Shown piece after piece: positions 1 through 64,000 of a stretch of DNA of 64,000 bases. Position 1 is the stretch's first letter. Each line of letters opens with the position of its first letter. Below the pieces are notes generated by a model. That model saw only the letters and a list, made by a program, of their open reading frames with translations, was not told the origin of the DNA and did not search any database. Made by a program: the position numbers and the translations under genes. Origin of the DNA: Paenibacillus bovis (lineage in GTDB: Bacteria > Bacillota > Bacilli > Bacillales > Bacillaceae_C); assembly GCA_007679095.1 (NCBI GenBank), contig VEFU01000022.1, positions 1-64,000 of the forward strand, given 5' to 3'.

Positions 1-67
1 GAGCAAAGCGAGCGAGGAGGCTCACCGCACGCCCCCCGGAAAGCGTCCGCCTGCAACGGAAATCAAT
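1..67 (+). repeat. Interspersed GC-rich repeat (family A), cut by the window edge
   Basis: The GC-rich block contains the landmarks gcgaggaggctc, cgccccccggaaagc and acggaaatcaa. The same landmarks occur in the same order near 34.97-35.03 kb, and in reverse orientation near 43.6-43.9 kb and 45.05-45.13 kb. It contrasts with the AT-rich surroundings and holds no gene. The left part lies outside the window. Confidence 0.7.
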
Positions 68-195
68 GGTGTATAAGTTCTCGCATTGTGTTTACAGAGT
101 TTATTACAATTTATATTGAAAAGGGTGTTTTTTTACAATAAGCATTTATGAAATTGATTCAGTTGGGAAAAATGAATAAAAAGGGTCGAACTTTT

Positions 196-1131
196 ATGAA
201 AATTATCGATTTGCATTGTGATGTGCTATATAAGTTATGGCTAAGTAAAGGGAAGCTTCGTTTCCTAGATTCTCCTGAACTTGATGCAAACTTCCATAGG
301 CTCCAACAAGGAAGGGTTAAAGTACAGTGCTTTGCTATCTTTATCCCAGATCACGTAAATACGGAAGAGAAATTTTCCGCTGCTATAAAGCAAGTACATT
401 ATTTTAAGCAAATGCTTCTTAATAATAAAAGGATGAAACAGATACTAAACTGGGGAGACTTTTTCACATTAAAATCAGATGAAATGGGGGCAATGCTGAC
501 ACTTGAAGGTGTGGACTGCATTGGTAATGATATTTCTAAATTACACATTTTACATGAATTAGGTGTTAAGTCTGTAGGACTTACATGGAACTTTGCTAAT
601 CTTGCAGCCGATGGGGTGGGGGAAGAAAGAGGTGCCGGGCTTACTAATTTTGGGAAGGAAATTGTTTCCTTTCATAATGAGCATGGGATACTTACTGATG
701 TTTCACATTTAAGTGAACGAGCTTTTTGGGATGTGATGGAGAGAGCTAAATATCCAATTGCTAGCCATTCTAATTCCAAAAAACTTTGTCCTCATCCTCG
801 AAATTTAACAGATGATCAAGCGGAGAAACTTTTTGACAAAAATGGCATGGTTCATGTCGTGTATCATCCACCATTTATTACAAATAAAGAGAAAGCAAAT
901 ATATCTAACTTAATTAAACATATTGATCATTTTTGTGAACTAGGTGGGGTTGAGAATATAGGACTAGGTTCGGATTTTGATGGGATAGAGCTCCACGTTA
1001 ATAACTTAGAAAACTCAGGGAAGCAACAAAACCTAATTAACGAATTATTGAAATATTATTCGGAGGAACAAGTGAAGGGGTTTGCAGCAAAAAACTTCCT
1101 GAAATATATAAAAAGAAATTTTCAATCTTAA
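196..1131 (+). CDS. Membrane-dipeptidase family (M19) zinc dipeptidase
   Basis: This is a 311-residue amidohydrolase-fold enzyme of the renal or membrane dipeptidase family, expected to cleave dipeptides in the cytosol. Visible zinc-site elements are H7-x-D9 at the N terminus (DLHCD), E104 in TLEGVD, H171 in DVSH, H191 in ASHSN and D260 in GLGSDFDG. The length suits bacterial members. The frame stays open upstream to an ATG at 148, but only the ATG at 196 has a purine-rich site (AAAAAGGG, around 177-184), so I chose it. The gene stands alone, with a repeat to the left and convergent topB to the right. The substrate cannot be told from sequence. Confidence 0.88.
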   Translation: MKIIDLHCDVLYKLWLSKGKLRFLDSPELDANFHRLQQGRVKVQCFAIFIPDHVNTEEKFSAAIKQVHYFKQMLLNNKRMKQILNWGDFFTLKSDEMGAMLTLEGVDCIGNDISKLHILHELGVKSVGLTWNFANLAADGVGEERGAGLTNFGKEIVSFHNEHGILTDVSHLSERAFWDVMERAKYPIASHSNSKKLCPHPRNLTDDQAEKLFDKNGMVHVVYHPPFITNKEKANISNLIKHIDHFCELGGVENIGLGSDFDGIELHVNNLENSGKQQNLINELLKYYSEEQVKGFAAKNFLKYIKRNFQS

Positions 1132-1135
1132 CAAA

Positions 1136-1184
1136 AGAAGCTGTTCCAAATTGCCAAAGTGATTGACGAATGGACAGCTTCTTA
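1136..1184 (+). terminator. Hairpin after the dipeptidase gene
   Basis: The arms AAGAAGCTGTTCCA and TGGACAGCTTCTT pair across about 20 bases, just after the dipeptidase stop. The T tract is poor (cttaaatt), so it may be a weak terminator or a 3' stabilising hairpin. Confidence 0.5.
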
Positions 1185-1315
1185 AATTAGATGAATTTTC
1201 TACTGAGAATTGTTGATTTACACTGCTGGTGCCTCGCTTCTTCCGCTTCAATCAACGAAAAGCCATAATTTCTTTGTGTAATAATTAATTAACAGATATA
1301 TTAAATCACTATTTG

Positions 1316-3403
1316 TTAATCTTTATTTTCCATTGCTGCTTTTAATGCATCGGCAAGGCTATTTCCAAATCCGTCATTGCTAGAGTACTTCTTCAGTAGT
1401 TGTTTTTCTTCGCGTTTTGATACGGTCTTTTTCTTATTTTCTGCTTTCTCTACGAGGTTACAATTTCTACATTGGAAATATGCTCCCGCTTTACCACTAT
1501 GAATTTCCATTTTCTTATGACATTGTGGACACCGACGATTGGATAATTTAGGGTCTTTCCGTTTTCGAAACCCACATTCACGATCTGAGCAAACAAGCAT
1601 TCTACCATCTCGGCCTTTTACTTCCTTCATTAAGGAACCACAATCCGGGCATTTAGAACCTGTTAAATTATGTGCTTTATATTTTTTATCGCTCTTCTTA
1701 ATTTCTAACACAAGTTGCTTCGTTTGTTTACGAATATTTTGTAGGAATGCATTTGCATTTCCTTTTCCTCGAGCTATTGCTTCTAAGTCAGCTTCCCATT
1801 TTGCCGTAAGTTTAGGTGATTTTAATTCTTCATTTACAAGCTCCATTAATTGCTTTCCTTTTGGAGTTGGATGTAATCGATTGTTATTGCGATCTATCAC
1901 CTCAGAACTGAGTAGCTTTTCAATAATATCTGCTCGTGTTGCTGGTGTACCGAGTCCATATTTCTCCATTTGTGCAAGTAAGTCAGCCTCTGTATAACGG
2001 GCTTTAGGTTCGGTTAACTTTTTGTCAGAGAAAATATCCTTCACTTCATACGTTTGTCCTTGTTTCATATTTGTCAATCGTTTCACTTGGTGATCTTCAT
2101 CTGTTCCTTTACCTGTTACTGTTTTAAACCCATTATCGATTATGATTGCTTCCTGAGCAGAAAATTGTTCGCCAGCAACACTAAATCCTACACTAATCGT
2201 CTCATATTGATATGCAGGATAAAATAAAGCTAAAAACCTTCTAACAATAATGTCATATAGCTTTCTTTCATCAGTTGAAAGATCACTTAGGCGCGGTCGC
2301 TCATCTGTTGGAATTATGGCATGATGATCACTTACACGGGCATTATTAAAGACTTTTTTAGCCAATACTTTTCCTTTCAAGATTGGTTTAACTTCCTCTT
2401 TATAAGCAGACTGGAGAGCTTGAATCCGTTCAGCCATAGTAGCTTCCATATCTGTTGTTAAATAACGCGAATCTGTACGAGGGTATGTAACAAGCTTATG
2501 CTGTTCATACAACCCTTGAAGTACATTTGCGGTTTTTTTCGCTGAAAATCCAAATCTTCTATTCGCATCCCGTTGAAGTTCTGTTAAATCATACGGTAGT
2601 GGCTGTTGCTCTGTTTTTTCTTTTCTTTGAACAGAAGTAACCTCTGCTTTGGCCCCGTTAATCTTTTGTATAATCTGATTCATTTTATCTTCAGAAAAAA
2701 TACGTTTTTCGTTATTATCATGCCAGGATGCCGTCAACAATCCAATTTTTGCTTGAATTGTCCAATATTCTTTTGGTACGAAAGCTTGTATTTCTTTTTC
2801 TCTATCCATAATCATCGCAAGACTAGGGGTTTGAACCCGACCGGCCGATAGAGGATCATCGTATTTCGTTGTAAGTGCTCGTGTTACATTTAATCCAATT
2901 AACCAATCTGCTTCCGCGCGACAGAGGGCAGATTCATATAATGCATCATATTGTTTTGCAGGCTTTAATTTAGCAAAACCATCTTTAATTGCTCGATCCG
3001 TTTGCGAAGATATCCATAGTCGCTTCACAGGCTTTTTCCAATGAATCTTTTCAATAATCCAGCGTGCTACTAATTCACCTTCGCGTCCAGCATCTGTAGC
3101 AATGATAATGTCTTTAATATCATTTCTTTTTGCAAGTTGTTGAATTCCTCTAAATTGGGAGGTTGTTTGCTTAATTAATTTTAACCCCATTTTGTCAGGG
3201 ATTATTGGCAAATCCTCCATTCTCCATGTTTGATAGCGTTTATCATAATCCTCAGGCATTTTTAACTCAACTAAATGTCCTAAAGCCCATGTTACGATGT
3301 ATGTTGGTCCTTCTATATAGTGCTTTTGCTTATTTGAACAGCCTAATACACGAGCTAAGTCACGTGCAACACTCGGCTTTTCAGCAAGAACAAGTGATTT
3401 CAT
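1316..3403 (-). CDS. topB: DNA topoisomerase III
   Basis: This is a type IA topoisomerase of 695 residues that relaxes or decatenates DNA through a single-strand break. The Toprim domain is at the N terminus, with its acidic motif at D104-A-G-R-E-G-E110. SAGRVQTP lies at 187-194. The active-site tyrosine is Y307 in VTYPRTDSRYL. The C-terminal 100 residues hold cysteine pairs (CPDC, CSDREC, CPQC, CRNC) that form zinc ribbons, followed by a basic tail. The ATG at 3403 is preceded by a GAAAGGGG site. Length and motif order are those of Bacillus TopB. It is monocistronic and convergent with the dipeptidase gene. Confidence 0.96.
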   Translation of the reverse strand: MKSLVLAEKPSVARDLARVLGCSNKQKHYIEGPTYIVTWALGHLVELKMPEDYDKRYQTWRMEDLPIIPDKMGLKLIKQTTSQFRGIQQLAKRNDIKDIIIATDAGREGELVARWIIEKIHWKKPVKRLWISSQTDRAIKDGFAKLKPAKQYDALYESALCRAEADWLIGLNVTRALTTKYDDPLSAGRVQTPSLAMIMDREKEIQAFVPKEYWTIQAKIGLLTASWHDNNEKRIFSEDKMNQIIQKINGAKAEVTSVQRKEKTEQQPLPYDLTELQRDANRRFGFSAKKTANVLQGLYEQHKLVTYPRTDSRYLTTDMEATMAERIQALQSAYKEEVKPILKGKVLAKKVFNNARVSDHHAIIPTDERPRLSDLSTDERKLYDIIVRRFLALFYPAYQYETISVGFSVAGEQFSAQEAIIIDNGFKTVTGKGTDEDHQVKRLTNMKQGQTYEVKDIFSDKKLTEPKARYTEADLLAQMEKYGLGTPATRADIIEKLLSSEVIDRNNNRLHPTPKGKQLMELVNEELKSPKLTAKWEADLEAIARGKGNANAFLQNIRKQTKQLVLEIKKSDKKYKAHNLTGSKCPDCGSLMKEVKGRDGRMLVCSDRECGFRKRKDPKLSNRRCPQCHKKMEIHSGKAGAYFQCRNCNLVEKAENKKKTVSKREEKQLLKKYSSNDGFGNSLADALKAAMENKD

Positions 3404-3572
3404 TATGTATTTCCCCTTTCTAACTAGCTTTCAGTATAACGAAAAGTCATAACTTAGTAAAAGCAGAACATTTTTTTTGAAAAAGTCCATCCCTTTTTAA
3501 GTGCAATTGAATACAATATCGTGCAAGGTGATTTTACTTCACTTTATCCTACAAATTAGGAGGTGAGGCAGA

Positions 3573-3704
3573 ATGGGCTTCGGATGGGGCGGCTGTGGCT
3601 ATGGCTATGGCGGTTATGGCGGAGGCTACGGTGGCGGAAATAGTTTCGCTCTTATCGTAGTATTATTTATCCTACTAATTATTGTAGGAGCAGCTTGGCT
3701 ATAA
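3573..3704 (+). CDS. YjcZ-family sporulation micro-protein (43 aa)
   Basis: The 43-codon gene starts at ATG 3573 behind AGGAGGTGAGGC. The first half is a Gly/Tyr-rich repeat. The second half is one hydrophobic segment, [19 protein letters not shown], the hallmark of the YjcZ/YdgO-type Bacillus sporulation proteins. Two paralogues with nearly the same tail lie at 21868-21951 and 22041-22130. A membrane-inserted role in spore formation is inferred from the family. The Gly/Tyr-rich head is longer than in the two paralogues. Confidence 0.85.
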
Positions 3705-3796
3705 TTGACACAAGTTGTTGACGCTAGATGAATATCCTTTAGAACCATGTGAAGACTGCAGAGAAATGAAATAGTTTCTTTGCACTTCCTCGAAAA

Positions 3797-3837
3797 AAAA
3801 GAGAACCATTGGAATTAATTTTCCTTGGTTCTCTTTT
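3797..3837 (-). terminator. Intrinsic terminator of the sensor kinase gene
   Basis: On the minus strand AAAAGAGAACCA pairs with TGGTTCTCTTTT and runs into a T tract. The left arm overlaps the last codons of the kinase gene. Confidence 0.85.
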
Positions 3838-4954
3838 CTAATTCTTGTGATGCTATTGGAATAACAATGGTAAATGTAGTCCATTCATCATTAGAAGTAC
3901 ACAATAATTGTCCATTGTGTTTCTTAATAATATCATTACATACATATAATCCTAAGCCAGTTCCTGACTTTTTCGTTGTGACAAAAGGTTCGAAAATAGT
4001 CGCTAAAAGGTCATCAGGAATTTTTGGGCCTGTGTTAGAAATGGTTAAGACAATTGAATCTTCATTACGGTAACCTTTTACTTTAATTGCAGAAGATGAT
4101 TCTTGTTCTGCCAACACATCAATGGCATTAAAGATAATATTGATAATGACTTGTCTAAATTCTTCTACATAGCCTTCAATATATAAATCTCTATCTATTC
4201 TTCTTTCTAATTCCACATTAAATTCTAGAAGTCGTGGATAGATAAATGCGATGATTTGATCAAAGATGTCATGTACATTAAATAATGTTTTTTCTTGATT
4301 GACGGATTCACGTCTGGAAAGTAATAAAAACTGAGAAATTCGAAATTTTAATTGCTCTAGTTCACTAGAAATTATGTCCATATATGGCAATTCGGGGTTC
4401 TCTGAACGTAATAATTGAATAAAGCCGTGTATAGTAGTTAAAGGATTTCGAAATTCATGGACGAAACTGGAAGTCATTTGTCCTAATAATGTTAGTCTTT
4501 CCTCGTGACTTTCCTTTGTTAATTGATTTTTATCTTTTTGGATAGACTTTTCTTCAACGTATTCACTAATATAATATATGAATGTATCGATAATATCAGA
4601 AAATACAATTTGAATTCTACCAATATCTTTTATTGTTTCTGGAAAACGATTAATTTCTGTAAAGATAACTTTTCGAGCAATATTAGCTGTATTTATTAAA
4701 AAACTTAGAGGTATTTGATGGAACAATTCTCTGTTTGTTTCTTCACATGCTGCCTTTTTAATAAATTTATCTCTATTTTCGACAGGAATCACGTATGCCT
4801 CGAAAATAGTTTGAAACATTTTCTGGCCATAATCCGTAATATCATTTACAAGATTATAATTGGAGGGCATGCTAATTTTTTCTTTCCATTTTGAAAAGAT
4901 ATAATCATTACTTGGATTAATAATGGTTAAAACATCAGTTTCCAGCTGGTTCAT
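3815..4954 (-). CDS. Sensor histidine kinase (soluble, HisKA-HATPase)
   Basis: This 379-residue kinase has no predicted transmembrane segment. The N-terminal ~140 residues are helical and match no sensor fold I can name with certainty. They recall the HisK_N or RsbRD_N type sensors of Bacillus kinases. The phospho-acceptor box is SFVHEFRNPLTTIHGFIQLL, with the histidine at residue 166. The C terminus carries the HATPase N box (NIIFNAID) and G boxes (GTGLGLYV). The H box resembles those of Spo0-phosphorelay kinases, and no response regulator lies nearby, so an orphan kinase feeding a phosphorelay is a reasonable inference. Two ATGs are adjacent. The second, at 4954, has the better spacing from GAGGTGA. 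Confidence 0.85.
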   Translation of the reverse strand: MNQLETDVLTIINPSNDYIFSKWKEKISMPSNYNLVNDITDYGQKMFQTIFEAYVIPVENRDKFIKKAACEETNRELFHQIPLSFLINTANIARKVIFTEINRFPETIKDIGRIQIVFSDIIDTFIYYISEYVEEKSIQKDKNQLTKESHEERLTLLGQMTSSFVHEFRNPLTTIHGFIQLLRSENPELPYMDIISSELEQLKFRISQFLLLSRRESVNQEKTLFNVHDIFDQIIAFIYPRLLEFNVELERRIDRDLYIEGYVEEFRQVIINIIFNAIDVLAEQESSSAIKVKGYRNEDSIVLTISNTGPKIPDDLLATIFEPFVTTKKSGTGLGLYVCNDIIKKHNGQLLCTSNDEWTTFTIVIPIASQELEKRTKEN

Positions 4955-5067
4955 CATTTCACCTCAATCTCATTATACGAATTTAAATACTGTAAATCTA
5001 TCAATCAATAAAACATTTATTAGATATATATTTATAATTCAACGAATTATGCTAAAAACTTACAAAA

Positions 5068-5100
5068 ACTTATACTTTCAATATACATACTATATTGAAA
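5068..5100 (+). promoter_or_regulatory. Possible sporulation-type promoter and inverted repeat upstream of the PBP gene
   Basis: An AC dinucleotide at 5068-5069, a 16-base gap and CATACTATA at 5086-5094 match the sigma-K pattern AC-N16-CATANNNTA. CATACTA also fits a sigma-G -10. The same place holds a perfect 10-bp inverted repeat, TTTCAATATA / TATATTGAAA, at 5076-5085 and 5091-5100. It lies about 200 bases before the PBP gene in a 348-bp divergent spacer. A fragment of an interspersed repeat (gcgccttccgctttt) is at about 5229-5243 in the same spacer. Confidence 0.3.
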
Positions 5101-5302
5101 TTTCGCAATAAAGAACATGGATAAATTTCTAGATTGTAACACAGTTTTTTTATTCTGTACAATAATTTCGACTAAAATCGTCACGGCCTATGCAAATGGT
5201 GAAATAAGAAGTATAAGCTAAAGGGACAGGCGCCTTCCGCTTTTCTTTTTTTGTCGAAATAAGTATTATTATGGGTAAGGTTGTGAAAGTGGGGTAGCAT
5301 TT

Positions 5303-7423
5303 ATGAAATATGTAATTTTCGTGAAAGAAGCTATAAGGAAGTTTTGGAAACGAGCCCATATAAACCAAATTTTAATTTTATTATTATCCATTGCGATTTT
5401 GGTAGGGTTAGGATATTTCGCATGGTTAGCAAGTTCTGCAAATGTAGAATCTTTAAAGCAAGGTTTAGCTCAAGCTACAGTCATATATGATAAAGATGAT
5501 AAGGAAGCTAGTAAGATATCTGCAAACCGAATGGAAGGTGTTTCAATTGAGGAGGTACCTGACCATTTACAAAATGCTATTATTGCAATCGAGGATCACC
5601 GTTTTAAAGAGCATAATGGTTTCGATGTGAAAGGAATCACGCGTGCTTTTTTCAAAAATCTAAAGGCTGGTGAGATTACAGCTGGAGGAAGTACAATCAC
5701 TCAACAGTTAACGAAGGTTGCACTTTTATCACATGAGCGAACTTATCAGCGGAAAATAGAGGAACTCTTTCTAGCTATTGAAATTGAAAAGACATATACA
5801 AAATCAGAAATATTGGAAATGTATATGAACCAAATATATTTTGGCAGTGGAGCATGGGGAGTTCAAAATGCTTCACGTAAATATTTTGGGAAAGATGTAC
5901 AAGATATTACACTTAGTGAGGCAGCGATGCTAGCAGGTATCATTAATCGCCCATCTGCCCTTGACCCTTATAAAAACTTACAAGGGGCACTAGATCGTCG
6001 TGATGTTGTATTAGGACAAATGAAAAAATACGAAATGATATCAGAAGATGAGTATGAGGCTGCTATACAGGAGACAATCACCATTCGTGATAAGGGTGGA
6101 GATCCTTTAAAAGGGAAGTATCCATTTTATGTGGACGCTGTTATCAACGAGGCAATCAATTTATACGGCTTAACTCAAGATGAACTATTAACAAAAGGAT
6201 ATAAGATTTATACACAGTTAGATCAAGGAATGCAAGAAGGCCTCGAAGAAGTGTATAAAAAAGATCATCTATTTCCGAAGAGTAGTGATGGAACATTAGC
6301 CCAAAGCGGTGCGATTCTAATTGATCCATCTAATGGAGGTATTAGAGCACTAGTAGGTGGTAGAGGAGAGCATACTTTCCGTGGCTATAATCGAGCAACA
6401 CAATTAACAGCTCAGCCAGGCTCGGTTATGAAACCACTTGCGGTATATACACCGGCACTAGAAGCAGGTTATGATCCATATTCACTATTAAAAGATGAGA
6501 AAACTTCTTTTGATGGATATACTCCTTCGAATTATAACCATCGTTATCTTGGTGAAGTTCCGATGTATCAGGCTGTAGAAGACTCGCTCAATGTTCCAGC
6601 AGTATGGTTATTGAATGAGATTGGTCTGAATACAGGGGTGGATGCAGTAAAAAGATTCGGATTGCCTGTACAGGATGATGATAAGTATTTAAGTCTTGCA
6701 CTAGGTGGTACAAAAACAGGTTACTCTCCAAAACAACTTGCAGAAGCATATAGTGCTTTTGCCAATGGTGGGGAGAGAGTGCAAAGTCATCTCATCACAA
6801 AGATTGTTGGTCCAACAGGAAAAGTAATAGTCGAAGCAAAGCCGAAAAAAACGAAAGTTATTAAAGAAGAAACAGCAAATAAAATGACGTCGATGTTACT
6901 AAATGTAGTAGAATCCGGGACAGGTAGCAAGGCGAAAATTAATGGTCATACAATTGCAGGTAAAACAGGATCAACTCAACTACCTTTTAAAGATATTACG
7001 AACGGAACAAAGGATCAATGGTTTGTTGGTTATACACCTAATATTGTTGGAGCGATCTGGCTAGGATACGATTATACAGACCGTGAACATTATTTGCCTG
7101 GTAGTAGTGGAAGTACCATAGTACCGATTTTCCGAGAAATCATGCAAACAGGTCTAAACTTCGTTGACCATAAAAACTTTGAAATAAAATCAATTAACGA
7201 TGAACTAGAAGAAAAACGAATCGAAGAAGAACGAAAAAGACAAGAAGAACTAGAAAAACAAAAAGAAAGAGAAAACTTCTTTAAGAATAGCAAAGAAAAA
7301 TTAGATGAAAAAATAGAAAAAGAAATGAAAAAGTGGAAAGAAAAATTAGATAAAGGAAAAGGCAACTTAAAGAAAATCGAAGAGAAGTTAAAAGAACAAT
7401 TCGATAACTGGAGAGGGGAATAA
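5303..7423 (+). CDS. Class A penicillin-binding protein (transglycosylase/transpeptidase)
   Basis: The 706-residue bifunctional peptidoglycan synthase has a short cytoplasmic head and one membrane anchor at about 22-44. The GT51 domain has catalytic E97 in EDHRF, GGSTITQQ at 128-135 and RKIEELFLAIEIEK. The transpeptidase domain has SVMK at 374-377, SLN at 428-430 and KTGS at 554-557. The last ~65 residues are an extremely Lys/Glu-rich coiled-coil-like tail. Overall size resembles B. subtilis PbpF/PbpG, class A enzymes active in the forespore, but the long charged tail is not something I recall there. It is monocistronic with its own terminator. Confidence 0.92.
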   Translation: MKYVIFVKEAIRKFWKRAHINQILILLLSIAILVGLGYFAWLASSANVESLKQGLAQATVIYDKDDKEASKISANRMEGVSIEEVPDHLQNAIIAIEDHRFKEHNGFDVKGITRAFFKNLKAGEITAGGSTITQQLTKVALLSHERTYQRKIEELFLAIEIEKTYTKSEILEMYMNQIYFGSGAWGVQNASRKYFGKDVQDITLSEAAMLAGIINRPSALDPYKNLQGALDRRDVVLGQMKKYEMISEDEYEAAIQETITIRDKGGDPLKGKYPFYVDAVINEAINLYGLTQDELLTKGYKIYTQLDQGMQEGLEEVYKKDHLFPKSSDGTLAQSGAILIDPSNGGIRALVGGRGEHTFRGYNRATQLTAQPGSVMKPLAVYTPALEAGYDPYSLLKDEKTSFDGYTPSNYNHRYLGEVPMYQAVEDSLNVPAVWLLNEIGLNTGVDAVKRFGLPVQDDDKYLSLALGGTKTGYSPKQLAEAYSAFANGGERVQSHLITKIVGPTGKVIVEAKPKKTKVIKEETANKMTSMLLNVVESGTGSKAKINGHTIAGKTGSTQLPFKDITNGTKDQWFVGYTPNIVGAIWLGYDYTDREHYLPGSSGSTIVPIFREIMQTGLNFVDHKNFEIKSINDELEEKRIEEERKRQEELEKQKERENFFKNSKEKLDEKIEKEMKKWKEKLDKGKGNLKKIEEKLKEQFDNWRGE

Positions 7424-7458
7424 TTTCTCCTGAAGCAAAAATCACTACTAACATTATT

Positions 7459-7508
7459 AGAATGTCCTATAAGTCAAAAGTGCGACTTATAGGATATTCT
7501 TTTTATTT
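7459..7508 (+). terminator. Intrinsic terminator after the PBP gene
   Basis: A long stem, AGAATGTCCTATAAGTC with GACTTATAGGATATTCT, is followed by ttttatttt. Confidence 0.9.
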
Positions 7509-7585
7509 TGTTAATAGATGAAAATTCCAGAGAATTATGAGAAAATAGATTTGTTAGGAGATTACATAGGAGGATGGATATACAG

Positions 7586-8968
7586 ATGGATTATCGTATA
7601 GAGAAAGATACAATTGGCGAAATCAAAGTACCTCAAGATAAATACTGGGGAGCACAAACACAACGTAGTAAACAAAACTTTAAAATTGGTAATGAAAAGA
7701 TGCCGATTGAAATTATTAAAGCGTTTGCCCATTTAAAAAGAGCTGCAGCAATCGTGAACAACGAACTAGGGAAACTTTCTGACACCAAAAAGACAGCGAT
7801 TACACAGGCTTGTGATGAAGTATTAGAAGGGAAATTTGATGAGCATTTTCCTCTAGTTGTATGGCAAACTGGAAGCGGTACACAATCAAATATGAATATA
7901 AATGAAGTTGTTGCTAGAAGAGGTAATGAAATTTTACAACAACTAGGTTCAGAGGAAAATATACATCCAAACGATGATATTAATATGTCTCAAAGCTCTA
8001 ATGATACATTTCCAACTGCAATGCATGTGGCAGCATATGAAGAGATCTACGTAAGACTTTTACCTGCTTTACGTCAGTTAAAGGAAACACTGCTAGAAAA
8101 AGAAGCAGCTTATATGAATATTATTAAGATTGGTAGAACGCACTTACAAGATGCAACCCCACTTACATTAGGTCAGGAAATAAGTGGCTGGAGAGCAATG
8201 TTGGAAAAAAGTGAAGCAATGATTGAAGAGAGTGCGAAACACTTACTTAACTTAGCAATTGGCGGAACTGCTGTAGGGACTGGAATAAATGCAGACCCAA
8301 CATTTGGTGATAAAGTTGCAGAGCAAATAAGTGAACAAACTGGCTATCCATTTGTTTCATCCGATAATAAGTTCCACGCCCTTACTAGTCATGATGAAGT
8401 TGTATTTGTACATGGAGCATTAAAAGGACTTGCGGCTGATTTAACGAAAATTGCCAATGATGTACGTTGGTTAGCAAGTGGACCAAGAAGCGGAATCGGT
8501 GAAATAACGATACCTGCTAATGAACCAGGAAGTTCTATTATGCCAGGAAAAGTGAATCCAACTCAAAGTGAAGCATTAACAATGGTAGCAGTCCAAGTTT
8601 TCGGTAATGATACAGCAATTGGTTTTGCAGCTAGCCAAGGAAACTTCGAACTGAATGTATATAAACCAGTGATTATTTATAACTTCTTACAATCTGTTCG
8701 TTTACTTGCAGATGCAATGGTTTCATTCGATGAAAACTGTGCTCAAGGACTTGAGCCAAATATCGATGTAATCGAAGAAAATGTAAATCGCTCATTAATG
8801 CTTGTTACTGCATTAAACCCACACATTGGCTACGAAAAAGCAGCTGAAATTGCTAAACTAGCATTTAAAGATGGTAGCACATTGAAAGAAGCAGCAATCA
8901 AAACTGGCTACCTAACAGAAGAACAATATGACCAATGGATTGACCCAGCTAAAATGGTTAACTTATAA
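7586..8968 (+). CDS. fumC: Fumarate hydratase, class II
   Basis: This 460-residue TCA-cycle enzyme interconverts fumarate and malate in the cytosol. The signature [11 protein letters not shown] lies at 315-325, and [10 protein letters not shown] and [10 protein letters not shown] are in their usual order. The frame opens at an ATG at 7574, but that codon touches the AGGAGG at 7568-7573. The ATG at 7586 gives [12 protein letters not shown], which aligns with the start of B. subtilis CitG/FumC, so I use it. It is monocistronic, followed by a repeat and a GC-rich hairpin. Confidence 0.97.
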
Positions 8969-9014
8969 CTAAAATATATCAAGCTGAAATTTTAAAAAAT
9001 TAAGAACTGGCTTT

Positions 9015-9121
9015 TATAGGGTTGATGAACGGAAGGGGCGAGCTCCTTCCAGGCTAAAGCAGCTACGTCCTGTGGCTACTCCTGCACTAGTACATCCTGT
9101 ACGTCGCAGAGGAAATCAACC
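9015..9121. repeat. Interspersed repeat fragment (family C)
   Basis: The GC-rich stretch contains ctacgtcctgtggc and cctgcactagtacatcctgtacgtcgca. A near copy of the second motif (cctgcattagtacatcctgtacgtcaca) lies around 24161-24186. It sits between fumC and the SASP gene and contains no ORF. Confidence 0.6.
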
Positions 9122-9142
9122 GTCCATATCAGAAATTAATAA

Positions 9143-9164
9143 CCCCCGGATAAAAATCCGGGGG
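9143..9164. terminator. Bidirectional GC-rich hairpin between fumC and the SASP gene
   Basis: CCCCCGGAT and ATCCGGGGG form a 9-bp stem with a four-base loop. It lies between two convergent genes and can serve both. The T tracts are short. Confidence 0.75.
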
Positions 9165-9187
9165 CTTAGCCAATTTATTAAGTTAAA

Positions 9188-9391
9188 TTATTTTGAGAAA
9201 CCGCCAAGCTGTTGTTCAGCCATTTGAACTAAACGCTTAGTAATCTCTCCACCTACAGAACCGTTAGCACGGGAAGTAGTATCCGCACCAAGATTTACTC
9301 CGAATTCTGAAGCGATTTCGTATTTCATTTGATCTAGTGCTTGTTGTGCACCTGGAGCTACAAGCTGGTTAGAGTTGTTGTTGCTAGCCAT
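9188..9391 (-). CDS. Small acid-soluble spore protein, alpha/beta type
   Basis: This 67-residue spore DNA-binding protein coats forespore DNA and protects it from UV and heat. The GPR protease site is visible as YEIASEFGV, and the second conserved block is [20 protein letters not shown]. The sequence is Gln/Asn-rich at the N terminus, as usual in the family. AAGGAGATGACGCAAA precedes the ATG. The gene should be transcribed in the forespore. The upstream region has two hairpins (separate entry). Which of the paralogous ssp genes it corresponds to cannot be fixed from sequence. Confidence 0.95.
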
Positions 9392-9429
9392 TTTGCGTCA
9401 TCTCCTTGTTGTATGTTTAGTATTGGTTG

Positions 9430-9475
9430 GGTTAGTCGGAATTGCACCGACACACATTTGAATGTGTCAACTATG
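9430..9475 (-). promoter_or_regulatory. Two adjacent hairpins upstream of the SASP gene
   Basis: Reading leftward, GACACATTCAAATGTGTGTC folds through ACACATT/AATGTGT, and GTCGG pairs with CCGAC nine bases further on. They lie about 40-85 bases before the SASP start. No good T tract follows, so they look more like leader or operator structure than a terminator. The region 9480-9630 upstream is T-rich and contains no gene. Confidence 0.4.
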
Positions 9476-9631
9476 ATTAACCCATTGAAGAAGTTGTTTG
9501 TATTTTGTAGTATGTTTTGTTTTTCGTAAACTATTCTTCTTTTTCTTTGGTAATTTTTACTTTTTTTATAGCTGTTTTTTTGGAGAGATTTATCGCTGTC
9601 TCGATTATTATGATGACCAAAAAAACAGAAA

Positions 9632-9658
9632 AAAACCTGCCAAATATAGGCAGGTTTT
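9632..9658 (-). terminator. Intrinsic terminator of msmX
   Basis: Leftward, AAAACCTGCC pairs with GGCAGGTTTT around a seven-base loop and runs into a T tract. Confidence 0.9.
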
Positions 9659-9676
9659 AGATTTGGATTATATTAA

Positions 9677-10777
9677 TTAGCGAATGCGATTTTCAGTATT
9701 TACATCAAAGAAGTGTGCTTTGTTCATATCGAATGCTAGATCCATTTTTTGACCTGGCTCAACTACTGTTCTTGCATCGATTCTAGAAACAAAATCTTGT
9801 TCTGCAATGCTAGAATATAGCATAGTTTCAGCACCTAGAAGCTCAGCAACTTCAATTGTTACATTAACTTTAGTTCCTTGAGAAGCATCAATGAATGCAG
9901 GCTCATCATGGATATCTTCAGGACGAATACCTAGAACAACTTCTTTACCAACATAACCTTGGTCACGAAGCATTTTCATTTTACCTTCTGGAACAGCAAC
10001 TTTTGTTTTCTTATCAAGAGCAAATCCGTCTTCTTCTAATGTTCCATGGAAGAAGTTCATTGCTGGAGATCCGATGAACCCCCCAACGAAGATGTTTTCA
10101 GGATAATCGTAAACTTCTTTAGGAGAACCAACTTGCATGATAAGACCGTCTTTCATAACAACGATTCTTGTTGCCATTGTCATCGCTTCTGTTTGGTCAT
10201 GGGTAACGTAAATAGTTGTTGTTTGTAGTCTTTGGTGAAGCTTTGCAATTTCAGCACGCATCTGTACACGTAGCTTAGCATCAAGGTTAGATAACGGCTC
10301 GTCCATCAAGAACACTTTTGCATCACGGACAATCGCACGACCTAAAGCAACACGCTGACGCTGACCACCGGAAAGAGCTTTTGGTTTACGATCTAAGAAG
10401 TTTTCTAGACCAAGAATTTTTGCAGCGTTATTTACACGATCTTGGATTTCTTTCTTAGGCATTTTACGTAATTTTAATCCGAATGCCATGTTATCATAAA
10501 CACTCATATGTGGATATAGTGCGTAGTTCTGGAACACCATCGCAATATCGCGGTCTTTAGGAGCGATATCGTTAACTCTTCTGTCATCAATATATAGGTC
10601 ACCTTGTGAAATTTCTTCTAGACCAGCAATCATACGAAGTGTTGTAGATTTACCACAACCTGAAGGTCCTACGAAAACGATAAATTCTTTGTCTTTAATA
10701 TCTAGATTGAAATTTTCAACTGCAGTAACTTTGTTATCATATACTTTATAAATCCCATCAAGCTTTAACTCAGCCAT
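9677..10777 (-). CDS. msmX: Multi-sugar ABC transporter ATP-binding protein
   Basis: This 366-residue ATPase energises several carbohydrate ABC importers in Bacillus. Walker A is GPSGCGKST (37-45), the Q loop QNYALYPH, the signature LSGGQRQ (135-141) and Walker B VFLMDEP. The C-terminal ~125 residues form the MalK-type OB regulatory fold, with GIRPEDIHDE and the FDMNKAHFFD end. The sequence closely follows B. subtilis MsmX (365 aa). No sugar-binding or permease gene is adjacent, which fits a shared ATPase serving transporters elsewhere. A 40-base hairpin lies between it and the upstream PucR-type gene. Confidence 0.95.
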   Translation of the reverse strand: MAELKLDGIYKVYDNKVTAVENFNLDIKDKEFIVFVGPSGCGKSTTLRMIAGLEEISQGDLYIDDRRVNDIAPKDRDIAMVFQNYALYPHMSVYDNMAFGLKLRKMPKKEIQDRVNNAAKILGLENFLDRKPKALSGGQRQRVALGRAIVRDAKVFLMDEPLSNLDAKLRVQMRAEIAKLHQRLQTTTIYVTHDQTEAMTMATRIVVMKDGLIMQVGSPKEVYDYPENIFVGGFIGSPAMNFFHGTLEEDGFALDKKTKVAVPEGKMKMLRDQGYVGKEVVLGIRPEDIHDEPAFIDASQGTKVNVTIEVAELLGAETMLYSSIAEQDFVSRIDARTVVEPGQKMDLAFDMNKAHFFDVNTENRIR

Positions 10778-10844
10778 TTTATTGCCTCCCTAGTATTCTG
10801 TATTTAAGTACATTTTACAGAATACGCTTTCAACTTACTATGGA

Positions 10845-10884
10845 CAAGGTGCACAAAAATACCATGGGCATTTTTGGCACCTTG
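10845..10884 (-). promoter_or_regulatory. Long perfect-ended hairpin between the PucR-type gene and msmX
   Basis: CAAGGTGC and GCACCTTG pair at the ends, with an inner AAAAATnCCATGGnATTTTT-like palindrome. It starts 2 bases beyond the PucR-type stop and lies about 70 bases before msmX. It could end the upstream transcript or act in the msmX leader. No strong T tract follows. Confidence 0.5.
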
Positions 10885-10886
10885 CA

Positions 10887-11786
10887 TTAATCTCTATTCA
10901 TCTCTAAAAAAATACAGGCTAAATATCCGAAAAAGGCACCGTGAAACGTTTTTATATCAATCCCGGTTTTTTCAATGAATTTATCTATCCTATATTGCAA
11001 ACTATTACGATGCATAAATAACTGTTTAGCTGTTAAAGTCGCGTTTGATTGGTTTTCAATATACACTTTTATTGTTTCCAAAAGTTCTTTATCATCCGCA
11101 AGCAACTGCTGTACATCTGCAAAAAGAATGTTTCGTTCTGAGGCAGGTATTTGACGATACAAATAAAGTGGCATTAATTTTTCCCTAGTAAAAATTCGAT
11201 CTTCTGGATATTCAGCAAAAGATAATTCCAGCATATTGCGTTCCAATTGATATAGTGATCTTAATGCATCAGTTTGCTCAAGAAAATGGCCGATATAAAA
11301 GTATATTTTAATGAAAAAATCACTTTCAAATGCTTGGATTGCAGAAAATAATTCTTCTTCAGTAATTGCAACATTACTTTCTTCCTCTATTATTACACCT
11401 TGTTGATTAGTGATCGGAACAATCGTTACATCATTATAAAATAAACTTTTAATTGCTTCTTCCCATTCTGAAAAAAGAAATTCGTCTCGAATATCTGTAA
11501 TGGTAAAATGAATAAAACGGATATTATTTGTATTGGATTGGGGAAGTGGACCATTATGTAATAAAAATTCACGCCATTCATTTGCTATATTGGAAAGGGA
11601 CCAATTGTTATTGTCTAATGGAAATAATGTGTGTAGTAATGAAATTTCCTTTTCCGTAAGATCTTCTGCTGGAATACCAATAAATGATTCTTGATCATTA
11701 TCCTTAAACCATACATAGTTATCATCATAATTAGGTGCTAATGCTGTAATCGCATTAGGATATTTTTCTAATAATCGTATAAACAT
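10887..11786 (-). CDS. PucR/CdaR-type transcriptional regulator
   Basis: This 299-residue protein has the PucR-family C-terminal helix-turn-helix. About 60 residues near the end read LTAKQLFMHRNSLQYRIDKFIEKTG, the recognisable HTH_30 pattern. The N-terminal 220 residues match no sensor domain I can name. Family members control purine, sugar-diacid or amino-acid genes. It lies directly upstream of msmX in the same direction, so it might affect msmX, but that is inference from position only. GAGGAG precedes the ATG at 11786. Confidence 0.82.
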   Translation of the reverse strand: MFIRLLEKYPNAITALAPNYDDNYVWFKDNDQESFIGIPAEDLTEKEISLLHTLFPLDNNNWSLSNIANEWREFLLHNGPLPQSNTNNIRFIHFTITDIRDEFLFSEWEEAIKSLFYNDVTIVPITNQQGVIIEEESNVAITEEELFSAIQAFESDFFIKIYFYIGHFLEQTDALRSLYQLERNMLELSFAEYPEDRIFTREKLMPLYLYRQIPASERNILFADVQQLLADDKELLETIKVYIENQSNATLTAKQLFMHRNSLQYRIDKFIEKTGIDIKTFHGAFFGYLACIFLEMNRD

Positions 11787-11804
11787 GGAATCTCCTCATA
11801 TATA

Positions 11805-11832
11805 GTAGGGCTGACCGCAAAGTCAGCCCTAC
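11805..11832 (-). terminator. Hairpin between the 61-aa gene and the PucR-type gene
   Basis: GTAGGGCTGAC and GTCAGCCCTAC form an 11-bp perfect stem with a six-base loop. Leftward it is followed by TATATATG, a weak T-rich tail. Confidence 0.65.
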
Positions 11833-11834
11833 CG

Positions 11835-12020
11835 TCAAATTTCTTCTGGTGGATCTTCAGGAAAGAAATCAGTTGCTTCCTCGATATTGGTGGAATCCTC
11901 GCGCATGAATACGTAGCCGCCACTCATACCTTCATTAATCATTCGATCAACATCGACATATAATTGATCTCGACCTTCATTATCCACGTCTGGTAAAAAT
12001 TCTCGTTTTTTCTTTCTCAT
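11835..12020 (-). CDS. Small acidic protein of unknown function (61 aa)
   Basis: The frame opens further upstream, but AAGGAGG lies 9 bases before the ATG at 12020. That gives a 61-residue product with a basic start (MRKKKREFLPD) and an acidic tail (EEATDFFPEDPPEEI). The segment VDRMINEGMSGGYV suggests a short helix plus a glycine turn. I do not recognise a domain. It precedes a hairpin and follows yheE in the same direction. The strong ribosome site and clean boundaries support a real gene. Confidence 0.7.
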   Translation of the reverse strand: MRKKKREFLPDVDNEGRDQLYVDVDRMINEGMSGGYVFMREDSTNIEEATDFFPEDPPEEI

Positions 12021-12095
12021 CCCATCAGCCTCCTTAACATTAGTTTGGAGGCGAAATGTAAGTAACATTCATTACAATAGATGGTAAATTAATTT

Positions 12096-12314
12096 TCATC
12101 TTTGAACATCATATATATGATAAATCATTAGATTGTGGATGTGTTTCTCTATTTTACTTATATGTTGTTTCATTGGTGATCTGTTTGTCCATTCAATGCT
12201 TCCGTTAGGATGATATTTTCCGTTATAATTTGTTTGTTCGAAATAAAAGCTGAAAATCCATCCAGGAAGTCGACCATCCTCGAAAATAGGCTTTACTTGA
12301 AAATGATGAAGCAC
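12096..12314 (-). CDS. yheE: YheE-family protein
   Basis: This 72-residue protein aligns with B. subtilis YheE by its opening HHFQVKPIFEDGRLPGWIFSF, the central GKYHPNGSIEW and the end IHNLMIYHIYD. Function is unknown. It sits beside yheB and yheA, as the homologues do in B. subtilis, but is divergent from them. GAGGTGATT precedes the ATG. Confidence 0.8.
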   Translation of the reverse strand: MLHHFQVKPIFEDGRLPGWIFSFYFEQTNYNGKYHPNGSIEWTNRSPMKQHISKIEKHIHNLMIYHIYDVQR

Positions 12315-12500
12315 ATAATCACCTCATTACTATTATTGTATCAAAAAAATCTCAGGCGTAAACTATGCATTTACATGATTAATTTCACATTATTGTATAT
12401 CCTTATATATATGTAAACGTACGTATGTAGAATCTTTTTTATGTTTCAATCGTACATAATTTATGGTATTTTTCCTACTTTTGAGAGGATGTTGTGATAG

Positions 12501-13640
12501 ATGTTAGATTCATTATTATTAATTCTGTTTATGATAGTCATAGGAGCACTAATCGGTGGGCTTACAAATTTTTTGGCAATAAGAATGTTATTTCGTCCGT
12601 ATCATCCAATTTATATTGGAAAGTGGCAATTACCTTTTACACCTGGACTTATCCCAAAACGCCATAATGAATTGGCAACACAAATTGGTAAATTAGTTGT
12701 TGGTCACCTAGTTACTCCAGATAGCGTTAGAAAAAAAATAACGAATAAAGATTTTATAGAAAAAATGCACATTTGGTTAACTGCAAAATTTAATAGTTGG
12801 CTTGAGAAAGAATGGACGATAGAACAATTATTAGAGCAGCTACAGGTTGATAATCCAATTGAACGAGCGAATACATTCATTGATGGACGCATTGAAGAAA
12901 AATACTACGGTATTAAAGATAAGTTCTGGAATAAGCAAATACAAGAGGTTATTCCGAGAGAATGGACGCAACAATTGCATAATAAAATACCGGATGCTGC
13001 AGACCAAATTATAGAAAAGGCAGTTGAATATTTTTCCAGTCAAGAGGGTAAGTATAAAATAAAAACAATGATTGAACAGTTTCTCAAGGACAGAGGAAAA
13101 CTATGGAATATGGTGCAAATGTTCATTGGTAATGATTCACTTGCAGATAAATTTCAACCAGAAATTATAAAAATGTTAAAAAATGAAGAAACGAAATTAA
13201 TGCTCGTCCAGGTTTTACAGTCAGAGTGGGAAAAAATTCAAGAAAAAACGACGGAAGAGCTTTTCGTAAATATGAACGATGAAAAAATATTAGCAACAAT
13301 TAAATTAACGGTAGCTGATACCATACAATTAAAAAAAATTCTTCAAACTCCCATTTCCGAACTACTATTACCATATAAGGAAAAAATCGAAACAAATATT
13401 ATCCCATTTATATTACAAACAGCTGGAACATATTTGTCCGATAGAATCGGTGAAATCCTAGAGCGCTTTGAAGTGGAGGCGATAGTTCGGGAGCAAATTG
13501 AATCTTTTTCATTGCGAAAATTAGAGGAGCTAGTCATCTCCATCGCCAAGAAAGAACTTGTGATGATTACGTATTTGGGAGCTGTTCTAGGTGGGGCAAT
13601 AGGCCTAATTCAAGGAATCATTGTTTTGTTCACGTCATAA
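12501..13640 (+). CDS. yheB: YheB-family membrane protein (DUF445)
   Basis: The 379-residue protein has a hydrophobic helix at 3-25, containing a [17 protein letters not shown] motif typical of DUF445. A long Glu/Lys-rich helical middle follows, then a second membrane helix at about 354-377 ([21 protein letters not shown]). The two anchors would put the helical domain on one side of the membrane. Function is unknown in B. subtilis. It is followed 40 bases later by yheA, the conserved partner. Confidence 0.9.
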
Positions 13641-13680
13641 TAATGTTAGAATAGCAAAGGAAGGAAGGGGGTCCTACTTA

Positions 13681-14034
13681 ATGGCTACAAATCTATATGA
13701 TCAGGCATATGAATTGGAAAAAGCTTTGCGTACTAGTGAAGAGTTTCTAAATCTCAAGAAAATGTATGAAGAAGTAGAAAATGACGAGACAGCTAAGTCC
13801 ATGTTTGATGCTTTCCGCAATGTACAAATGGAATTACAGCAAAAGCAAATGTCTGGGCAAAATATTACAGAAGATGAAGTAATGAATGCTCAAGCAATTG
13901 CAAATCAAGTACAAGCAAATCAAAAAGTAACACAGCTCATGCAAGCAGAACAACGTATGAGTGAAGCAATAGGAGAACTAAATAAGATTATTGTCAAACC
14001 GTTAGATGAGTTATATGGGATGATGAATAAGTAA
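13681..14034 (+). CDS. yheA: YheA/YlbF/YmcA-family protein
   Basis: The 117-residue, almost wholly helical protein begins MATNLYDQAYELEKALRTSE. The frame is open 20 codons further up, but the ATG at 13681 has the GGAAGGAAGGGGG site. Family members YlbF and YmcA form a complex that stimulates RNase Y and affects sporulation, competence and biofilm. YheA itself is less studied. It forms a pair with yheB and ends in a strong terminator. Confidence 0.9.
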   Translation: MATNLYDQAYELEKALRTSEEFLNLKKMYEEVENDETAKSMFDAFRNVQMELQQKQMSGQNITEDEVMNAQAIANQVQANQKVTQLMQAEQRMSEAIGELNKIIVKPLDELYGMMNK

Positions 14035-14043
14035 TGTTAGTGG

Positions 14044-14073
14044 ACCACTTTCTTTTTTTAGAAAGTGGTTTTT
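14044..14073 (+). terminator. Intrinsic terminator after yheA
   Basis: ACCACTTTCT pairs with AGAAAGTGGT and is followed by TTTT. Confidence 0.9.
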
Positions 14074-14152
14074 CCTTTCTGGTAGTTCTATCCAACTGTT
14101 TCATACATAAATATCATTAATGAGGAGAATTTTGCACGATGGGGAGGACACC

Positions 14153-15019
14153 ATGGTATATAAACTGTTGGTTACAAATATTGACGGTACTTTGTTGCAA
14201 GATAATGGACGTATGAACAAAGTGACACGTGAAGCAATTGAGTTTGCCCAAAATAAGGATATCACGGTATTGTTAACAACTTCCAAGCATTATTCCGCGG
14301 CAAAAAGAATAGCTAAAGCATTAAACATAGAAGGTCATATAATCGCTCATCAAGGTGCATTTATCGGAAAAGAAGTGAACAAACCTGTCTATGTGAGACG
14401 CATCACACCTCAAATTACGAAAGAAATTGTTGCATTACTGGAAACCGTTCCGTGTCATTTTAAGCTTGTTCATGAAGAGTATACAATTGCTAATAAGGTG
14501 AAATTACCAGATAGTTTGTTGGCGAGGGTTGTATTTCAACGTACATCTCGTTTTTCATATTCAGAGCAATTCGTGGATGATGTTAGTGAAAAATTACAAG
14601 AAACTTCGGTATCACCTCCTAATATAGAAGTTACATTTGAAAATAAATCATATTTAGAAGATGCACAAAAAGCATTAACTGCGATGTTTGATGAGGTTGT
14701 ATGTATACCAACTGACTCTCATTCAATGCAAATTGTAAGTAGTGATGTTTCTAAGCTTAATGGAGTGCAATATGTATGTAGTCAAATGGGAATAAGGCCA
14801 AGCGAAGTTGTGGCAATAGGCTCAGGTATGGATGATCTCTCCTTAGTCAAGTGGGCTGGTTTAGGGGTTGCAATGGGAAATGCACCACAGGAAGTGAAGG
14901 CTGTTGCAAACTGGCTAACACGTTCTAATAATGATAATGGTGTTGCATACATGGTGAAAGAGCATTTTCGAAAACAATATAAGCTTGAGTTTCTCCGCAA
15001 AATCGATATGTTAAAGTAA
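14153..15019 (+). CDS. yhaX: HAD-superfamily Cof-type phosphatase
   Basis: The start at ATG 14153 is 5 bases after GGGGAGG and yields 288 residues, the length I recall for B. subtilis YhaX. HAD motif I reads LLVTNIDGTLL, where the usual first Asp of DxDGT is replaced by Asn (N-I-D). Motif IV, GSGMDDLSLVKWAGLGVAMGNA, is intact. The change at the nucleophile position is notable (see findings). The cap domain follows the Cof C2 layout. It has its own terminator before yhaO. Confidence 0.85.
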   Translation: MVYKLLVTNIDGTLLQDNGRMNKVTREAIEFAQNKDITVLLTTSKHYSAAKRIAKALNIEGHIIAHQGAFIGKEVNKPVYVRRITPQITKEIVALLETVPCHFKLVHEEYTIANKVKLPDSLLARVVFQRTSRFSYSEQFVDDVSEKLQETSVSPPNIEVTFENKSYLEDAQKALTAMFDEVVCIPTDSHSMQIVSSDVSKLNGVQYVCSQMGIRPSEVVAIGSGMDDLSLVKWAGLGVAMGNAPQEVKAVANWLTRSNNDNGVAYMVKEHFRKQYKLEFLRKIDMLK

Positions 15020-15035
15020 TGATATAAGAATAATG

Positions 15036-15079
15036 AGAAGATAGGTTTGGAAATCCACTTAGACTTATCTTCTTTTTTT
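15036..15079 (+). terminator. Intrinsic terminator after yhaX
   Basis: GAAGATA pairs with TATCTTC across an 18-22 base loop and runs into ttttttt. Confidence 0.8.
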
Positions 15080-15080
15080 G

Positions 15081-15088
15081 TGTATAAT
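15081..15088 (+). promoter_or_regulatory. Probable -10 element for yhaO
   Basis: TATAAT at 15083-15088 lies 38 bases before the yhaO start and just after the yhaX terminator. No clear TTGACA-like -35 box is present. Confidence 0.4.
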
Positions 15089-15125
15089 AATAGAACGTAT
15101 ATTCGATTTTTAGGAGTGAGTATAA

Positions 15126-16355
15126 ATGGATGGAATCCGCTTTATTCATACTGCAGATCTTCATTTGGATAGCCCCTTCCAAGGACTTAGTCATCTCCCG
15201 AAGGAATTGTTTTCACGAATACAGGAGAGCACATTTAAAGCGTTTGAAACGATTGTAGATGAAGCAATTCACCACCATGTAGATTTTATGATCATTGTTG
15301 GTGATTTATACGATGGTGAAGATCGGAGCATTAAAGCGCAAGCTCGCTTAAGAAAACAGATGCTGCGGTTAAAGAATGCAGGGATAAGTGCTTTTATTAC
15401 TCATGGAAATCATGATCATTTGTCAGGTAATTGGTTAGCACTAGAACTGCCAGATAATGTTCATATTTTTAAAGAGGAAGTGGAGATGATTCCATTCATC
15501 ACTAAGGATGGAAAAAAGGTTTATCTTTATGGTTTTAGTTATCCGGAGCGTCATGTGGCAGAGAAGAAAATTAATGATTATAAAAAAATTGATGGTGCTG
15601 ACTTTCATATCGGACTTTTACATGGCCATTGGGAAAATGGGGGAAGTGACCATCAACCTTATGCACCATTCTCCATTCAAGAGCTACTCAAAAAAGAAAT
15701 GGACTATTGGGCTCTTGGCCATATCCATAAACGTCAAACCCTCCATTCAGAACCATATATTGTTTATCCAGGCAATATTCAAGGGAGACATCGAAAAGAA
15801 AGTGGGGAAAAGGGTTGTTATACTGTAAATTTGTACTCTTCTGGAGAAGCACAATTAGATTTCATTCCCGTTGCACCAATTAAGTGGGAACAGTTAAAGA
15901 TAGAAAGTAAAGAAGAGATGACATTTTCTCAATTCTATCATGAATATGAGAGTCGGCTTGAACAACTGTTCAGGAATGAAAAACATGGAGTTCTGCTAGA
16001 AATACATATAGAAGAAATTCAAAAATTACCACTAGAAATAGTAAAGAAAATAGATAATGGTGAGTTTTTAGAGATGCTTCAAGACGGCATAACTTTTGGT
16101 GAAAGCTTTATTTGGCCATATAAGATACATCGAGCTGGAGAAAGCCAACAATCACATATAGCAGATCGGACTTTTATAAATATGCTGGAGATGTCGATAG
16201 ATGATTTAGCTCTGAATGATCAATTTGAAAAAGTATTATCTAGTCTTTATTCCCATACATATGGGAGTCGCTATCTTACACACATATCTGAACAGGAAAA
16301 ACAAGCGCTTATTAAAGAAGCAAAACAACTAATTCTGAAACAATTAACAGTGTAA
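15126..16355 (+). CDS. yhaO: SbcD-like DNA repair metallophosphoesterase
   Basis: The 409-residue nuclease subunit has the calcineurin-like motifs D11-x-H13 (DLHLDSPF), GD59-60 (GDLYD), GNHDH at 94-98 and GHIH at 198-201. All metal ligands of the Mre11/SbcD type are present. The C-terminal ~140 residues form a capping and partner-binding region. It pairs with yhaN 19 bases downstream, the SMC-like ATPase, so the two probably make an Mre11-Rad50-like complex. AGGAGTGAG precedes the ATG. Confidence 0.92.
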   Translation: MDGIRFIHTADLHLDSPFQGLSHLPKELFSRIQESTFKAFETIVDEAIHHHVDFMIIVGDLYDGEDRSIKAQARLRKQMLRLKNAGISAFITHGNHDHLSGNWLALELPDNVHIFKEEVEMIPFITKDGKKVYLYGFSYPERHVAEKKINDYKKIDGADFHIGLLHGHWENGGSDHQPYAPFSIQELLKKEMDYWALGHIHKRQTLHSEPYIVYPGNIQGRHRKESGEKGCYTVNLYSSGEAQLDFIPVAPIKWEQLKIESKEEMTFSQFYHEYESRLEQLFRNEKHGVLLEIHIEEIQKLPLEIVKKIDNGEFLEMLQDGITFGESFIWPYKIHRAGESQQSHIADRTFINMLEMSIDDLALNDQFEKVLSSLYSHTYGSRYLTHISEQEKQALIKEAKQLILKQLTV

Positions 16356-16374
16356 TGAAAGGAGGGTGATGTAA

Positions 16375-19338
16375 ATGAAGCTGAAAAGTCTTCATATCTA
16401 TGGATACGGCAAGTTTATTAACTACAAGATGGATGAACTATCTCCAGATATACAAGTTATATTCGGTGAAAATGAAGCAGGTAAGTCAACTATTATGTCA
16501 TTTATACATAGTATTCTGTTTGGATTTCCTTCTAAGCAGCAATCGCTTTTACGATATGAACCGAAAACGCATTCGGCATATGGTGGACAAATAACAATTA
16601 TGACGAGAGAGTATGGAGAAGTAGTGATTGAAAGAGTTAGAGGGAAATCTGCCGGTGATGTAACAGTTTTTCTTCGAGATGGTGTAACTGGAGGAGAAGA
16701 ACTACTTACTCAAGTTTTGAGAGGGATGAGCCGAACATTATATGAAAATGTATTTTCCTTTAACTTAAGTGGCTTGCAAGAAGTACAGCGCTTGAAAAAT
16801 GATGAAATAACTCGTTATTTACTTGCGACAGGATCTATTGGATCAGACATCCTATTACAAGCAGATGAAGCTTTCCAAAAGGAACTAGATTATTTGTTTA
16901 AACCTGGAGGAAGAAAGCCGATACTGAACGAACAAATAAAAATATTACGAGAGCAAGAAGCTGAATTAAGACAAGCAAGACAAGAAAATGAAAAATATGA
17001 AGCTCTATTAATAAAAAAAGAACAGTTATCAATTGAAATTCAGAATTTAGATAAAGAATCGAGCACCAATGAACGTAATTACCGAAAGATGAAGGAATTA
17101 GTAGAAAAGTGGTCACTCATAACGGAGTATGAACATGTTTGTGAGAAAATAGAACGATTACAACCTGTATCTTTTCCAACGGATGGATTAATACGCTATG
17201 AACAATTGTTTAACAATCGCTTGGCTATTTTTAGTAAATGGAAAGCCTTACAGGAAAAAAGTGAAAAAACTTCTGCTTCAATAATAAAAAATACCGAATC
17301 GCAAATTGATGATCAATTGTTAAAGAAAGTAAAAAAATATATGGATGAATGGCCACACTATAAGCAGATTCAAGGGGAAATTGAAGCGCTCGAAAAAAGT
17401 ATAAATGAATATATAGAACAAATCGAGCGGATTAGACAAGACCTTCATTTTTCGAAGGATAAAGATATCCAGGAAATTAATCTTAGCTTTGATATGAAAG
17501 CTCAAATAAAAGATAAATTACACCAATTAGTTGGATTAGAGACAGAAGAGCAACAAATACTTTCACAAATAGAACGACTTTATAAAGAAGTAGAAATCGC
17601 AGAGAATAAATGTGAAACAATAGAACAGAAAATGCTCTCTGAAAGTGATTTTAACAAATTGCAAAAGCAACGGGTTAATTGGAAAAGTAGAGAGCAATTA
17701 ATAGAAGAAAAGAAAAGTATCAAAAGGGACTTAGAAATAGAAATAGAACGAAACGCAATACTAGAAAAACAATCGAAAATGAGTTTGATGATGAACGTCA
17801 TTTTCTTTGTTTTAAGTATCGGATTATTTATTTGGGGATGGAGCCAACGTGAATATTTTCTTACAATCGTTGCAATTATAGCTTTTGTATATGCTATCAT
17901 TGCTTTTGTGTTAGGAAAAAAGCAAAAAAATATTAGCAATGTCGAGCATTTACAATCGAAATTAGCAATGATAAAGAATCAGCTTGAAAGTGAAGGCGAT
18001 TATATTAATCCTCAAGTCATTTATGATGAGCAGCAATCGCTTCGAAATGAATGGAAACAAACATTTCAAGGATTAGAAGAGAAAAAATACAATTTACAAG
18101 AATGGACCTCATATAAAGAGAAAAATAAGTCGGAACAAGAAATAATACAAACCGAACTAGTTCAAATAAAGGATCAACTAGGGTTGCCAATATTCTTTGC
18201 AAATTCACGTTTAGATGATGCATATGAATTACTATTAAAGCTATTCCAGCTACACTCCAACATGATGCATGCAAAAAAAGAACGTGACGAGAAACAGGAA
18301 AAATATGATAAATGGTTGGAAGAGCTCCGAGAAATAGCACTTGAGGTTGGGATTACAGAAGTAGATAAGGTCGTCATATTACATCAATTTAAAGGTAGTT
18401 ATGAAAGTGAGCAAGCAAAGAAAAATAATATAATTGATTTAATAGAGAAGAAAAACGACATAGTAGAGGAACAAAAATTATTAGAGGTAGAAATCAATGA
18501 GTATGACAAAGTTATTCAAGAATTGTTTGATCATGCAGGAGTGGAAAATGAAGAAGAGTTCCGTAGTGTAGGTAAACGATTTGAAGAACTGGAACGTCTG
18601 CAAATGCGTGTGGAGGTTCTGAAAGCACAAATTGGCAGTGATATGCTAGTGGAATCAGAGAATTACGATTCAGAGGATGAATTAAACGATATCGTTGGGA
18701 AAATAGTTATCCAGATGACGGCTAATGAGAAAAAATTGCAAGATTTACGCCAACAATTAGCCTCTATTAACCATAAAATCGAACAATTAGAGGAAGGCGG
18801 CACATACACAGACAAGCTTCACCGTTTTCATCAAAGTAAATCGAACTTTAATGAACAAGCACAGAAGTGGGCTAAAATAATGTTGGCTCAAACGTTACTT
18901 CAAAAAACAATGAGTAATTATATTAAGGATCGTTTTCCAAAAGTCATGAAGACAGCAGAAGCATATATGTCTATGTTGACAAATAACCAGTATGTCCAAA
19001 TTTCATTTCAGCAAAATGAAAGTATTCTAGTCCGTCATCAAAATGGAACATATTATGCACCTGCTGAACTAAGTAGGGGAACTAGTGAGCAACTCTATAC
19101 TGCATTGCGTTTTGCTTTAGTACAAGTATTACATGAAGACTATCCGTTTCCAATTATTATTGATGATGGTTTTGTAAACTTTGACAAACAAAGAACAGAT
19201 AATGTTTTACAGTTGATGAAAACAATCAGTAAGACATCACAAGTATTTCTCTTTACGTGTCATGAACATATTAAAGCAAATTTCGATCCATCACATTGTT
19301 ATGCTTTAACCGAAAGTAGAGAACAACATGTTACTTGA
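16375..19338 (+). CDS. yhaN: SbcC/Rad50-like ATPase with internal membrane segment
   Basis: This 987-residue SMC-type protein has Walker A GENEAGKST at 31-39. It continues with long Glu/Gln/Lys coiled coils, two adjacent hydrophobic helices at about 469-521, more coiled coil, then an ABC-type signature (LSRGTSEQLYTALRFAL) and Walker B (PIIIDDGFVNFD, near residue 927). The hydrophobic pair at the coil apex, where Rad50 has a zinc hook, suggests membrane anchoring. It is co-transcribed with yhaO (19-bp gap, AAGGAGGGTGATG site) and probably with yhaM. Confidence 0.92.
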   Translation: MKLKSLHIYGYGKFINYKMDELSPDIQVIFGENEAGKSTIMSFIHSILFGFPSKQQSLLRYEPKTHSAYGGQITIMTREYGEVVIERVRGKSAGDVTVFLRDGVTGGEELLTQVLRGMSRTLYENVFSFNLSGLQEVQRLKNDEITRYLLATGSIGSDILLQADEAFQKELDYLFKPGGRKPILNEQIKILREQEAELRQARQENEKYEALLIKKEQLSIEIQNLDKESSTNERNYRKMKELVEKWSLITEYEHVCEKIERLQPVSFPTDGLIRYEQLFNNRLAIFSKWKALQEKSEKTSASIIKNTESQIDDQLLKKVKKYMDEWPHYKQIQGEIEALEKSINEYIEQIERIRQDLHFSKDKDIQEINLSFDMKAQIKDKLHQLVGLETEEQQILSQIERLYKEVEIAENKCETIEQKMLSESDFNKLQKQRVNWKSREQLIEEKKSIKRDLEIEIERNAILEKQSKMSLMMNVIFFVLSIGLFIWGWSQREYFLTIVAIIAFVYAIIAFVLGKKQKNISNVEHLQSKLAMIKNQLESEGDYINPQVIYDEQQSLRNEWKQTFQGLEEKKYNLQEWTSYKEKNKSEQEIIQTELVQIKDQLGLPIFFANSRLDDAYELLLKLFQLHSNMMHAKKERDEKQEKYDKWLEELREIALEVGITEVDKVVILHQFKGSYESEQAKKNNIIDLIEKKNDIVEEQKLLEVEINEYDKVIQELFDHAGVENEEEFRSVGKRFEELERLQMRVEVLKAQIGSDMLVESENYDSEDELNDIVGKIVIQMTANEKKLQDLRQQLASINHKIEQLEEGGTYTDKLHRFHQSKSNFNEQAQKWAKIMLAQTLLQKTMSNYIKDRFPKVMKTAEAYMSMLTNNQYVQISFQQNESILVRHQNGTYYAPAELSRGTSEQLYTALRFALVQVLHEDYPFPIIIDDGFVNFDKQRTDNVLQLMKTISKTSQVFLFTCHEHIKANFDPSHCYALTESREQHVT

Positions 19339-19384
19339 TATGTTATAATTTGGGAAGAGAAAAAATCAAATCGGGGGCGTTCAT

Positions 19385-20329
19385 ATGGCAAAGGAACTTT
19401 TACATCATGAGGTTGGCGAGCATGTTGATCTTTTTTTGCTTATTAAAAGTGCAACAAAAGGAATAGCAAGTAATGGGAAACCATTTCTTACAGTCATTCT
19501 TCAAGATCGATCTGGAGATATTGAGGCGAAGCTATGGGATACTTCTGATGAGCAAGTAAAATTGTATCAACCAGAAACGATTGTACGTGTTGCAGGTGAA
19601 ATACATAATTATCGAGGCAGGCTACAATTGAAGATAAAACAAATCAGACCATCCAACCCACAAGATGGTGTTCATGTATCTGATTTACTAGAAACAGCCC
19701 CGATAAGTAAAGAAGAAATCGCTGAGAAAGTAACACAATATATTTTTGAAATGAAAAATCCAAATCTGCAAAGAATCACGAGACATTTATTGAAAAAGTA
19801 TCAAACTGCTTTTTTAGAATTTCCAGCTGCTACGAAAAATCATCATGAATTCGTATCTGGTTTAGGTTATCATGTAGTTTCCATGCTTGATTTAGCTAAA
19901 TCAATTGCTACTCAATATCCATCATTAGATAAAGACCTATTATATTCAGGTATCATTTTACACGACTTAGGTAAGGTTATAGAGTTATCTGGACCTGTGT
20001 CTGCAACGTACACAATTGAAGGAAACCTTATTGGCCATATTTCAATCATTGTAAATGAAATAGGTAAAGCTGCGGATGAGCTAGGGATTAAAGGCGAGGA
20101 AATAGTAGTATTACAACATCTTGTCTTAAGCCATCATGGGAAGTTGGAATGGGGGAGTCCCAAACAACCAATGATTAAAGAAGCAGAGATACTCCACCTT
20201 ATAGATAATATCGATGCTAAAATGAATATGCTGGATCGTGCTTTAAAACGAGTGAAACCTGGAGAGTTTTCGGAGCGGATTTTTGCGCTTGATAATCGTT
20301 CCTTTTATAAACCTACATTTCATTCCTAA
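19385..20329 (+). CDS. yhaM: 3'-5' exoribonuclease YhaM
   Basis: The 314-residue protein starts with an OB-fold nucleic-acid domain (about 10-90; [18 protein letters not shown]) and continues with an HD phosphohydrolase domain. Its visible ligands are in [20 protein letters not shown] (HD at about 192-193) and [12 protein letters not shown]. Family enzymes degrade RNA and DNA 3' to 5' with Mn or Co. It ends the yhaO-yhaN-yhaM run with an intrinsic terminator. Confidence 0.95.
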
Positions 20330-20357
20330 TGCCTTCTTAATAGAGGGCATTTTTTTA
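20329..20357 (+). terminator. Intrinsic terminator after yhaM
   Basis: ATGCCTTC pairs with GAGGGCAT (one G-T pair) and is followed by seven T. Confidence 0.9.
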
Positions 20358-20413
20358 TTTGTGAAACATATATTGTAGTAGGTGGACAAGCGATGAAAGG
20401 AGTGGTTAGTGAT

Positions 20414-20599
20414 ATGTCATTACCATTTTGGGTTTATTTTGTAATTGTTGGCATATTTGTGAGTGCATTCATGGCAGTAAAAACAGCAAAAGAAGATAGA
20501 GAAATGGAAACAGAGTGGATTGAGAAAGAAGGACAAGTGTATGTAGAAAGAATGGAGCAAGAGAAAGAGCGAAGAAAGAAAGTAGATGCAGCAGTTTAA
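20414..20599 (+). CDS. yhaL: YhaL-family sporulation protein
   Basis: The 61-residue product starts MSLPFWVYFVIVGIFVSAFMAV, one N-terminal membrane helix. A charged helix follows (EMETEWIEKEGQVYVERMEQEKERRKK), as in B. subtilis YhaL. An ATG at 20393 in the same frame also has an AGGTGG site. The ATG at 20414 behind AAAGGAG agrees better with the homologue. It lies between yhaM and convergent prsA, as in B. subtilis. Confidence 0.85.
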   Translation: MSLPFWVYFVIVGIFVSAFMAVKTAKEDREMETEWIEKEGQVYVERMEQEKERRKKVDAAV

Positions 20600-20631
20600 A
20601 TTAGCTTCGTCCTCAGCTTAAAGCTTGACAC

Positions 20632-20671
20632 AAAAGACATTGAGAGATTCATCTTGATGTCTTTTTATTAT
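20632..20671 (+). terminator. Intrinsic terminator after yhaL
   Basis: AAAAGACAT pairs with ATGTCTTTT. The long loop itself contains the complementary pieces AGAGAT and ATCTT. Confidence 0.8.
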
Positions 20672-20721
20672 GGAGTAGAATAAGATCCTTTATCATAGTA
20701 GCAATTAATTTTTGAAACATT

Positions 20722-20769
20722 AAAAAAGACTGTCGAAAAACTCGAGTTCATCTAGTTTATCGACAGTCT
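20722..20769 (-). terminator. Intrinsic terminator of prsA
   Basis: Leftward AGACTGTCG pairs with CGACAGTCT, with a T-run after the stem and an inner AACTAGATGAACTCGAGTT partial pairing. Confidence 0.88.
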
Positions 20770-20787
20770 AAATGCCGTGTCTGTATC

Positions 20788-21672
20788 TTATTTTTCTTCT
20801 TCTTTACCTAAAAAGGTATCAAAAGTGTCCTCTAAATCTTTATCTGCAATTTTAACGTCTGCTTTTTCTAGTACATCTTTTAATGCCTCTTGCATCACAG
20901 TACCATCTATTTTGGATAACTTAAGTTCTTTCTCATAGTCTGCTTTTACATCTTCGAATGGTTCTTTTGTAGGTTTATCTGTAACCTTAATGATATGAAA
21001 TCCGAATTGTGATTCAACAGGATCACTAATTTCATCTTGTTCCAATTTGAATGCAGCTTCTTTAAATGCCGCATCTAACTGTGGATCACTATAAGAAATT
21101 GTACCAAGATCTCCACCTTGTGCATCAGCAGTTTTATCTTCAGAGAATGCTTTAGAAACTGCAGCAAAGTCTCCACCGTTTTCCAATTGCTCTTTTACTT
21201 TTAGTGCTGTTTCTTCATCTTTTACTAATATATGACTAGCCTTAATATCAGGTAACTTCTCATCATAATACTTTTTAACTTCGTCCTCTGAGACGGAAAT
21301 TCGATCCATTGCAGCTTTATTAAGAAGTTCATTTAAACGCATATTAAAACGTAAATCATCTTCATCTTTAAACTGGCTTTGCATAAGGAACATGTTAAAT
21401 TGTTCTTCCCCTAAAGCTTTCAATTCATTAATTTGCTCATCGATTTCTTTTTCATCGACTTCGTACTCTTTCGATAACGCTTTTTCGAAGACTAATTGTT
21501 GTAATACAATTTCTCCGACACTGTCTTTCATTGCTTCATAAAGCTCTTCTTTTGTCACATTTCCTGCTTTTGACTTTACAATGGCTTCGCTATTTCCATC
21601 ATCATTTCCATTGCAAGCTGCTAAGCCGAGGACTCCTGCGGCTAATGTGAAAGATATTACCCATTTCTTCAT
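20788..21672 (-). CDS. prsA: Foldase lipoprotein PrsA
   Basis: This 294-residue secreted foldase is anchored to the outer face of the membrane. The signal peptide ends in a lipobox with C20 (LGLAAC). A PpiC/parvulin domain lies at about 133-225 (IKASHILVKDEETA, GGDLGTISYSDP, ESQFGFHIIKVTD), flanked by helical NC domains. It assists folding of exported proteins, including penicillin-binding proteins. It is monocistronic. In B. subtilis prsA is repressed by Hpr, whose gene is 2 kb away here. No Hpr site was searched for. Confidence 0.96.
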   Translation of the reverse strand: MKKWVISFTLAAGVLGLAACNGNDDGNSEAIVKSKAGNVTKEELYEAMKDSVGEIVLQQLVFEKALSKEYEVDEKEIDEQINELKALGEEQFNMFLMQSQFKDEDDLRFNMRLNELLNKAAMDRISVSEDEVKKYYDEKLPDIKASHILVKDEETALKVKEQLENGGDFAAVSKAFSEDKTADAQGGDLGTISYSDPQLDAAFKEAAFKLEQDEISDPVESQFGFHIIKVTDKPTKEPFEDVKADYEKELKLSKIDGTVMQEALKDVLEKADVKIADKDLEDTFDTFLGKEEEK

Positions 21673-21867
21673 TATTATACAACTCCCTATGTATACATGT
21701 CGTTTATTGTTGAAAGGTACAAGGTTTACTATATCATAACTTTATTTGGAAAAAAACAAAACATTAGCTTGGTTTAATGTAATCTTTTAAAAAATGGGCG
21801 TTTGCTACAACCAAGTCATTATGTTGGGGCATATGCTGTAGCGAAAGAGAAAAAGGAGGTTATTAAA

Positions 21868-21951
21868 ATGGGTTTTGCTCATAATTCCGGATTTGCGTTA
21901 ATCGTAGTCCTATTTATTCTGTTAATCATTGTAGGTGCAGCATATCTATAA
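21868..21951 (+). CDS. YjcZ-family sporulation micro-protein (27 aa)
   Basis: This 27-codon gene starts at ATG 21868, 7 bases after AAAAGGAGG. It encodes [20 protein letters not shown] plus IVGAAYL, a short polar head and one membrane helix. It is the first of two tandem copies, and its hydrophobic tail nearly matches the gene at 3573-3704. Membrane insertion in the developing spore is inferred from family membership. Confidence 0.85.
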   Translation: MGFAHNSGFALIVVLFILLIIVGAAYL

Positions 21952-21983
21952 AAATATTTTTAAAAAAATTTACTAATTTCCTA

Positions 21984-22010
21984 ACACATGCAAAAAAGCT
22001 GAATAGGATA
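21984..22010 (+). promoter_or_regulatory. Candidate sigma-K promoter of the second YjcZ gene
   Basis: AC at 21984-21985, 16 bases, then AATAGGATA at 22002-22010. This matches the AC-N16-CATANNNTA pattern except the first base. It lies 31 bases before the start codon. Confidence 0.4.
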
Positions 22011-22040
22011 TTAAGAACCAATTGGAGGAGGTGTTAGTTA

Positions 22041-22130
22041 ATGAGCGGAGGCGGATACGGCGGAGGCTTTGCCTTGATTGTTGTATTGTTCATTTTGTTA
22101 ATTATCGTAGGTGCTTCATGGTTGTACTAA
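22041..22130 (+). CDS. YjcZ-family sporulation micro-protein (29 aa)
   Basis: The 29-codon gene starts at ATG 22041 behind TTGGAGGAGGTG. It encodes a glycine-rich head (MSGGGYGGG) followed by [20 protein letters not shown]. It is the tandem neighbour of 21868-21951, has its own ribosome site, possibly its own sigma-K type promoter, and a terminator downstream. Confidence 0.87.
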   Translation: MSGGGYGGGFALIVVLFILLIIVGASWLY

Positions 22131-22167
22131 ATTAAAATGTAAAGGTCAAATCGACCATTGATAATAA

Positions 22168-22197
22168 AAAGGCAGATCCTATGAATCTGCCTTTTTA
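22168..22197 (+). terminator. Intrinsic terminator after the YjcZ pair
   Basis: AAAAAGGCAGAT pairs with ATCTGCCTTTTT. The T tract serves the rightward genes and the A tract may serve the leftward small membrane gene. Confidence 0.88.
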
Positions 22198-22213
22198 TCC
22201 ATTCATTTTACTC

Positions 22214-22393
22214 TTACGTATACAAAATCTCAATATATGAAGAGAAGAGTAAGATGGTTATTAAAATATTAATCGTACGAAATACTTTGGGCTGCCGTTC
22301 TTCAGGTATTTCCTTAACGATGCATAGGGAATTTGTTAAGTTGTTAATGATATATAATATAAAAATAGCAAAAATGATAAAAATGGAGATCAA
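22214..22393 (-). CDS. Possible small membrane protein with TTG start (59 aa)
   Basis: This leftward frame has a TTG at 22393, five bases after GGTGA. It reads two hydrophobic helices (ISIFIIFAIFILYIINNL and TINILITILLFSSYIEILY) joined by a charged loop (KEIPEERQPKVFR). The frame stays open and hydrophobic back to a stop at 22475-22477, without any ATG or GTG. The gene could therefore be longer with an unusual start, or be 5'-damaged. I know no homologue. It lies between yhaJ and the YjcZ terminator. The rightward ORF on the other strand has no ribosome site and looks like its shadow. Confidence 0.45.
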   Translation of the reverse strand: MISIFIIFAIFILYIINNLTNSLCIVKEIPEERQPKVFRTINILITILLFSSYIEILYT

Positions 22394-22511
22394 TATTTCA
22401 CCCGTCCCTTCATCTCCTGATAGTAAAAGGATAGCAAATATAAGAAGAAAAAGATAGATAATTTCTAGAAAAAACTACAGGAAGTGTATTGATGTAAAGG
22501 AAAAAATCCCC

Positions 22512-23054
22512 TTACTGATTATCTTTAATTAGTATTTCATAGCCGTTTTCGTTTTCCTCTACTAATGCTCCACTAGGAGAAGTGATTAAGTTTTTAGCAT
22601 ACATAAAGTCTACAGTACACAGTCCAAAATGGATAGCAATTAAGATGGACGAATAATGTACATAGTGTGGAAATAGAAAAATTGCTGCGATTAATAATAA
22701 ATTTATTATTACACAAGGAAAGAGCAATGCAATTAGAAATTGCCTAATTTGAATTGGCTTGTTAATAGTTATGTTTATCACAGGTAAAGCTAAAAAGTAA
22801 TATTCAAAATCGATTTTCATTTCTTTTCTATGCGACAAAATAGGGAGTATATGAAATAATTTATGCACTGGATAAAGTAAAATGAACGCACCAAGGAAGA
22901 TTAAAAAATTATTATCTTTTAAATGCCCATAGCCCATAGCTTGAGTTGGAACAAAAATAGCAATAAAAACAAAAAAAGAAACGAAAATGGAAATAGCAAA
23001 ATTCCGGTAAAACAAATTTTTTTTGTTCCCGTTAAAAGATTTCCAACAATGCAT
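22512..23054 (-). CDS. yhaJ: YhaJ-like DUF3267 membrane protein
   Basis: The ATG at 23054 has GGAGG nine bases upstream and gives a 180-residue protein starting MHCWKSFN. The frame opens 23 codons further up with no site. Four or five hydrophobic segments are present. The middle contains a loop, YPVHKLFHILPILSH, which in DUF3267 proteins often carries an H-x-x-x-H-like element. Function is unknown. A homologue, YhaJ, has the same neighbourhood near hpr in B. subtilis, and that assignment is moderately sure. Confidence 0.72.
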   Translation of the reverse strand: MHCWKSFNGNKKNLFYRNFAISIFVSFFVFIAIFVPTQAMGYGHLKDNNFLIFLGAFILLYPVHKLFHILPILSHRKEMKIDFEYYFLALPVINITINKPIQIRQFLIALLFPCVIINLLLIAAIFLFPHYVHYSSILIAIHFGLCTVDFMYAKNLITSPSGALVEENENGYEILIKDNQ

Positions 23055-23215
23055 GCCTATAAGCCTCCAAAATTCCGTGGTTTTAACTCTACATACTTTA
23101 CGACGAATAATCTGGAAATGCAATAGTTATTTTGATTGATTCATATAGAAATTTGAAAAGCAAGGATAAAGGTTAAGAGATACATATTTTTGTGAAGGAA
23201 TGAGCATGGAAAGGA

Positions 23216-23253
23216 AACAAAAAGCGGATGATTTTTTATCTTTAATCCGCTTT
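23216..23253 (-). terminator. Intrinsic terminator of hpr
   Basis: Leftward AAAGCGGAT pairs with ATCCGCTTT and continues TTTGTTTCC. The remaining bases up to yhaJ hold no supported gene. Confidence 0.8.
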
Positions 23254-23310
23254 ATCGAGTTTGAGTGGAGGAAATATATAATCGAGCTATTGTTATGAGT
23301 ACAATACATG

Positions 23311-23880
23311 TTAGCCTACTGGTTCTACGCTAAGCTTTTTTAGTTTACCATCCACCTCAACAAACTCGTTTTCGATATTGTTAAATGATTTTTCGAATAT
23401 CTCCATAAAATCTTCGCCATATATATTTTTAATAATGGCCATTAACTCGACTATGTCTGGGAATTTTCCATACAGCTCTTTTAACGGAAGTGCTCCCTGA
23501 TACACAGAATTATTCTCCGGATTATATCGCTCGAGTATTTCCAAAAATAAACTTTCACCTTTTTCGGTTAGCTTCACATATGTATTGCGTTTGTCATGTT
23601 CTTTTTTTGAAAAACATAATAGACCACGTTCTTCTAACTTTTTGGAGAAATTGAATGCAGTAGAGACATGCATAACGCCAAATTTAGCAATATCAGATAT
23701 AGTTGCTCCGTTCATTTGATAGGCAATCCAGAGAATATGATGTTCGTTAATATTCAAGTTGAATGGTTTGATCCAATTTTGCCAATCCTTCTCAATTGAT
23801 TTCCATAAAGCTTTACTTAATTGTGCTATTCTTTGACTAAACAGCATTGTCTCAATTAATGGTGTTTTGTTATTATCCAT
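23311..23880 (-). CDS. hpr: Transition-state regulator Hpr/ScoC (MarR family)
   Basis: This 189-residue winged-helix regulator represses proteases, sporulation and peptide-uptake genes during the transition state in Bacillus. The family block [36 protein letters not shown] is present in pieces covering the HTH. The wing [14 protein letters not shown] follows, and the C-terminal [22 protein letters not shown] is specific for Hpr over generic MarR proteins. It is slightly shorter than the B. subtilis protein (203 aa). It is monocistronic, with a 756-bp repeat-rich spacer upstream. Confidence 0.93.
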
Positions 23881-23984
23881 CTCTCATCTTCCCCTATCAT
23901 TATAGCCTTTTTCCATTCACGGAAGTAATGCATAATAAATGTAATTTTTTGAAACTTTAGGTTATAGGTATTTCTCTTTGCTTT

Positions 23985-24250
23985 GTCCAACTCCAACGCC
24001 TAGCAAATTTACGCTTTCTACTTACGATAAGTTAACATCGATTCGTCTAAGGGCTCATCGTGTTTCCTTTATCTCGTCAGGGTCCTTGCAGGAGTGGAGC
24101 GTCGACTAAAACCGGCACGTCCTGTGCAGGCTCAAGCTGCGACATCCTGTCGCTTCGCCTGCATTAGTACATCCTGTACGTCACAACGTCGACGAAACCT
24201 ACCTCCTGTAGGCCCACGTCGCTAAACAGGCGTTTTCGCTTTTCTTTGTC
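23985..24250. repeat. Interspersed repeat island, left part (families B and C)
   Basis: The 756-bp gap between hpr and yhaH has no gene. It contains a B-type copy (gtccaactccaacgcctagcaaatttacg, cttacgataagttaacatcgattcg, ggctcatcgtgtttcctttatctcgtcag). This is interrupted or followed by C-type sequence with acatcctgt motifs, ending cgctaaacaggcgttttcgcttttctttgtc. A second B copy follows at 24365-24520 and a third at 44088-44228. Confidence 0.75.
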
Positions 24251-24259
24251 CAGCTACAG

Positions 24260-24356
24260 GCGGTAGGGGCTCGGGGTCAAATAACCTGATTCAATGAAAG
24301 GCAGAAGGCGCCTTTCATTGAATCAGAACATTTGCCTGTCGCCCCTGGGCAACCGC
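24260..24356. repeat. 97-bp hairpin-forming palindrome
   Basis: The core is a perfect 16-bp inverted repeat, CTGATTCAATGAAAGG at 24286-24301 and CCTTTCATTGAATCAG at 24311-24326. Outer arms GCGGTAGGGGC at 24260-24270 and GCCCCT...ACCGC at 24341-24356 also pair. It sits between two B-type repeat copies, and both flanks carry ctttgtccagct / tctgtctagct-like sequence. Confidence 0.8.
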
Positions 24357-24364
24357 ATTTCACT

Positions 24365-24520
24365 TTTCTCTGTCTAGCTCAAACGCCTAGCGCCTAGCAA
24401 ATTTACGCTTTCTTCCTACGATAAGTCAACATCGATTCGCCTAAGGGCTCATCGTGTTTCCTTTATCTCGTCAGAAAGCTTTAAATTTGTACGTCGCTAA
24501 ACAGGCGTTTTCGCTTTTCT
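24365..24520. repeat. Interspersed repeat, second family B copy
   Basis: The copy runs from ctctgtctagctcaaacgcc through agcaaatttacg, ttcctacgataagtcaacatcgattcg and ggctcatcgtgtttccttta to cgctaaacaggcgttttcgc. It is closer to the copy at 44088-44228 than to the neighbouring copy at 23985. Confidence 0.8.
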
Positions 24521-24597
24521 ATATATTATGCCAATAAAGTAAAGATTAATAAAGTAGTAAATAAACAAAATTTTTAAGAAATGGTTGTAAAATAGAG

Positions 24598-24631
24598 AAG
24601 GGTTGTCCTAGAAAGTATTAGGCAACCCTTT
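24598..24631 (-). terminator. Terminator of yhaH
   Basis: Leftward AAGGGTTG pairs with CAACCCTT, with inner CTA/TAG pairing. Downstream is a pyrimidine-rich tail, ctctatttt. Confidence 0.75.
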
Positions 24632-24636
24632 AATGT

Positions 24637-25008
24637 TTAAGATATGGTTGTTTTTTCTTTTTGAAGTTTTTCTTCCAATTGTGCAATTGTCTCACGTATT
24701 TCTTTCATTTCTTCTTGCAAGGCTTCTTTGTTTGGTTCTATACTTTTTTGCCATTCGGAAACGGCGACTTTTACATCTCCTGCAATTTCCTTAATTATTT
24801 CTTGTCCTTCTTTCGTTGCTTGGACGACTGAATTTTTTATATCAATTGCATCTTCTTTTAATTCATTGGCAACTTTTACCCATTCGCCTTTTGTTTCTTT
24901 AATTTGATTTCGAAGTTCTCTACCTGAAGAAGGTGCTGTAAGTAAGGCAGCCGCAGCTCCGACGATACCACCGAATAATAATCCGCATGTGAAAGCTTTT
25001 TTATTCAT
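24637..25008 (-). CDS. yhaH: YtxH-domain protein
   Basis: The 123-residue protein has an N-terminal membrane helix (AFTCGLLFGGIVGAAAALLTAP) followed by SSGRELRNQIKE, the YtxH signature. About 85 residues of charged helix end in a coiled coil (EEMKEIRETIAQLEEKLQKEK). YtxH proteins are membrane-associated and often stress-induced. Position beside hpr matches B. subtilis YhaH. TGAGGTGATAAT precedes the ATG. Confidence 0.85.
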   Translation of the reverse strand: MNKKAFTCGLLFGGIVGAAAALLTAPSSGRELRNQIKETKGEWVKVANELKEDAIDIKNSVVQATKEGQEIIKEIAGDVKVAVSEWQKSIEPNKEALQEEMKEIRETIAQLEEKLQKEKTTIS

Positions 25009-25171
25009 ATTATCACCTCAGATTTTTTTCTACTATAATATATATTTTCGACAAAAAATGAATATCTCCTGCAATAATCTTTGAATAATCAAATCATGTA
25101 CATGAAAGTGCTCGCATATAATGATAGCAACTGCTAACCATGTACATCATAGAAATACTTGGGGTGAGGCA

Positions 25172-25366
25172 ATGGTAGGTGTCATAACTTTTTTTATTGT
25201 TGTTGGTATTTTATTGTTACTTGGAATGTTATTCTTTATTCTTGAGTTGCTAAGGCCAAGAGCGTATCCGCCTAAGAGAATTTTGCAAGCTCGAGCAAAA
25301 ACTTTAGGAGGAGCAGGGTTTTTGTTTTGTTTTTTCGGAATTATTTTAGCGATTTTAACGAAGTGA
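25172..25366 (+). CDS. Small two-helix membrane protein (64 aa)
   Basis: The start at ATG 25172 follows GGGGTGAGGC. The product begins MVGVITFFIVVGILLLLGML (first helix), continues with a basic loop RPRAYPPKRILQARAKT and ends with GGAGFLFCFFGIILAIL (second helix). I do not recognise the family. It is divergent from yhaH and convergent with hit, with a shared hairpin. The frame is open 17 codons further left without a ribosome site. Confidence 0.75.
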   Translation: MVGVITFFIVVGILLLLGMLFFILELLRPRAYPPKRILQARAKTLGGAGFLFCFFGIILAILTK

Positions 25367-25376
25367 TATGAAAAAG

Positions 25377-25415
25377 AGTCAGCCCCTAAATATATTATAT
25401 ATTGGGGCAGACCCT
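25377..25415. terminator. Bidirectional hairpin between the 64-aa gene and hit
   Basis: AGTCAGCCCC and GGGGCAGAC-type arms pair around an AT-rich palindromic centre (AAATATATTATATATT). It is located in the convergent gap. Confidence 0.65.
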
Positions 25416-25427
25416 TATTGGACAAGA

Positions 25428-25850
25428 TTAATTCAATTCATCTCTAATGGACTTAGCGATAGCCTGTAAGTCCTCACCGCTATATTCAGATTGATGGCTT
25501 ATATATTTTGCACCAAAACCATCATTTTCATCATAACGAGGAATAATATGCATATGATAATGGAAAACTTCTTGTCCAGCAAAGGATCCATTATTATTCA
25601 ATAAATTAATTCCTTTTGGATTGTAAGCTGCTTTTAATGCATTTGCGATAGTAGGAACAACTTCAAATAATTTAGCTGCAATATCGGGTTGTAGGTCAAA
25701 AATATTTTCATTATGTACTTTTGGAATAACAAGTGTGTGGCCTTTTGTAATTTGGCTGATGTCGAGAAATGCTACAACATCCTCGTTTTCAAAAACTTTT
25801 GCTGAGGGTAACTCACCATTAATGATCTTACAAAAAATGCAATTACTCAT
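25428..25850 (-). CDS. hit: HIT-family nucleotide-binding protein
   Basis: The 140-residue histidine-triad hydrolase has the N-terminal CIFCKIINGELPSAKV (zinc-type cysteines) and the catalytic HYHMHIIPRY. Family members hydrolyse AMP-linked nucleotides. The frame starts at a GTG at 25862, but the ATG at 25850 lies 8 bases after AAGGTGA and I prefer it. In B. subtilis hit is next to and divergent from ecsAB. Here the gap to ecsA is 821 bp and filled by repeats. Confidence 0.93.
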   Translation of the reverse strand: MSNCIFCKIINGELPSAKVFENEDVVAFLDISQITKGHTLVIPKVHNENIFDLQPDIAAKLFEVVPTIANALKAAYNPKGINLLNNNGSFAGQEVFHYHMHIIPRYDENDGFGAKYISHQSEYSGEDLQAIAKSIRDELN

Positions 25851-25907
25851 CCTAACATTCACCTTCCATTTTCCATGATAATTTTCATTTTATCATAAGG
25901 AAAAGAA

Positions 25908-25940
25908 AACGTGCAGGATTTAGTACAAACCCTGCACGTT
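25908..25940 (-). terminator. Strong leftward terminator upstream of hit, with no known gene before it
   Basis: On the minus strand AACGTGCAGG pairs perfectly with CCTGCACGTT over 10 bp and is followed by TTCTTTTCC. It lies upstream of the hit start, so it must end a leftward transcript coming from the repeat region at 26.0-26.6 kb. A second perfect stem, TCATTTCA/TGAAATGA, is at about 25979-25999. Confidence 0.7.
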
Positions 25941-26031
25941 GAAGGTAAGCGGGTGACTTGGAAAGGTTCTATACCATCATTTCAAATACTGAAATGACTT
26001 AGAGGTAAGAAAAATCCGATTCATCATTTAA

Positions 26032-26541
26032 CATGCCCAACGCTATCATCCCCTTGGTAAATGTCAAGTTGGATTACGAGGTACAATGTTACATGTTCAT
26101 CGTGGCTCTCCGCTTCACTGTAGATATGTGTCTTTGACAACCACCCCAGCTTCGCTTAGTTCCAAAGGATACTTGGAAAGTTTTTTTCAATCATTTTATT
26201 GATTGATTATGCGAATTCCTCTATCATGCCCAACGCAATCATCCCCTTGTTAATATCAAGATTGATAATTGATTGTCATGTTTCGTTTTCGCAACCTTCC
26301 GCTTCTACTGCAGATTATTGTCTTTAACAACCACCCCAGCTTCGCTTAGTTCCAAAGGATACTTGGAAAGTTTTTTTCAATCATTTTATTGATTGATTAT
26401 GCGAATTCCTCTATCATGCCCAACGCAATCATCCCCTTGTTAATATCAAGATTGATAATTGATCGTCATGTTTCGTTTTTCGCTACTTTCCGCTTCTACT
26501 GCAGATTATTGTCTTTAACAACCACCCCAGCTTCGCTTAGT
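26032..26541 (-). repeat. Three-unit tandem repeat (190 bp) between hit and ecsA; possible RNA locus
   Basis: Units are 26032-26224 (diverged), 26225-26414 and 26415-26541 (partial). Bases 26137-26273 recur at 26327-26463 with only the 190-base shift, so one duplication is recent. Every unit has catgcccaacgc, atccccttg, ctgcagatt or ctgtagat, and aaccaccccagcttcgcttag. Units 1 and 2 end in tccaaaggatacttggaaagttttttt. No ORF is conserved across all units on either strand beyond about 30 codons. The leftward terminator at 25908-25940 suggests minus-strand transcription. The 130 bases up to ecsA hold its promoter region only. Confidence 0.7.
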
Positions 26542-26671
26542 CCCGCGCCTTCGATATTATGTTATCCAGGAGGGCCGAAAAAATAAGAGGAAAAAATAGC
26601 CAAGAATGGATGTGCCTATCGAACAAAATTTTGGTACAATAACAGTTACATAAAGAAAGGGGGCATGGAGG

Positions 26672-27427
26672 ATGTCTTTATTACAATTAGAAAATTTGAC
26701 TGGTGGTTACACGAAGAAACCAGTATTAAAAGATGTGTCTTTTTCTGTTAATAAAGGAGAGATTATCGGCTTAATTGGCTTAAACGGAGCAGGGAAGAGT
26801 ACAGCCATTAAGCATATTATTGGGCTGATGGAAGCTAGGAAAGGCAGCATTACAATAAATAATCTTGCGTTGAAAGATGCACCTGATGAGTATCGAAAAC
26901 AATTTTCATTCGTACCAGAAACACCAATTCTTTATGATGAATTAACATTAGAAGAGCATTTAAAACTTTCTGCTATGGCGTATGGTATATCAGAAAGTGA
27001 ATATAACAAGAGAATCACACCGTTATTGAAAGAATTTAGACTGGATAAAAAGATGAAATGGTTTCCAGCTCATTTTTCAAAAGGGATGAAGCAAAAAGTA
27101 ATGATCATGTGCGCATTCCTTATTGAGCCACCTTTATATATTATTGACGAGCCCTTTATTGGTCTAGATCCACTAGCGATCCAATCATTATTGGAGTTAA
27201 TGAATCGAATGAAGCAAAATGGAGCAGGGATACTAATGTCTACACATATTTTAGCTACTGCTGAAAGATACTGTGATGGCTTTATCATTTTACATAATGG
27301 AAAAGTACGGGCAAAAGGGACACTTCAAAAATTACAGGACGAATTTGCAATGCCTGGTGCTACTTTAGATGATATTTATGTACGATTGACGAAAGAAGAG
27401 GAAGATAACGATGAAACAAATGGATGA
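26672..27427 (+). CDS. ecsA: ABC transporter ATP-binding protein EcsA
   Basis: The 251-residue ATPase has Walker A GLNGAGKST (36-44), signature FSKGMKQKVMIM and Walker B LYIIDEPFIGLDPLA, with the switch histidine in STHILATAE. In B. subtilis EcsAB affects secretion, competence, sporulation and intramembrane proteolysis by RasP. GAAAGGGGGCATGGAGG precedes the ATG. The stop overlaps the start of ecsB by 17 bases. No ecsC follows. Confidence 0.95.
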   Translation: MSLLQLENLTGGYTKKPVLKDVSFSVNKGEIIGLIGLNGAGKSTAIKHIIGLMEARKGSITINNLALKDAPDEYRKQFSFVPETPILYDELTLEEHLKLSAMAYGISESEYNKRITPLLKEFRLDKKMKWFPAHFSKGMKQKVMIMCAFLIEPPLYIIDEPFIGLDPLAIQSLLELMNRMKQNGAGILMSTHILATAERYCDGFIILHNGKVRAKGTLQKLQDEFAMPGATLDDIYVRLTKEEEDNDETNG

Positions 27428-28634
27428 TTTATGGCGTGAAAGAATCCAGTCGTATCTTCAAGAACTAAGACGATATTTAAAGTACATGTTTAATGATCAT
27501 TTGCTCTTCGTATTCATATTTGGTGGAGGCGCAGCAATTTATTATTATTCCGAATGGGTAAAAACGCTGGACTCCAGTTTTCCAGTTGGATATGTAGCTG
27601 CAATCATATTAGGGATAGTGATCACGGTCAGTCCGATTACAACACTATTAAAAGAACCTGATATTGTTTTTTTATTACCATTAGAAACAAAATTAGGGAA
27701 TTATTTTCGGAAAGGGATTGTGCTTAGCTTTTTTGGCCAGTCCTATATACTTTTAATAGTTCTAGCAGCATTAATGCCTTTATATGTTCGAGTAACAGGA
27801 AATGGTTTTAGTACGTTCTTCGCATTGTTGATACTTATCTTAGCTATGAAAGTTTGGAATTTAATCATTCATTGGAAAATGATGAAAATCTCCGATAAGC
27901 AAACACAAACCTTTGATTGGTTAATACGCTTCATCTGTAATGTGCTATTATTATATTTTATTATAGAAGAAGCATCTTATTGGTTTACTGGGGTTGTCCT
28001 TCTAATCATGATTGCTTTTACGATTTATGTATTAGAAATTGTGAAAACAAAAAGTATTAATTGGCAACGATTAATTGAAAAAGAACGTGGTAGGATGCAA
28101 ATGTTTTATCATGCGGCAAACATGTTTACAGATGTTCCTCATTTAACAGGGAGAGTGAAGAGAAGAAAATGGTTAGATCCAATCTTTTCACGAATTCCAT
28201 TTGATAGCAAATTTACGTATCGGTTCCTTTTTTCGAGAACCTTAGTAAGAACGAGTGAATACTCAGGATTAGTTGTAAGATTATCCATTATTGCTGCGTT
28301 GATTTTACTCTATAGTAATAATCTATACTTTTCTCTGATTATTTCGTGCTTAATTATCTATTTAACAGGCTTTCAGTTAATCCCAATGATCAAAAGGCAT
28401 GATTTGAAAATTTGGCCAGATTTATATCCTGTTCCACCCCAACAAAAACGAACCGCGTTATTACAATTACTCATGAAAGTACTAGTTGTACAAGCAATTC
28501 TATTTAGTGTTAGTGCATGTATTGGATTGCCATTCATAGAGGGCATAATAGTCGCAATTGTCACCATCATCTTTGCACTAATTTTCTCAAACGTATATAC
28601 AAAAACAAGATTAAAGAAATTAGATGTACAATAA
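27411..28634 (+). CDS. ecsB: ABC transporter permease EcsB
   Basis: The 407-residue polytopic membrane protein begins MDDLWRERIQSYLQELRRYLKYMFNDH, the family's amphipathic start. About eight to ten hydrophobic helices follow, with a cytoplasmic loop in the middle (KRRKWLDPIFSRIPFDSKFTYRFLF). It overlaps ecsA by 17 bases, so the pair is translationally coupled. The ATG at 27411 is preceded by AGAGGAAGATAACG. It ends in a repeat remnant and a strong terminator. Confidence 0.93.
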   Translation: MKQMDDLWRERIQSYLQELRRYLKYMFNDHLLFVFIFGGGAAIYYYSEWVKTLDSSFPVGYVAAIILGIVITVSPITTLLKEPDIVFLLPLETKLGNYFRKGIVLSFFGQSYILLIVLAALMPLYVRVTGNGFSTFFALLILILAMKVWNLIIHWKMMKISDKQTQTFDWLIRFICNVLLLYFIIEEASYWFTGVVLLIMIAFTIYVLEIVKTKSINWQRLIEKERGRMQMFYHAANMFTDVPHLTGRVKRRKWLDPIFSRIPFDSKFTYRFLFSRTLVRTSEYSGLVVRLSIIAALILLYSNNLYFSLIISCLIIYLTGFQLIPMIKRHDLKIWPDLYPVPPQQKRTALLQLLMKVLVVQAILFSVSACIGLPFIEGIIVAIVTIIFALIFSNVYTKTRLKKLDVQ

Positions 28635-28678
28635 ACATCAGTCTGAGAAAAAAGAATCTTAATTAAATCACAATAAAG

Positions 28679-28748
28679 TAAGTGCAACTATACCGCTACG
28701 GAAATACACTAGAAAAAACCGAGCTATCAAATGATAGTTCGGTTTTTA
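28679..28748 (+). terminator. Terminator of ecsB/hmoB with a short repeat remnant
   Basis: AAAAACCGAGCTATCA and TGATAGTTCGGTTTTT form a bidirectional terminator at 28713-28748. The preceding bases (agtgcaactataccgctacggaaatacact) match the left edge of the family A copy near 45.02 kb, whose downstream hairpin carries the same CCGAACTAT motif. This looks like a deletion remnant of that element. Confidence 0.8.
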
Positions 28749-28782
28749 AGTTCAACCATAATCTTTTTGTTCTAGTCTTTTT

Positions 28783-29283
28783 TTAATTTTCTTCGTCTTC
28801 CTCTTTTCCAACTTGATAAGTAGTGGTGTAGGAGGGACCAGAAAATACATTTGTAGCGTTTGATTTATATTGGGATTGTTTAAATGATGGTGATTCTATC
28901 CATTTTTCATATGCTTCCTTATTAGACCACATGGACATCACAATATACGTATCTTGTTTTAGAGGTCGAAGTACTCGTAGTGCTAAAAACCCATCCTCTC
29001 GAGAGATAATCTGAGCCCTGTTTTCAATACGATATTCAAATACAGGACGATCTTCATCACGAACAGGAATATAAATACAACTGATAAAACCCTTATTTGT
29101 AAATTCTCCGGCTGAATCAATCACAGTATATTTTCGAGGTGATTGGAATAGTGATTTTTTTGGTGTTTCATGTATCAATTGAGCATTGTTAAGATTGTGC
29201 ATTAAAACCATATTTTCCTTGGAGTACTTTTCTTTGATTTTTTCTAAAAATGAGTAGGTTCCTGAAGTTATGTAAAAGAACAT
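28783..29283 (-). CDS. hmoB: Heme-degrading monooxygenase HmoB
   Basis: The 166-residue protein aligns with B. subtilis HmoB (YhgC) in length and blocks: ITSGTYSFLEKI, NNAQLIHET, GFLALRVLRPLKQDTYIVMSMW and the end FSGPSYTTTYQVG. It has the antibiotic-biosynthesis-monooxygenase fold, which opens the heme ring to release iron. The frame opens with a GTG at 29292, but the ATG at 29283 lies 5 bases after GGAGTGA. It is divergent from hemE, linking heme breakdown and heme synthesis. Confidence 0.9.
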   Translation of the reverse strand: MFFYITSGTYSFLEKIKEKYSKENMVLMHNLNNAQLIHETPKKSLFQSPRKYTVIDSAGEFTNKGFISCIYIPVRDEDRPVFEYRIENRAQIISREDGFLALRVLRPLKQDTYIVMSMWSNKEAYEKWIESPSFKQSQYKSNATNVFSGPSYTTTYQVGKEEDEEN

Positions 29284-29563
29284 TTTTATCACTCCACTCT
29301 TTCATCATCTTTTCCTCTATATATGTTCATAATACCTTTTAAACTTAACTTATAAAACCATATATATGGACCTATTACAAAATGTGAATAAAGTATGGAT
29401 GGGGAAAAAGGACAAATTTATGACATCATCTGAACTTGTCTATACTTTAAGGTGAAACAATATTATAGTAGTAACGAATTCGAAATGAGCAAAATTCGTT
29501 AGGAGAATTTAATCATACATTATAATTATTTCATTATGTGCGAAAGGTGGAACCCGTAAAAGC

Positions 29564-30616
29564 ATGGCTAACATTAAAAATGATACTTATTTACGAGCTG
29601 CTAGAGGTGAGCAGACTGAACATACACCTGTATGGTATATGCGACAAGCTGGGAGATCACAAGCAGAATACCGTAAACTAAAAGAAAAATACTCCCTTTT
29701 TGAAATTACTCATCAACCGGAATTGTGTGCATACGTTACTAGACTTCCTGTAGAAATGTATAATGTAGACGCGGCAATCCTCTATAAAGATATTATGACG
29801 CCTCTTCCTGCATTAGGTGTAGATGTTGAAATAAAAAGTGGTATTGGTCCAGTAATTGATAATCCGATTCGTACTGTAACAGATGTTGAGAAACTTGGTG
29901 AACTTCATCCTGAGCAAGATATCCCGTATGTACTTGATACGATTAAATTGTTAACAGAAGAACAATTAACAGTACCATTAATTGGTTTTGCAGGGGCGCC
30001 ATTTACTTTAGCTAGTTATATGATTGAAGGCGGTCCTTCTAAAAACTATCATAAGACAAAAGCATTTATGTTCTCTGAACCAAAAGCATGGTTCACGTTA
30101 ATGGATAAATTAGCTGATATGACAATCATTTACTTAAAAGCACAAATTAAGGCTGGAGTAAGTGCGATTCAAATATTTGATTCATGGGTAGGTGCTTTAA
30201 ATCGCGCTGATTATCAAACATATATCAAGCCAGTAATGACAAAAATCTTCTCATCATTACGAGAAGAGGGAGTTCCATTAACTATGTTCGGTGTTGGCGC
30301 TAGCCATTTAGCATTGGAATGGAATGACCTGCCATTAGACGTTGTTGGTCTTGATTGGAGATTGCCAATTTCAGAAGCTAGAAATTTAGGTGTTACGAAA
30401 GCTGTTCAAGGGAATCTAGATCCATCCTTATTAATTTCTAATTGGGAAAATGTAGAGAAAAGTGCAAAGGAAATTATTGATCAAGGTATTCAAAAACCAG
30501 GCTTTATTTTTAACCTAGGTCATGGTGTATTCCCAGATGTAGATCCTGAAATGCTCAAGCGACTAACATCTTTTATTCATGAATATAGTGCAGAAAAAAT
30601 TAGTCAATCTAAGTAA
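29564..30616 (+). CDS. hemE: Uroporphyrinogen decarboxylase
   Basis: The 350-residue enzyme turns uroporphyrinogen III into coproporphyrinogen III in the cytosol. The N-terminal [16 protein letters not shown] and YKDIMTPL, the central [17 protein letters not shown] and the C-terminal GNLDPSLL and [11 protein letters not shown] are family signatures. It is the first gene of hemE-hemH-hemY, with a 22-bp gap to hemH. The AAAGGTGG site is rather far (13 bases) from the ATG. A possible -10, TATACT, lies around 29439-29444. Confidence 0.97.
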
Positions 30617-30638
30617 TTCATCAAACGAGGTGGAAAGC

Positions 30639-31577
30639 ATGGCAAAAAGGAAAATGGGGCTATTAGTTATGGCCTACGGTACTCCGTATAAAGAGGAAGA
30701 TATCGAACGTTATTATACACATATTAGACACGGTAGAAAGCCTTCAAAAGAGGCGTTAGAGGACTTAGAATATCGCTATAAGGCAATAGGAGGAATCTCG
30801 CCTTTAGCAAAAATCACGGAACAACAAGCTTATGGATTACAGAATCATCTAAATGAAATACAAGATGAAGTGGAATTTAACGCATATATTGGTTTGAAAC
30901 ATATTGAACCGTTTATCGAAGATGCTGTACAACAAATGCATGACGATGGTGTAGAAGAAGCGGTTTCTATTGTACTTGCACCACATTTTTCTACGTTCAG
31001 CGTGAAGTCTTATAATGGGCGCGCGAAAGAAACAGCTGAGAAGCTTGGTGGTCCCAATATTGTATCTGTTGAAAGTTGGTATGATGAACCGAAGTTTATT
31101 GATTACTGGGTGAATAAGGTGAAGGAAATATATGCAGGTATGTCTGCTGAAGAACGTGATGCAGCTTGTCTCATTGTTTCTGCCCATAGTCTACCAGAAA
31201 AAATTCTTCAACATGGTGACCCATATCCAAACCAACTTCAAGAAACCGCGGATTTAATTGCAAAAGGTGCTGGAATTACAGCGTATGAAGTAGGTTGGCA
31301 AAGTGAAGGAAATACTCCGGAACCTTGGCTTGGTCCAGACGTGCAAGATTTAACACGCTCTTTATTTAACGATAAAGGCTATAAAGCTTTTGTATATATT
31401 CCAGTTGGCTTTGTATCTACTCATCTGGAAGTACTATACGATAATGACGTGGAATGTAAAGTAGTGACAGATGAAGTCGGAGCATCTTATTACCGTCCTG
31501 CAATGCCAGATGCACAACCAGAATTTATTGATGCACTTGCAGATGTAGTGTTGAAAAAAATTGAGATGAAATCTTAA
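30639..31577 (+). CDS. hemH: Coproporphyrin III / protoporphyrin ferrochelatase
   Basis: The 312-residue chelatase inserts iron into coproporphyrin III in Firmicutes (also called CpfC). Visible elements are [21 protein letters not shown], the catalytic-region [12 protein letters not shown] with the conserved histidine, and [20 protein letters not shown] with the conserved glutamate. The frame opens upstream inside hemE, but the ATG at 30639 follows GAGGTGGAAAGC. It is co-transcribed with hemE and hemY (the hemY frame begins 1 base after the stop). Confidence 0.97.
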
Positions 31578-31602
31578 CTTGTATAAAGAAGGCGATTCAA
31601 CA

Positions 31603-33024
31603 TTGAAAGAACAAATGAAAAAAGTTGTTGTGATTGGTGGTGGAATAACCGGATTAACAACAACTTATTATTTACAAAAAATAATTAGCAAACAAAAGCT
31701 TCCAATGGAGGTAACTTTATTGGAAGCTACTCATAAATTAGGTGGAAAAATACAAACCCATTATCAAGATGGCTTTGTAATAGAGAAAGGTCCTGACTCC
31801 TTCCTTGAGAGAAAAACAAGCGCAGCCGAATTAGCGACAGATGTGGGATTAGGAAATAAACTAGTTCATAATACTGCTGGAAAAGCATATGTGCTAGTAA
31901 AAGACCAATTACATCCAATGCCTACAGGTGCCGTAATGGGGATTCCAACAAAAATCGGACCATTCCTTTCAACAGGGCTTTTTTCTCTTCAAGGAAAGAT
32001 GAGAGCAATGAGTGATTTTGTGCTCCCGCGTTCACAGTCAGGTGGAGATCAGTCACTTGGACACTTTTTTAGAAGAAGACTCGGGGATGAAGTTGTTGAG
32101 AATTTGGTGGAACCATTACTTTCTGGTATATATGCAGGTGACATTGATCAACTAAGTCTCATGTCTACGTTTCCTCAATTCTATCGCGTTGAAAGAGAGC
32201 ATCGTAGTTTAATTTGGGGAATGAAGAAAACGACTCCTACACAAAATCGATTAAATAGTAAAACTCAAGGTAAGTTCCTAACATTAACTGGTGGATTACA
32301 AACATTAGTAGATGCAGTGGAAGAAAGAATCGCGCCTAGTTCTATTATTAAAGGAACAAAAGTAGAGGGAATTGATCACAAAGGAGATGGTAGCTACAAC
32401 CTTGTATTAAGCAATGGTGAGAACCTTCAAGCAGACAGCGTAGTTGTAGCTTTACCACATATTGCTCTTGCTGAACTATTTCCAAATACCCCTTATTTTC
32501 AAGATATTAAAGAGATGCAAGCAACTTCGGTTGCAACAGTAGCCATGGCATTTGATGCGAATGATGTAGAAGTGACACTAGATGGTACTGGCTTTGTTGT
32601 GTCGAGAAATAGTGATTACACCATTACTGCTTGTACATGGACACATAAAAAATGGCCACATACAACTCCAGATGGGAAAGTACTACTTCGTTGCTATGTT
32701 GGTCGTGCTAGTGACGAAGCAGTGGTAGATTTATCAGATGTGGAGATTGAAAAGATTGTTTTAGATGATTTAAAAGTAACGATGAATATAAAAGCAAAAC
32801 CATTATTTACTGTCGTTACTAGATGGAAAAATGCGATGCCGCAATATACAGTAGGACATAAACAACGAGTAGAAAAAATGCATCAAGATGTTCGAATGAA
32901 TCTACCTGGTGTCTTTGTAACAGGCAGTTCATTTGGTGGATTAGGACTTCCAGATTGTATTGATCAAGGGAAACAAGCGGTAAACGACGTACTGGAGTAT
33001 TTAAAAATAGATGTTTCAAGGTAA
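31603..33024 (+). CDS. hemY: Coproporphyrinogen III oxidase (HemY/CgoX)
   Basis: The 473-residue FAD enzyme oxidises coproporphyrinogen III. The dinucleotide motif is VVVIGGGITGLTTTYYL near the N terminus, with IEKGPDSFLERK and PLLSGIYAGDIDQLSLMSTFPQF as family blocks. The FAD-closing end is GVFVTGSSFGGLGLPDCIDQG. I chose the TTG at 31603, ten bases after AAGAAGG. An in-frame TTG at 31579 has no site and the ATG at 31615 is too far. The last heme enzyme, HemQ, is not in the window. Confidence 0.95.
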   Translation: MKEQMKKVVVIGGGITGLTTTYYLQKIISKQKLPMEVTLLEATHKLGGKIQTHYQDGFVIEKGPDSFLERKTSAAELATDVGLGNKLVHNTAGKAYVLVKDQLHPMPTGAVMGIPTKIGPFLSTGLFSLQGKMRAMSDFVLPRSQSGGDQSLGHFFRRRLGDEVVENLVEPLLSGIYAGDIDQLSLMSTFPQFYRVEREHRSLIWGMKKTTPTQNRLNSKTQGKFLTLTGGLQTLVDAVEERIAPSSIIKGTKVEGIDHKGDGSYNLVLSNGENLQADSVVVALPHIALAELFPNTPYFQDIKEMQATSVATVAMAFDANDVEVTLDGTGFVVSRNSDYTITACTWTHKKWPHTTPDGKVLLRCYVGRASDEAVVDLSDVEIEKIVLDDLKVTMNIKAKPLFTVVTRWKNAMPQYTVGHKQRVEKMHQDVRMNLPGVFVTGSSFGGLGLPDCIDQGKQAVNDVLEYLKIDVSR

Positions 33025-33026
33025 AT

Positions 33027-33066
33027 AAAAAAACAGGAGAGTGAAAAATTCACCTCCTGCTTTTTA
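33027..33066. terminator. Bidirectional terminator between hemY and the Sco1-like gene
   Basis: CAGGAG..TGAA and TTCA.CTCCTG pair at 33034-33059, with A-run to the left and T-run to the right, so it can serve both convergent genes. Confidence 0.9.
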
Positions 33067-33642
33067 TTATTTTTGTTTTAAAGCTGCCTTAATATCTTTA
33101 ACAATCTGGTCAAATGGCACATCTTCCATACCATTATAATTTTTTATGAGCTCGCCCTTTTTGTTGACTAGATAGAAATCAACCATATGAATTACTTGAT
33201 CACTATCTTCTGGTTTTTTAATAACTGTATTAAAATTTTTCGGTCCATAAGCTTCAATTTCTTCTTGTGTATAACCAGTTAAGAAATGCCATGTTGAAAA
33301 GTCTGCATTGAACTTTTGTCCGTATTCTTTTAGTATTTCTGGAGTATCAACTTCGGGGTCGATGCTAAAGGCAACAAAATGCACATCTTCTAAACCTTCA
33401 TCTGCAACATCTTGTTGTAATTCACTCATATTTAAAGCCATCATTGGGCATTCTGTTTCACAATGAGTGTAAATAAATGTTGCTACCCATACTTTACCTT
33501 TTAAATCTTCTAATCCAAATGCATTACCGTCTTGGTCTGTATAATTGAAGTCAGCGAGTGCTTTCCCACTTTTGGGGATAGAAGATGAACAGGCACTAAG
33601 CACAAGCGTACATAATATAAAGACAAATAAAAGCTTTCTCAA
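33067..33642 (-). CDS. Sco1/SenC-family copper-chaperone lipoprotein
   Basis: The 191-residue thioredoxin-fold protein is exported by a signal peptide with a lipobox ending at C18 (LVLSAC). The copper-binding set is complete: C61-x-x-x-C65 (THCETECPMM) and H152 (QVIHMVDFYLV). Such proteins deliver copper to the CuA site of cytochrome c oxidase on the outer membrane face. B. subtilis YpmQ is the likely relative. It is near heme synthesis genes, which fits respiratory-chain biogenesis. Confidence 0.92.
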   Translation of the reverse strand: MRKLLFVFILCTLVLSACSSSIPKSGKALADFNYTDQDGNAFGLEDLKGKVWVATFIYTHCETECPMMALNMSELQQDVADEGLEDVHFVAFSIDPEVDTPEILKEYGQKFNADFSTWHFLTGYTQEEIEAYGPKNFNTVIKKPEDSDQVIHMVDFYLVNKKGELIKNYNGMEDVPFDQIVKDIKAALKQK

Positions 33643-33745
33643 GAATATGAGCCCTCCTACTTAATTTAGATGTTGGCTTCATTATAGCCCATTTAAGTAG
33701 TAAAATGAGCGATTTTTAATATTGTTCGTTAAATATCCAAATGTT

Positions 33746-33871
33746 CTAGTTACCCGTATCATCGTTATCTTTTTGATTGAAAATAAAGCGATTCGTAAAA
33801 AAGTAAATCGCTTCTTCAAAAAATGCTAATATAATGATGAAGGAGATTATTGTAGTAATCCATACAAACAT
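33746..33871 (-). CDS. Small single-helix membrane protein (41 aa)
   Basis: The ATG at 33871 lies 7 bases after GGAGG. The product is one N-terminal membrane helix, MFVWITTIISFIIILAFF, then EEAIYFFTNRFIF and a polar, acidic tail (NQKDNDDTGN). The family is not known to me. The good ribosome site, single helix and clean stop in an otherwise empty 373-bp gap support a real gene. Confidence 0.6.
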   Translation of the reverse strand: MFVWITTIISFIIILAFFEEAIYFFTNRFIFNQKDNDDTGN

Positions 33872-33991
33872 AATATAGCCTCCAATTAATCATGTATTAC
33901 TATTCTATACCCATGAACACATATATTGAACCTAATCATAGTGTAGTATTTGAATATGCATATTATGTTATGATTAGTTAAGATTAATTAA

Positions 33992-34765
<774 letters not shown>

Positions 34766-34894
34766 TTGCCTCTAACTAGAATAATTATTGAGTTCTATTG
34801 AGGCAGGAAATTGGACAGAAACAATCCAGAAGATGAAGCTTAAATAAATATTTAAAGATATTGGCTGTAACAGTATAGAGTAATACGCAATCCA

Positions 34895-35033
34895 GTTGAT
34901 TGGAGTGGAAGATGCTTGACTCCTGGGGGATTAGCGTTACAGACGAGACCCCACAGGAGCGGTAGCGACGAGGAGGCTCGGCGAACGCCCCCCGGAAAGC
35001 AAGCATCTGAAACGGAAATCAACAGTATTTATT
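34895..35033 (+). repeat. Interspersed GC-rich repeat (family A), complete copy
   Basis: The copy runs from about agtggaagatgcttgactcctggggg through gacgagaccccacaggagcgg, gcgacgaggaggctcggcg and cgccccccggaaagcaagc to aacggaaatcaac. The start segment gaagatgcttg and the end segment caagcatc-like sequence form imperfect inverted ends. The copy at the left window edge and the reverse copies at 43.6 and 45.05 kb share its core. Confidence 0.8.
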
Positions 35034-35055
35034 ACTTTCCCCTAGAAAAATTATA

Positions 35056-35136
35056 AAAAGACATCAGGGTTGTAGTACCCGATGCCTTTTACCTACAATC
35101 TAATTCCAGTGATAATACATCACTGGAATTTTTTTA
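35056..35136. terminator. Two adjacent hairpins between map and the DUF4870 gene
   Basis: The first has GACATCAGGGT with ACCCGATGCC at 35060-35086. The second has AATTCCAGTGAT with ATCACTGGAATT at 35102-35130, followed by a T-run. They separate the convergent genes. Confidence 0.75.
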
Positions 35137-35517
35137 TTTCATTTTTCCTAAGAAATTATCTGCAAGATCACTTGCTAATGGGACTCTAAACATTTCATTA
35201 TTGTATGCTTTAATCATTAAGAAAATCCACATGATAAATGTTAAAAAGGATACAAGCAAACTAACTAGCCAACCCAAAAATGGGATGTAGTCTAAAGCAT
35301 AACCTAAAATCATAAGACCCAAAAATGTAACGATTGATTGCATCGCATGAAATTTTACTACCGGACTGTTTTTTTCTAAGACTAGAAAGATGATTCCTGT
35401 AACAAAAGTCCCTAAGTAACATAAAAGACTAGCTACATTTAAATCAAGACCTGTTGACGATTTCACTGGTGTTTGATTTTCATCCGTTACAATTTCATTT
35501 TTTTCTTCCACTAACAA
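35134..35517 (-). CDS. DUF4870 (Tic20-like) membrane protein
   Basis: The 127-residue product has a polar, acidic head of about 25 residues. Three hydrophobic helices follow: LNVASLLCYLGTFVTGIIFLVLEK, FHAMQSIVTFLGLMILGY and LGWLVSLLVSFLTFIMWIFLMIKAY. The motif NSPVVKFHAMQS matches the DUF4870 pattern. There is no ATG. A TTG at 35517 is about 5 bases after AAGGGG, and a GTG at 35511 is the alternative. Function is unknown. Confidence 0.8.
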   Translation of the reverse strand: MLVEEKNEIVTDENQTPVKSSTGLDLNVASLLCYLGTFVTGIIFLVLEKNSPVVKFHAMQSIVTFLGLMILGYALDYIPFLGWLVSLLVSFLTFIMWIFLMIKAYNNEMFRVPLASDLADNFLGKMK

Positions 35518-35677
35518 ATCCGCCCCTTCCAAATAGTTCTATTAATGGTAGAGTGTAACAGATATCCTATCAACCATCTATACTTTGTCGATAAAATGAA
35601 ACGAATTACCTATTACCGCTACCTACTTCACAAATAACTTACTAAATTAAATGTATGATTATTTTTTATCATTATGT

Positions 35678-35724
35678 AAAAAAAAGAGGAGGCTTACAAT
35701 TGGAATAACCAATTAGAGCTCCTC
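35678..35724 (-). terminator. Terminator of the yhfH-like gene
   Basis: Leftward GAGGAG.CT pairs with AG.CTCCTC and an inner AATTGG/CCAATT stem, followed by eight T. Confidence 0.85.
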
Positions 35725-35734
35725 GAGTCAATTA

Positions 35735-35859
35735 TTATAATTTATTGCATTGCGGACATTTTGTTGCGTAACATTCATGCTGTTCTTCAATCTGTTTACC
35801 GCATTCTGCACATTTTTGGGAGGCAGATTTTTAAAGAATTCAATGATGTTCTGTACCAA
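35735..35859 (-). pseudogene. yhfH: YhfH-like zinc-ribbon micro-protein with a one-base frameshift
   Basis: From a TTG at 35859, eight bases after GGGAG, the frame reads LVQNIIEFFKNLPPK. The next frame then reads KCAECGKQIEEQHECYATKC plus PQCNKL and a stop. The junction is a run of five T (plus strand, 35813-35817). One extra base would join both parts into a 41-residue, four-cysteine protein of the YhfH type. The total length of 125 bases is one short of 42 codons. The neighbouring yhfI and lplJ match the B. subtilis yhfH-yhfI-yhfJ order. Sequencing error or a real mutation cannot be told apart here. Confidence 0.65.
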
Positions 35860-36021
35860 TTTCCACACTCCCTTTTTGTTATAGTACTGATATTTGTTGT
35901 ATAAATTGTATTATAACAGTGGCGTATCTGTCAATACTAATTTCTTCAAACATGAAAAAATGGGTAAAATACAGTATAGTAATGGTGGAGGAAAACTCTT
36001 GTAGAAAGCGAAGTGTTGCAA

Positions 36022-36756
36022 GTGAAATTAACAGTCATTGGCCATTGGGGAGGCTTTCCGAAAGCAGGAGAGGCAAGTTCGGGATACTTACTGGAACACA
36101 ATGGTTTTCATTTATTAATTGATTGTGGTAGTGCTGTATTATCACAGTTACAAAACTACATATCTCCAGATGATTTAGATGCAGTGATCATATCCCATTA
36201 TCACCCAGACCATATTGCGGATATTGGTGTCCTACATCATGCCTTATTAATAAGTAAATATGTAAATGGTTTTGAGAAAACACTCCCCATTTATGGTCAT
36301 GTCAAAGATGTGAACAGCTTTCAGTCCTTAACATATAAAGATATTTCAAAAGGGATTGCTTATATTCCAGATCAAAAAATAGAAGTTGGACCATTTAAAA
36401 TAGAAGTATTGGAAACAAAACATCCTGTAGCTTGTTATGCGATGAAGATTTCCGTTGATGGGAAAACGTTAATTTATACAGCAGACACTGCTTATTTTGA
36501 GGAACTTGTGGAGTTTGCAGAGGGAGCGGATATGCTACTTTGTGAATCGAACTTTTATAAAGGGATGGATGGTACAGCTGCTGGTCATATGACGAGTGAA
36601 GAAGCTGGCTCATTAGCAAAACAGGCTAACGTCGAGACGTTAATTCTTACCCATTTACCGCATTTTGGTGAACTGCAACAATTAGTTACGGAAGCAAAAG
36701 AAAATTTTAATGGACAAGTTATCCTTGCTTCACAAGGGTTGGAAATAGTCTTATAG
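36022..36756 (+). CDS. yhfI: Metallo-beta-lactamase-fold hydrolase YhfI
   Basis: The 244-residue MBL-fold protein aligns with B. subtilis YhfI. Metal ligands are in SHYHPDHIAD (H59, H61, D63, H64), with later CESNFYKG and the final TLILTHLPH. Starts at 36013 (GTG), 36016 (TTG) and 36022 (GTG) are all in frame. The last gives MKLTVIGHWGGFP, matching the homologue's start. No strong ribosome site favours any of them. lplJ follows 19 bases downstream, so the two are probably co-transcribed. The substrate is unknown. Confidence 0.88.
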   Translation: MKLTVIGHWGGFPKAGEASSGYLLEHNGFHLLIDCGSAVLSQLQNYISPDDLDAVIISHYHPDHIADIGVLHHALLISKYVNGFEKTLPIYGHVKDVNSFQSLTYKDISKGIAYIPDQKIEVGPFKIEVLETKHPVACYAMKISVDGKTLIYTADTAYFEELVEFAEGADMLLCESNFYKGMDGTAAGHMTSEEAGSLAKQANVETLILTHLPHFGELQQLVTEAKENFNGQVILASQGLEIVL

Positions 36757-36775
36757 AAAATGGAGGAACAGTATA

Positions 36776-37765
36776 ATGTTATTTATCGATAATCAAGGTA
36801 TTACAGATCCACGTATTAATTTAGCTATAGAAGAATATGCACTTAAACATTTGGATATTAACGAATCCTACTTATTATTTTATATAAATGAGCCTTCTAT
36901 TATTATTGGAAAAAACCAAAACACAATTGAAGAAATTAATACTGATTATGTAGAGAAGAATGGAATACATGTTGTACGTCGATTGTCCGGTGGTGGTGCT
37001 GTATATCACGATTTAGGAAACTTGAATTTTAGTTTTATTACAAAGGATGATGGCGACAGCTTCTTGAATTTTAAAAAATTCACTCAACCTGTCGTCAATG
37101 CTTTGAAAAATATTGGTGTAGATGCAGAAATGAAAGGTCGAAATGACATTCTAGTTGGGGAGCGAAAAATATCTGGTAATGCACAGTTTTCAACTAGAGG
37201 TAGAATGTTTAGTCATGGTACATTGATGTTTGATTCTGAAATTGAAAATGTTGTGTCTGCATTAAAAGTTCGTAAAGATAAAATTGCTTCAAAAGGAATC
37301 AAGTCAATTCGTAGCCGTGTAGCCAATATTTCTGAGTTTATGGATGAGAAAATGACGGTAGAAGAATTTCGTCAATTATTGTTGCGCAACATTTTTGAGG
37401 GTGTAGATCCGATTCCGGAATATAAATTAACCGAAAAGGATTGGGAGAAAATCCACGAAATTTCTAAAGAACGCTATCAAAATTGGGATTGGAATTATGG
37501 GAAATCACCTAAATTTAACTTGCAATTTTCTCATCGCTTCCCTGTTGGTCAAATTGAATTCCGTCTGGATGTGAATAAAGGTATCATTACGAACTGTAAA
37601 ATCTTCGGTGATTTCTTCGGGGTAGGAGATATCGATGAAATTGAAAATAAGTTGACAGGTGTTCAATATGAAAGATCTGCAATTGCAAAAGCTTTAGAAG
37701 ATGTCAACATTCAACACTACTTTGGAAATGTAACGAAGGATGAAATTATTGAATTGATTTATTAA
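36776..37765 (+). CDS. lplJ: Lipoate-protein ligase
   Basis: The 329-residue ligase activates free lipoate with ATP and attaches it to lipoyl domains of dehydrogenase complexes or GcvH. The lipoyl-AMP loop VRRLSGGGAVYHDLGNLNFSF, the ligand region GRNDILVGERKISGNAQF and the C-terminal accessory domain (FSHRFPVGQIEFRLDVNKG) are present. GGAGGAACAGTATA precedes the ATG. It is downstream of yhfI as in B. subtilis and ends in a terminator. Confidence 0.95.
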   Translation: MLFIDNQGITDPRINLAIEEYALKHLDINESYLLFYINEPSIIIGKNQNTIEEINTDYVEKNGIHVVRRLSGGGAVYHDLGNLNFSFITKDDGDSFLNFKKFTQPVVNALKNIGVDAEMKGRNDILVGERKISGNAQFSTRGRMFSHGTLMFDSEIENVVSALKVRKDKIASKGIKSIRSRVANISEFMDEKMTVEEFRQLLLRNIFEGVDPIPEYKLTEKDWEKIHEISKERYQNWDWNYGKSPKFNLQFSHRFPVGQIEFRLDVNKGIITNCKIFGDFFGVGDIDEIENKLTGVQYERSAIAKALEDVNIQHYFGNVTKDEIIELIY

Positions 37766-37775
37766 TGTATGAGAA

Positions 37776-37808
37776 GGATGGAGTAGCAAACAACACTCCA
37801 TCTTTTTC
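37776..37808 (+). terminator. Intrinsic terminator after lplJ
   Basis: GATGGAGT pairs with ACTCCATC, followed by tttttctc. Confidence 0.9.
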
Positions 37809-37846
37809 TCTTATAACTGATTGAAATCAAGTAGGAGTGAAACTAA

Positions 37847-38452
37847 ATGAAAACATTACTGCTAACAGGGTTCGAACCATTTCTTACATTCTCTATTAAT
37901 CCAACAGAGCAAATTGTAAAAGAGTTAGATGGTTTAGTAATCGGGGATTATAAAATTAACTCTAAAGTGCTTCCCGTTGATTTTGAAAAGGCTGGAGTAG
38001 AATTGCTTGAACTAATAACGAAAGTAAAACCTGATGCTATTATTTCACTTGGACTTGCTGGGGGAAGGTTTAAAGTAACTCCTGAAAGAATAGCAATTAA
38101 TATTAATGATGGGGAAAAGGATAACAAAGGGAATATTCGAATGGATGAGCAGATTGAGGCAAATGGGGAGGCTGCTTATATGTCTACCCTACCTATACGA
38201 AAAATGGTCGATTCGTTGATTTCCTCTGGATTACCTGCTGAAATTTCTAATACTGCAGGTACCTACTTGTGCAATCATGTTATGTATACCGCCTTACATT
38301 ATGCCGCAACGAATAAACTAACAATACCAGCAGGTTTTATCCATATCCCTGCATCCCATGCACTCGCAATTGAGCATGGAAAAGTTCCTAGTTGGTCACA
38401 TGAAGATTTAAAGCGAGCAGTCACGTTATGCGTTAAAACATTATCAGAATAA
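37847..38452 (+). CDS. pcp: Pyrrolidone-carboxylate peptidase
   Basis: The 201-residue cysteine peptidase (C15) removes N-terminal pyroglutamate. The catalytic triad is visible as E80 (VTPERIAIN), C142 (AGTYLCNHVMY) and H166 (GFIHIPA). The opening LLTGFEPFLTFSINPTE is typical. AGGAGTGAAACTAA precedes the ATG. It is a single gene between terminators. Confidence 0.95.
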   Translation: MKTLLLTGFEPFLTFSINPTEQIVKELDGLVIGDYKINSKVLPVDFEKAGVELLELITKVKPDAIISLGLAGGRFKVTPERIAININDGEKDNKGNIRMDEQIEANGEAAYMSTLPIRKMVDSLISSGLPAEISNTAGTYLCNHVMYTALHYAATNKLTIPAGFIHIPASHALAIEHGKVPSWSHEDLKRAVTLCVKTLSE

Positions 38453-38461
38453 CCAACTTCA

Positions 38462-38500
38462 TAAAAATCACGATTAATACTCATTAATCGTGATTTTTAT
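38462..38500 (+). terminator. Intrinsic terminator after pcp
   Basis: A perfect 16-bp stem, AAAAATCACGATTAAT with ATTAATCGTGATTTTT and a four-base loop. It works in both directions by composition. Confidence 0.95.
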
Positions 38501-38572
38501 TGAAGCTCTTTGTTCTATTTCGGTATTTTTTTTCTACATATAATATAAGGTGGACAAGGAGGGGATGGGTGA

Positions 38573-39850
38573 TTGATAAAAAAGTGGGCTCTTAGAGCAA
38601 TCATTGCTTATGTATTATTTGGTGTTTTCATGTATGCGTATTTATATTTTCTTGCTGATAGTTCCATTCCAGATGCATTAAAAGGAACGAGTGCTGATCC
38701 AACAACATTTCTAGATGCTAAAGAGATCATGTTGAGTGAAGAATACTCCAAATTTCGTAACTTATTATTTTTTCTTGCAACACCATATGAATGGTTATTC
38801 TACTACTTAATCTTAATTTTGGGTATATCTGCTAAGTTTGAAGACTGGGCTAAAAAAACCACAAAAATTTCAATTGTCACGACCGCCATTTATCTATTCT
38901 GGTTATCTATAGCTTCGTTTTTAGTCATGTTCCCACTAAGCTATCTTTCCTTTATGATGTCGAAGTCCTACAATATCTCGACACAAACATTTTCATTATG
39001 GATGAAGGATAAATTAATTGATTTCTGGATAGAATTTGCTATTTCGTTCATTGTCATTACTGTATTGTATGCATTAATTAGGAAGTTTAAAAAACGATGG
39101 TGGCTTGGTGCCTGGATTTTATCTGTCCCATTTTCTATCTTCATGATGTTTATCCAACCGGTATTGATTGACCCGTTATACAATGAATTTACTCCATTGC
39201 AGGATAAGCAATTAGAAGCAAAAATCTTAGAGTTAGCTGATAAAGCCAATATTCCAGCGGATCATGTATACGAAGTTGATATGTCTAGTAAAACAAATTC
39301 GATGAATGCATATGTGACAGGAGTCGGTTCCAATTCGCGAATTGTACTGTGGGATACGACACTGGAACGCTTAAGTGACGATGAAATATTATTTATCATG
39401 GCGCACGAAATGGCACACTATGTAGAAAAGCATATTTATATCGGAATAGCTGGCTACTTACTTTTAACTTTAATTGGCCTATATATCACTGCTAAAATAA
39501 TGGAGCGATGGATTACAAGGCGAGGTCAAACGTGGAAAGTGGAAAAAATGACGAATATTAGTTCATTACCAGTTTTCTTACTAGTTACTTCCATTTTGCT
39601 GTTTAGTGTAAGTCCGCTATCCAACTGGGTATCGCGTTACCAAGAAGTACGTGCTGATTCGTATGCAATTGAAATGACCCAAAATAAGGATGCTGGAGTT
39701 CAGACTTTTCAAAGTTTAACAAAGGCTGGGCTTAGTCAAATAAACCCTCCATATTTAGTGAAGATATTTAGATATGGACATCCAACAATGCTGGAGCGTA
39801 TTAAATTAATTGAGGATTATGAATTAAAACAAGAGGATAATGGAGAATAA
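38573..39850 (+). CDS. yhfN: M48-family (Ste24-like) membrane zinc protease
   Basis: The 425-residue integral membrane protease has the zinc motif HEMAH at 278-282 (FIMAHEMAHYVEKH) and a downstream glutamate in REVRADSYAIE-like context (YQEVRADSYAIE). Seven or so hydrophobic helices surround it, as in Ste24/CAAX proteases. The start is a TTG at 38573 behind AAGGAGGGG. The ATG in between hits a stop. B. subtilis YhfN is the likely orthologue from position. The substrate is unknown. Confidence 0.9.
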   Translation: MIKKWALRAIIAYVLFGVFMYAYLYFLADSSIPDALKGTSADPTTFLDAKEIMLSEEYSKFRNLLFFLATPYEWLFYYLILILGISAKFEDWAKKTTKISIVTTAIYLFWLSIASFLVMFPLSYLSFMMSKSYNISTQTFSLWMKDKLIDFWIEFAISFIVITVLYALIRKFKKRWWLGAWILSVPFSIFMMFIQPVLIDPLYNEFTPLQDKQLEAKILELADKANIPADHVYEVDMSSKTNSMNAYVTGVGSNSRIVLWDTTLERLSDDEILFIMAHEMAHYVEKHIYIGIAGYLLLTLIGLYITAKIMERWITRRGQTWKVEKMTNISSLPVFLLVTSILLFSVSPLSNWVSRYQEVRADSYAIEMTQNKDAGVQTFQSLTKAGLSQINPPYLVKIFRYGHPTMLERIKLIEDYELKQEDNGE

Positions 39851-39887
39851 GTGATAGTTTGCATCATATTTGTTACAAACAGTCAAG

Positions 39888-39923
39888 AAAAAATCCCCTT
39901 CAAATGGAAACAGGGGATTTTTT
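39888..39923. terminator. Bidirectional terminator between yhfN and the IDEAL-domain gene
   Basis: AAAAATCCCCT pairs with AGGGGATTTTT around a 13-base loop in a convergent gap. Confidence 0.92.
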
Positions 39924-39927
39924 CATT

Positions 39928-40155
39928 TTAGCGTCCTAGTAACCGTTTAAGCTCATTCGTTAACCTTGTAAAACTTTCTTTATCTCTCTCATCCAGCGCC
40001 TGGTCAATGTCGTCTCTGAGTTGTTTTTCTTTTCTTTGTTGTAATAAACCGTTCAAGAAAAAGTCGACATACCATTCCATCGCTTTTGTTTCATTTTTTT
40101 GCTGTGTCATCGTATACTCTTTCAGTAGTTCCTGATAAGACTTCTTCTTTTCCAT
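39928..40155 (-). CDS. yhzC: IDEAL-domain protein (YhzC-like)
   Basis: This 75-residue helical protein carries the IDEAL pattern near its end: LRDDIDQALDERDKESFTRL followed by TNELKRLL. The first half is charged (MEKKKSYQELLKEYTMTQQ). In B. subtilis an IDEAL-domain gene, yhzC, lies beside comK, and the same arrangement is seen here, divergent from comK. IDEAL domains are often appended to competence or regulatory proteins, but a role with ComK is inference only. AGAGGTGATC precedes the ATG. Confidence 0.82.
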   Translation of the reverse strand: MEKKKSYQELLKEYTMTQQKNETKAMEWYVDFFLNGLLQQRKEKQLRDDIDQALDERDKESFTRLTNELKRLLGR

Positions 40156-40285
40156 CGATGATCACCTCTGAAACCTTTTTTTAATTATACTAAAAATCAG
40201 CAGAAATATCAACAGAAGAGTGTCAATTTTCTGACCTACAAACAAAAAAAGAAAGCTCTTACATTTTAATTATTCAAATTTTTAT

Positions 40286-40322
40286 GAAAAATAGTGATTT
40301 ATTCTATGTCTTGTGGTATAGT
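40286..40322 (+). promoter_or_regulatory. comK promoter region with AT-box-like element
   Basis: TATAGT at 40317-40322 with an extended TG at 40314-40315 lies 36 bases before the comK start. Upstream, AAAA-N5-ATTT at 40288-40300 is one base off the ComK AT-box (AAAA-N5-TTTT). A second AT-box with the expected spacing was not convincing. Autoregulation by ComK is known in B. subtilis. Confidence 0.35.
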
Positions 40323-40358
40323 TGAAATGTACTATGTTTTTAGGAAGGAGAAATGGAA

Positions 40359-40925
40359 ATGAAAGTTAGAAAGAAATACCTTGTGGAAGAATATGAAATT
40401 AACCCGAGCACGTACATGTTAATACCTTACATAAGGGAGAACGAGTTATGGACAAGGGTAGTGGAAGATGATTGTTATGTGCTAACTCCCGAGTCACCGA
40501 TAAAAATTATTAATAGATGCTGTAGTTATAATGGCACAGATTTTAATGGTCGTCGGAATGGTACAAAAGCATTGATTAATGTCACTCATAAGCCCCCAAT
40601 CCTCCTTGATCCCCACACTTCTATTTATATCTTTCCAACAAAATCTCCCTTTCACCAAGACTGTATATGGATTGTTGCGGACCAAGTGGAACATTATTGG
40701 AAACAAGATAAAAGCACGACTCTTGTTGAATTTCAAAATAAAGAAACGATGGAGGTTCCTGTTTCAAATTATGTTTTTAAAAGTCAAATTTCACGTGCAG
40801 CCGAACTTCGCGTGAAATACGAGCGAAACAAGCAGAGGATGGTGTCATATTTAAGTAATCCAAAGACAAGGCTACTTTACTTAGAAGCATCTGAATATAA
40901 TGAAACCTATGATACAAATAATTAA
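40359..40925 (+). CDS. comK: Competence transcription factor ComK
   Basis: The 188-residue regulator activates DNA-uptake genes. Conserved ComK blocks are INRCCSYNGTDFNGRRNGTK, HKPPILLDPHTSIYIFPT and the ETMEVPVSNYVFKSQISRAA segment. The first ATG (40353) is only 2 bases from AGGAGAA. The ATG at 40359 has proper spacing. The position between an IDEAL gene and yhjD/yhjE is as in B. subtilis. Its presence full length suggests a potential for natural competence, but no com operon is in this window to confirm it. Confidence 0.93.
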   Translation: MKVRKKYLVEEYEINPSTYMLIPYIRENELWTRVVEDDCYVLTPESPIKIINRCCSYNGTDFNGRRNGTKALINVTHKPPILLDPHTSIYIFPTKSPFHQDCIWIVADQVEHYWKQDKSTTLVEFQNKETMEVPVSNYVFKSQISRAAELRVKYERNKQRMVSYLSNPKTRLLYLEASEYNETYDTNN

Positions 40926-40927
40926 AA

Positions 40928-40957
40928 TGGGAGCGTGTTTTTCACGCTTCCTTTTTC
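40928..40957. terminator. Terminator between comK and yhjD
   Basis: GGGAGCGTG pairs with CACGCTTCC (one G-T) around TTTTT, followed by TTTTT on the plus strand. Confidence 0.88.
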
Positions 40958-40962
40958 ATTTT

Positions 40963-41391
40963 TTAGTGCTGTCTTAACTGATTCAACTCTTTTAGAGTAG
41001 GTTGCTGAATAGGGAAAGGAGTGTTTGTTTCTGGATCTTGTTGTCTATTAAAATAATAAAGCATAAGTTCCTCGACTCTATTACGTAAGCGTGGATTGAA
41101 GTAATTATGTTGTTCTTCATACCCCTTATAAAGAAATAAATACATTGTAAAAGCATCATCCGACTTAAGACGTTGGACTTTAATATTATTTTTTTGCATG
41201 TACCGTTTTACTACCGCGAGTTCTTTTTGAACCGTCTTTATCGTTGCTGTAATTAATTCTTGGTAAGGTTTTTTTAGTTTTAAAGAACTGTTTTCGATTA
41301 CGGATAAGTCACGATTTAGTACGGTAATTAGCATAGGTAAGTATATTGCTTGCTCAATAATGTCTCGATCATAAGTTGAAATCCTCGTCAT
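40963..41391 (-). CDS. yhjD: YhjD-like protein of unknown function
   Basis: The 142-residue, mostly helical protein begins MTRISTYDRDIIEQAIYLPM and contains DDAFTMYLFLYKGYEEQHNYFNP, which I associate with B. subtilis YhjD. No membrane helix or catalytic motif is visible. The place between comK and yhjE agrees with that assignment, from memory. AAGGAGGGCTATTT precedes the ATG. The gene is convergent with comK. Confidence 0.72.
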   Translation of the reverse strand: MTRISTYDRDIIEQAIYLPMLITVLNRDLSVIENSSLKLKKPYQELITATIKTVQKELAVVKRYMQKNNIKVQRLKSDDAFTMYLFLYKGYEEQHNYFNPRLRNRVEELMLYYFNRQQDPETNTPFPIQQPTLKELNQLRQH

Positions 41392-41574
41392 AAATAGCCC
41401 TCCTTACAAGAAATTCCTAAGGTGCCTGAAGATAAGTGAGAACGTTTGTTCTGTACTATTTTACCCATAAAATATGTGAATTGCAAGCAACAAATAATGA
41501 CATTTTTCGTGTGATTTAAAAGCAAAATAAGCGATTAGATAAATGGGATACTATATACTAGTAAGGGAGAAAGG

Positions 41575-43569
41575 ATGAACAACATGACAATAACACAAGG
41601 AATACAACCAGAAGATTTATATGATTTAAAATCGATAGTAGACCCACGGCTATCACCTAATGGTTTGGAATTAGTCTATATACAAACCCATATCGACAAA
41701 AAGGAAAACGATTATGTTTCGAATATGTATTACATACATCTTCAAGAGAAACAACCAATTCAATGGACGTTTGGAAAGGGAAAAACTAGTTCTCCAACAT
41801 GGTCCCCAGACGGAAGTAAAATTGCATTCGTATCTACTAGAACAGGGAAGCCACAACTTTATGTATTATCGAAAACAGGTGGAGAAGCAAAACAATTAAC
41901 AAATTGCAAGCATGGTATATCCAATCCTGTTTGGTCTCCATGTGGTAATAAAATTGCTTTTTCGGTTAAAGTTGGAAAAGATGAAACGATACATGATATC
42001 GCTGAAAAGAAGGAAAAAGAGCAAGAAATAACTCCATTAGAAGTAGATATCATGAAGTATAAGTCAGATGCTAGTGGTTTTTTGGACATACATCAGTTTA
42101 CACAAATAGGAATGATAGACCTAAGAACAGAGACATTAGAACAGATAACAGAGGGAAAACATCACTTTCAATTAAGTTCATGGTCTCCAGATGGTAAATA
42201 CATTGCCTATTCTGCTGATAAAACAGAGGACAAAGATTTTTCTTTCATAAGTGATATTTACTTGCTAAATCTAGAAACGAAAGAAATACGAAATTTGACA
42301 GAGGGAAATGGAGCGTATAATAAACCAACTTGGTCTCCAAATAGTCAATATATTAGCTTTATTGGAAGTGAAAGAGAATTTAGAAATGCAACGCATGCAA
42401 AGTTATACATTTATGATTTACATCTCGAATTATTAACATGTATGACAAATGAATTTGACGCACCAATTGGCGATTATGTTGTAGGTGATTTCTTACAGGG
42501 AACAAAAGCACCCTCTATTCAATGGCTAGAAGATAGTCAAAGTTTTTATTTTCAAGTAAGTGATCATGGAAATACTGAAATTTACTATGGAAATGTTGCC
42601 GGGGAAATATACCCTGCAATAAATGAAGCTCAATATGTTTACGGCTTCTCTTTAGATTCCAAAAATGACAGAGCTGTCGTTGCAATAAGTACTCCAACTG
42701 AACCAGGTGATTTGTATTTAATTCATTTATCAACTGGTAAAAAAGAACGTTTAACATATGTGAATGAGGAATTTTTGCAAACTCGCCAACTGGCAATGCC
42801 TGAGGCGATTGAAGTTAAAGGGGCAGAAGACTGGAAAGTAGATGGTTGGTTCATGAAGCCAATTAATTTCGAAGAAGGAAAGAAATATCCATTAATATTA
42901 GAGATTCATGGTGGTCCACATGCAATGTATGCCAATACATATTTTCATGAATTTCAAGTGCTGGCTGCTCAAGGGTTTGCCGTTTTGTATGTAAATCCAA
43001 GAGGAAGTCATGGATATGGTCAACAGTTTGTAAATGCAGTTCGCGGTGATTATGGTGGGAATGATTATCTGGATTTAATGGCAGCGGTTGATAGTGTTTT
43101 AGCCAATTTTGATTTCATCGACCACAATCGTCTTGGGGTAACAGGAGGGAGTTACGGAGGATTTATGACGAATTGGATTGTTGGTCAAACAAATCGTTTT
43201 AAAGCAGCTGTAACTCAGCGTTCTATTTCAAATTGGATCAGCTTTTCTGGGGTAAGTGATATAGGATATTACTTTACAGATTGGCAAATAGGTGCTGATT
43301 TAGGAGATATTGAAAAACTATGGAACCACTCCCCGTTGAAATATGTTGATAAAGTAGAAACTCCTCTCCTCATATTGCATGGTGAGAAAGATTTTCGTTG
43401 TCCGATAGAACAAGCAGAACAATTGTTTATTGCCTTAAAGCAACGGAAAAAAACAACCAAGTTTATTCGTTTTCCTGAATCTAACCATGAGTTATCAAGA
43501 AGTGGTAAACCAACATTACGAATTAAAAGGTTAGAGTATATTCGGGATTGGTTTTTACAATATGTATGA
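41575..43569 (+). CDS. S9-family acylaminoacyl-peptidase-like serine peptidase
   Basis: The 664-residue protein has an N-terminal beta-propeller with repeated WSPDG-type blades (SPTWSPDGSKIAF, NPVWSPCGNKIAF, LSSWSPDGKYIAY, KPTWSPNSQYISF). A C-terminal alpha/beta-hydrolase domain follows. The triad is S526 (GGSYGGF), D606 (HGEKDF) and H638 (ESNHEL). It resembles B. subtilis YuxL (657 aa) and acts on short peptides, probably cytosolic since no signal peptide is present. GGGAGAAAGG precedes the ATG at 41575. The downstream 788 bp hold only repeats. Confidence 0.93.
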   Translation: MNNMTITQGIQPEDLYDLKSIVDPRLSPNGLELVYIQTHIDKKENDYVSNMYYIHLQEKQPIQWTFGKGKTSSPTWSPDGSKIAFVSTRTGKPQLYVLSKTGGEAKQLTNCKHGISNPVWSPCGNKIAFSVKVGKDETIHDIAEKKEKEQEITPLEVDIMKYKSDASGFLDIHQFTQIGMIDLRTETLEQITEGKHHFQLSSWSPDGKYIAYSADKTEDKDFSFISDIYLLNLETKEIRNLTEGNGAYNKPTWSPNSQYISFIGSEREFRNATHAKLYIYDLHLELLTCMTNEFDAPIGDYVVGDFLQGTKAPSIQWLEDSQSFYFQVSDHGNTEIYYGNVAGEIYPAINEAQYVYGFSLDSKNDRAVVAISTPTEPGDLYLIHLSTGKKERLTYVNEEFLQTRQLAMPEAIEVKGAEDWKVDGWFMKPINFEEGKKYPLILEIHGGPHAMYANTYFHEFQVLAAQGFAVLYVNPRGSHGYGQQFVNAVRGDYGGNDYLDLMAAVDSVLANFDFIDHNRLGVTGGSYGGFMTNWIVGQTNRFKAAVTQRSISNWISFSGVSDIGYYFTDWQIGADLGDIEKLWNHSPLKYVDKVETPLLILHGEKDFRCPIEQAEQLFIALKQRKKTTKFIRFPESNHELSRSGKPTLRIKRLEYIRDWFLQYV

Positions 43570-43629
43570 TTGTATGTAAGGGACTGCTCCAAAAGTCAGG
43601 AACTAGTGTATTTAGTCATTACTTGACTT

Positions 43630-43890
43630 CCGTGATTGTTGATTTTCGCTCCAGGAGCTCGCTTTCCGCGGGCTTGGAAAAGTGAAGGCGACTGTCTAGT
43701 GACGTATGAATTTTCTAGGCCACTGACTTATCGTAGGGAAGTGACCGAAAATTCACTAGGCACTAGGAGCCTGAGCTAGACAAGGTTAGGTGAGCCTCCT
43801 CGACGCTAAACGCGTCTGTGGGGTCTCACCCTGCCCCTTCATCCCGCAGGAAGGAGTCTCGCTCCTTCCGCTACAATCAACATTGTGCCC
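43630..43890 (-). repeat. Family A repeat interrupted by a family B element
   Basis: Read in reverse to the 34.9-kb copy, the element starts gttgattttcgctccaggagctcgctttccgcgggc, then resumes gtgagcctcctcgacgctaaacgcgtctgtggggtctcacc and ends tccttccgctacaatcaac. Between them, about 43677-43790, lies the reverse complement of a B-type element (gcctagaaaattcat, cgtagggaagtg, gagctagacaagg). The 45.05-kb copy of family A is uninterrupted here. Confidence 0.75.
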
Positions 43891-44087
43891 TATAAATTCT
43901 GTAAAAAGACCTTTAGTTTTTCGTTGTTTTGCATGGGAGACTAGTGCCTAACTAATTCTTCCTTTCTACGATTATGCCTTAGAGGATGTGGATCTCACAT
44001 ATAGAGCGTTATTTTTCAAGAGGAACTTTGAAGGGACTTACAAACTGTAAGCCTAGGCAGCTGATAAGTCGCTTTTTTTCTTTGTCT

Positions 44088-44228
44088 AGCTGCAGCGACT
44101 AGCAAATTTACGATTTCTTCCTACGATAAGTCAACATCGATTCGCCTATAGGCTCATCGTGTTTCCTTTATCTCGTCAGAAATCTATAAATTTGTACGTC
44201 GCTAATCAAGTCGCTTCCGCTTTTCTGG
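44088..44228. repeat. Interspersed repeat, third family B copy
   Basis: Runs from gtctagctgcagcgactagcaaatttacg through cttcctacgataagtcaacatcgattcg and ggctcatcgtgtttcctttatctcgtcag to aagtcgcttccgcttttc. It is nearly the same as 24365-24520. No gene lies between 43570 and the yhjE promoter. Confidence 0.8.
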
Positions 44229-44302
44229 TTTTGTAACAAATTTGTGCGGTTGTTGGGTTTGATTTTAGGGTAGGATTGTAATATAGCCCAATTGACGAAA
44301 TG

Positions 44303-44311
44303 TGGTATAAT
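44303..44311 (+). promoter_or_regulatory. Extended -10 promoter of yhjE
   Basis: TGGTATAAT (44303-44311) is an extended -10 about 47 bases before the yhjE start. No good -35 is visible. Confidence 0.45.
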
Positions 44312-44357
44312 TTAAGAAATTTCGACGATTTTTTCTAGTGTGAATTGAGGAATGTGT

Positions 44358-44969
44358 ATGGATTTTCATTCGATAACAGAATGGTTTACGATGGAGAAAC
44401 TTGTAGAATTAATTGAACAATACCGAGCATTAGGTCCGTTACCGAGTTTATTATTGCCAATGTTAGAAGCCTTTTTACCGTTTTTACCATTATTTCTTTT
44501 TGTAATGGCAAGTGCTAATGCATTTGGTTTAGGGTGGGGGTTTCTATTTTCGTGGATTGGCGCATCGGTAGGTGCATTACTCGTATTCCTTTTAGTAAGA
44601 AGATATGGAGATGCACGTGTATTTCAATTTTTAAGACGAAGTAAAAAAGTAAAGAGTTTAACAAGTTGGGTAGAACGACATGGGTTTGGTCCTTTGTTTA
44701 TTCTTTTATGCTTTCCGTTTACACCATCTGCAGTTGTTAATATCGTGGCAGGGATGTCTAAAATTAATATATATCAATATATGTTGGCGGTATTAGCAGG
44801 AAAAGCTGTTATGATTTTTACTTTAAGTTTTATTGGACATGATATTGTTTCGTTAATAAAACACCCGCTAAGGACAGCAATAGTACTTGTGATTATTGTT
44901 ATCCTTTGGTTTGTCGGAAAACAAGTAGAAGGAAAAATGCAGGACAAAGTACATACAAGAGGAGAATAA
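44358..44969 (+). CDS. yhjE: TVP38/TMEM64 (VTT, DedA-like) membrane protein
   Basis: The 203-residue polytopic protein has the VTT-domain core: LLLPMLEAFLPFLPLFLF, FLFSWIGASVGALLVF and GFGPLFILLCFPFTPSAVVNIVAGMSKI. C-terminal helices and a basic tail follow. DedA/VTT proteins act in lipid scrambling or transport. The ATG at 44352 is too near GAGGA, and 44358 has 6-base spacing. B. subtilis YhjE is the likely orthologue by position. It is monocistronic. Confidence 0.85.
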   Translation: MDFHSITEWFTMEKLVELIEQYRALGPLPSLLLPMLEAFLPFLPLFLFVMASANAFGLGWGFLFSWIGASVGALLVFLLVRRYGDARVFQFLRRSKKVKSLTSWVERHGFGPLFILLCFPFTPSAVVNIVAGMSKINIYQYMLAVLAGKAVMIFTLSFIGHDIVSLIKHPLRTAIVLVIIVILWFVGKQVEGKMQDKVHTRGE

Positions 44970-45009
44970 AGAGGTTGAGCAAAATGCTTTGACCTGGATG
45001 TAAATCCGA

Positions 45010-45165
45010 AGAATGTAAGTGTAGCTATACCGCTTCGGAAATACACTTCGCTTTCCGCGGGCGGCTAATGAGCCTCCTCGGCGCTAAACGCGCCTGTGGG
45101 GTCTCATCGAGGCCTTTATTCCCGCAGGAGTCTTCGTGTATTTCCTCCGCTGATAACTATAAAAT
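45010..45165 (-). repeat. Family A repeat copy downstream of yhjE
   Basis: The core, gctttccgcgggcggctaatgagcctcctcggcgctaaacgcgcctgtggggtctcatcg, is flanked by inverted segments ggaaatacacttcg (left) and cttcgtgtatttcc (right). The element therefore has inverted ends. The left flank recurs at 28679-28709. The 366-bp gap between yhjE and addB holds only this, a terminator and the addB promoter. Confidence 0.8.
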
Positions 45166-45182
45166 TTTATATATGATCAAAT

Positions 45183-45212
45183 GACCGAACTATTTTTATA
45201 GTTCGGCTTTTA
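45183..45212 (+). terminator. Intrinsic terminator after the repeat, before addB
   Basis: CCGAACTAT pairs with ATAGTTCGG and is followed by cttttattt. The same stem occurs at 28713-28748 and 60832-60875. Confidence 0.85.
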
Positions 45213-45277
45213 TTTGCAACCATATTCATTTGTCCTAACCTCTTTATTTTTTTAGGAATGTACGTTCGATGTTCGTG

Positions 45278-45286
45278 TGGTATAAT
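45278..45286 (+). promoter_or_regulatory. Extended -10 promoter of addBA
   Basis: TGGTATAAT at 45278-45286, about 50 bases before addB and just after the terminator. Confidence 0.5.
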
Positions 45287-45335
45287 AGTATTACTTTAAA
45301 TGGATATGGTAACTTCAGAATAAGGAGTTGAGAAG

Positions 45336-48300
45336 ATGTCACTTCGCTTCGTTATTGGTCGCTCTGGAACGGGGAAAACGACTAAGTTTTTACGAGAAAT
45401 AGAAGAAGAATTAATTCAACGGCCAAGTGGTCGTCCGATTTTATATATCGTACCTGATCAAATGACTTTTTTATCAGAGTATCGCCTCGTTAATTTTCCA
45501 AGATTGACAGGTATGATCCGAACACAAGTATTCAGTTTTACACGTCTTGCATGGCGGGTACTGCAAGAAACAGGCGGTGCAAGTAGAAAGCATATTTCAA
45601 GTACGGGATTAAATATGTTAATTAGAAAAATTATTGAGGATCATAAAGATGACTTGCGTTTGTTTAGAAAAGCTGCAGATAAGTCAGGATTTGTTCAGCA
45701 TGTTGAAGGTATGCTAAAAGAATTCAAAAATTATTGTATTACACCAAATGAACTACAGGCGAAACAAGAAGAGCTTGCTTTTTCCGTCTCTACACGCGAA
45801 CTTTCTGATAAAATACATGATTTAGAATTGATCTATGGAAAATTCGAAGAGGCGCTTATTGGAAAATATATAGACTCGAATGACTATTTAACATTACTGA
45901 CAGATGCAATTGAAAAGTCAAATTATTTACGTGATGCAGAAATTTATATAGATGGATTCCATGATTTTACACCACAAGAATATCAAGTAATCGAAAAATT
46001 AATGAGCCATTGCCATCGAGTTTCTGTTGCATTAACTCTTGATCGCCCTTATAAATATGGAACAATACCTGAGGATTTACATTTATTCAGGATTACAGGA
46101 GAAACTTATTCCGTCCTGTTCGAACTTGCAAGGAATATAAATATTGAAATAGAAGAAGATGTATATTTGGCTGAAACTCCACGTTTTCAGGACGATAGTT
46201 TACAGCATTTAGAACATCATTTCGAAAAGAGACCAGTAAAACCCTTTAATGACACTACAGCTATTCAATTGAAAGTAGCAGCAAATCGGAGAGCAGAAAT
46301 AGAAGGAGTAGCTCGTGAAATTCGCAAGCTTTTAATGGATTACAATTACAGATACCAAGATATTGCAGTATTGATGAGGAATGGACAAGACTATCAGGAT
46401 ATAATTGAAACCATTTTTTACGATTATGAAATCCCATATTTTATTGATCGTAAACGTCCAATGTTAAATCACCCGTTAATTGAGTTAATTCGAAGTATGC
46501 TGGAAGTAATTCATAGTAACTGGCGCTATGAACCTGTATTTAGAGCAGTCAAAACGGACCTGTTATTTCCATTGCATTCAAATATTCCTCAAATGCGGGA
46601 ACAAATGGATCGACTTGAAAATTATGTATTAGCATACGGAATAAAAGGGAATAGGTGGACAGAAAAAACAAGCTGGACATATCGACGTTTTCAGGGATTT
46701 GAACTAGAGAGCTTACCGCAAACTGATGCAGAGAAAGCATTAGAAGATGAAATAAACGAATCTAGAAATATTATCGTCGAACCCATTTCATTTTTAGCAA
46801 AACGCTTAAAAAATGCCCAAAACGGTCGCGAGCTTTGTGAGGCAATCTATGTAACTTTAGAGGAATTGAATATTCCTGAAAAATTAGCTGAGCGGGGTAA
46901 AGTGGCAGAAGAGAAAGGTGACCTGACAACTGCTCGTGAGCATGAGCAAGCATGGATTGCAGTGATTGAGCTATTAGATCAGTTTGTTGAGATATTTGGT
47001 GAAGCGCGCTTATCCATGGAGGAATTTATCGCAATTATTGACGCAGGACTTGAGGCATCACAATTTTCCTTGATTCCTCCTGCAATTGATCAGGTGTTTA
47101 TAGCTGATATTGAGCTTTCTCGTGTATCAAATATAAAGGCAGCGTTCGTTATTGGACTTAATGACGGAGTAATGCCAGCAAAGAAAACGGAGGAGGGAGT
47201 GCTGTCGGAAGATGACCGAACGGAATTGATTTCTAGTGGTTTAACGATTGCACCCACCATAAAGAAGAAATTATTTGATGAGGAGTTTATTGCATATCGA
47301 GCATTTACAGTTTCGGAACAGAAATTGTATGTATCATTCCCACTAGCAAATGAAGAAGGAAAGGCGTTATTACCGTCTCCTTATATAAAACGATTGAAAG
47401 AATTATTCCCGCATATGCAGGAAACGAATGTAGTAAATGAACCAAGTGAATTAGCTACTGAAGAGCAGCTGGAATATATTTCACATCCAAACACAGCTAT
47501 CGCTTTTTTGACAGGACAATTGCAATTATTAAAACGAAATTATCCAATTGCTGACTTTTGGTGGGATGTATATAACTTTTATATGCAACATCCGAATGAG
47601 AAACTAAAAGCAAGAAGAGTATTAAGCAGTCTTTATTATCAAAATGAAACTAGAAGATTAAAGGAAGAGACGAGTAAGGAGCTATACGGCGAAGAAATGT
47701 TAGCGAGTGTATCGCGCATGGAGAACTTTCATGGATGTGCCTTTGCACACTTTTCATCGTATGGTTTGAAGTTGCGCGAAAGAGACATGTATAGATTAGA
47801 GGCTCCACATATCGGCGAACTTTTCCATGGTGCACTAAAGTGGATTGCAGAAGAAGTTGCACGACAAGGTCTATCATGGGCAAAGCTTACAAAAGAGCAG
47901 TGTGACAGATTAGCAAAAGGCGCTGTTGAAAGCTTGGCTCCGAAATTGCTAAATCAAATATTACTAAGTTCTAACCGACATAATTACATTAAGAGGAAAT
48001 TAGAACAAGTTATTAGTAGAGCTTCCTTTGCATTAAGTAACCAAGCAAAAAATAGTGATTTTACGCCAATCGGCTTAGAGTTAGCATTTGGACCTAGAAA
48101 CGAATTACCACCATTAAGTTTTGTGCTTAACAATGGTACAAAAATGCAATTGCAAGGCAGAATTGATCGAGTAGATAAAGCAGAGGATGAAAATGGTGTT
48201 TATTTAAGAGTAATTGACTATAAATCTAGCAATAGGGCTATCGACTTAACAGAGGTATATCATGGGTTAGCACTGCAGATGCTTACGTATTTAGATATTG

Positions 48301-48833
48301 TTATTACTCATTCTTCCCAGTTAATTGGAATGGATGCTACTCCTGCAGGGGTATTATATTTCCATGTTCATAATCCGATGATTAATAGTGAAAATATGCT
48401 TTCACTTGATGAAATTGAGAATGAACTTTTGAAAAAGTTTAAAATGCAAGGCTTATTACTGAGTGACGCCAATATTATTCGCTTAATGGATAAATCATTG
48501 GAATCTGGAAGTTCAAATATAATTAACGCAAGTATTAATAAAGATGGTTCCTTATCATCAAGGTCAAAAGCTAATACGGCCAATCCAGATGAGTTTAAAG
48601 TATTGAGGAAATATGTAAGAAATATGTATAAGAAATCCGGAGAAAAAATAATGTCTGGGACGGTAGATATTAATCCATATCGATTAGGTAATCGGACTCC
48701 ATGTCAGTTTTGTGCATTTAAATCTGTATGCCAAATCGATCCTAGTTTTGAAAATAACCAATATCGACCTATTATCCGGCAAAGCTCTGCAGATATATTT
48801 GCTCAGCTTCGTGAAGAGGGGGATAACGATTGA
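45336..48833 (+). CDS. addB: Helicase-exonuclease subunit AddB
   Basis: The 1165-residue subunit of the AddAB end-processing complex, the RecBCD counterpart, makes 3' tails for RecA. Walker A is GRSGTGKT at 9-16. The nuclease domain has the catalytic VIDYKSSN. The four iron-sulfur cysteines are present at C801, C1123, C1126 and C1132, almost the B. subtilis numbering. AAGGAGTTGAGAAG precedes the ATG. It overlaps addA by 4 bases. The gene has its own extended -10 promoter after the yhjE repeat. Confidence 0.97.
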   Translation: MSLRFVIGRSGTGKTTKFLREIEEELIQRPSGRPILYIVPDQMTFLSEYRLVNFPRLTGMIRTQVFSFTRLAWRVLQETGGASRKHISSTGLNMLIRKIIEDHKDDLRLFRKAADKSGFVQHVEGMLKEFKNYCITPNELQAKQEELAFSVSTRELSDKIHDLELIYGKFEEALIGKYIDSNDYLTLLTDAIEKSNYLRDAEIYIDGFHDFTPQEYQVIEKLMSHCHRVSVALTLDRPYKYGTIPEDLHLFRITGETYSVLFELARNINIEIEEDVYLAETPRFQDDSLQHLEHHFEKRPVKPFNDTTAIQLKVAANRRAEIEGVAREIRKLLMDYNYRYQDIAVLMRNGQDYQDIIETIFYDYEIPYFIDRKRPMLNHPLIELIRSMLEVIHSNWRYEPVFRAVKTDLLFPLHSNIPQMREQMDRLENYVLAYGIKGNRWTEKTSWTYRRFQGFELESLPQTDAEKALEDEINESRNIIVEPISFLAKRLKNAQNGRELCEAIYVTLEELNIPEKLAERGKVAEEKGDLTTAREHEQAWIAVIELLDQFVEIFGEARLSMEEFIAIIDAGLEASQFSLIPPAIDQVFIADIELSRVSNIKAAFVIGLNDGVMPAKKTEEGVLSEDDRTELISSGLTIAPTIKKKLFDEEFIAYRAFTVSEQKLYVSFPLANEEGKALLPSPYIKRLKELFPHMQETNVVNEPSELATEEQLEYISHPNTAIAFLTGQLQLLKRNYPIADFWWDVYNFYMQHPNEKLKARRVLSSLYYQNETRRLKEETSKELYGEEMLASVSRMENFHGCAFAHFSSYGLKLRERDMYRLEAPHIGELFHGALKWIAEEVARQGLSWAKLTKEQCDRLAKGAVESLAPKLLNQILLSSNRHNYIKRKLEQVISRASFALSNQAKNSDFTPIGLELAFGPRNELPPLSFVLNNGTKMQLQGRIDRVDKAEDENGVYLRVIDYKSSNRAIDLTEVYHGLALQMLTYLDIVITHSSQLIGMDATPAGVLYFHVHNPMINSENMLSLDEIENELLKKFKMQGLLLSDANIIRLMDKSLESGSSNIINASINKDGSLSSRSKANTANPDEFKVLRKYVRNMYKKSGEKIMSGTVDINPYRLGNRTPCQFCAFKSVCQIDPSFENNQYRPIIRQSSADIFAQLREEGDND

Positions 48834-51800
48834 AAACTACACTTCCAGTAAAACCTGAACACGTAACATGGACGGATGATCAGTGGAAAGCAATTATGGC
48901 TAAAGACCAGGATATTCTTGTAGCAGCAGCTGCTGGATCAGGGAAAACTGCAGTTCTAGTTGAGAGAATCATTCAGAAGATTATTGCGGAGGAAAACCCA
49001 ATAAATGTGGATGAACTTCTAGTAGTTACATTTACGAATGCCTCAGCTGCAGAAATGAAGCACCGTATTGGAGAGGCATTAGAGAAAGCAATAGACGCTA
49101 ATCCAACTTCTAGTCATTTACGAAAACAACTCGGCCTTCTTAATAGTGCTCATATATCTACTTTGCATTCTTTCTGCCTTGAAGTTGTCCGTAAACACTA
49201 TTACATGGTGGATATTGATCCCGGTTTCCGAATTGCTGATCAGACGGAAGCAGATTTATTACGAGATGAAGTTCTGGATGAACTCTTTGAAACGGAATAT
49301 GGAAAAGAAGATAATATAAAGTTTTTTCAGCTTGTTGATACTTTTACAAATGATCGAACAGATATTGCTCTACAAACATTAATAACAAAACTATATGATT
49401 TTGCTCATTCGCATCCAGAACCAGTAAAATGGCTTAACAATGTAGTCGATATGTATGATGTTAATGAACATATGAATATAGAAGAACTGCCTTTTATGCA
49501 GGTAATTATGGATGATATCTTCCTGCAATTAGCCGGAGCAAAACAGTTGATACAACAAGCTTTAGAACTAACTAAAATCCCTGGAGGACCTGATAAACGG
49601 GCAGAAAATTATATTGATGATATTGCGATTGTTGATAAACTTATAGACGCTGCATCAAATGGATGGGACAACCTTTACGAAGTAATGAATGATTGGAGTT
49701 TCTCGCGTGCGAAGACTTGTAAAGGTGATGAATATATAGCTGAACTAATAAAAGAAGCGGATAATTTAAGAAAATCGGCAAAAGCGATATTGGATAAGTT
49801 AAAGAAGGACTTTTTTTCCCGCCGACCTGAAACTTATTTGCGAGATATTGCTGCGATGAAAGGTGTAATTTTCCAATTAGTAGAGGTTGTAAAGACTTTC
49901 TCTATCCAATTTGAGAAAAAGAAAGCGGAGAAAGGCTTAGTTGACTTTTCTGATTTAGAGCATCTCTGTTTACAAATTCTCATGGATAAATCAGGGGATA
50001 ATTCTGTTATATCACCTTCAGAAATTGCTAAAGGTTATAAAAAACTGTTTAAAGAAGTGCTCGTTGACGAGTATCAAGATACAAATATGGTACAAGAAAC
50101 AATATTGTATCTCGTATCTGCAGATGGAGAGTATGATGGAAACCTATTCATGGTAGGCGATGTTAAACAATCCATATATCGTTTTCGTCTTGCGGAGCCA
50201 AAATTATTCCTAAGTAAATATTTACGCTTTACAAAAACAGGTGAAAACTCTGGCTTAAGAATTGATCTTTCACGAAACTTCCGTAGTCGCAAAGAGGTCC
50301 TAGATGGCGTAAACTTCATCTTTAAACAAATTATGGGGCCTAATGTTGGAGGGATTGATTATAGTGAAGATGTTGAACTTGTAAAAGGATCAGGCTACCC
50401 TGATGAAGAAGAATTTCCTATTGAAGTATTACTAATTGATCAAGCAGATGATTCTACAGATGAGCAAGAGGAGAGCATAGAGGACGGACTAAATCGAGTT
50501 GAGTTGGAGAAGGCAAAGCTTGAAGCTCGCTGTATGGCTCAAAAAATTAGAGGTTTAATTGATCAGCAGGCTCAGATATATGATTTAAAAACGAAAACGA
50601 AAAGGAATATTAACTATAAAGATATTGTTATTTTAGTACGTTCCCTTTCATGGGTTCCTGACATAATGGAAGAGTTTAAACATGCAGGAATACCAGTGTA
50701 TGCAAATATGTCGACTGGTTATTTTGAAGCTACAGAAGTAGCAATCATGCTATCTCTATTAAGAGTAATAGATAATCCTGACCAAGATATTCCATTAGCT
50801 TCTGTATTAAGATCACCTATCGTTGGCTTAACGGAAGAACAGCTTGCATATATCCGCTTACAGTCCAAAAAAGGGAGTTATTACGATGCCGTAAAAGCGT
50901 TCATACAGAATGATTCACCAAAAGCTTACGAGCAAACATTTGAACATATCGTTCAATTATTTGAGAAGCTAGAAGGTTGGAGAACAATGGCGAGGAGCGG
51001 AGCGTTATCAGACCTTATTTGGCAACTATATCGAGATACGGGTTTTTATGAATTCGTTGGTGGTCTTCCAAGTGGTAAACAAAGGCAAGCTAATTTACGT
51101 TCATTATATGATCGGGCCAGACAATATGAAGAAACATCGTTCCGTGGGCTTTTCCGGTTTCTACGTTTTATCGATCGCATGAGAGATCGTGGCAATGACT
51201 TAGGGGTAGCGAGGGCAATTGGAGAACAAGAGGATGTTGTCCGGGTGATGACCATTCACTCAAGCAAAGGCTTAGAGTTTCCAGTTGTTTTTGTTAGTGG
51301 AATTGCTCGTAAATTTAACTTTACGGACATTAATAGTAGTTATCTATTTGATAAGGAATTTGGTTTTGCTAGTAAATATATTGATCCAGTAAAACGTATA
51401 TCTTATCCGTCACTACCTGAACTTGCTTTCAAGCGCAAAGAGCGAGTCGAGTTAATCGCAGAAGAAATGCGTATCTTATATGTTGCATTAACGAGAGCGA
51501 AGGAGAAATTATACTTAATTGGGACTGTGGCGAATGTCGAGAAGAGCATGGAACGTTGGATGAGAGCAACTCAACATGATACATGGCTCCTTCCAGAATA
51601 CGATAGAATCAAGGCTAACACATATTTAGATTGGATAGGCGTATCACTTGTAAGGCATCGTGATGCAGAAAATATTCGGAAAGCTGATGTAGAAAATAGT
51701 GATCATGAAATAAGCAATCACCCATCAAGATGGGATATTAAAATAATATCCAAACTACAGTTGCTAGATGAGATGGAACAAGAGAAAGATACAACAGAGT

Positions 51801-52579
51801 GGTTTGAAGCTGTTCGAGAGGGGAAACCAGTAGCTGTTGAAACGGATTATAAAGATACGATTTACGAGAGGCTTAATTGGAATTACTCACATCCACTTGC
51901 TACAAAAAGAATGTCAAAACAGTCTGTTACAGAGCTAAAAAGAATGGCAGAACAACGAGATGAGGCAAGTAGTACTCAGTTAATAAAGCCTAATAAAAGT
52001 TTCCTCTTCAATCGTCCAAAGTTTATGAGTGATAAAGGAGAGCTGTCTCCGGCTGAACGTGGAACGGCAATGCACACCGTCATGCAACATATATCCATGG
52101 AAAGGCAGCCAACTATTGAATCCGTTAAACAACTAATGGCAGAGTTAGTAGAAAAAGAAATATTAACCAATGAACAAGCTGATGCAATAACAGTAGATCA
52201 AATAATTCAGTTTTTTGAAACAGATCTTGGAAAACGAATTATTACTGCGCAATCCGTACAACGAGAAGTGCCATTTACAATTGGGATACCTGCACGTGAA
52301 ATCTATTCGAATTGGGATGGATTAGATGAAAATGTGCTTGTTCAAGGTATTATTGATTGTGTAATGGAAGATGAGAATGGAATCACTCTCATTGATTACA
52401 AAACGGATGTCATTCAAGGGAAATTTCCAGGAGGTTTTTCCGAAGCAAAGCCCATTTTAAAGAAACGCTATGAAGTACAAATTGCTTTTTATACCCGTGC
52501 TTTAGAACAAATTTTAGGTAAAACTGTAGCAGAGAAATATTTATATTTCTTCGATAGTAGTGATTTTATTAAAATGTGA
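48830..52579 (+). CDS. addA: Helicase-exonuclease subunit AddA
   Basis: The 1249-residue UvrD/RecB-type helicase and nuclease has Walker A AAAAGSGKT at 32-40, motif II VDEYQDTN, FMVGDVKQSIYRFR and VMTIHSSKGLEFPVVF. The C-terminal RecB nuclease motif is IDYKT (D1189, K1191). The start is a TTG at 48830 inside the addB stop (TTGA overlap) behind GAAGAGGGGG, so translation is coupled. No sbcD or sbcC follows, unlike my recollection of B. subtilis. A terminator is shared with convergent gerPF. Confidence 0.97.
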   Translation: MKTTLPVKPEHVTWTDDQWKAIMAKDQDILVAAAAGSGKTAVLVERIIQKIIAEENPINVDELLVVTFTNASAAEMKHRIGEALEKAIDANPTSSHLRKQLGLLNSAHISTLHSFCLEVVRKHYYMVDIDPGFRIADQTEADLLRDEVLDELFETEYGKEDNIKFFQLVDTFTNDRTDIALQTLITKLYDFAHSHPEPVKWLNNVVDMYDVNEHMNIEELPFMQVIMDDIFLQLAGAKQLIQQALELTKIPGGPDKRAENYIDDIAIVDKLIDAASNGWDNLYEVMNDWSFSRAKTCKGDEYIAELIKEADNLRKSAKAILDKLKKDFFSRRPETYLRDIAAMKGVIFQLVEVVKTFSIQFEKKKAEKGLVDFSDLEHLCLQILMDKSGDNSVISPSEIAKGYKKLFKEVLVDEYQDTNMVQETILYLVSADGEYDGNLFMVGDVKQSIYRFRLAEPKLFLSKYLRFTKTGENSGLRIDLSRNFRSRKEVLDGVNFIFKQIMGPNVGGIDYSEDVELVKGSGYPDEEEFPIEVLLIDQADDSTDEQEESIEDGLNRVELEKAKLEARCMAQKIRGLIDQQAQIYDLKTKTKRNINYKDIVILVRSLSWVPDIMEEFKHAGIPVYANMSTGYFEATEVAIMLSLLRVIDNPDQDIPLASVLRSPIVGLTEEQLAYIRLQSKKGSYYDAVKAFIQNDSPKAYEQTFEHIVQLFEKLEGWRTMARSGALSDLIWQLYRDTGFYEFVGGLPSGKQRQANLRSLYDRARQYEETSFRGLFRFLRFIDRMRDRGNDLGVARAIGEQEDVVRVMTIHSSKGLEFPVVFVSGIARKFNFTDINSSYLFDKEFGFASKYIDPVKRISYPSLPELAFKRKERVELIAEEMRILYVALTRAKEKLYLIGTVANVEKSMERWMRATQHDTWLLPEYDRIKANTYLDWIGVSLVRHRDAENIRKADVENSDHEISNHPSRWDIKIISKLQLLDEMEQEKDTTEWFEAVREGKPVAVETDYKDTIYERLNWNYSHPLATKRMSKQSVTELKRMAEQRDEASSTQLIKPNKSFLFNRPKFMSDKGELSPAERGTAMHTVMQHISMERQPTIESVKQLMAELVEKEILTNEQADAITVDQIIQFFETDLGKRIITAQSVQREVPFTIGIPAREIYSNWDGLDENVLVQGIIDCVMEDENGITLIDYKTDVIQGKFPGGFSEAKPILKKRYEVQIAFYTRALEQILGKTVAEKYLYFFDSSDFIKM

Positions 52580-52580
52580 A

Positions 52581-52636
52581 AATAGGCTGTTCTCCTCAAG
52601 GTTCTGATACATAGAACAATGAGAGAACAGCCTATT
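52581..52636. terminator. Bidirectional terminator between addA and gerPF
   Basis: AATAGGCTGTTCTC pairs with GAGAACAGCCTATT, with an inner GTTCT/AGAAC stem. It overlaps the gerPF stop codon. Confidence 0.9.
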
Positions 52637-52853
52637 AATTATTGCCAACAGTTGGCTGATCGATTAAATTTGAATCAACCGTCGCATTGGCACTTACACC
52701 ATTTATGACAGATACTAATGCACCTGTACTACCTGTTCCAGACCCACTTGTTGATTTAGAAGCTGTTTTTGGAGAGATAATTGCTGTATCACCAAAATGA
52801 ACAACTCCACCTTCAACATTAAGGATTTGTACAGGACCAACTATGGAAGGCAT
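52635..52853 (-). CDS. gerPF: Spore germination protein GerPF
   Basis: The 72-residue last protein of the gerP operon begins MPSIVGPVQILNVEGGVVHFGDT and has the Ser/Gly-rich middle SKSTSGSGTGSTGA. It ends in IDQPTVGNN, typical of GerPF/GerPA-type proteins. GerP proteins sit in the spore coat and help germinants pass. The frame opens 8 codons upstream inside gerPE, but ATG 52853 is 8 bases after GAAAGGA. It starts 2 bases from the gerPE stop. Confidence 0.92.
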   Translation of the reverse strand: MPSIVGPVQILNVEGGVVHFGDTAIISPKTASKSTSGSGTGSTGALVSVINGVSANATVDSNLIDQPTVGNN

Positions 52854-52854
52854 A

Positions 52855-53253
52855 TCATCCATCCTTTCTCTTATCACCGGATCTATTATTGGTAAGTTGA
52901 CGAATATGCATGACTCTTGATTGCATATTTACTGTTGCTGTATTTCCAACTTGAACTACCGCTGATGCTGAAATACCTTTGATTTTAATATTTCCGACAT
53001 TAATATTAGGTAATACATGGTATTTCATAATTTGTGGGGGGTGAATTAATGGTCTTGCGTCTTTTAGTGGTTCTAAAAATAAAGGAAATTGTTTTAAATC
53101 TCCTTCATTCCCATAAAATATTTCCTTTTCTCTTTGTACGGCTAATGCATTGCTTACGGAATGGACCCTTTGTGAATCACCAATTTGAAGAATTGAACTT
53201 GATAGCAGTCCGTATACATGAATATGGTCAACGAAAGAATTACGTTTCCACAT
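52855..53253 (-). CDS. gerPE: Spore germination protein GerPE
   Basis: The 132-residue coat-permeability protein contains IHVYGLLSSSILQIGDSQRVHSVSNALAVQRE and the later INVGNIKIKGISASAVVQVGNT, two copies of the beta-type motif found through the GerP family. The start, ATG 53253, follows AGGAAGGTTAAT and lies one base after the gerPD stop. Fifth gene of the operon. Confidence 0.92.
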   Translation of the reverse strand: MWKRNSFVDHIHVYGLLSSSILQIGDSQRVHSVSNALAVQREKEIFYGNEGDLKQFPLFLEPLKDARPLIHPPQIMKYHVLPNINVGNIKIKGISASAVVQVGNTATVNMQSRVMHIRQLTNNRSGDKRKDG

Positions 53254-53254
53254 A

Positions 53255-53434
53255 TTAACCTTCCTGAGCTAGCGGAACAATTGGTCCGATGATTAACGAT
53301 TCAGGTGGCGTATCGAAAGCAGAAGAAAGGTTAATACAATCTGCATCACCTATCAAAAATAAGGAGGAAGTTGTCACACCACCCACTTCAATATTACCAA
53401 CACTTAATTCGTGATTGACTACATGTAGCTCCAT
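53255..53434 (-). CDS. gerPD: Spore germination protein GerPD
   Basis: The 59-residue protein begins MELHVVNHELSVGNIEVGGV and continues TTSSLFLIGDADCINLSS, the GerPB/GerPD pattern. The frame runs 6 codons further up into gerPC. ATG 53434 lies after GAGGAGGAAGG and directly behind the gerPC stop at 53436. Confidence 0.92.
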   Translation of the reverse strand: MELHVVNHELSVGNIEVGGVTTSSLFLIGDADCINLSSAFDTPPESLIIGPIVPLAQEG

Positions 53435-53435
53435 A

Positions 53436-54038
53436 TTATCCTTCCTCCTCATTCATTTTAGGTAACTGGGAAATAAAAGCATGAATTCCTTTATTTATGT
53501 CAGCTATAATCGTATCATACGTCATTTTTGAGAGTTCTTCCTGTGGTATATCCCTATTTTGTTTCGAAAAATACTGTAAGTAGTGTTCAATTCTATTTGG
53601 TAATTGTTTATGGATATCCTTTCTAATAATCTCATGGTAGGAAGGATCTATATTCCTCCCTGTTTCAGATTCTATTTTTTGAATAATATCATCTACATGT
53701 GTATCTACATAACTCCTAATCTCATTTAATAACGGATGATGAAACTGTGCTTTTTCATTTAGCCTTTCATATGAGGTTTGATTAGGGATTGCGAGATCCT
53801 CAATATGCTTGCTTAAGTCAGATGGATTTAATCCAATATTTAAAGTACCTTCTAATTGTTCGACTTTTAATTGGTCAAATTTATATTCAAGCCTCTCTAC
53901 AGTAATAGCAGGAGTTTCTTTTAATCTCTTTATTTCAGCTGTTAATTCCTCAACAGCTGCTTGAAGCTTCGCGATTTCCTCTTGCTGTCGTTGAACATGA
54001 TTAAATAGTTGTTGAATATAATACTGAATTTTCACCAT
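53436..54038 (-). CDS. gerPC: Spore germination protein GerPC
   Basis: The 200-residue largest GerP protein has an N-terminal coiled coil (YYIQQLFNHVQRQQEEIAKL, AAVEELTAEIKRLKE), then TVERLEYKFDQLKVEQLEGT LNIGLNP, the GerPC core, and a C-terminal helical domain. The ATG at 54038 touches AAAGGAGG, and the next codon, GTG, has slightly better spacing, so the true start may be one codon later. Confidence 0.93.
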   Translation of the reverse strand: MVKIQYYIQQLFNHVQRQQEEIAKLQAAVEELTAEIKRLKETPAITVERLEYKFDQLKVEQLEGTLNIGLNPSDLSKHIEDLAIPNQTSYERLNEKAQFHHPLLNEIRSYVDTHVDDIIQKIESETGRNIDPSYHEIIRKDIHKQLPNRIEHYLQYFSKQNRDIPQEELSKMTYDTIIADINKGIHAFISQLPKMNEEEG

Positions 54039-54059
54039 CCTCCTTTTTGAGAAGAGTAT

Positions 54060-54269
54060 TTACAGAGGTACGATACTTTGTAGTGGTGATTGTTCTAATT
54101 CTGTTAAATGTACTGCTTCTGGTGCAGGTTCCTCGAAATCCCCAGTATTATATAAATTCGATACTGGAGTGATGATACCGGATGTTCCGATTTGAAAAAC
54201 CGACGAATTCGTAATTCCACTTATTTTAATCATATGAATCTGAATGGTTTGTTGAACATGGATGTTCAA
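54060..54269 (-). CDS. gerPB: Spore germination protein GerPB
   Basis: The 69-residue protein begins at a TTG (54269), six bases after GAGGTGA. It reads MNIHVQQTIQIHMIKISGI and then TNSSVFQIGTSGIITPVSNL, the GerPB motif. A proline- and glutamate-rich tail follows. Second gene of the operon. Confidence 0.92.
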   Translation of the reverse strand: MNIHVQQTIQIHMIKISGITNSSVFQIGTSGIITPVSNLYNTGDFEEPAPEAVHLTELEQSPLQSIVPL

Positions 54270-54298
54270 GTTTCGTCACCTCATTTCAAGAGGAATTT

Positions 54299-54520
54299 CT
54301 ATAATGTAAACAGTATTCCTTGATCCATATCATCTTGATCATATACATTTACAGACGAATACTCGTTTGTTACTTTAATTTCATCACCAGTGATGAACGA
54401 TCCGGCTCCTGCAAATGTTTTTAAATTAGAAACAGGATGAATTTGGAGCACATCACCTACATTGAAAACACCTGAAGAACCTATACTTATTATTTGAACG
54501 GCTCCAACAAAACCGGGCAT
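54299..54520 (-). CDS. gerPA: Spore germination protein GerPA
   Basis: The 73-residue first gene of gerPABCDEF begins MPGFVGAVQIISIGSSGVF and has NVGDVLQIHPVSNLKTFAGA, then GSFITGDE. It is paralogous to GerPF at the other end of the operon. ATG 54520 is nine bases after AAAGGATG. A sigma-K type promoter lies 38-64 bases upstream. Confidence 0.93.
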   Translation of the reverse strand: MPGFVGAVQIISIGSSGVFNVGDVLQIHPVSNLKTFAGAGSFITGDEIKVTNEYSSVNVYDQDDMDQGILFTL

Positions 54521-54557
54521 TGCCGTTCACATCCTTTGTATATATTGATTTTCAATG

Positions 54558-54584
54558 TATTCTATGAAGATAAAAAGAATTTGT
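54558..54584 (-). promoter_or_regulatory. Sigma-K type promoter of the gerP operon
   Basis: On the minus strand AC (54584-54583), 16 bases, then CATAGAATA (54566-54558). This is a full match to AC-N16-CATANNNTA. Mother-cell sigma-K and GerE control gerP in Bacillus. Confidence 0.65.
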
Positions 54585-54647
54585 GATTAAATTGCCTAGA
54601 AGGTAAAATGTAATGGAGTATGAATACATATAGGGGAGACATGATGG

Positions 54648-55835
54648 ATGAAGGGGAACATAGAGCAGGTTGGTATATCCAATCGTATTCAATCTCTAGA
54701 TGTTTTAAGGGGATTATCATTATTAGGTATATTAGTAATCAATATGATTAGTTTTCACTCACCATTTGGATATTACAATCCTTATGAATGGTGGAAATAT
54801 GGGGATCTTGCTGTATTTACTTGGCTGGATATTTTTGTACAAGCTAGTTTCTATCCAATATTTGCAATGATGTTCGGTTACGGGATGGTTATCATGCAAA
54901 AAAGGAGTGCATTAAAAGGTATTTCCTTTTATAAAATTAGTATCAGGAGACTTATTGTTCTTCTAGTCATTGGGATTTTACATGCTTTCTTCGTATGGCA
55001 TGGGGATATTTTGATTACATACGCCATCATGGGTCTTGTATTGCTATTGCTTATGAAGCTATCAGGTACCATGTTAATGACGATTGGGGCAGTTGTATAC
55101 ATAATACCTCAGCTATTTTTAAGTGGAATGTTAGTCATAATTAGCATGATTGACGTCTCGGCACTTGGTGATTTTACAGATATAGTAGCACTTCAACAAG
55201 CAGAGACTACATATGCAACCGGAACATTTTGGGAAATAACACAACAGAGATTCATAGATTGGTCTGTTAACAATAACATCGGTGGATTCATTGTTTATTT
55301 GATTATGATATTGCCATTAATGATGATAGGTGCAGGTGCTGCTAAAAAGCAATGGCTGGAGAAAGCAAATAAACAAAGAAAAGGTTGGACAATCCTTTTA
55401 GTTATTACCTTACCAATAGGGTTGTTAATAAAAATGCTTCCATTTTATATAGAACCTTCTATGAGTTTACAATATGTACAAGATATGTTGGGTGGACCTA
55501 TATTAAGTTTTGCTTACATAGCAATTGTTGTTCTACTAATGACAAATAAGTATGTTGTGCAAATATTGAAGCCGTTAGCATCTGCTGGAAGAATGTCGAT
55601 AACTATTTATTTAACGCAGTCAATTGTAGGGACTTTCATTTTCTACCAATATGGATTGGGGCTTTATGGAGAAATGTCCATGCAGACAGGGACATTACTC
55701 GCAATAACCATTTTTATTATTCAAGTAATCTTAGCTGAAATTTGGTTGTGGAAATTCAAACAGGGACCTGTAGAAAAGGTGTGGCGTCTATTAACCTATG
55801 GACGTACTAAAATCAAAGGGGTAGAGGAAAAATGA
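54648..55835 (+). CDS. DUF418 (YeiB-like) membrane protein
   Basis: The 395-residue polytopic protein begins RIQSLDVLRGLSLLGILVIN, the DUF418/acyltransferase-3-like first helix. It ends with the DUF418 region LASAGRMSITIYLTQSIVGTF and EIWLWKFKQGPVEKVWRLLTYG. Eight to ten helices are visible. Function is unknown. It overlaps yisK by 4 bases. The ATG at 54648 has GGGGAG nine bases upstream, while ATGs at 54641 and 54644 lie in another frame. Confidence 0.88.
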   Translation: MKGNIEQVGISNRIQSLDVLRGLSLLGILVINMISFHSPFGYYNPYEWWKYGDLAVFTWLDIFVQASFYPIFAMMFGYGMVIMQKRSALKGISFYKISIRRLIVLLVIGILHAFFVWHGDILITYAIMGLVLLLLMKLSGTMLMTIGAVVYIIPQLFLSGMLVIISMIDVSALGDFTDIVALQQAETTYATGTFWEITQQRFIDWSVNNNIGGFIVYLIMILPLMMIGAGAAKKQWLEKANKQRKGWTILLVITLPIGLLIKMLPFYIEPSMSLQYVQDMLGGPILSFAYIAIVVLLMTNKYVVQILKPLASAGRMSITIYLTQSIVGTFIFYQYGLGLYGEMSMQTGTLLAITIFIIQVILAEIWLWKFKQGPVEKVWRLLTYGRTKIKGVEEK

Positions 55836-56728
55836 AATTTATTACTTTTAATTCAAACGGCAAAGAAAAGTTAGGTGTATTAAATGAAGAGCACCAGAAT
55901 GTCTGGGATATAGAACAATTATCTTTAGACAGTGCGATAGATTGTCCTGCATCTCTCTTAGAAGGTATTAAAGAAGGAGAATCATTTATACAATCTATTT
56001 CTCGTTTGATAGAGTGGGGAGAGGCTCAAGCTTCTCACAAATATTCTATCCCATTAACAGAAATTCAATGGTTATCTCCTATACCTAAGCCACAAAAAAA
56101 TATCATGTGTGTTGGTAAAAACTATCGTGATCATGCAATAGAAATGGGTGGAGAAGCTTCAATTCCAGAGCATGTAATGGTTTTTACGAAAGCACCAACT
56201 TCTGTGACTGGTCATGATGCAATAATTGATGCACATGCGGATATTACTTCTGAACTGGATTATGAAGGTGAATTAGCAGTCATAATTGGGAAAGCAGGTA
56301 AGGGAATTAAGCAGGAAGATGCTTTAGAGCATGTATTTGGCTATACAATTCTTAACGATATTACTGCACGTGATTTACAGCAACGTCATCAACAGTTTTT
56401 TATCGGTAAAAGCCTAGATACTTCTTGTCCAATTGGACCGTGGATTGTCCATAAAGATAGTATCCAAAATCCGAATCAGTTACAAATTGAAACAAAGGTT
56501 AATGGTGAAATCCGTCAAAAATCGAATACAGAGCATTTTATTTTTCCAATAGAAGAGGTTATATCCGTGCTATCTCAAGGAATGACATTGGAACCTGGTG
56601 ATATCATTGCGACTGGTACACCTGCTGGAGTTGGAAAAGGTTTTAATCCACCGCGATTCCTGAAAAGTGGAGATGAAATAGAGATTACTATTGAAAATAT
56701 CGGTAGATTAAACAATATTGTGAAATAG
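55832..56728 (+). CDS. yisK: Fumarylacetoacetate hydrolase-family protein (YisK)
   Basis: The 298-residue protein has an N-terminal ~90-residue cap and a FAH domain with KNIMCVGKNYRDHAIEMGG. Acidic metal ligands are in ELDYEGELAVIIG, and NDITARDLQQRHQQ and ATGTPAGVGKGFNPPRFLKSGD also follow the family. B. subtilis YisK is an oxaloacetate decarboxylase that interacts with the cytoskeletal protein Mbl, as I recall. It is translationally coupled to the DUF418 gene. AGGGGTAGAGG precedes the ATG. Confidence 0.92.
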   Translation: MKFITFNSNGKEKLGVLNEEHQNVWDIEQLSLDSAIDCPASLLEGIKEGESFIQSISRLIEWGEAQASHKYSIPLTEIQWLSPIPKPQKNIMCVGKNYRDHAIEMGGEASIPEHVMVFTKAPTSVTGHDAIIDAHADITSELDYEGELAVIIGKAGKGIKQEDALEHVFGYTILNDITARDLQQRHQQFFIGKSLDTSCPIGPWIVHKDSIQNPNQLQIETKVNGEIRQKSNTEHFIFPIEEVISVLSQGMTLEPGDIIATGTPAGVGKGFNPPRFLKSGDEIEITIENIGRLNNIVK

Positions 56729-56818
56729 TGATGTATTTCTATAGATATGATGGTAATTATGGTACTATTAGGTAAATCTAGATAAAATAACTTTCGTACA
56801 TGAATAGGAGGAAACTAC

Positions 56819-57190
56819 GTGTTTGATCGCACAGATGCACATATTACGACTTGGGCAATAGCAATAATTTTATTTGTCATTGCATTATTCTTGCTTAAGA
56901 GTGGAAATAAAAAAGCGACTAAAATAGTGCAAATGATTTTAAGAGTGTTCTATCTATTAATTATTGCTACAGGTGTAACGCTTTTTGCAAGACACAGTGA
57001 TTTTGATCCTGCCTTATATGGTTTTAAGTTTCTTGGAGGAATAGTCATCATAGCGATGATGGAGATGGTGCTAGTTCGTACAAACCTTAATAAAAAGACG
57101 GGGATTTTCTGGGCTATTTTGATTATTGCTTTTATTGTCACATTCTATTTAGGGGCAAGATTACCTATTGGATGGAATTGGGCTGCTTGA
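56819..57190 (+). CDS. yisL: YisL-family membrane protein (DUF1516)
   Basis: The 123-residue protein has four hydrophobic helices: TTWAIAIILFVIALFLL, MILRVFYLLIIATGVTLF, FKFLGGIVIIAMMEMVLV and GIFWAILIIAFIVTFYLG. The start is a GTG at 56819, six bases after AGGAGGAAAC. Function is unknown. It follows yisK as in B. subtilis and has its own terminator. Confidence 0.88.
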   Translation: MFDRTDAHITTWAIAIILFVIALFLLKSGNKKATKIVQMILRVFYLLIIATGVTLFARHSDFDPALYGFKFLGGIVIIAMMEMVLVRTNLNKKTGIFWAILIIAFIVTFYLGARLPIGWNWAA

Positions 57191-57200
57191 TAAGTAAGAC

Positions 57201-57230
57201 AAAAAAGAACCGCATTTTGCGGTTTTTTTT
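57201..57230 (+). terminator. Intrinsic terminator after yisL
   Basis: AACCGC pairs with GCGGTT around ATTTT, followed by a T-run. Confidence 0.92.
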
Positions 57231-57360
57231 GATGAAGAAATATAATATTCATTACTTTTTATATAGATTTTAGATGACTTATTTGCTATTCTTCTTTAAA
57301 ATGAAAATATGTTGTAATTTAAAGTATTTTGTCGAAAATCTAATTGGTGGTGAAAGTAAC

Positions 57361-59397
57361 TTGGTTACATCGTATGACCATTTATTTGAAGATGAGAATG
57401 GTTTACTTAATTTCATACATAAACAAAACCTCGCTAATTATAAATCATTGTTTATTGAAGTGACGAAACCAGGTGATAATGTAATAGATTCCGCATCTTG
57501 TATTGAAATACTACTAAAATCATTACCACATGCTGTAATTAGCGAAAAAAACATAGAAGAAGATTTGAGCAATAATCCGTTATCTAAAGTATCTATTAGA
57601 TTTACTGTTTTTAATGTTGAAAAACCTGAAAATGATTACAAACATTCATTAATTACTCCTAATACGGATGAATTTGCTAGACTTTTTTCACATGTGAATA
57701 ATGAGTATGGAAAAGTTTCTACCGTATTGAACGCAACAAATGATTACTATACATCCATTTATCAAAAATTTCCGGAAGTAGCTTTTACAACAGATATAGA
57801 GGGGCGTTTTACAAGTATAAACGATGCTTTTTCAACAGCTTTTGGCATGAATATTGATGATGTAAAAGGGAAATCAGTAGAATATTTTCTACCTAATAAT
57901 AATGTTCCGATTAGAAGACACTTTTTTCGAGCATTACGTGGGAAAACGGTGGAATTTGAAATAGATGTAAAGAATAAATCTGGCAATATTGAACATTATT
58001 TATTTCACCTTGTTCCAATCTTGTTAAAAGATGAAGTGGTGGAAATGTTTGTGTTTGGTAGAAATATAACGAAGCAAAAAGTAATGGAACAGAAAATGGA
58101 AAGATTTGCTTATTTTGACCAAGATACCGGTTTACCTAATCGGATGAGATTTAATGAAATATTAGAGAGATGTGTCGTAAAGGCTAAAAAAATCAATGCG
58201 AAATTTCATGTTATGTTTATGGATGTGGATCGATTTAAATCGATTAATGATATGCTTGGTCACCGAGCAGGAGATATGGTTTTAAAAGAATTAGCTAAGC
58301 GCATATCCGCTGAAATACCGAAAAATGCAGTTTTAGGTAGATTTAGTGGCGACAAGTTTTCTATTATTCTACCTGAAAAAAATCCGATTCTAGATACAAC
58401 AGAAATTGGCAAAGCATTATTGAAATCTATTCAAAAGCCTTTTTTATACGATAATCAAGAGTTTTTCGTTACAGGAAGTATTGGTATTAGTCAATTTCCA
58501 AATGATGGTCATAATACGATGGAATTAATGAAAAATGCAGATCTTGCATTGAATTATGTGAAGCAGCAAGGTGGAAATAGCTTAATATTCTATACAGAAG
58601 ACATGAATAAAGAGACGGTAAGAAGGTTAGAAATAGAAGGTAGTCTGCGTAAAGCATTAGAAAAAGATGAGCTATTTATCGCATATCAGCCAATTATTAA
58701 TACACAATCAAGAGAATTAAGTACATGTGAAGCACTTCTAAGATGGAATCATCCAGAGCTAGGGTTGATTCCGCCAACGACGTTCATTCCTATAGCGGAA
58801 GAAACAGGCATGATTCATGAAATTGGATACTGGGTATTAAAAAAAGCATGCAAACAAATTAAGGAATGGCAAAATGATGGGATGCCACATTTATGTGTTT
58901 CTGTAAATGTATCTGCCCACCAACTTCAAAATAACCGCTTTATTGATGAAGTGAAATCCGCACTTGAATATTCAGGTTTAGAGGCAAGATACTTGTACTT
59001 AGAATTAACAGAAAGCGCTATGCTAAAATATGCCTCAGATACAATTGAAATGATGAGAAAGCTAGGAGAATTAGGAGTAAATATATCAATCGATGATTTT
59101 GGTACAGGGTATTCTTCATTAAGTTATTTGAAGAATTTACCGATTCATCATTTGAAAATTGATCGTTCTTTTATTCAATGCTTTAGAATGGATTCTCCAG
59201 ATTTTGCAATAGTGAATGCCATTATGACAATGGGACATGGACTAGGGTTAAACATTGTTGCAGAAGGTGTAGAGACAAAGGATCAATTAACCTTATTAAC
59301 GAAAATCGGTTGTGATTTTGTCCAAGGCTACTATGTAGAAAAGCCAATGCAACCAGATCAATTTTATAGTTGGCATCAAAACATGAAAGTATATTAA
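57361..59397 (+). CDS. PAS-GGDEF-EAL protein, probable c-di-GMP phosphodiesterase
   Basis: The 678-residue cytosolic protein has an N-terminal region of ~130 residues without a known fold, then a PAS domain (about 135-245). A GGDEF domain (about 250-415) and an EAL domain (about 430-670) follow. The GGDEF active site is degenerate: S329-G-D-K-F333 instead of GGDEF. The EAL site is intact with E457-A-L and DDFGTGYSSLSYL, so hydrolysis of c-di-GMP is more likely than synthesis. The open frame begins at 57274, but TTG 57361, 7-8 bases after GGTGGTGA, is the only start with a site. Confidence 0.88.
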   Translation: MVTSYDHLFEDENGLLNFIHKQNLANYKSLFIEVTKPGDNVIDSASCIEILLKSLPHAVISEKNIEEDLSNNPLSKVSIRFTVFNVEKPENDYKHSLITPNTDEFARLFSHVNNEYGKVSTVLNATNDYYTSIYQKFPEVAFTTDIEGRFTSINDAFSTAFGMNIDDVKGKSVEYFLPNNNVPIRRHFFRALRGKTVEFEIDVKNKSGNIEHYLFHLVPILLKDEVVEMFVFGRNITKQKVMEQKMERFAYFDQDTGLPNRMRFNEILERCVVKAKKINAKFHVMFMDVDRFKSINDMLGHRAGDMVLKELAKRISAEIPKNAVLGRFSGDKFSIILPEKNPILDTTEIGKALLKSIQKPFLYDNQEFFVTGSIGISQFPNDGHNTMELMKNADLALNYVKQQGGNSLIFYTEDMNKETVRRLEIEGSLRKALEKDELFIAYQPIINTQSRELSTCEALLRWNHPELGLIPPTTFIPIAEETGMIHEIGYWVLKKACKQIKEWQNDGMPHLCVSVNVSAHQLQNNRFIDEVKSALEYSGLEARYLYLELTESAMLKYASDTIEMMRKLGELGVNISIDDFGTGYSSLSYLKNLPIHHLKIDRSFIQCFRMDSPDFAIVNAIMTMGHGLGLNIVAEGVETKDQLTLLTKIGCDFVQGYYVEKPMQPDQFYSWHQNMKVY

Positions 59398-59438
59398 ACT
59401 ACGCTTTAAATGTAGTACACATTCGGGGGTTTTTCACC

Positions 59439-60827
59439 TTGTTGAAAAAAACATTTAGTATATTGTTACTCTTTTCACTTATCTTCACTACAGTAACGGT
59501 TCAAGCAGATGAAGTAGAGGACCGAAAATGGGAAGACGAAATTATTTATTCGCTCATCGTCGATAGATTTTATAATGGTAATAGTGAGAATGATTTCGAA
59601 GTGAATATGAAAGACATAAATAGTTATAATGGTGGCGATTTTGCCGGTATTGAAAAGCGATTAGACTATTTAAGAGACATGGGATTTACAGTTATACAAT
59701 TATCATCAATCTTTGAAAATGAAGATGGTGGATATCATGGACAATGGATTACTGATTATTACAGTCCAGAACAACACTTTGGTACAATGAAAGAATTTAA
59801 CAAATTAGTTAAAGCAGCACACGATAAAGGAATAAAAATAATTTTAGAGTTTCCTGTTCTTCCTAATTATTCAAATACGGATATACATGATGCTGCAAAA
59901 TGGTGGGTTGAAAATACAGAAATTGATGGGTATAAAATACCGAATGTAAAATCAAGATCGATTGAATTTTGGAAACAATTTATTGAAATCATGAAGCAAG
60001 AAAATGAAAACTTTTATGTATCAGCGCAAGATAAAGTGTTAAGTGATACAGATATGAAAGCACTTTACAGTGCAGGATTCGATGGTGTTTCTACAATTTC
60101 ATTAGTACAACCTTTAAGAGATGCATTTTCGAATACAAACAAATCTGCTCAATCATTATTGGAGTTAACAAAGGAAAATAGTGATTTATCTGGGATTCAA
60201 GAGGTGTTCTTTGACAATAAGGATACAACTAGATTTACTCGGGACATGGTAGAGAGTGGGGCTTTTCCGGGATCTTCTTGGAAATTAGCATTGACATATT
60301 TATATACACAACCATCTGTCCCAGTCATTTTCTATGCTACCGAAATTGCAGTCAATGGTGGAGAGGCACCGGAAAATATACCATTAATGAACTTCAGAAC
60401 AGATGAGGAGTTAATTGACTTTATCACTGATTTAGGGAAGGTTAGACAAGAACAACCAGCATTAACTAGAGGTTCAATGGATATATTGCATGAAGATAAT
60501 GGGCTAATTGCTTTTAAGCGTCAGTATGAATCTGATACAGTCGTAGTAGTAATTAATAATACAGATGTAGATCAGAACTTTATTATCCCAGCTAGTGATT
60601 TAGAGGATGAAAAAGAATTACGTGGTTTGTTAGGTACGGATTTAGTTCGAAGTGATAATGGGGAATATAAAATATTTATTGATCGTGAAGGAATGGAAAT
60701 TTATAAACTAACCGATAAAAGCGGTATTAATGTGTGGTTTATTATTGCGTTGTTTGCGGTTTTTGGATCATTTATACTCTTTATGTACATCGCTTGGAAG
60801 CGTGGGAAAAATCGTATACCAGAATAA
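59439..60827 (+). CDS. Amylase-fold (GH13-like) membrane-anchored protein lacking catalytic residues
   Basis: The 462-residue protein has a signal peptide (LKKTFSILLLFSLIFTTVTVQA), an amylase-type barrel (EDEIIYSLIVDRFYNG, NGGDFAGIEKRLDYL, GYHGQWITDYYSPEQHFGT) and a C-terminal membrane helix at about 430-455, then basic residues. The GH13 nucleophile region reads GYKIPNVK (P168 for Asp). The acid/base region reads YVSAQDK (Q197 for Glu). The stabiliser motif reads DNKDTTR (K261 for His, D262 kept). Conserved region I reads EFPVLPNY instead of D-x-x-x-N-H. It is likely an inactive binding or regulatory protein outside the cell. The start is TTG 59439 (or 59442) behind GGGGG. Confidence 0.82.
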   Translation: MLKKTFSILLLFSLIFTTVTVQADEVEDRKWEDEIIYSLIVDRFYNGNSENDFEVNMKDINSYNGGDFAGIEKRLDYLRDMGFTVIQLSSIFENEDGGYHGQWITDYYSPEQHFGTMKEFNKLVKAAHDKGIKIILEFPVLPNYSNTDIHDAAKWWVENTEIDGYKIPNVKSRSIEFWKQFIEIMKQENENFYVSAQDKVLSDTDMKALYSAGFDGVSTISLVQPLRDAFSNTNKSAQSLLELTKENSDLSGIQEVFFDNKDTTRFTRDMVESGAFPGSSWKLALTYLYTQPSVPVIFYATEIAVNGGEAPENIPLMNFRTDEELIDFITDLGKVRQEQPALTRGSMDILHEDNGLIAFKRQYESDTVVVVINNTDVDQNFIIPASDLEDEKELRGLLGTDLVRSDNGEYKIFIDREGMEIYKLTDKSGINVWFIIALFAVFGSFILFMYIAWKRGKNRIPE

Positions 60828-60831
60828 TATT

Positions 60832-60875
60832 AACCGAACTATCATGAGTTATATCAAAGATAGTTCGGTTTTTGA
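60832..60875 (+). terminator. Intrinsic terminator after the amylase-like gene
   Basis: AACCGAACTATC pairs with GATAGTTCGGTT, followed by TTTTGATTTT. The stem sequence is shared with 28713-28748 and 45183-45212. Confidence 0.92.
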
Positions 60876-60974
60876 TTTTCATTCGTATTACTTTGTTCAA
60901 TCAAATCGTTTTGTCCCAGCGACTTTCAAAAAAATATCTGTGCATGTGGATCAGCTTTATTACACGAACGTTGT

Positions 60975-61841
60975 TTATCCATTAATAACAGATCCTCCGT
61001 TAATGTGAATCATTTGGCCAGTAACATAGCTAGAGTCTTCAGAAGCTAGATAAACATAAGCAGGTCCTAGTTCGGATGGTTGTCCAGGACGTTGGCCGAT
61101 TGGTTGTGAGGAGCCGAAGTTACTTACTTTTTCTGCATCGAAAGTAGCAGGGATAAGTGGTGTCCAAATAGGTCCTGGTGCTACACCATTTACTCGGATT
61201 CCTTTCTCAGCTAGTGACATAGCTAATGACCTAGTAAAAGAAACAATCGCTCCCTTCGTTGAGGAGTAGTCTAGTAATTCAGGGCTTCCTGCATAAGCAG
61301 TAATGGATGCAGTATTTATAATTGAACTTCCTGCTTTTAAATGTGGTAATGCTGCTTTTGTTAAAAAGAAGAAAGAGTAAATATTTGTTCTAAACGTTTT
61401 ATCTAATTGCTCTTCTGTAATATCAAGCAAGCTTTTTTGTGGATGTTGTTCTGCTGCATTGTTAACAAGAATATCAATTTGATTAAAGGTGTCCATTACT
61501 TGTTTGACGATATCTTGGCAGTGCTGTTCTTGTCCAATATCACCACGAATTAATAGACATTTTCTTCCTTCATTTTCAATTTCCTGCTTTGTTAATTCAG
61601 CATCAGAATCCTCGTTAAGATAAGAAATGGCAATATCAGCACCTTCTCTTGCAAAGTGAAGTGCTGCAGCTTTACCTATTCCACTATCTCCACCAGTGAT
61701 AATGGCAACTTTATTTGTAAGTTTGCCACTACCTTTATAAGTGGATTTAATTGATTCTGGTATAGGGTTCATTTCGCTTTGAATCCCAGGTTGTTTGTTT
61801 TGCTGTTGTTTAGGCATCGTGTTTTTGTTGTTTTGAGACAT
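60975..61841 (-). CDS. Short-chain dehydrogenase/reductase (YhxC/YdaD-like)
   Basis: The 288-residue SDR has an N-terminal 40-residue extension rich in Gln/Asn/Lys. The nucleotide motif ITGGDSGIGKAAA, NNAAEQHPQ and the active-site Y-x-x-x-K (LDYSSTKGA) follow. The end AYVYLASEDSSYVTGQMIHINGG is typical. The extended N terminus is found in the Bacillus YdaD, YhdF and YhxC group, linked to general stress. The substrate is unknown. AAAGGGAGTGCTATT precedes the ATG. Confidence 0.93.
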   Translation of the reverse strand: MSQNNKNTMPKQQQNKQPGIQSEMNPIPESIKSTYKGSGKLTNKVAIITGGDSGIGKAAALHFAREGADIAISYLNEDSDAELTKQEIENEGRKCLLIRGDIGQEQHCQDIVKQVMDTFNQIDILVNNAAEQHPQKSLLDITEEQLDKTFRTNIYSFFFLTKAALPHLKAGSSIINTASITAYAGSPELLDYSSTKGAIVSFTRSLAMSLAEKGIRVNGVAPGPIWTPLIPATFDAEKVSNFGSSQPIGQRPGQPSELGPAYVYLASEDSSYVTGQMIHINGGSVING

Positions 61842-61929
61842 AATAGCACTCCCTTTAGCTTAGTTGTAAAAGGTTTTTTTCTTACATAGTTGATATACCC
61901 CGTTGATTATTATTTATGCATAAAAAATA

Positions 61930-61960
61930 GCCGTTAAGTATCGAAATACTTAGCGGCTTT
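61930..61960 (-). terminator. Terminator of the 44-aa gene
   Basis: Leftward GCCGCTAAGTATT and GATACTTAACGGC pair with one mismatch, then TATTTTTTA follows. Confidence 0.85.
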
Positions 61961-61964
61961 AAAA

Positions 61965-62099
61965 TTAGAGATGGTCAGTCTTTTTTGAATATTGGTGTTT
62001 TCCTGCTTGTCTGTTCTTTTCACGTAGTTCATTTTTTTCTTCATGGACACGTTGATTATCTTTTGCTTTTTTGTCATTATCAGATGTATTATAGCGCAT
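61965..62099 (-). CDS. Small charged protein, DUF3941-like (44 aa)
   Basis: The ATG at 62099 follows AAAGGAGAAATTCAA. The 44-residue product, MRYNTSDNDKKAKDNQRVHE continuing EKNELREKNRQAGKHQYSKK and TDHL, is very polar and basic. It resembles the DUF3941 micro-proteins of Bacillaceae from memory. No membrane helix or cysteine is present. A terminator follows directly. Confidence 0.75.
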   Translation of the reverse strand: MRYNTSDNDKKAKDNQRVHEEKNELREKNRQAGKHQYSKKTDHL

Positions 62100-62175
62100 T
62101 TGAATTTCTCCTTTCTTGGGCTAAACAGTTAATAGTATTACCAAGAATCAGGAGAAAATGATGAGAACAACATTT

Positions 62176-63033
62176 TTATTGTTTCTTGTTCAAGAAAAAT
62201 ATTGCTAATGTGCCTTGACCGGTGTGAGCAGCAATAACGGAACCAATAATATTAATATAGAAATTCTTTGTACCAAATCGTTCTTCTATCATTGCTTTAA
62301 TTTCATTTGCAATCCCTATATCATTTCCATGGCTTATACCAATCGTCTGGTTAGCCAGGTCTTCGCCACGCTCTTCCATCAAATCGATAATACGTTTCAG
62401 TAATTTTTTCTTACCTCGGATTTTCTCAATAGGTACTAACTTTCCGTCTTCGACATGTAGAAGTGGTTTTATATTTAGTAATCCGCCAAGAAATGCAGAA
62501 GCTTTTGATAATCTTCCACCTCTAGCTAAAAAGTCTAAATCCTCAACAGTAAATAAATGCTCCATATGTTCACAGTGGAATGTAACATTTTCTATTATTT
62601 CTTCTTTTGTTTTTCCTTCGTTCAGTAACTTCGCTGCGACCTGTACACATAAACCATAACCAATCGAAGCACATTTTGAATCAATAATAGTTAGATCGAG
62701 GTCTGGATACTCTTCTTTTACTTGGTCATGAATCATTACAGCCGTCTGATATGTACCAGAAAGTTCCGATGAAAATGCAATATATAGACCAGATTCCCCA
62801 GACTTAGCTAATTCGGTAAAAACTTGTTCAAACCGTTGTGGTGATGCCTGAGAAGTTTTAGGCATTTTACCAGAATTGATTGCATCATAAACAGTTTCCG
62901 GCTGAATGGTTTCTAAATCTAAATATTCTTCATCTCCAATATGAACTTGTAAAGGAATCAATTGTACGTTATTTTCTTGGAAGAAGGATAGAGGTAAATC
63001 ACATGCGCTATCAGCAAATAGTTTCATTTTCAT
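62176..63033 (-). CDS. DegV-family fatty-acid-binding protein
   Basis: The 285-residue protein has the DegV start KLFADSACDLPLSFFQ and TSQASPQRF, then IAFSSELSGTYQTA and the glycine-rich C-terminal half (FLARGGRLSKASAFLGGLLNIKPLL). Relatives bind fatty acids and present them to fatty-acid kinase (FakB role). No fakA is in the window. AAAGGTGATTTTTT precedes the ATG. The end of the frame lies close to a weak GAACAA/TTGTTC stem. Confidence 0.92.
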   Translation of the reverse strand: MKMKLFADSACDLPLSFFQENNVQLIPLQVHIGDEEYLDLETIQPETVYDAINSGKMPKTSQASPQRFEQVFTELAKSGESGLYIAFSSELSGTYQTAVMIHDQVKEEYPDLDLTIIDSKCASIGYGLCVQVAAKLLNEGKTKEEIIENVTFHCEHMEHLFTVEDLDFLARGGRLSKASAFLGGLLNIKPLLHVEDGKLVPIEKIRGKKKLLKRIIDLMEERGEDLANQTIGISHGNDIGIANEIKAMIEERFGTKNFYINIIGSVIAAHTGQGTLAIFFLNKKQ

Positions 63034-63187
63034 AAAAAATCACCTTTCGTGATAAAATAATGTAACTTCTGATTGCAAAGAACAATTCAGAAAATTATAC
63101 TATACCCTTTAGTGTACATACTTCTGATGAAAAGTACAATTATGTAATACAAATTATTTTTGCTTTTATATGAAAGGGAGATATGGA

Positions 63188-64000
63188 ATGTCAAATAACC
63201 AATTTTCGGTTCGAGAACATGTGAAAATTACAATAATTGTTTTAGTTGGAGCGTTTTTAAATGCGATTGCTTTGAACTTCTTCCTCATTCCAGCAAATGT
63301 ATACGCAAGTGGGGTGACTGGAGCTGCTCAACTTATCTCCAATGTGTTAACCGATTTTACACCTATCCAACTCTCTACCGGAATATTAGTGTTCTTGCTT
63401 AATATACCAGTAATCATTTTAGGCTGGATGAAAGTTGGAAAATCATTCACATTGTACAGTTTCGTATCTGTATTGTTCATGACCATTTTCCTAGAGTTTT
63501 TACCTATTAAAACACAAACTGCTGATATTCTCTTATATGCTGTATTTGGTGGAGTAATATCTGCGATTGGAATTGGTATTACGCTAAAAGTGGGTGCTTC
63601 TACCGGAGGTCTAGACATTGTAGCGATGGTTTTATCAAGGATGAATGATAAACCAGTTGGAATATATATCTTTATTATTAATGGAATCATTGTCGTATCT
63701 GCAGGTGCTTTATATGGATGGGATAAGGCGCTATATACACTCGTATCATTATATGTATCAACAAGAGTAATTGATGCGATTCACACACGTCATCAAAAAC
63801 TCACTGTGATGATCGTAACGAAAAAGTCACCTGAATTGAAAAAAGCCATTCATAGTCGCCTTGTAAGAGGTATTACGGTTCTACCTGCAAAAGGAGCATT
63901 TTCCAATGAAAATAAGGATATGATGATGATCGTCTTAACGAGATATGAATTGTTCGAATTAGAACATATCATTAAAGAAGTAGATCCACACGCATTTACT
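63188..64000 (+). CDS. YitT-family membrane protein (DUF161/DUF2179), cut at the window end
   Basis: The 271 codons visible have no stop. The protein starts MSNNQFSVREHVKITIIVLV, has five to six membrane helices (FLNAIALNFFLIPANVYASG, GVTGAAQLISNVL and IGITLKVGASTGGLDIVAM are family blocks), and a C-terminal cytosolic DUF2179 domain from about residue 212 (KLTVMIVTKKSPELKKAIHS). AAAGGGAG precedes. The ATG at 63183 is in another frame, so 63188 is used. Function is unknown. The last few residues are missing. Confidence 0.9.
   Translation, partial: MSNNQFSVREHVKITIIVLVGAFLNAIALNFFLIPANVYASGVTGAAQLISNVLTDFTPIQLSTGILVFLLNIPVIILGWMKVGKSFTLYSFVSVLFMTIFLEFLPIKTQTADILLYAVFGGVISAIGIGITLKVGASTGGLDIVAMVLSRMNDKPVGIYIFIINGIIVVSAGALYGWDKALYTLVSLYVSTRVIDAIHTRHQKLTVMIVTKKSPELKKAIHSRLVRGITVLPAKGAFSNENKDMMMIVLTRYELFELEHIIKEVDPHAFT

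Follow-up and report, generated by a model that had tools for sequence, protein, structure and literature searches.

The gene at positions 59439..60827 (+) of the window (the whole 64,000-nucleotide stretch of DNA analysed here) is predicted to encode a membrane-anchored pseudo-α-amylase that is GH13_45-like. Amylases of this type are carried on the cell surface by many soil bacilli. As judged from the alignments and a structural model, the protein has lost both its catalytic centre and domain B. It retains the fold, domain C, the calcium site near the N-terminus and the membrane anchor, and the altered relatives are under purifying selection. The maintenance of an open gene and the selection on its relatives suggest a second job at the membrane. 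It is likely that a surface amylase was kept after the loss of catalysis for a non-catalytic job of domain C and the anchor, most probably as a membrane scaffold or heavy-chain-like subunit. The relatives and the model lend indirect support to the initial annotation in so far as it described a selected, probably non-enzymatic, membrane-anchored surface protein.

The frame is intact, as annotated initially, and runs open from a TTG start to a TAA stop, encoding 462 amino acids. The protein sequence matches the Pfam families Alpha-amylase (1.9e-28) and Alpha-amylase_C_2 (1.1e-25). Hydrophobic stretches are present at both ends, in agreement with the signal-like N-terminus and the C-terminal helix that had been proposed. 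The first corresponds to a putative signal peptide (residues 1–23; 59439..59507, +), for which a VQA/DE cut was placed by eye; Ala23 is invariant across 25 aligned sequences. It is followed by a (β/α)8 barrel (residues 25–343; 59511..60467, +), the approximate boundaries of which were derived from an AlphaFold2 model and its superposition, and by domain C, a β sandwich (residues 344–427; 60468..60719, +) delimited by Pfam and the model. A transmembrane helix (residues 432–457; 60732..60809, +), predicted from hydropathy and from a helix in the model, leads into a short basic tail, and the topology is probably type I. Downstream of the gene, a terminator-like hairpin followed by a T-rich stretch (60832..60870, +) was recognized by its fold energy of −18.5 kcal/mol (z −6.1; none of 200 shuffled sequences folded as well) and was not picked up by a simple terminator scan. 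A 92-codon ORF in another frame (60730-61008) overlaps the 3′ end of the amylase gene and is probably due to chance.

The AlphaFold2 model, built from 52 sequences (mean pLDDT 88.1, pTM 0.83), could be superposed on 5a2c over 400 residues at 1.2 Å with 44% identity (Z 53.1), and the GH13 fold superfamily (PF00128) was matched with 100.4 bits against a cut-off of 22. The nearest solved chains are ASKA/TASKA from Anoxybacillus (5a2b, 7.2e-107; 5a2a) and GTA from Geobacillus (4e2o); chains of the ASKA/GTA type also occupy ranks 1–3 in the fold comparison, and 5a2b was included in the tree. The tryptophan pair in helix α3 of GH13_45 is present as W155 and W156, and in 55 of 61 altered relatives. 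Alignment to the ligands described in PMC4791539 showed that the conserved Ca2 site (N46, N48, N51, D52, G65 and D67; 59574..59639, +) is kept in full. The fold, domains A and C, the tryptophan pair and the Ca2 site are common to the window protein and to ASKA/TASKA (5a2a-c), GTA (4e2o) and BaqA. Unlike ASKA, GTA and BaqA, the window protein has neither a catalytic triad nor domain B, and its gene lies outside a maltodextrin operon. The GH13_45 signature LPDlx in CSR-V is absent, the segment being missing altogether; LPDL was present in 34 of the 35 intact loci and 17 of the 61 altered rows. A signal peptide and a C-terminal transmembrane region have been described for GH13_45 members (PMC11448133). 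For the C-terminal segment, in which the papers describe five aromatics, the window protein has a helix and several aromatics. On sequence grounds, the gene can be regarded as a single-copy Lederbergia member of GH13_45 and as a positional orthologue of the membrane-anchored amylases.

In place of the GH13 catalytic residues Asp/Glu/Asp, the protein carries P168, Q197 and D262. On alignment to 5a2b, P168 (codon 59940..59942, +) falls on the nucleophile Asp, Q197 (60027..60029, +) on the acid/base Glu and D262 (60222..60224, +), the residue kept in the window copy, on the transition-state Asp. The residues read earlier from the sequence (E137, P168, Q197 and D262) were found as claimed. The description “two of three lost” applies to the window copy; the remaining 15 sequences from the genus have another residue in place of the third Asp as well. 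Region I has the spacing DxxxNH in GH13 and reads DFVVNH in 5a2b. E137 was confirmed, and the His falls by ungapped count on P142, not on Y144 as had been proposed, at a place where domain B is missing.

The missing domain B (site at about residues 141–147; 59859..59879, +) is a feature additional to those in the initial annotation. The spacing between F138 and W155 is 17 residues in the window protein versus 46–70 in copies with domain B (49–70 in intact ones). Domain B is absent in 16 of the 61 altered rows and in none of the 35 intact loci. Of these 16 rows, which occupy three separate places in the tree, 13 come from the window's genus, two from Neobacillus (L056, L062) and one from Cytobacillus (L054). 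Owing to the absence of domain B, the Ca1 site, which bridges domains A and B, presumably cannot form. The cleft itself is also degraded. The named maltose contacts at subsite −1 of ASKA are Y100, W101, Y143, R211, D213, E242, H309, D310 and R362 (PMC4791539). In the window protein, Y100 is replaced by Q102, R211 by K166, D213 by P168, E242 by Q197, H309 by K261 and R362 by I314, and Y143 falls in the deleted region. W103 (ASKA W101) is the sole non-catalytic contact left, and D262 (ASKA D310) remains from the triad. With most of these contacts gone, the earlier suggestion of a glycan sensor or receptor is not upheld as far as the old cleft is concerned.

Altered residues alone do not prove inactivity, since BmaN1, which has an odd triad, has been reported to be active (PMC5347038; PMC11448133). 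It is nevertheless quite improbable that the window protein is still an enzyme using non-canonical residues, as proposed for BmaN1. D262 is kept and D198 adjoins Q197, which would favor residual catalysis. However, BmaN1 is described as retaining domain B, the acid/base Glu and an Asp in a shifted position. In the window copy, the nucleophile position reads Pro-Asn and the acid/base position Gln, and both domain B and the LPDlx region are lacking. Where the BmaN1 group has Lys then Asp at the nucleophile, a His stabiliser and the Glu, the window protein has P168-N169, D262 and Q197. The variation among relatives argues in the same direction. The 61 altered rows contain 41 different triads, with all three residues replaced in 39, two in 12 and one in 10, an irregular pattern unlike that of a new active site. 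Two Peribacillus sequences (L061, L075) read DDD, Glu to Asp at the acid/base position being their sole triad change, and may be weakly active or recently altered.

The relatives were compared in a 97-row alignment comprising 80 named loci, the window, 15 further loci and 5a2b, after 13 duplicates had been dropped. The window's genus, probably Lederbergia, includes Lederbergia citrea, L. wuyishanensis, L. panacisoli and L. citri, and records titled Bacillus sp. and Bacillus niameyensis fall in the same group. Asp/Glu/Asp is kept in 36 rows (35 loci and 5a2b) and altered in 61, so that loss of the triad is not a chance occurrence. A search for orthologues with the substitutions of the window copy had been suggested. 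Altered triads proved widespread, Pro at the nucleophile occurring in 14 of the 61 altered rows at three separate places in the tree (the window copy, L036 and 12 sequences that form a Neobacillus clade). Four sequences (L069, L052, L112 and L072) titled Pseudomonas sp. ISL-84, Paenibacillus sp. FSL R5-0490, Paenibacillus sp. FJAT-29882 and Sporosarcina globispora, respectively, sit among Cytobacillus or Peribacillus loci on the tree, and these names may be wrong.

As the 97-row set had been picked by likeness to a mostly altered alignment, the order was sampled too. A match at 1e-70 was found in 179 of 299 genomes, and 178 of the 179 had a single match. Ninety-four order genomes were read (the 30 top matches plus roughly every other one of the remaining matches listed); among the matches listed, 70 were intact and 24 altered, the latter probably an underestimate because the best end was sampled more densely and the weak end is absent among the matches listed. 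A joint FastTree tree of 191 sequences, a rough guide in view of long branches that meet, requires at least 9 changes of state, 8 of them forced by supported branches, or 12 losses if loss is irreversible. The IQ-TREE tree of the 97 rows alone gave 6 changes of state, 5 of them forced.

Thirty genomes were searched by locus, and at E 1e-30 every one of them had a single copy, seen in 29 as two adjacent pieces flanking domain B and in one as a single piece. With one copy per genome, the enzyme was altered in situ and not beside a kept duplicate. Synteny over the 80 loci (flanks of 5 kb or less) extends to an SDR oxidoreductase gene in 62, yajQ in 62, DegV in 46 and yitT in 31; in the window, the SDR gene (60975..61841, −) is convergent to the amylase gene. 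Owing to this shared synteny, the genes are positional orthologues. All 16 genus genomes and 29 of 34 family genomes have a match, and none of the 29 contains an internal stop; the five family genomes without a match all belong to one other genus. Elsewhere in the order, a few matches carry one stop.

Since even the nearest sequence is just 56% identical to the window copy, dN/dS was taken on relatives. Pairwise values ranged from 0.044 to 0.178 in 17 altered pairs and from 0.033 to 0.104 in 12 of 14 intact pairs, the other 2 being saturated. Values were also pooled by part for 6 Lederbergia/Siminovitchia pairs versus 7 intact pairs. The segment β3–β7 showed 0.212 versus 0.054, i.e., about fourfold less constraint, and the whole barrel 0.134 versus 0.047. 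Domain C showed 0.092 versus 0.080, and the anchor (juxtamembrane segment, helix and tail) 0.084 versus 0.083. Hence, relaxation is confined to the barrel and strongest round the old active site, and constraint on domain C and the anchor is undiminished. As this constraint is unchanged and not raised, it is by itself no pointer to a new function. In relative site rates from three altered groups, the active-site shell and domain C agreed in three and the anchor in two; in the Neobacillus group, anchor site rates were not lower relative to the rest. A tighter domain C in the altered groups, seen in relative site rates, was dropped in favor of dN/dS, which shows unchanged constraint. A decaying pseudogene that happens to be open is scarcely credible: the long end branch (0.54) and the barrel dN/dS, raised relative to intact copies, would suit decay, but the family genomes show no stop inside the match, dN/dS stays below 0.2 in altered pairs, and domain C and the anchor are constrained as before.

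The genomic setting differs between intact and altered copies. The usual intact locus consists of a GH13 neopullulanase-like gene, malE, malF, malG, the amylase gene and LacI (gene names by likeness). Among the 35 intact loci, 31 have malF or malG nearby in the flank, against 4 of the 45 altered ones, such that four altered loci remain in the operon and four intact loci lie outside. The four altered loci in a maltodextrin-type operon (L058, L060, L098 and L113) have one residue changed each (DEN, EED, DEQ and DEN, respectively) and possibly represent early stages of triad loss. MalF was then sought at 1e-100 in the genomes of 39 of the 45 loci without flanking malF or malG, several genomes being scored on 45 candidates. 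In 34 of the 39 it was not found (for several, among 45 candidates); 31 of these belong to the 35 genomes with an altered copy and 3 to the 4 with an intact one. In the order sample of 94 genomes, MalF was found at the same threshold in 69 of the 70 genomes that have an intact copy and in 12 of the 24 that have an altered one (Fisher p 6e-8, before any correction for kinship). In the 12 altered genomes with MalF, its listed place was beside the gene in 4, elsewhere in 7 and unlisted in 1. Once kinship was corrected for, 5 independent pairs had support. Averaged, 2.2 of them agree, 0.0 disagree and 2.7 show no difference; with only 5 such pairs, a sign test cannot reach significance. The link between operon and triad is strong in raw counts, weak after this correction and, as a cause, unproven.

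The genome of the window has two maltodextrin-type transporters elsewhere, one of them adjoining a lipoprotein-like GH13 gene. This gene (G000:C473; L125:3411-5000) has intact triad motifs and is followed by malE-malF-malG-LacI, and a neopullulanase-like gene adjoins. Replacement by another surface amylase was considered as a general cause of the loss and rejected, relatives of the lipoprotein-like GH13 (E 1e-80) being present in 5 of 16 genus genomes, 6 of 34 family genomes and 1 of 36 others.

The same MalF counts bear on the main rival reading, a surface sugar-binding protein, in which the barrel would be inert and domain C and the C-terminal aromatic segment would hold starch, glycogen or cell-wall glycan. 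A transmembrane helix and a starch-binding C-terminal region have been described in BmaN1, the segment raising raw-starch binding (Frima et al., 2024; PMC11448133). F445 is Phe in 55 and F448 in 61 of the 61 altered rows, and domain C is constrained as in the intact enzymes. Such a role is rather unlikely, however, as most subsite −1 residues are gone and MalF was missing at E 1e-100 from 31 of 35 altered genomes without malF or malG at the locus and from 12 of 24 in the order sample. The aromatics probably reside in the membrane in vivo, since the segment carrying them coincides with the predicted transmembrane helix.

Upstream of the amylase gene, separated by a 41-bp gap and on the same strand, is a PAS-GGDEF-EAL gene (57274..59397, +), which was not counted as part of the system. 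The encoded protein has a degenerate GGDEF motif (SGDKF) and the EAL motif EALLRW, and presumably acts as a phosphodiesterase only. Its adjacency had led to the suggestion of a possible second-messenger link and of a search for the same neighbour beside orthologues. An EAL gene is directly upstream in only 8 of 16 genus genomes (the window, L012, L013 and L038-L042); in the other 8, DUF1516 is the nearest recognised upstream gene and EAL is absent there. The suggested link is not supported. Outside the genus, two Siminovitchia loci (L046, L047) likewise have EAL directly upstream. Several loci of Cytobacillus and Mesobacillus have it one or two genes off, with yisN or yisN-asnO between, and in several other genera, it is located between DUF1516 and yisN. 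In the window, the adjacency accompanies the absence of yisN and asnO. It thus resembles a by-product of local gene loss, as yisN or yisN-asnO intervene in other genera.

A glycan sensor tied to c-di-GMP signalling through this gene is very improbable. The short same-strand gap would point to it, as would the EAL genes flanking 15 of the 45 altered loci versus 1 of the 35 intact ones; however, the gene is not directly upstream in half of the genus genomes, and no link between EAL and triad was seen among independent pairs on the tree. EAL coupling was rejected as a general feature on these grounds, and a regulatory link has no support. Moreover, the EAL protein has no 19-residue stretch of mean hydropathy above 1.45 and is therefore probably cytosolic, and the amylase tail on that side of the membrane is very short.

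The preferred reading, retention for a non-catalytic job of domain C and the anchor, may be pictured as follows. The ancestor would have been a surface amylase encoded in an operon for maltodextrin uptake, and a non-catalytic role would have been present from the start or added later. Once the locus, or the whole genome, had lost the operon, selection for catalysis would have been released, and the second role would have kept the gene. The barrel would face the cell exterior as an inert body, and a partner protein would be bound through domain C and the transmembrane helix. The scaffold step, our first choice, draws on the pattern of constraint and on analogy with mammalian 4F2hc (SLC3A2). This single-pass membrane protein is described as having an ectodomain made up of a GH13 barrel plus domain C, in which domain B is absent and the catalytic residues are not conserved (PMC8537225). 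This build, with barrel and domain C, one membrane helix and neither domain B nor triad, is also that of the window protein. The two differ in that 4F2hc has its anchor on the N-terminal side and a covalently linked SLC7 light subunit, whereas the helix of the window protein is C-terminal; a disulfide-linked partner is impossible for the window protein, which is free of cysteine. The likeness to 4F2hc is by review description and without superposition, and it constitutes an analogy, not membership; 4F2hc was not among the 50 structural matches listed for the model. More tentatively, the anchored amylases of GH13_45 may have two functions in general. Domain C and the helix would then serve a constant membrane partner or structure as a separately arisen bacterial counterpart of 4F2hc heavy chains, and loss of maltodextrin uptake would repeatedly have unmasked this role, barrels becoming inert and domain B being shed in three lineages.

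Incomplete triads in GH13_45 are partly in print already. Sarian et al. (2017) reported active BmaN1 together with seven relatives (Nos 28–34) with irregular triad substitutions (PMC5347038). These GH13_45 relatives carry irregular substitutions of the whole triad, as does the window protein. In the accessible portion of that article, domain B is described as present, and no analysis of selection, synteny or independent loss appears. Most GH13_45 members have been described as lacking complete conserved regions (PMC12695923), and an aberrant GH13_45 subgroup has been mentioned (PMC11239784). A literature search by title and abstract opening, with subscription papers mostly outside its range, found neither repeated catalytic loss nor domain-B loss in GH13_45, and likewise neither its operon context nor its selection pattern.

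About a quarter of GH13_45 genes (24 of 94 order genomes, among the matches listed) are without the canonical triad, and calling such a gene an α-amylase therefore overstates starch use. If the second function is true, the family would provide a natural series from enzyme to pseudoenzyme in which a gene present once per genome has changed state at least 8 times, and comparison of what is kept and what is lost across this series could map the non-catalytic function.
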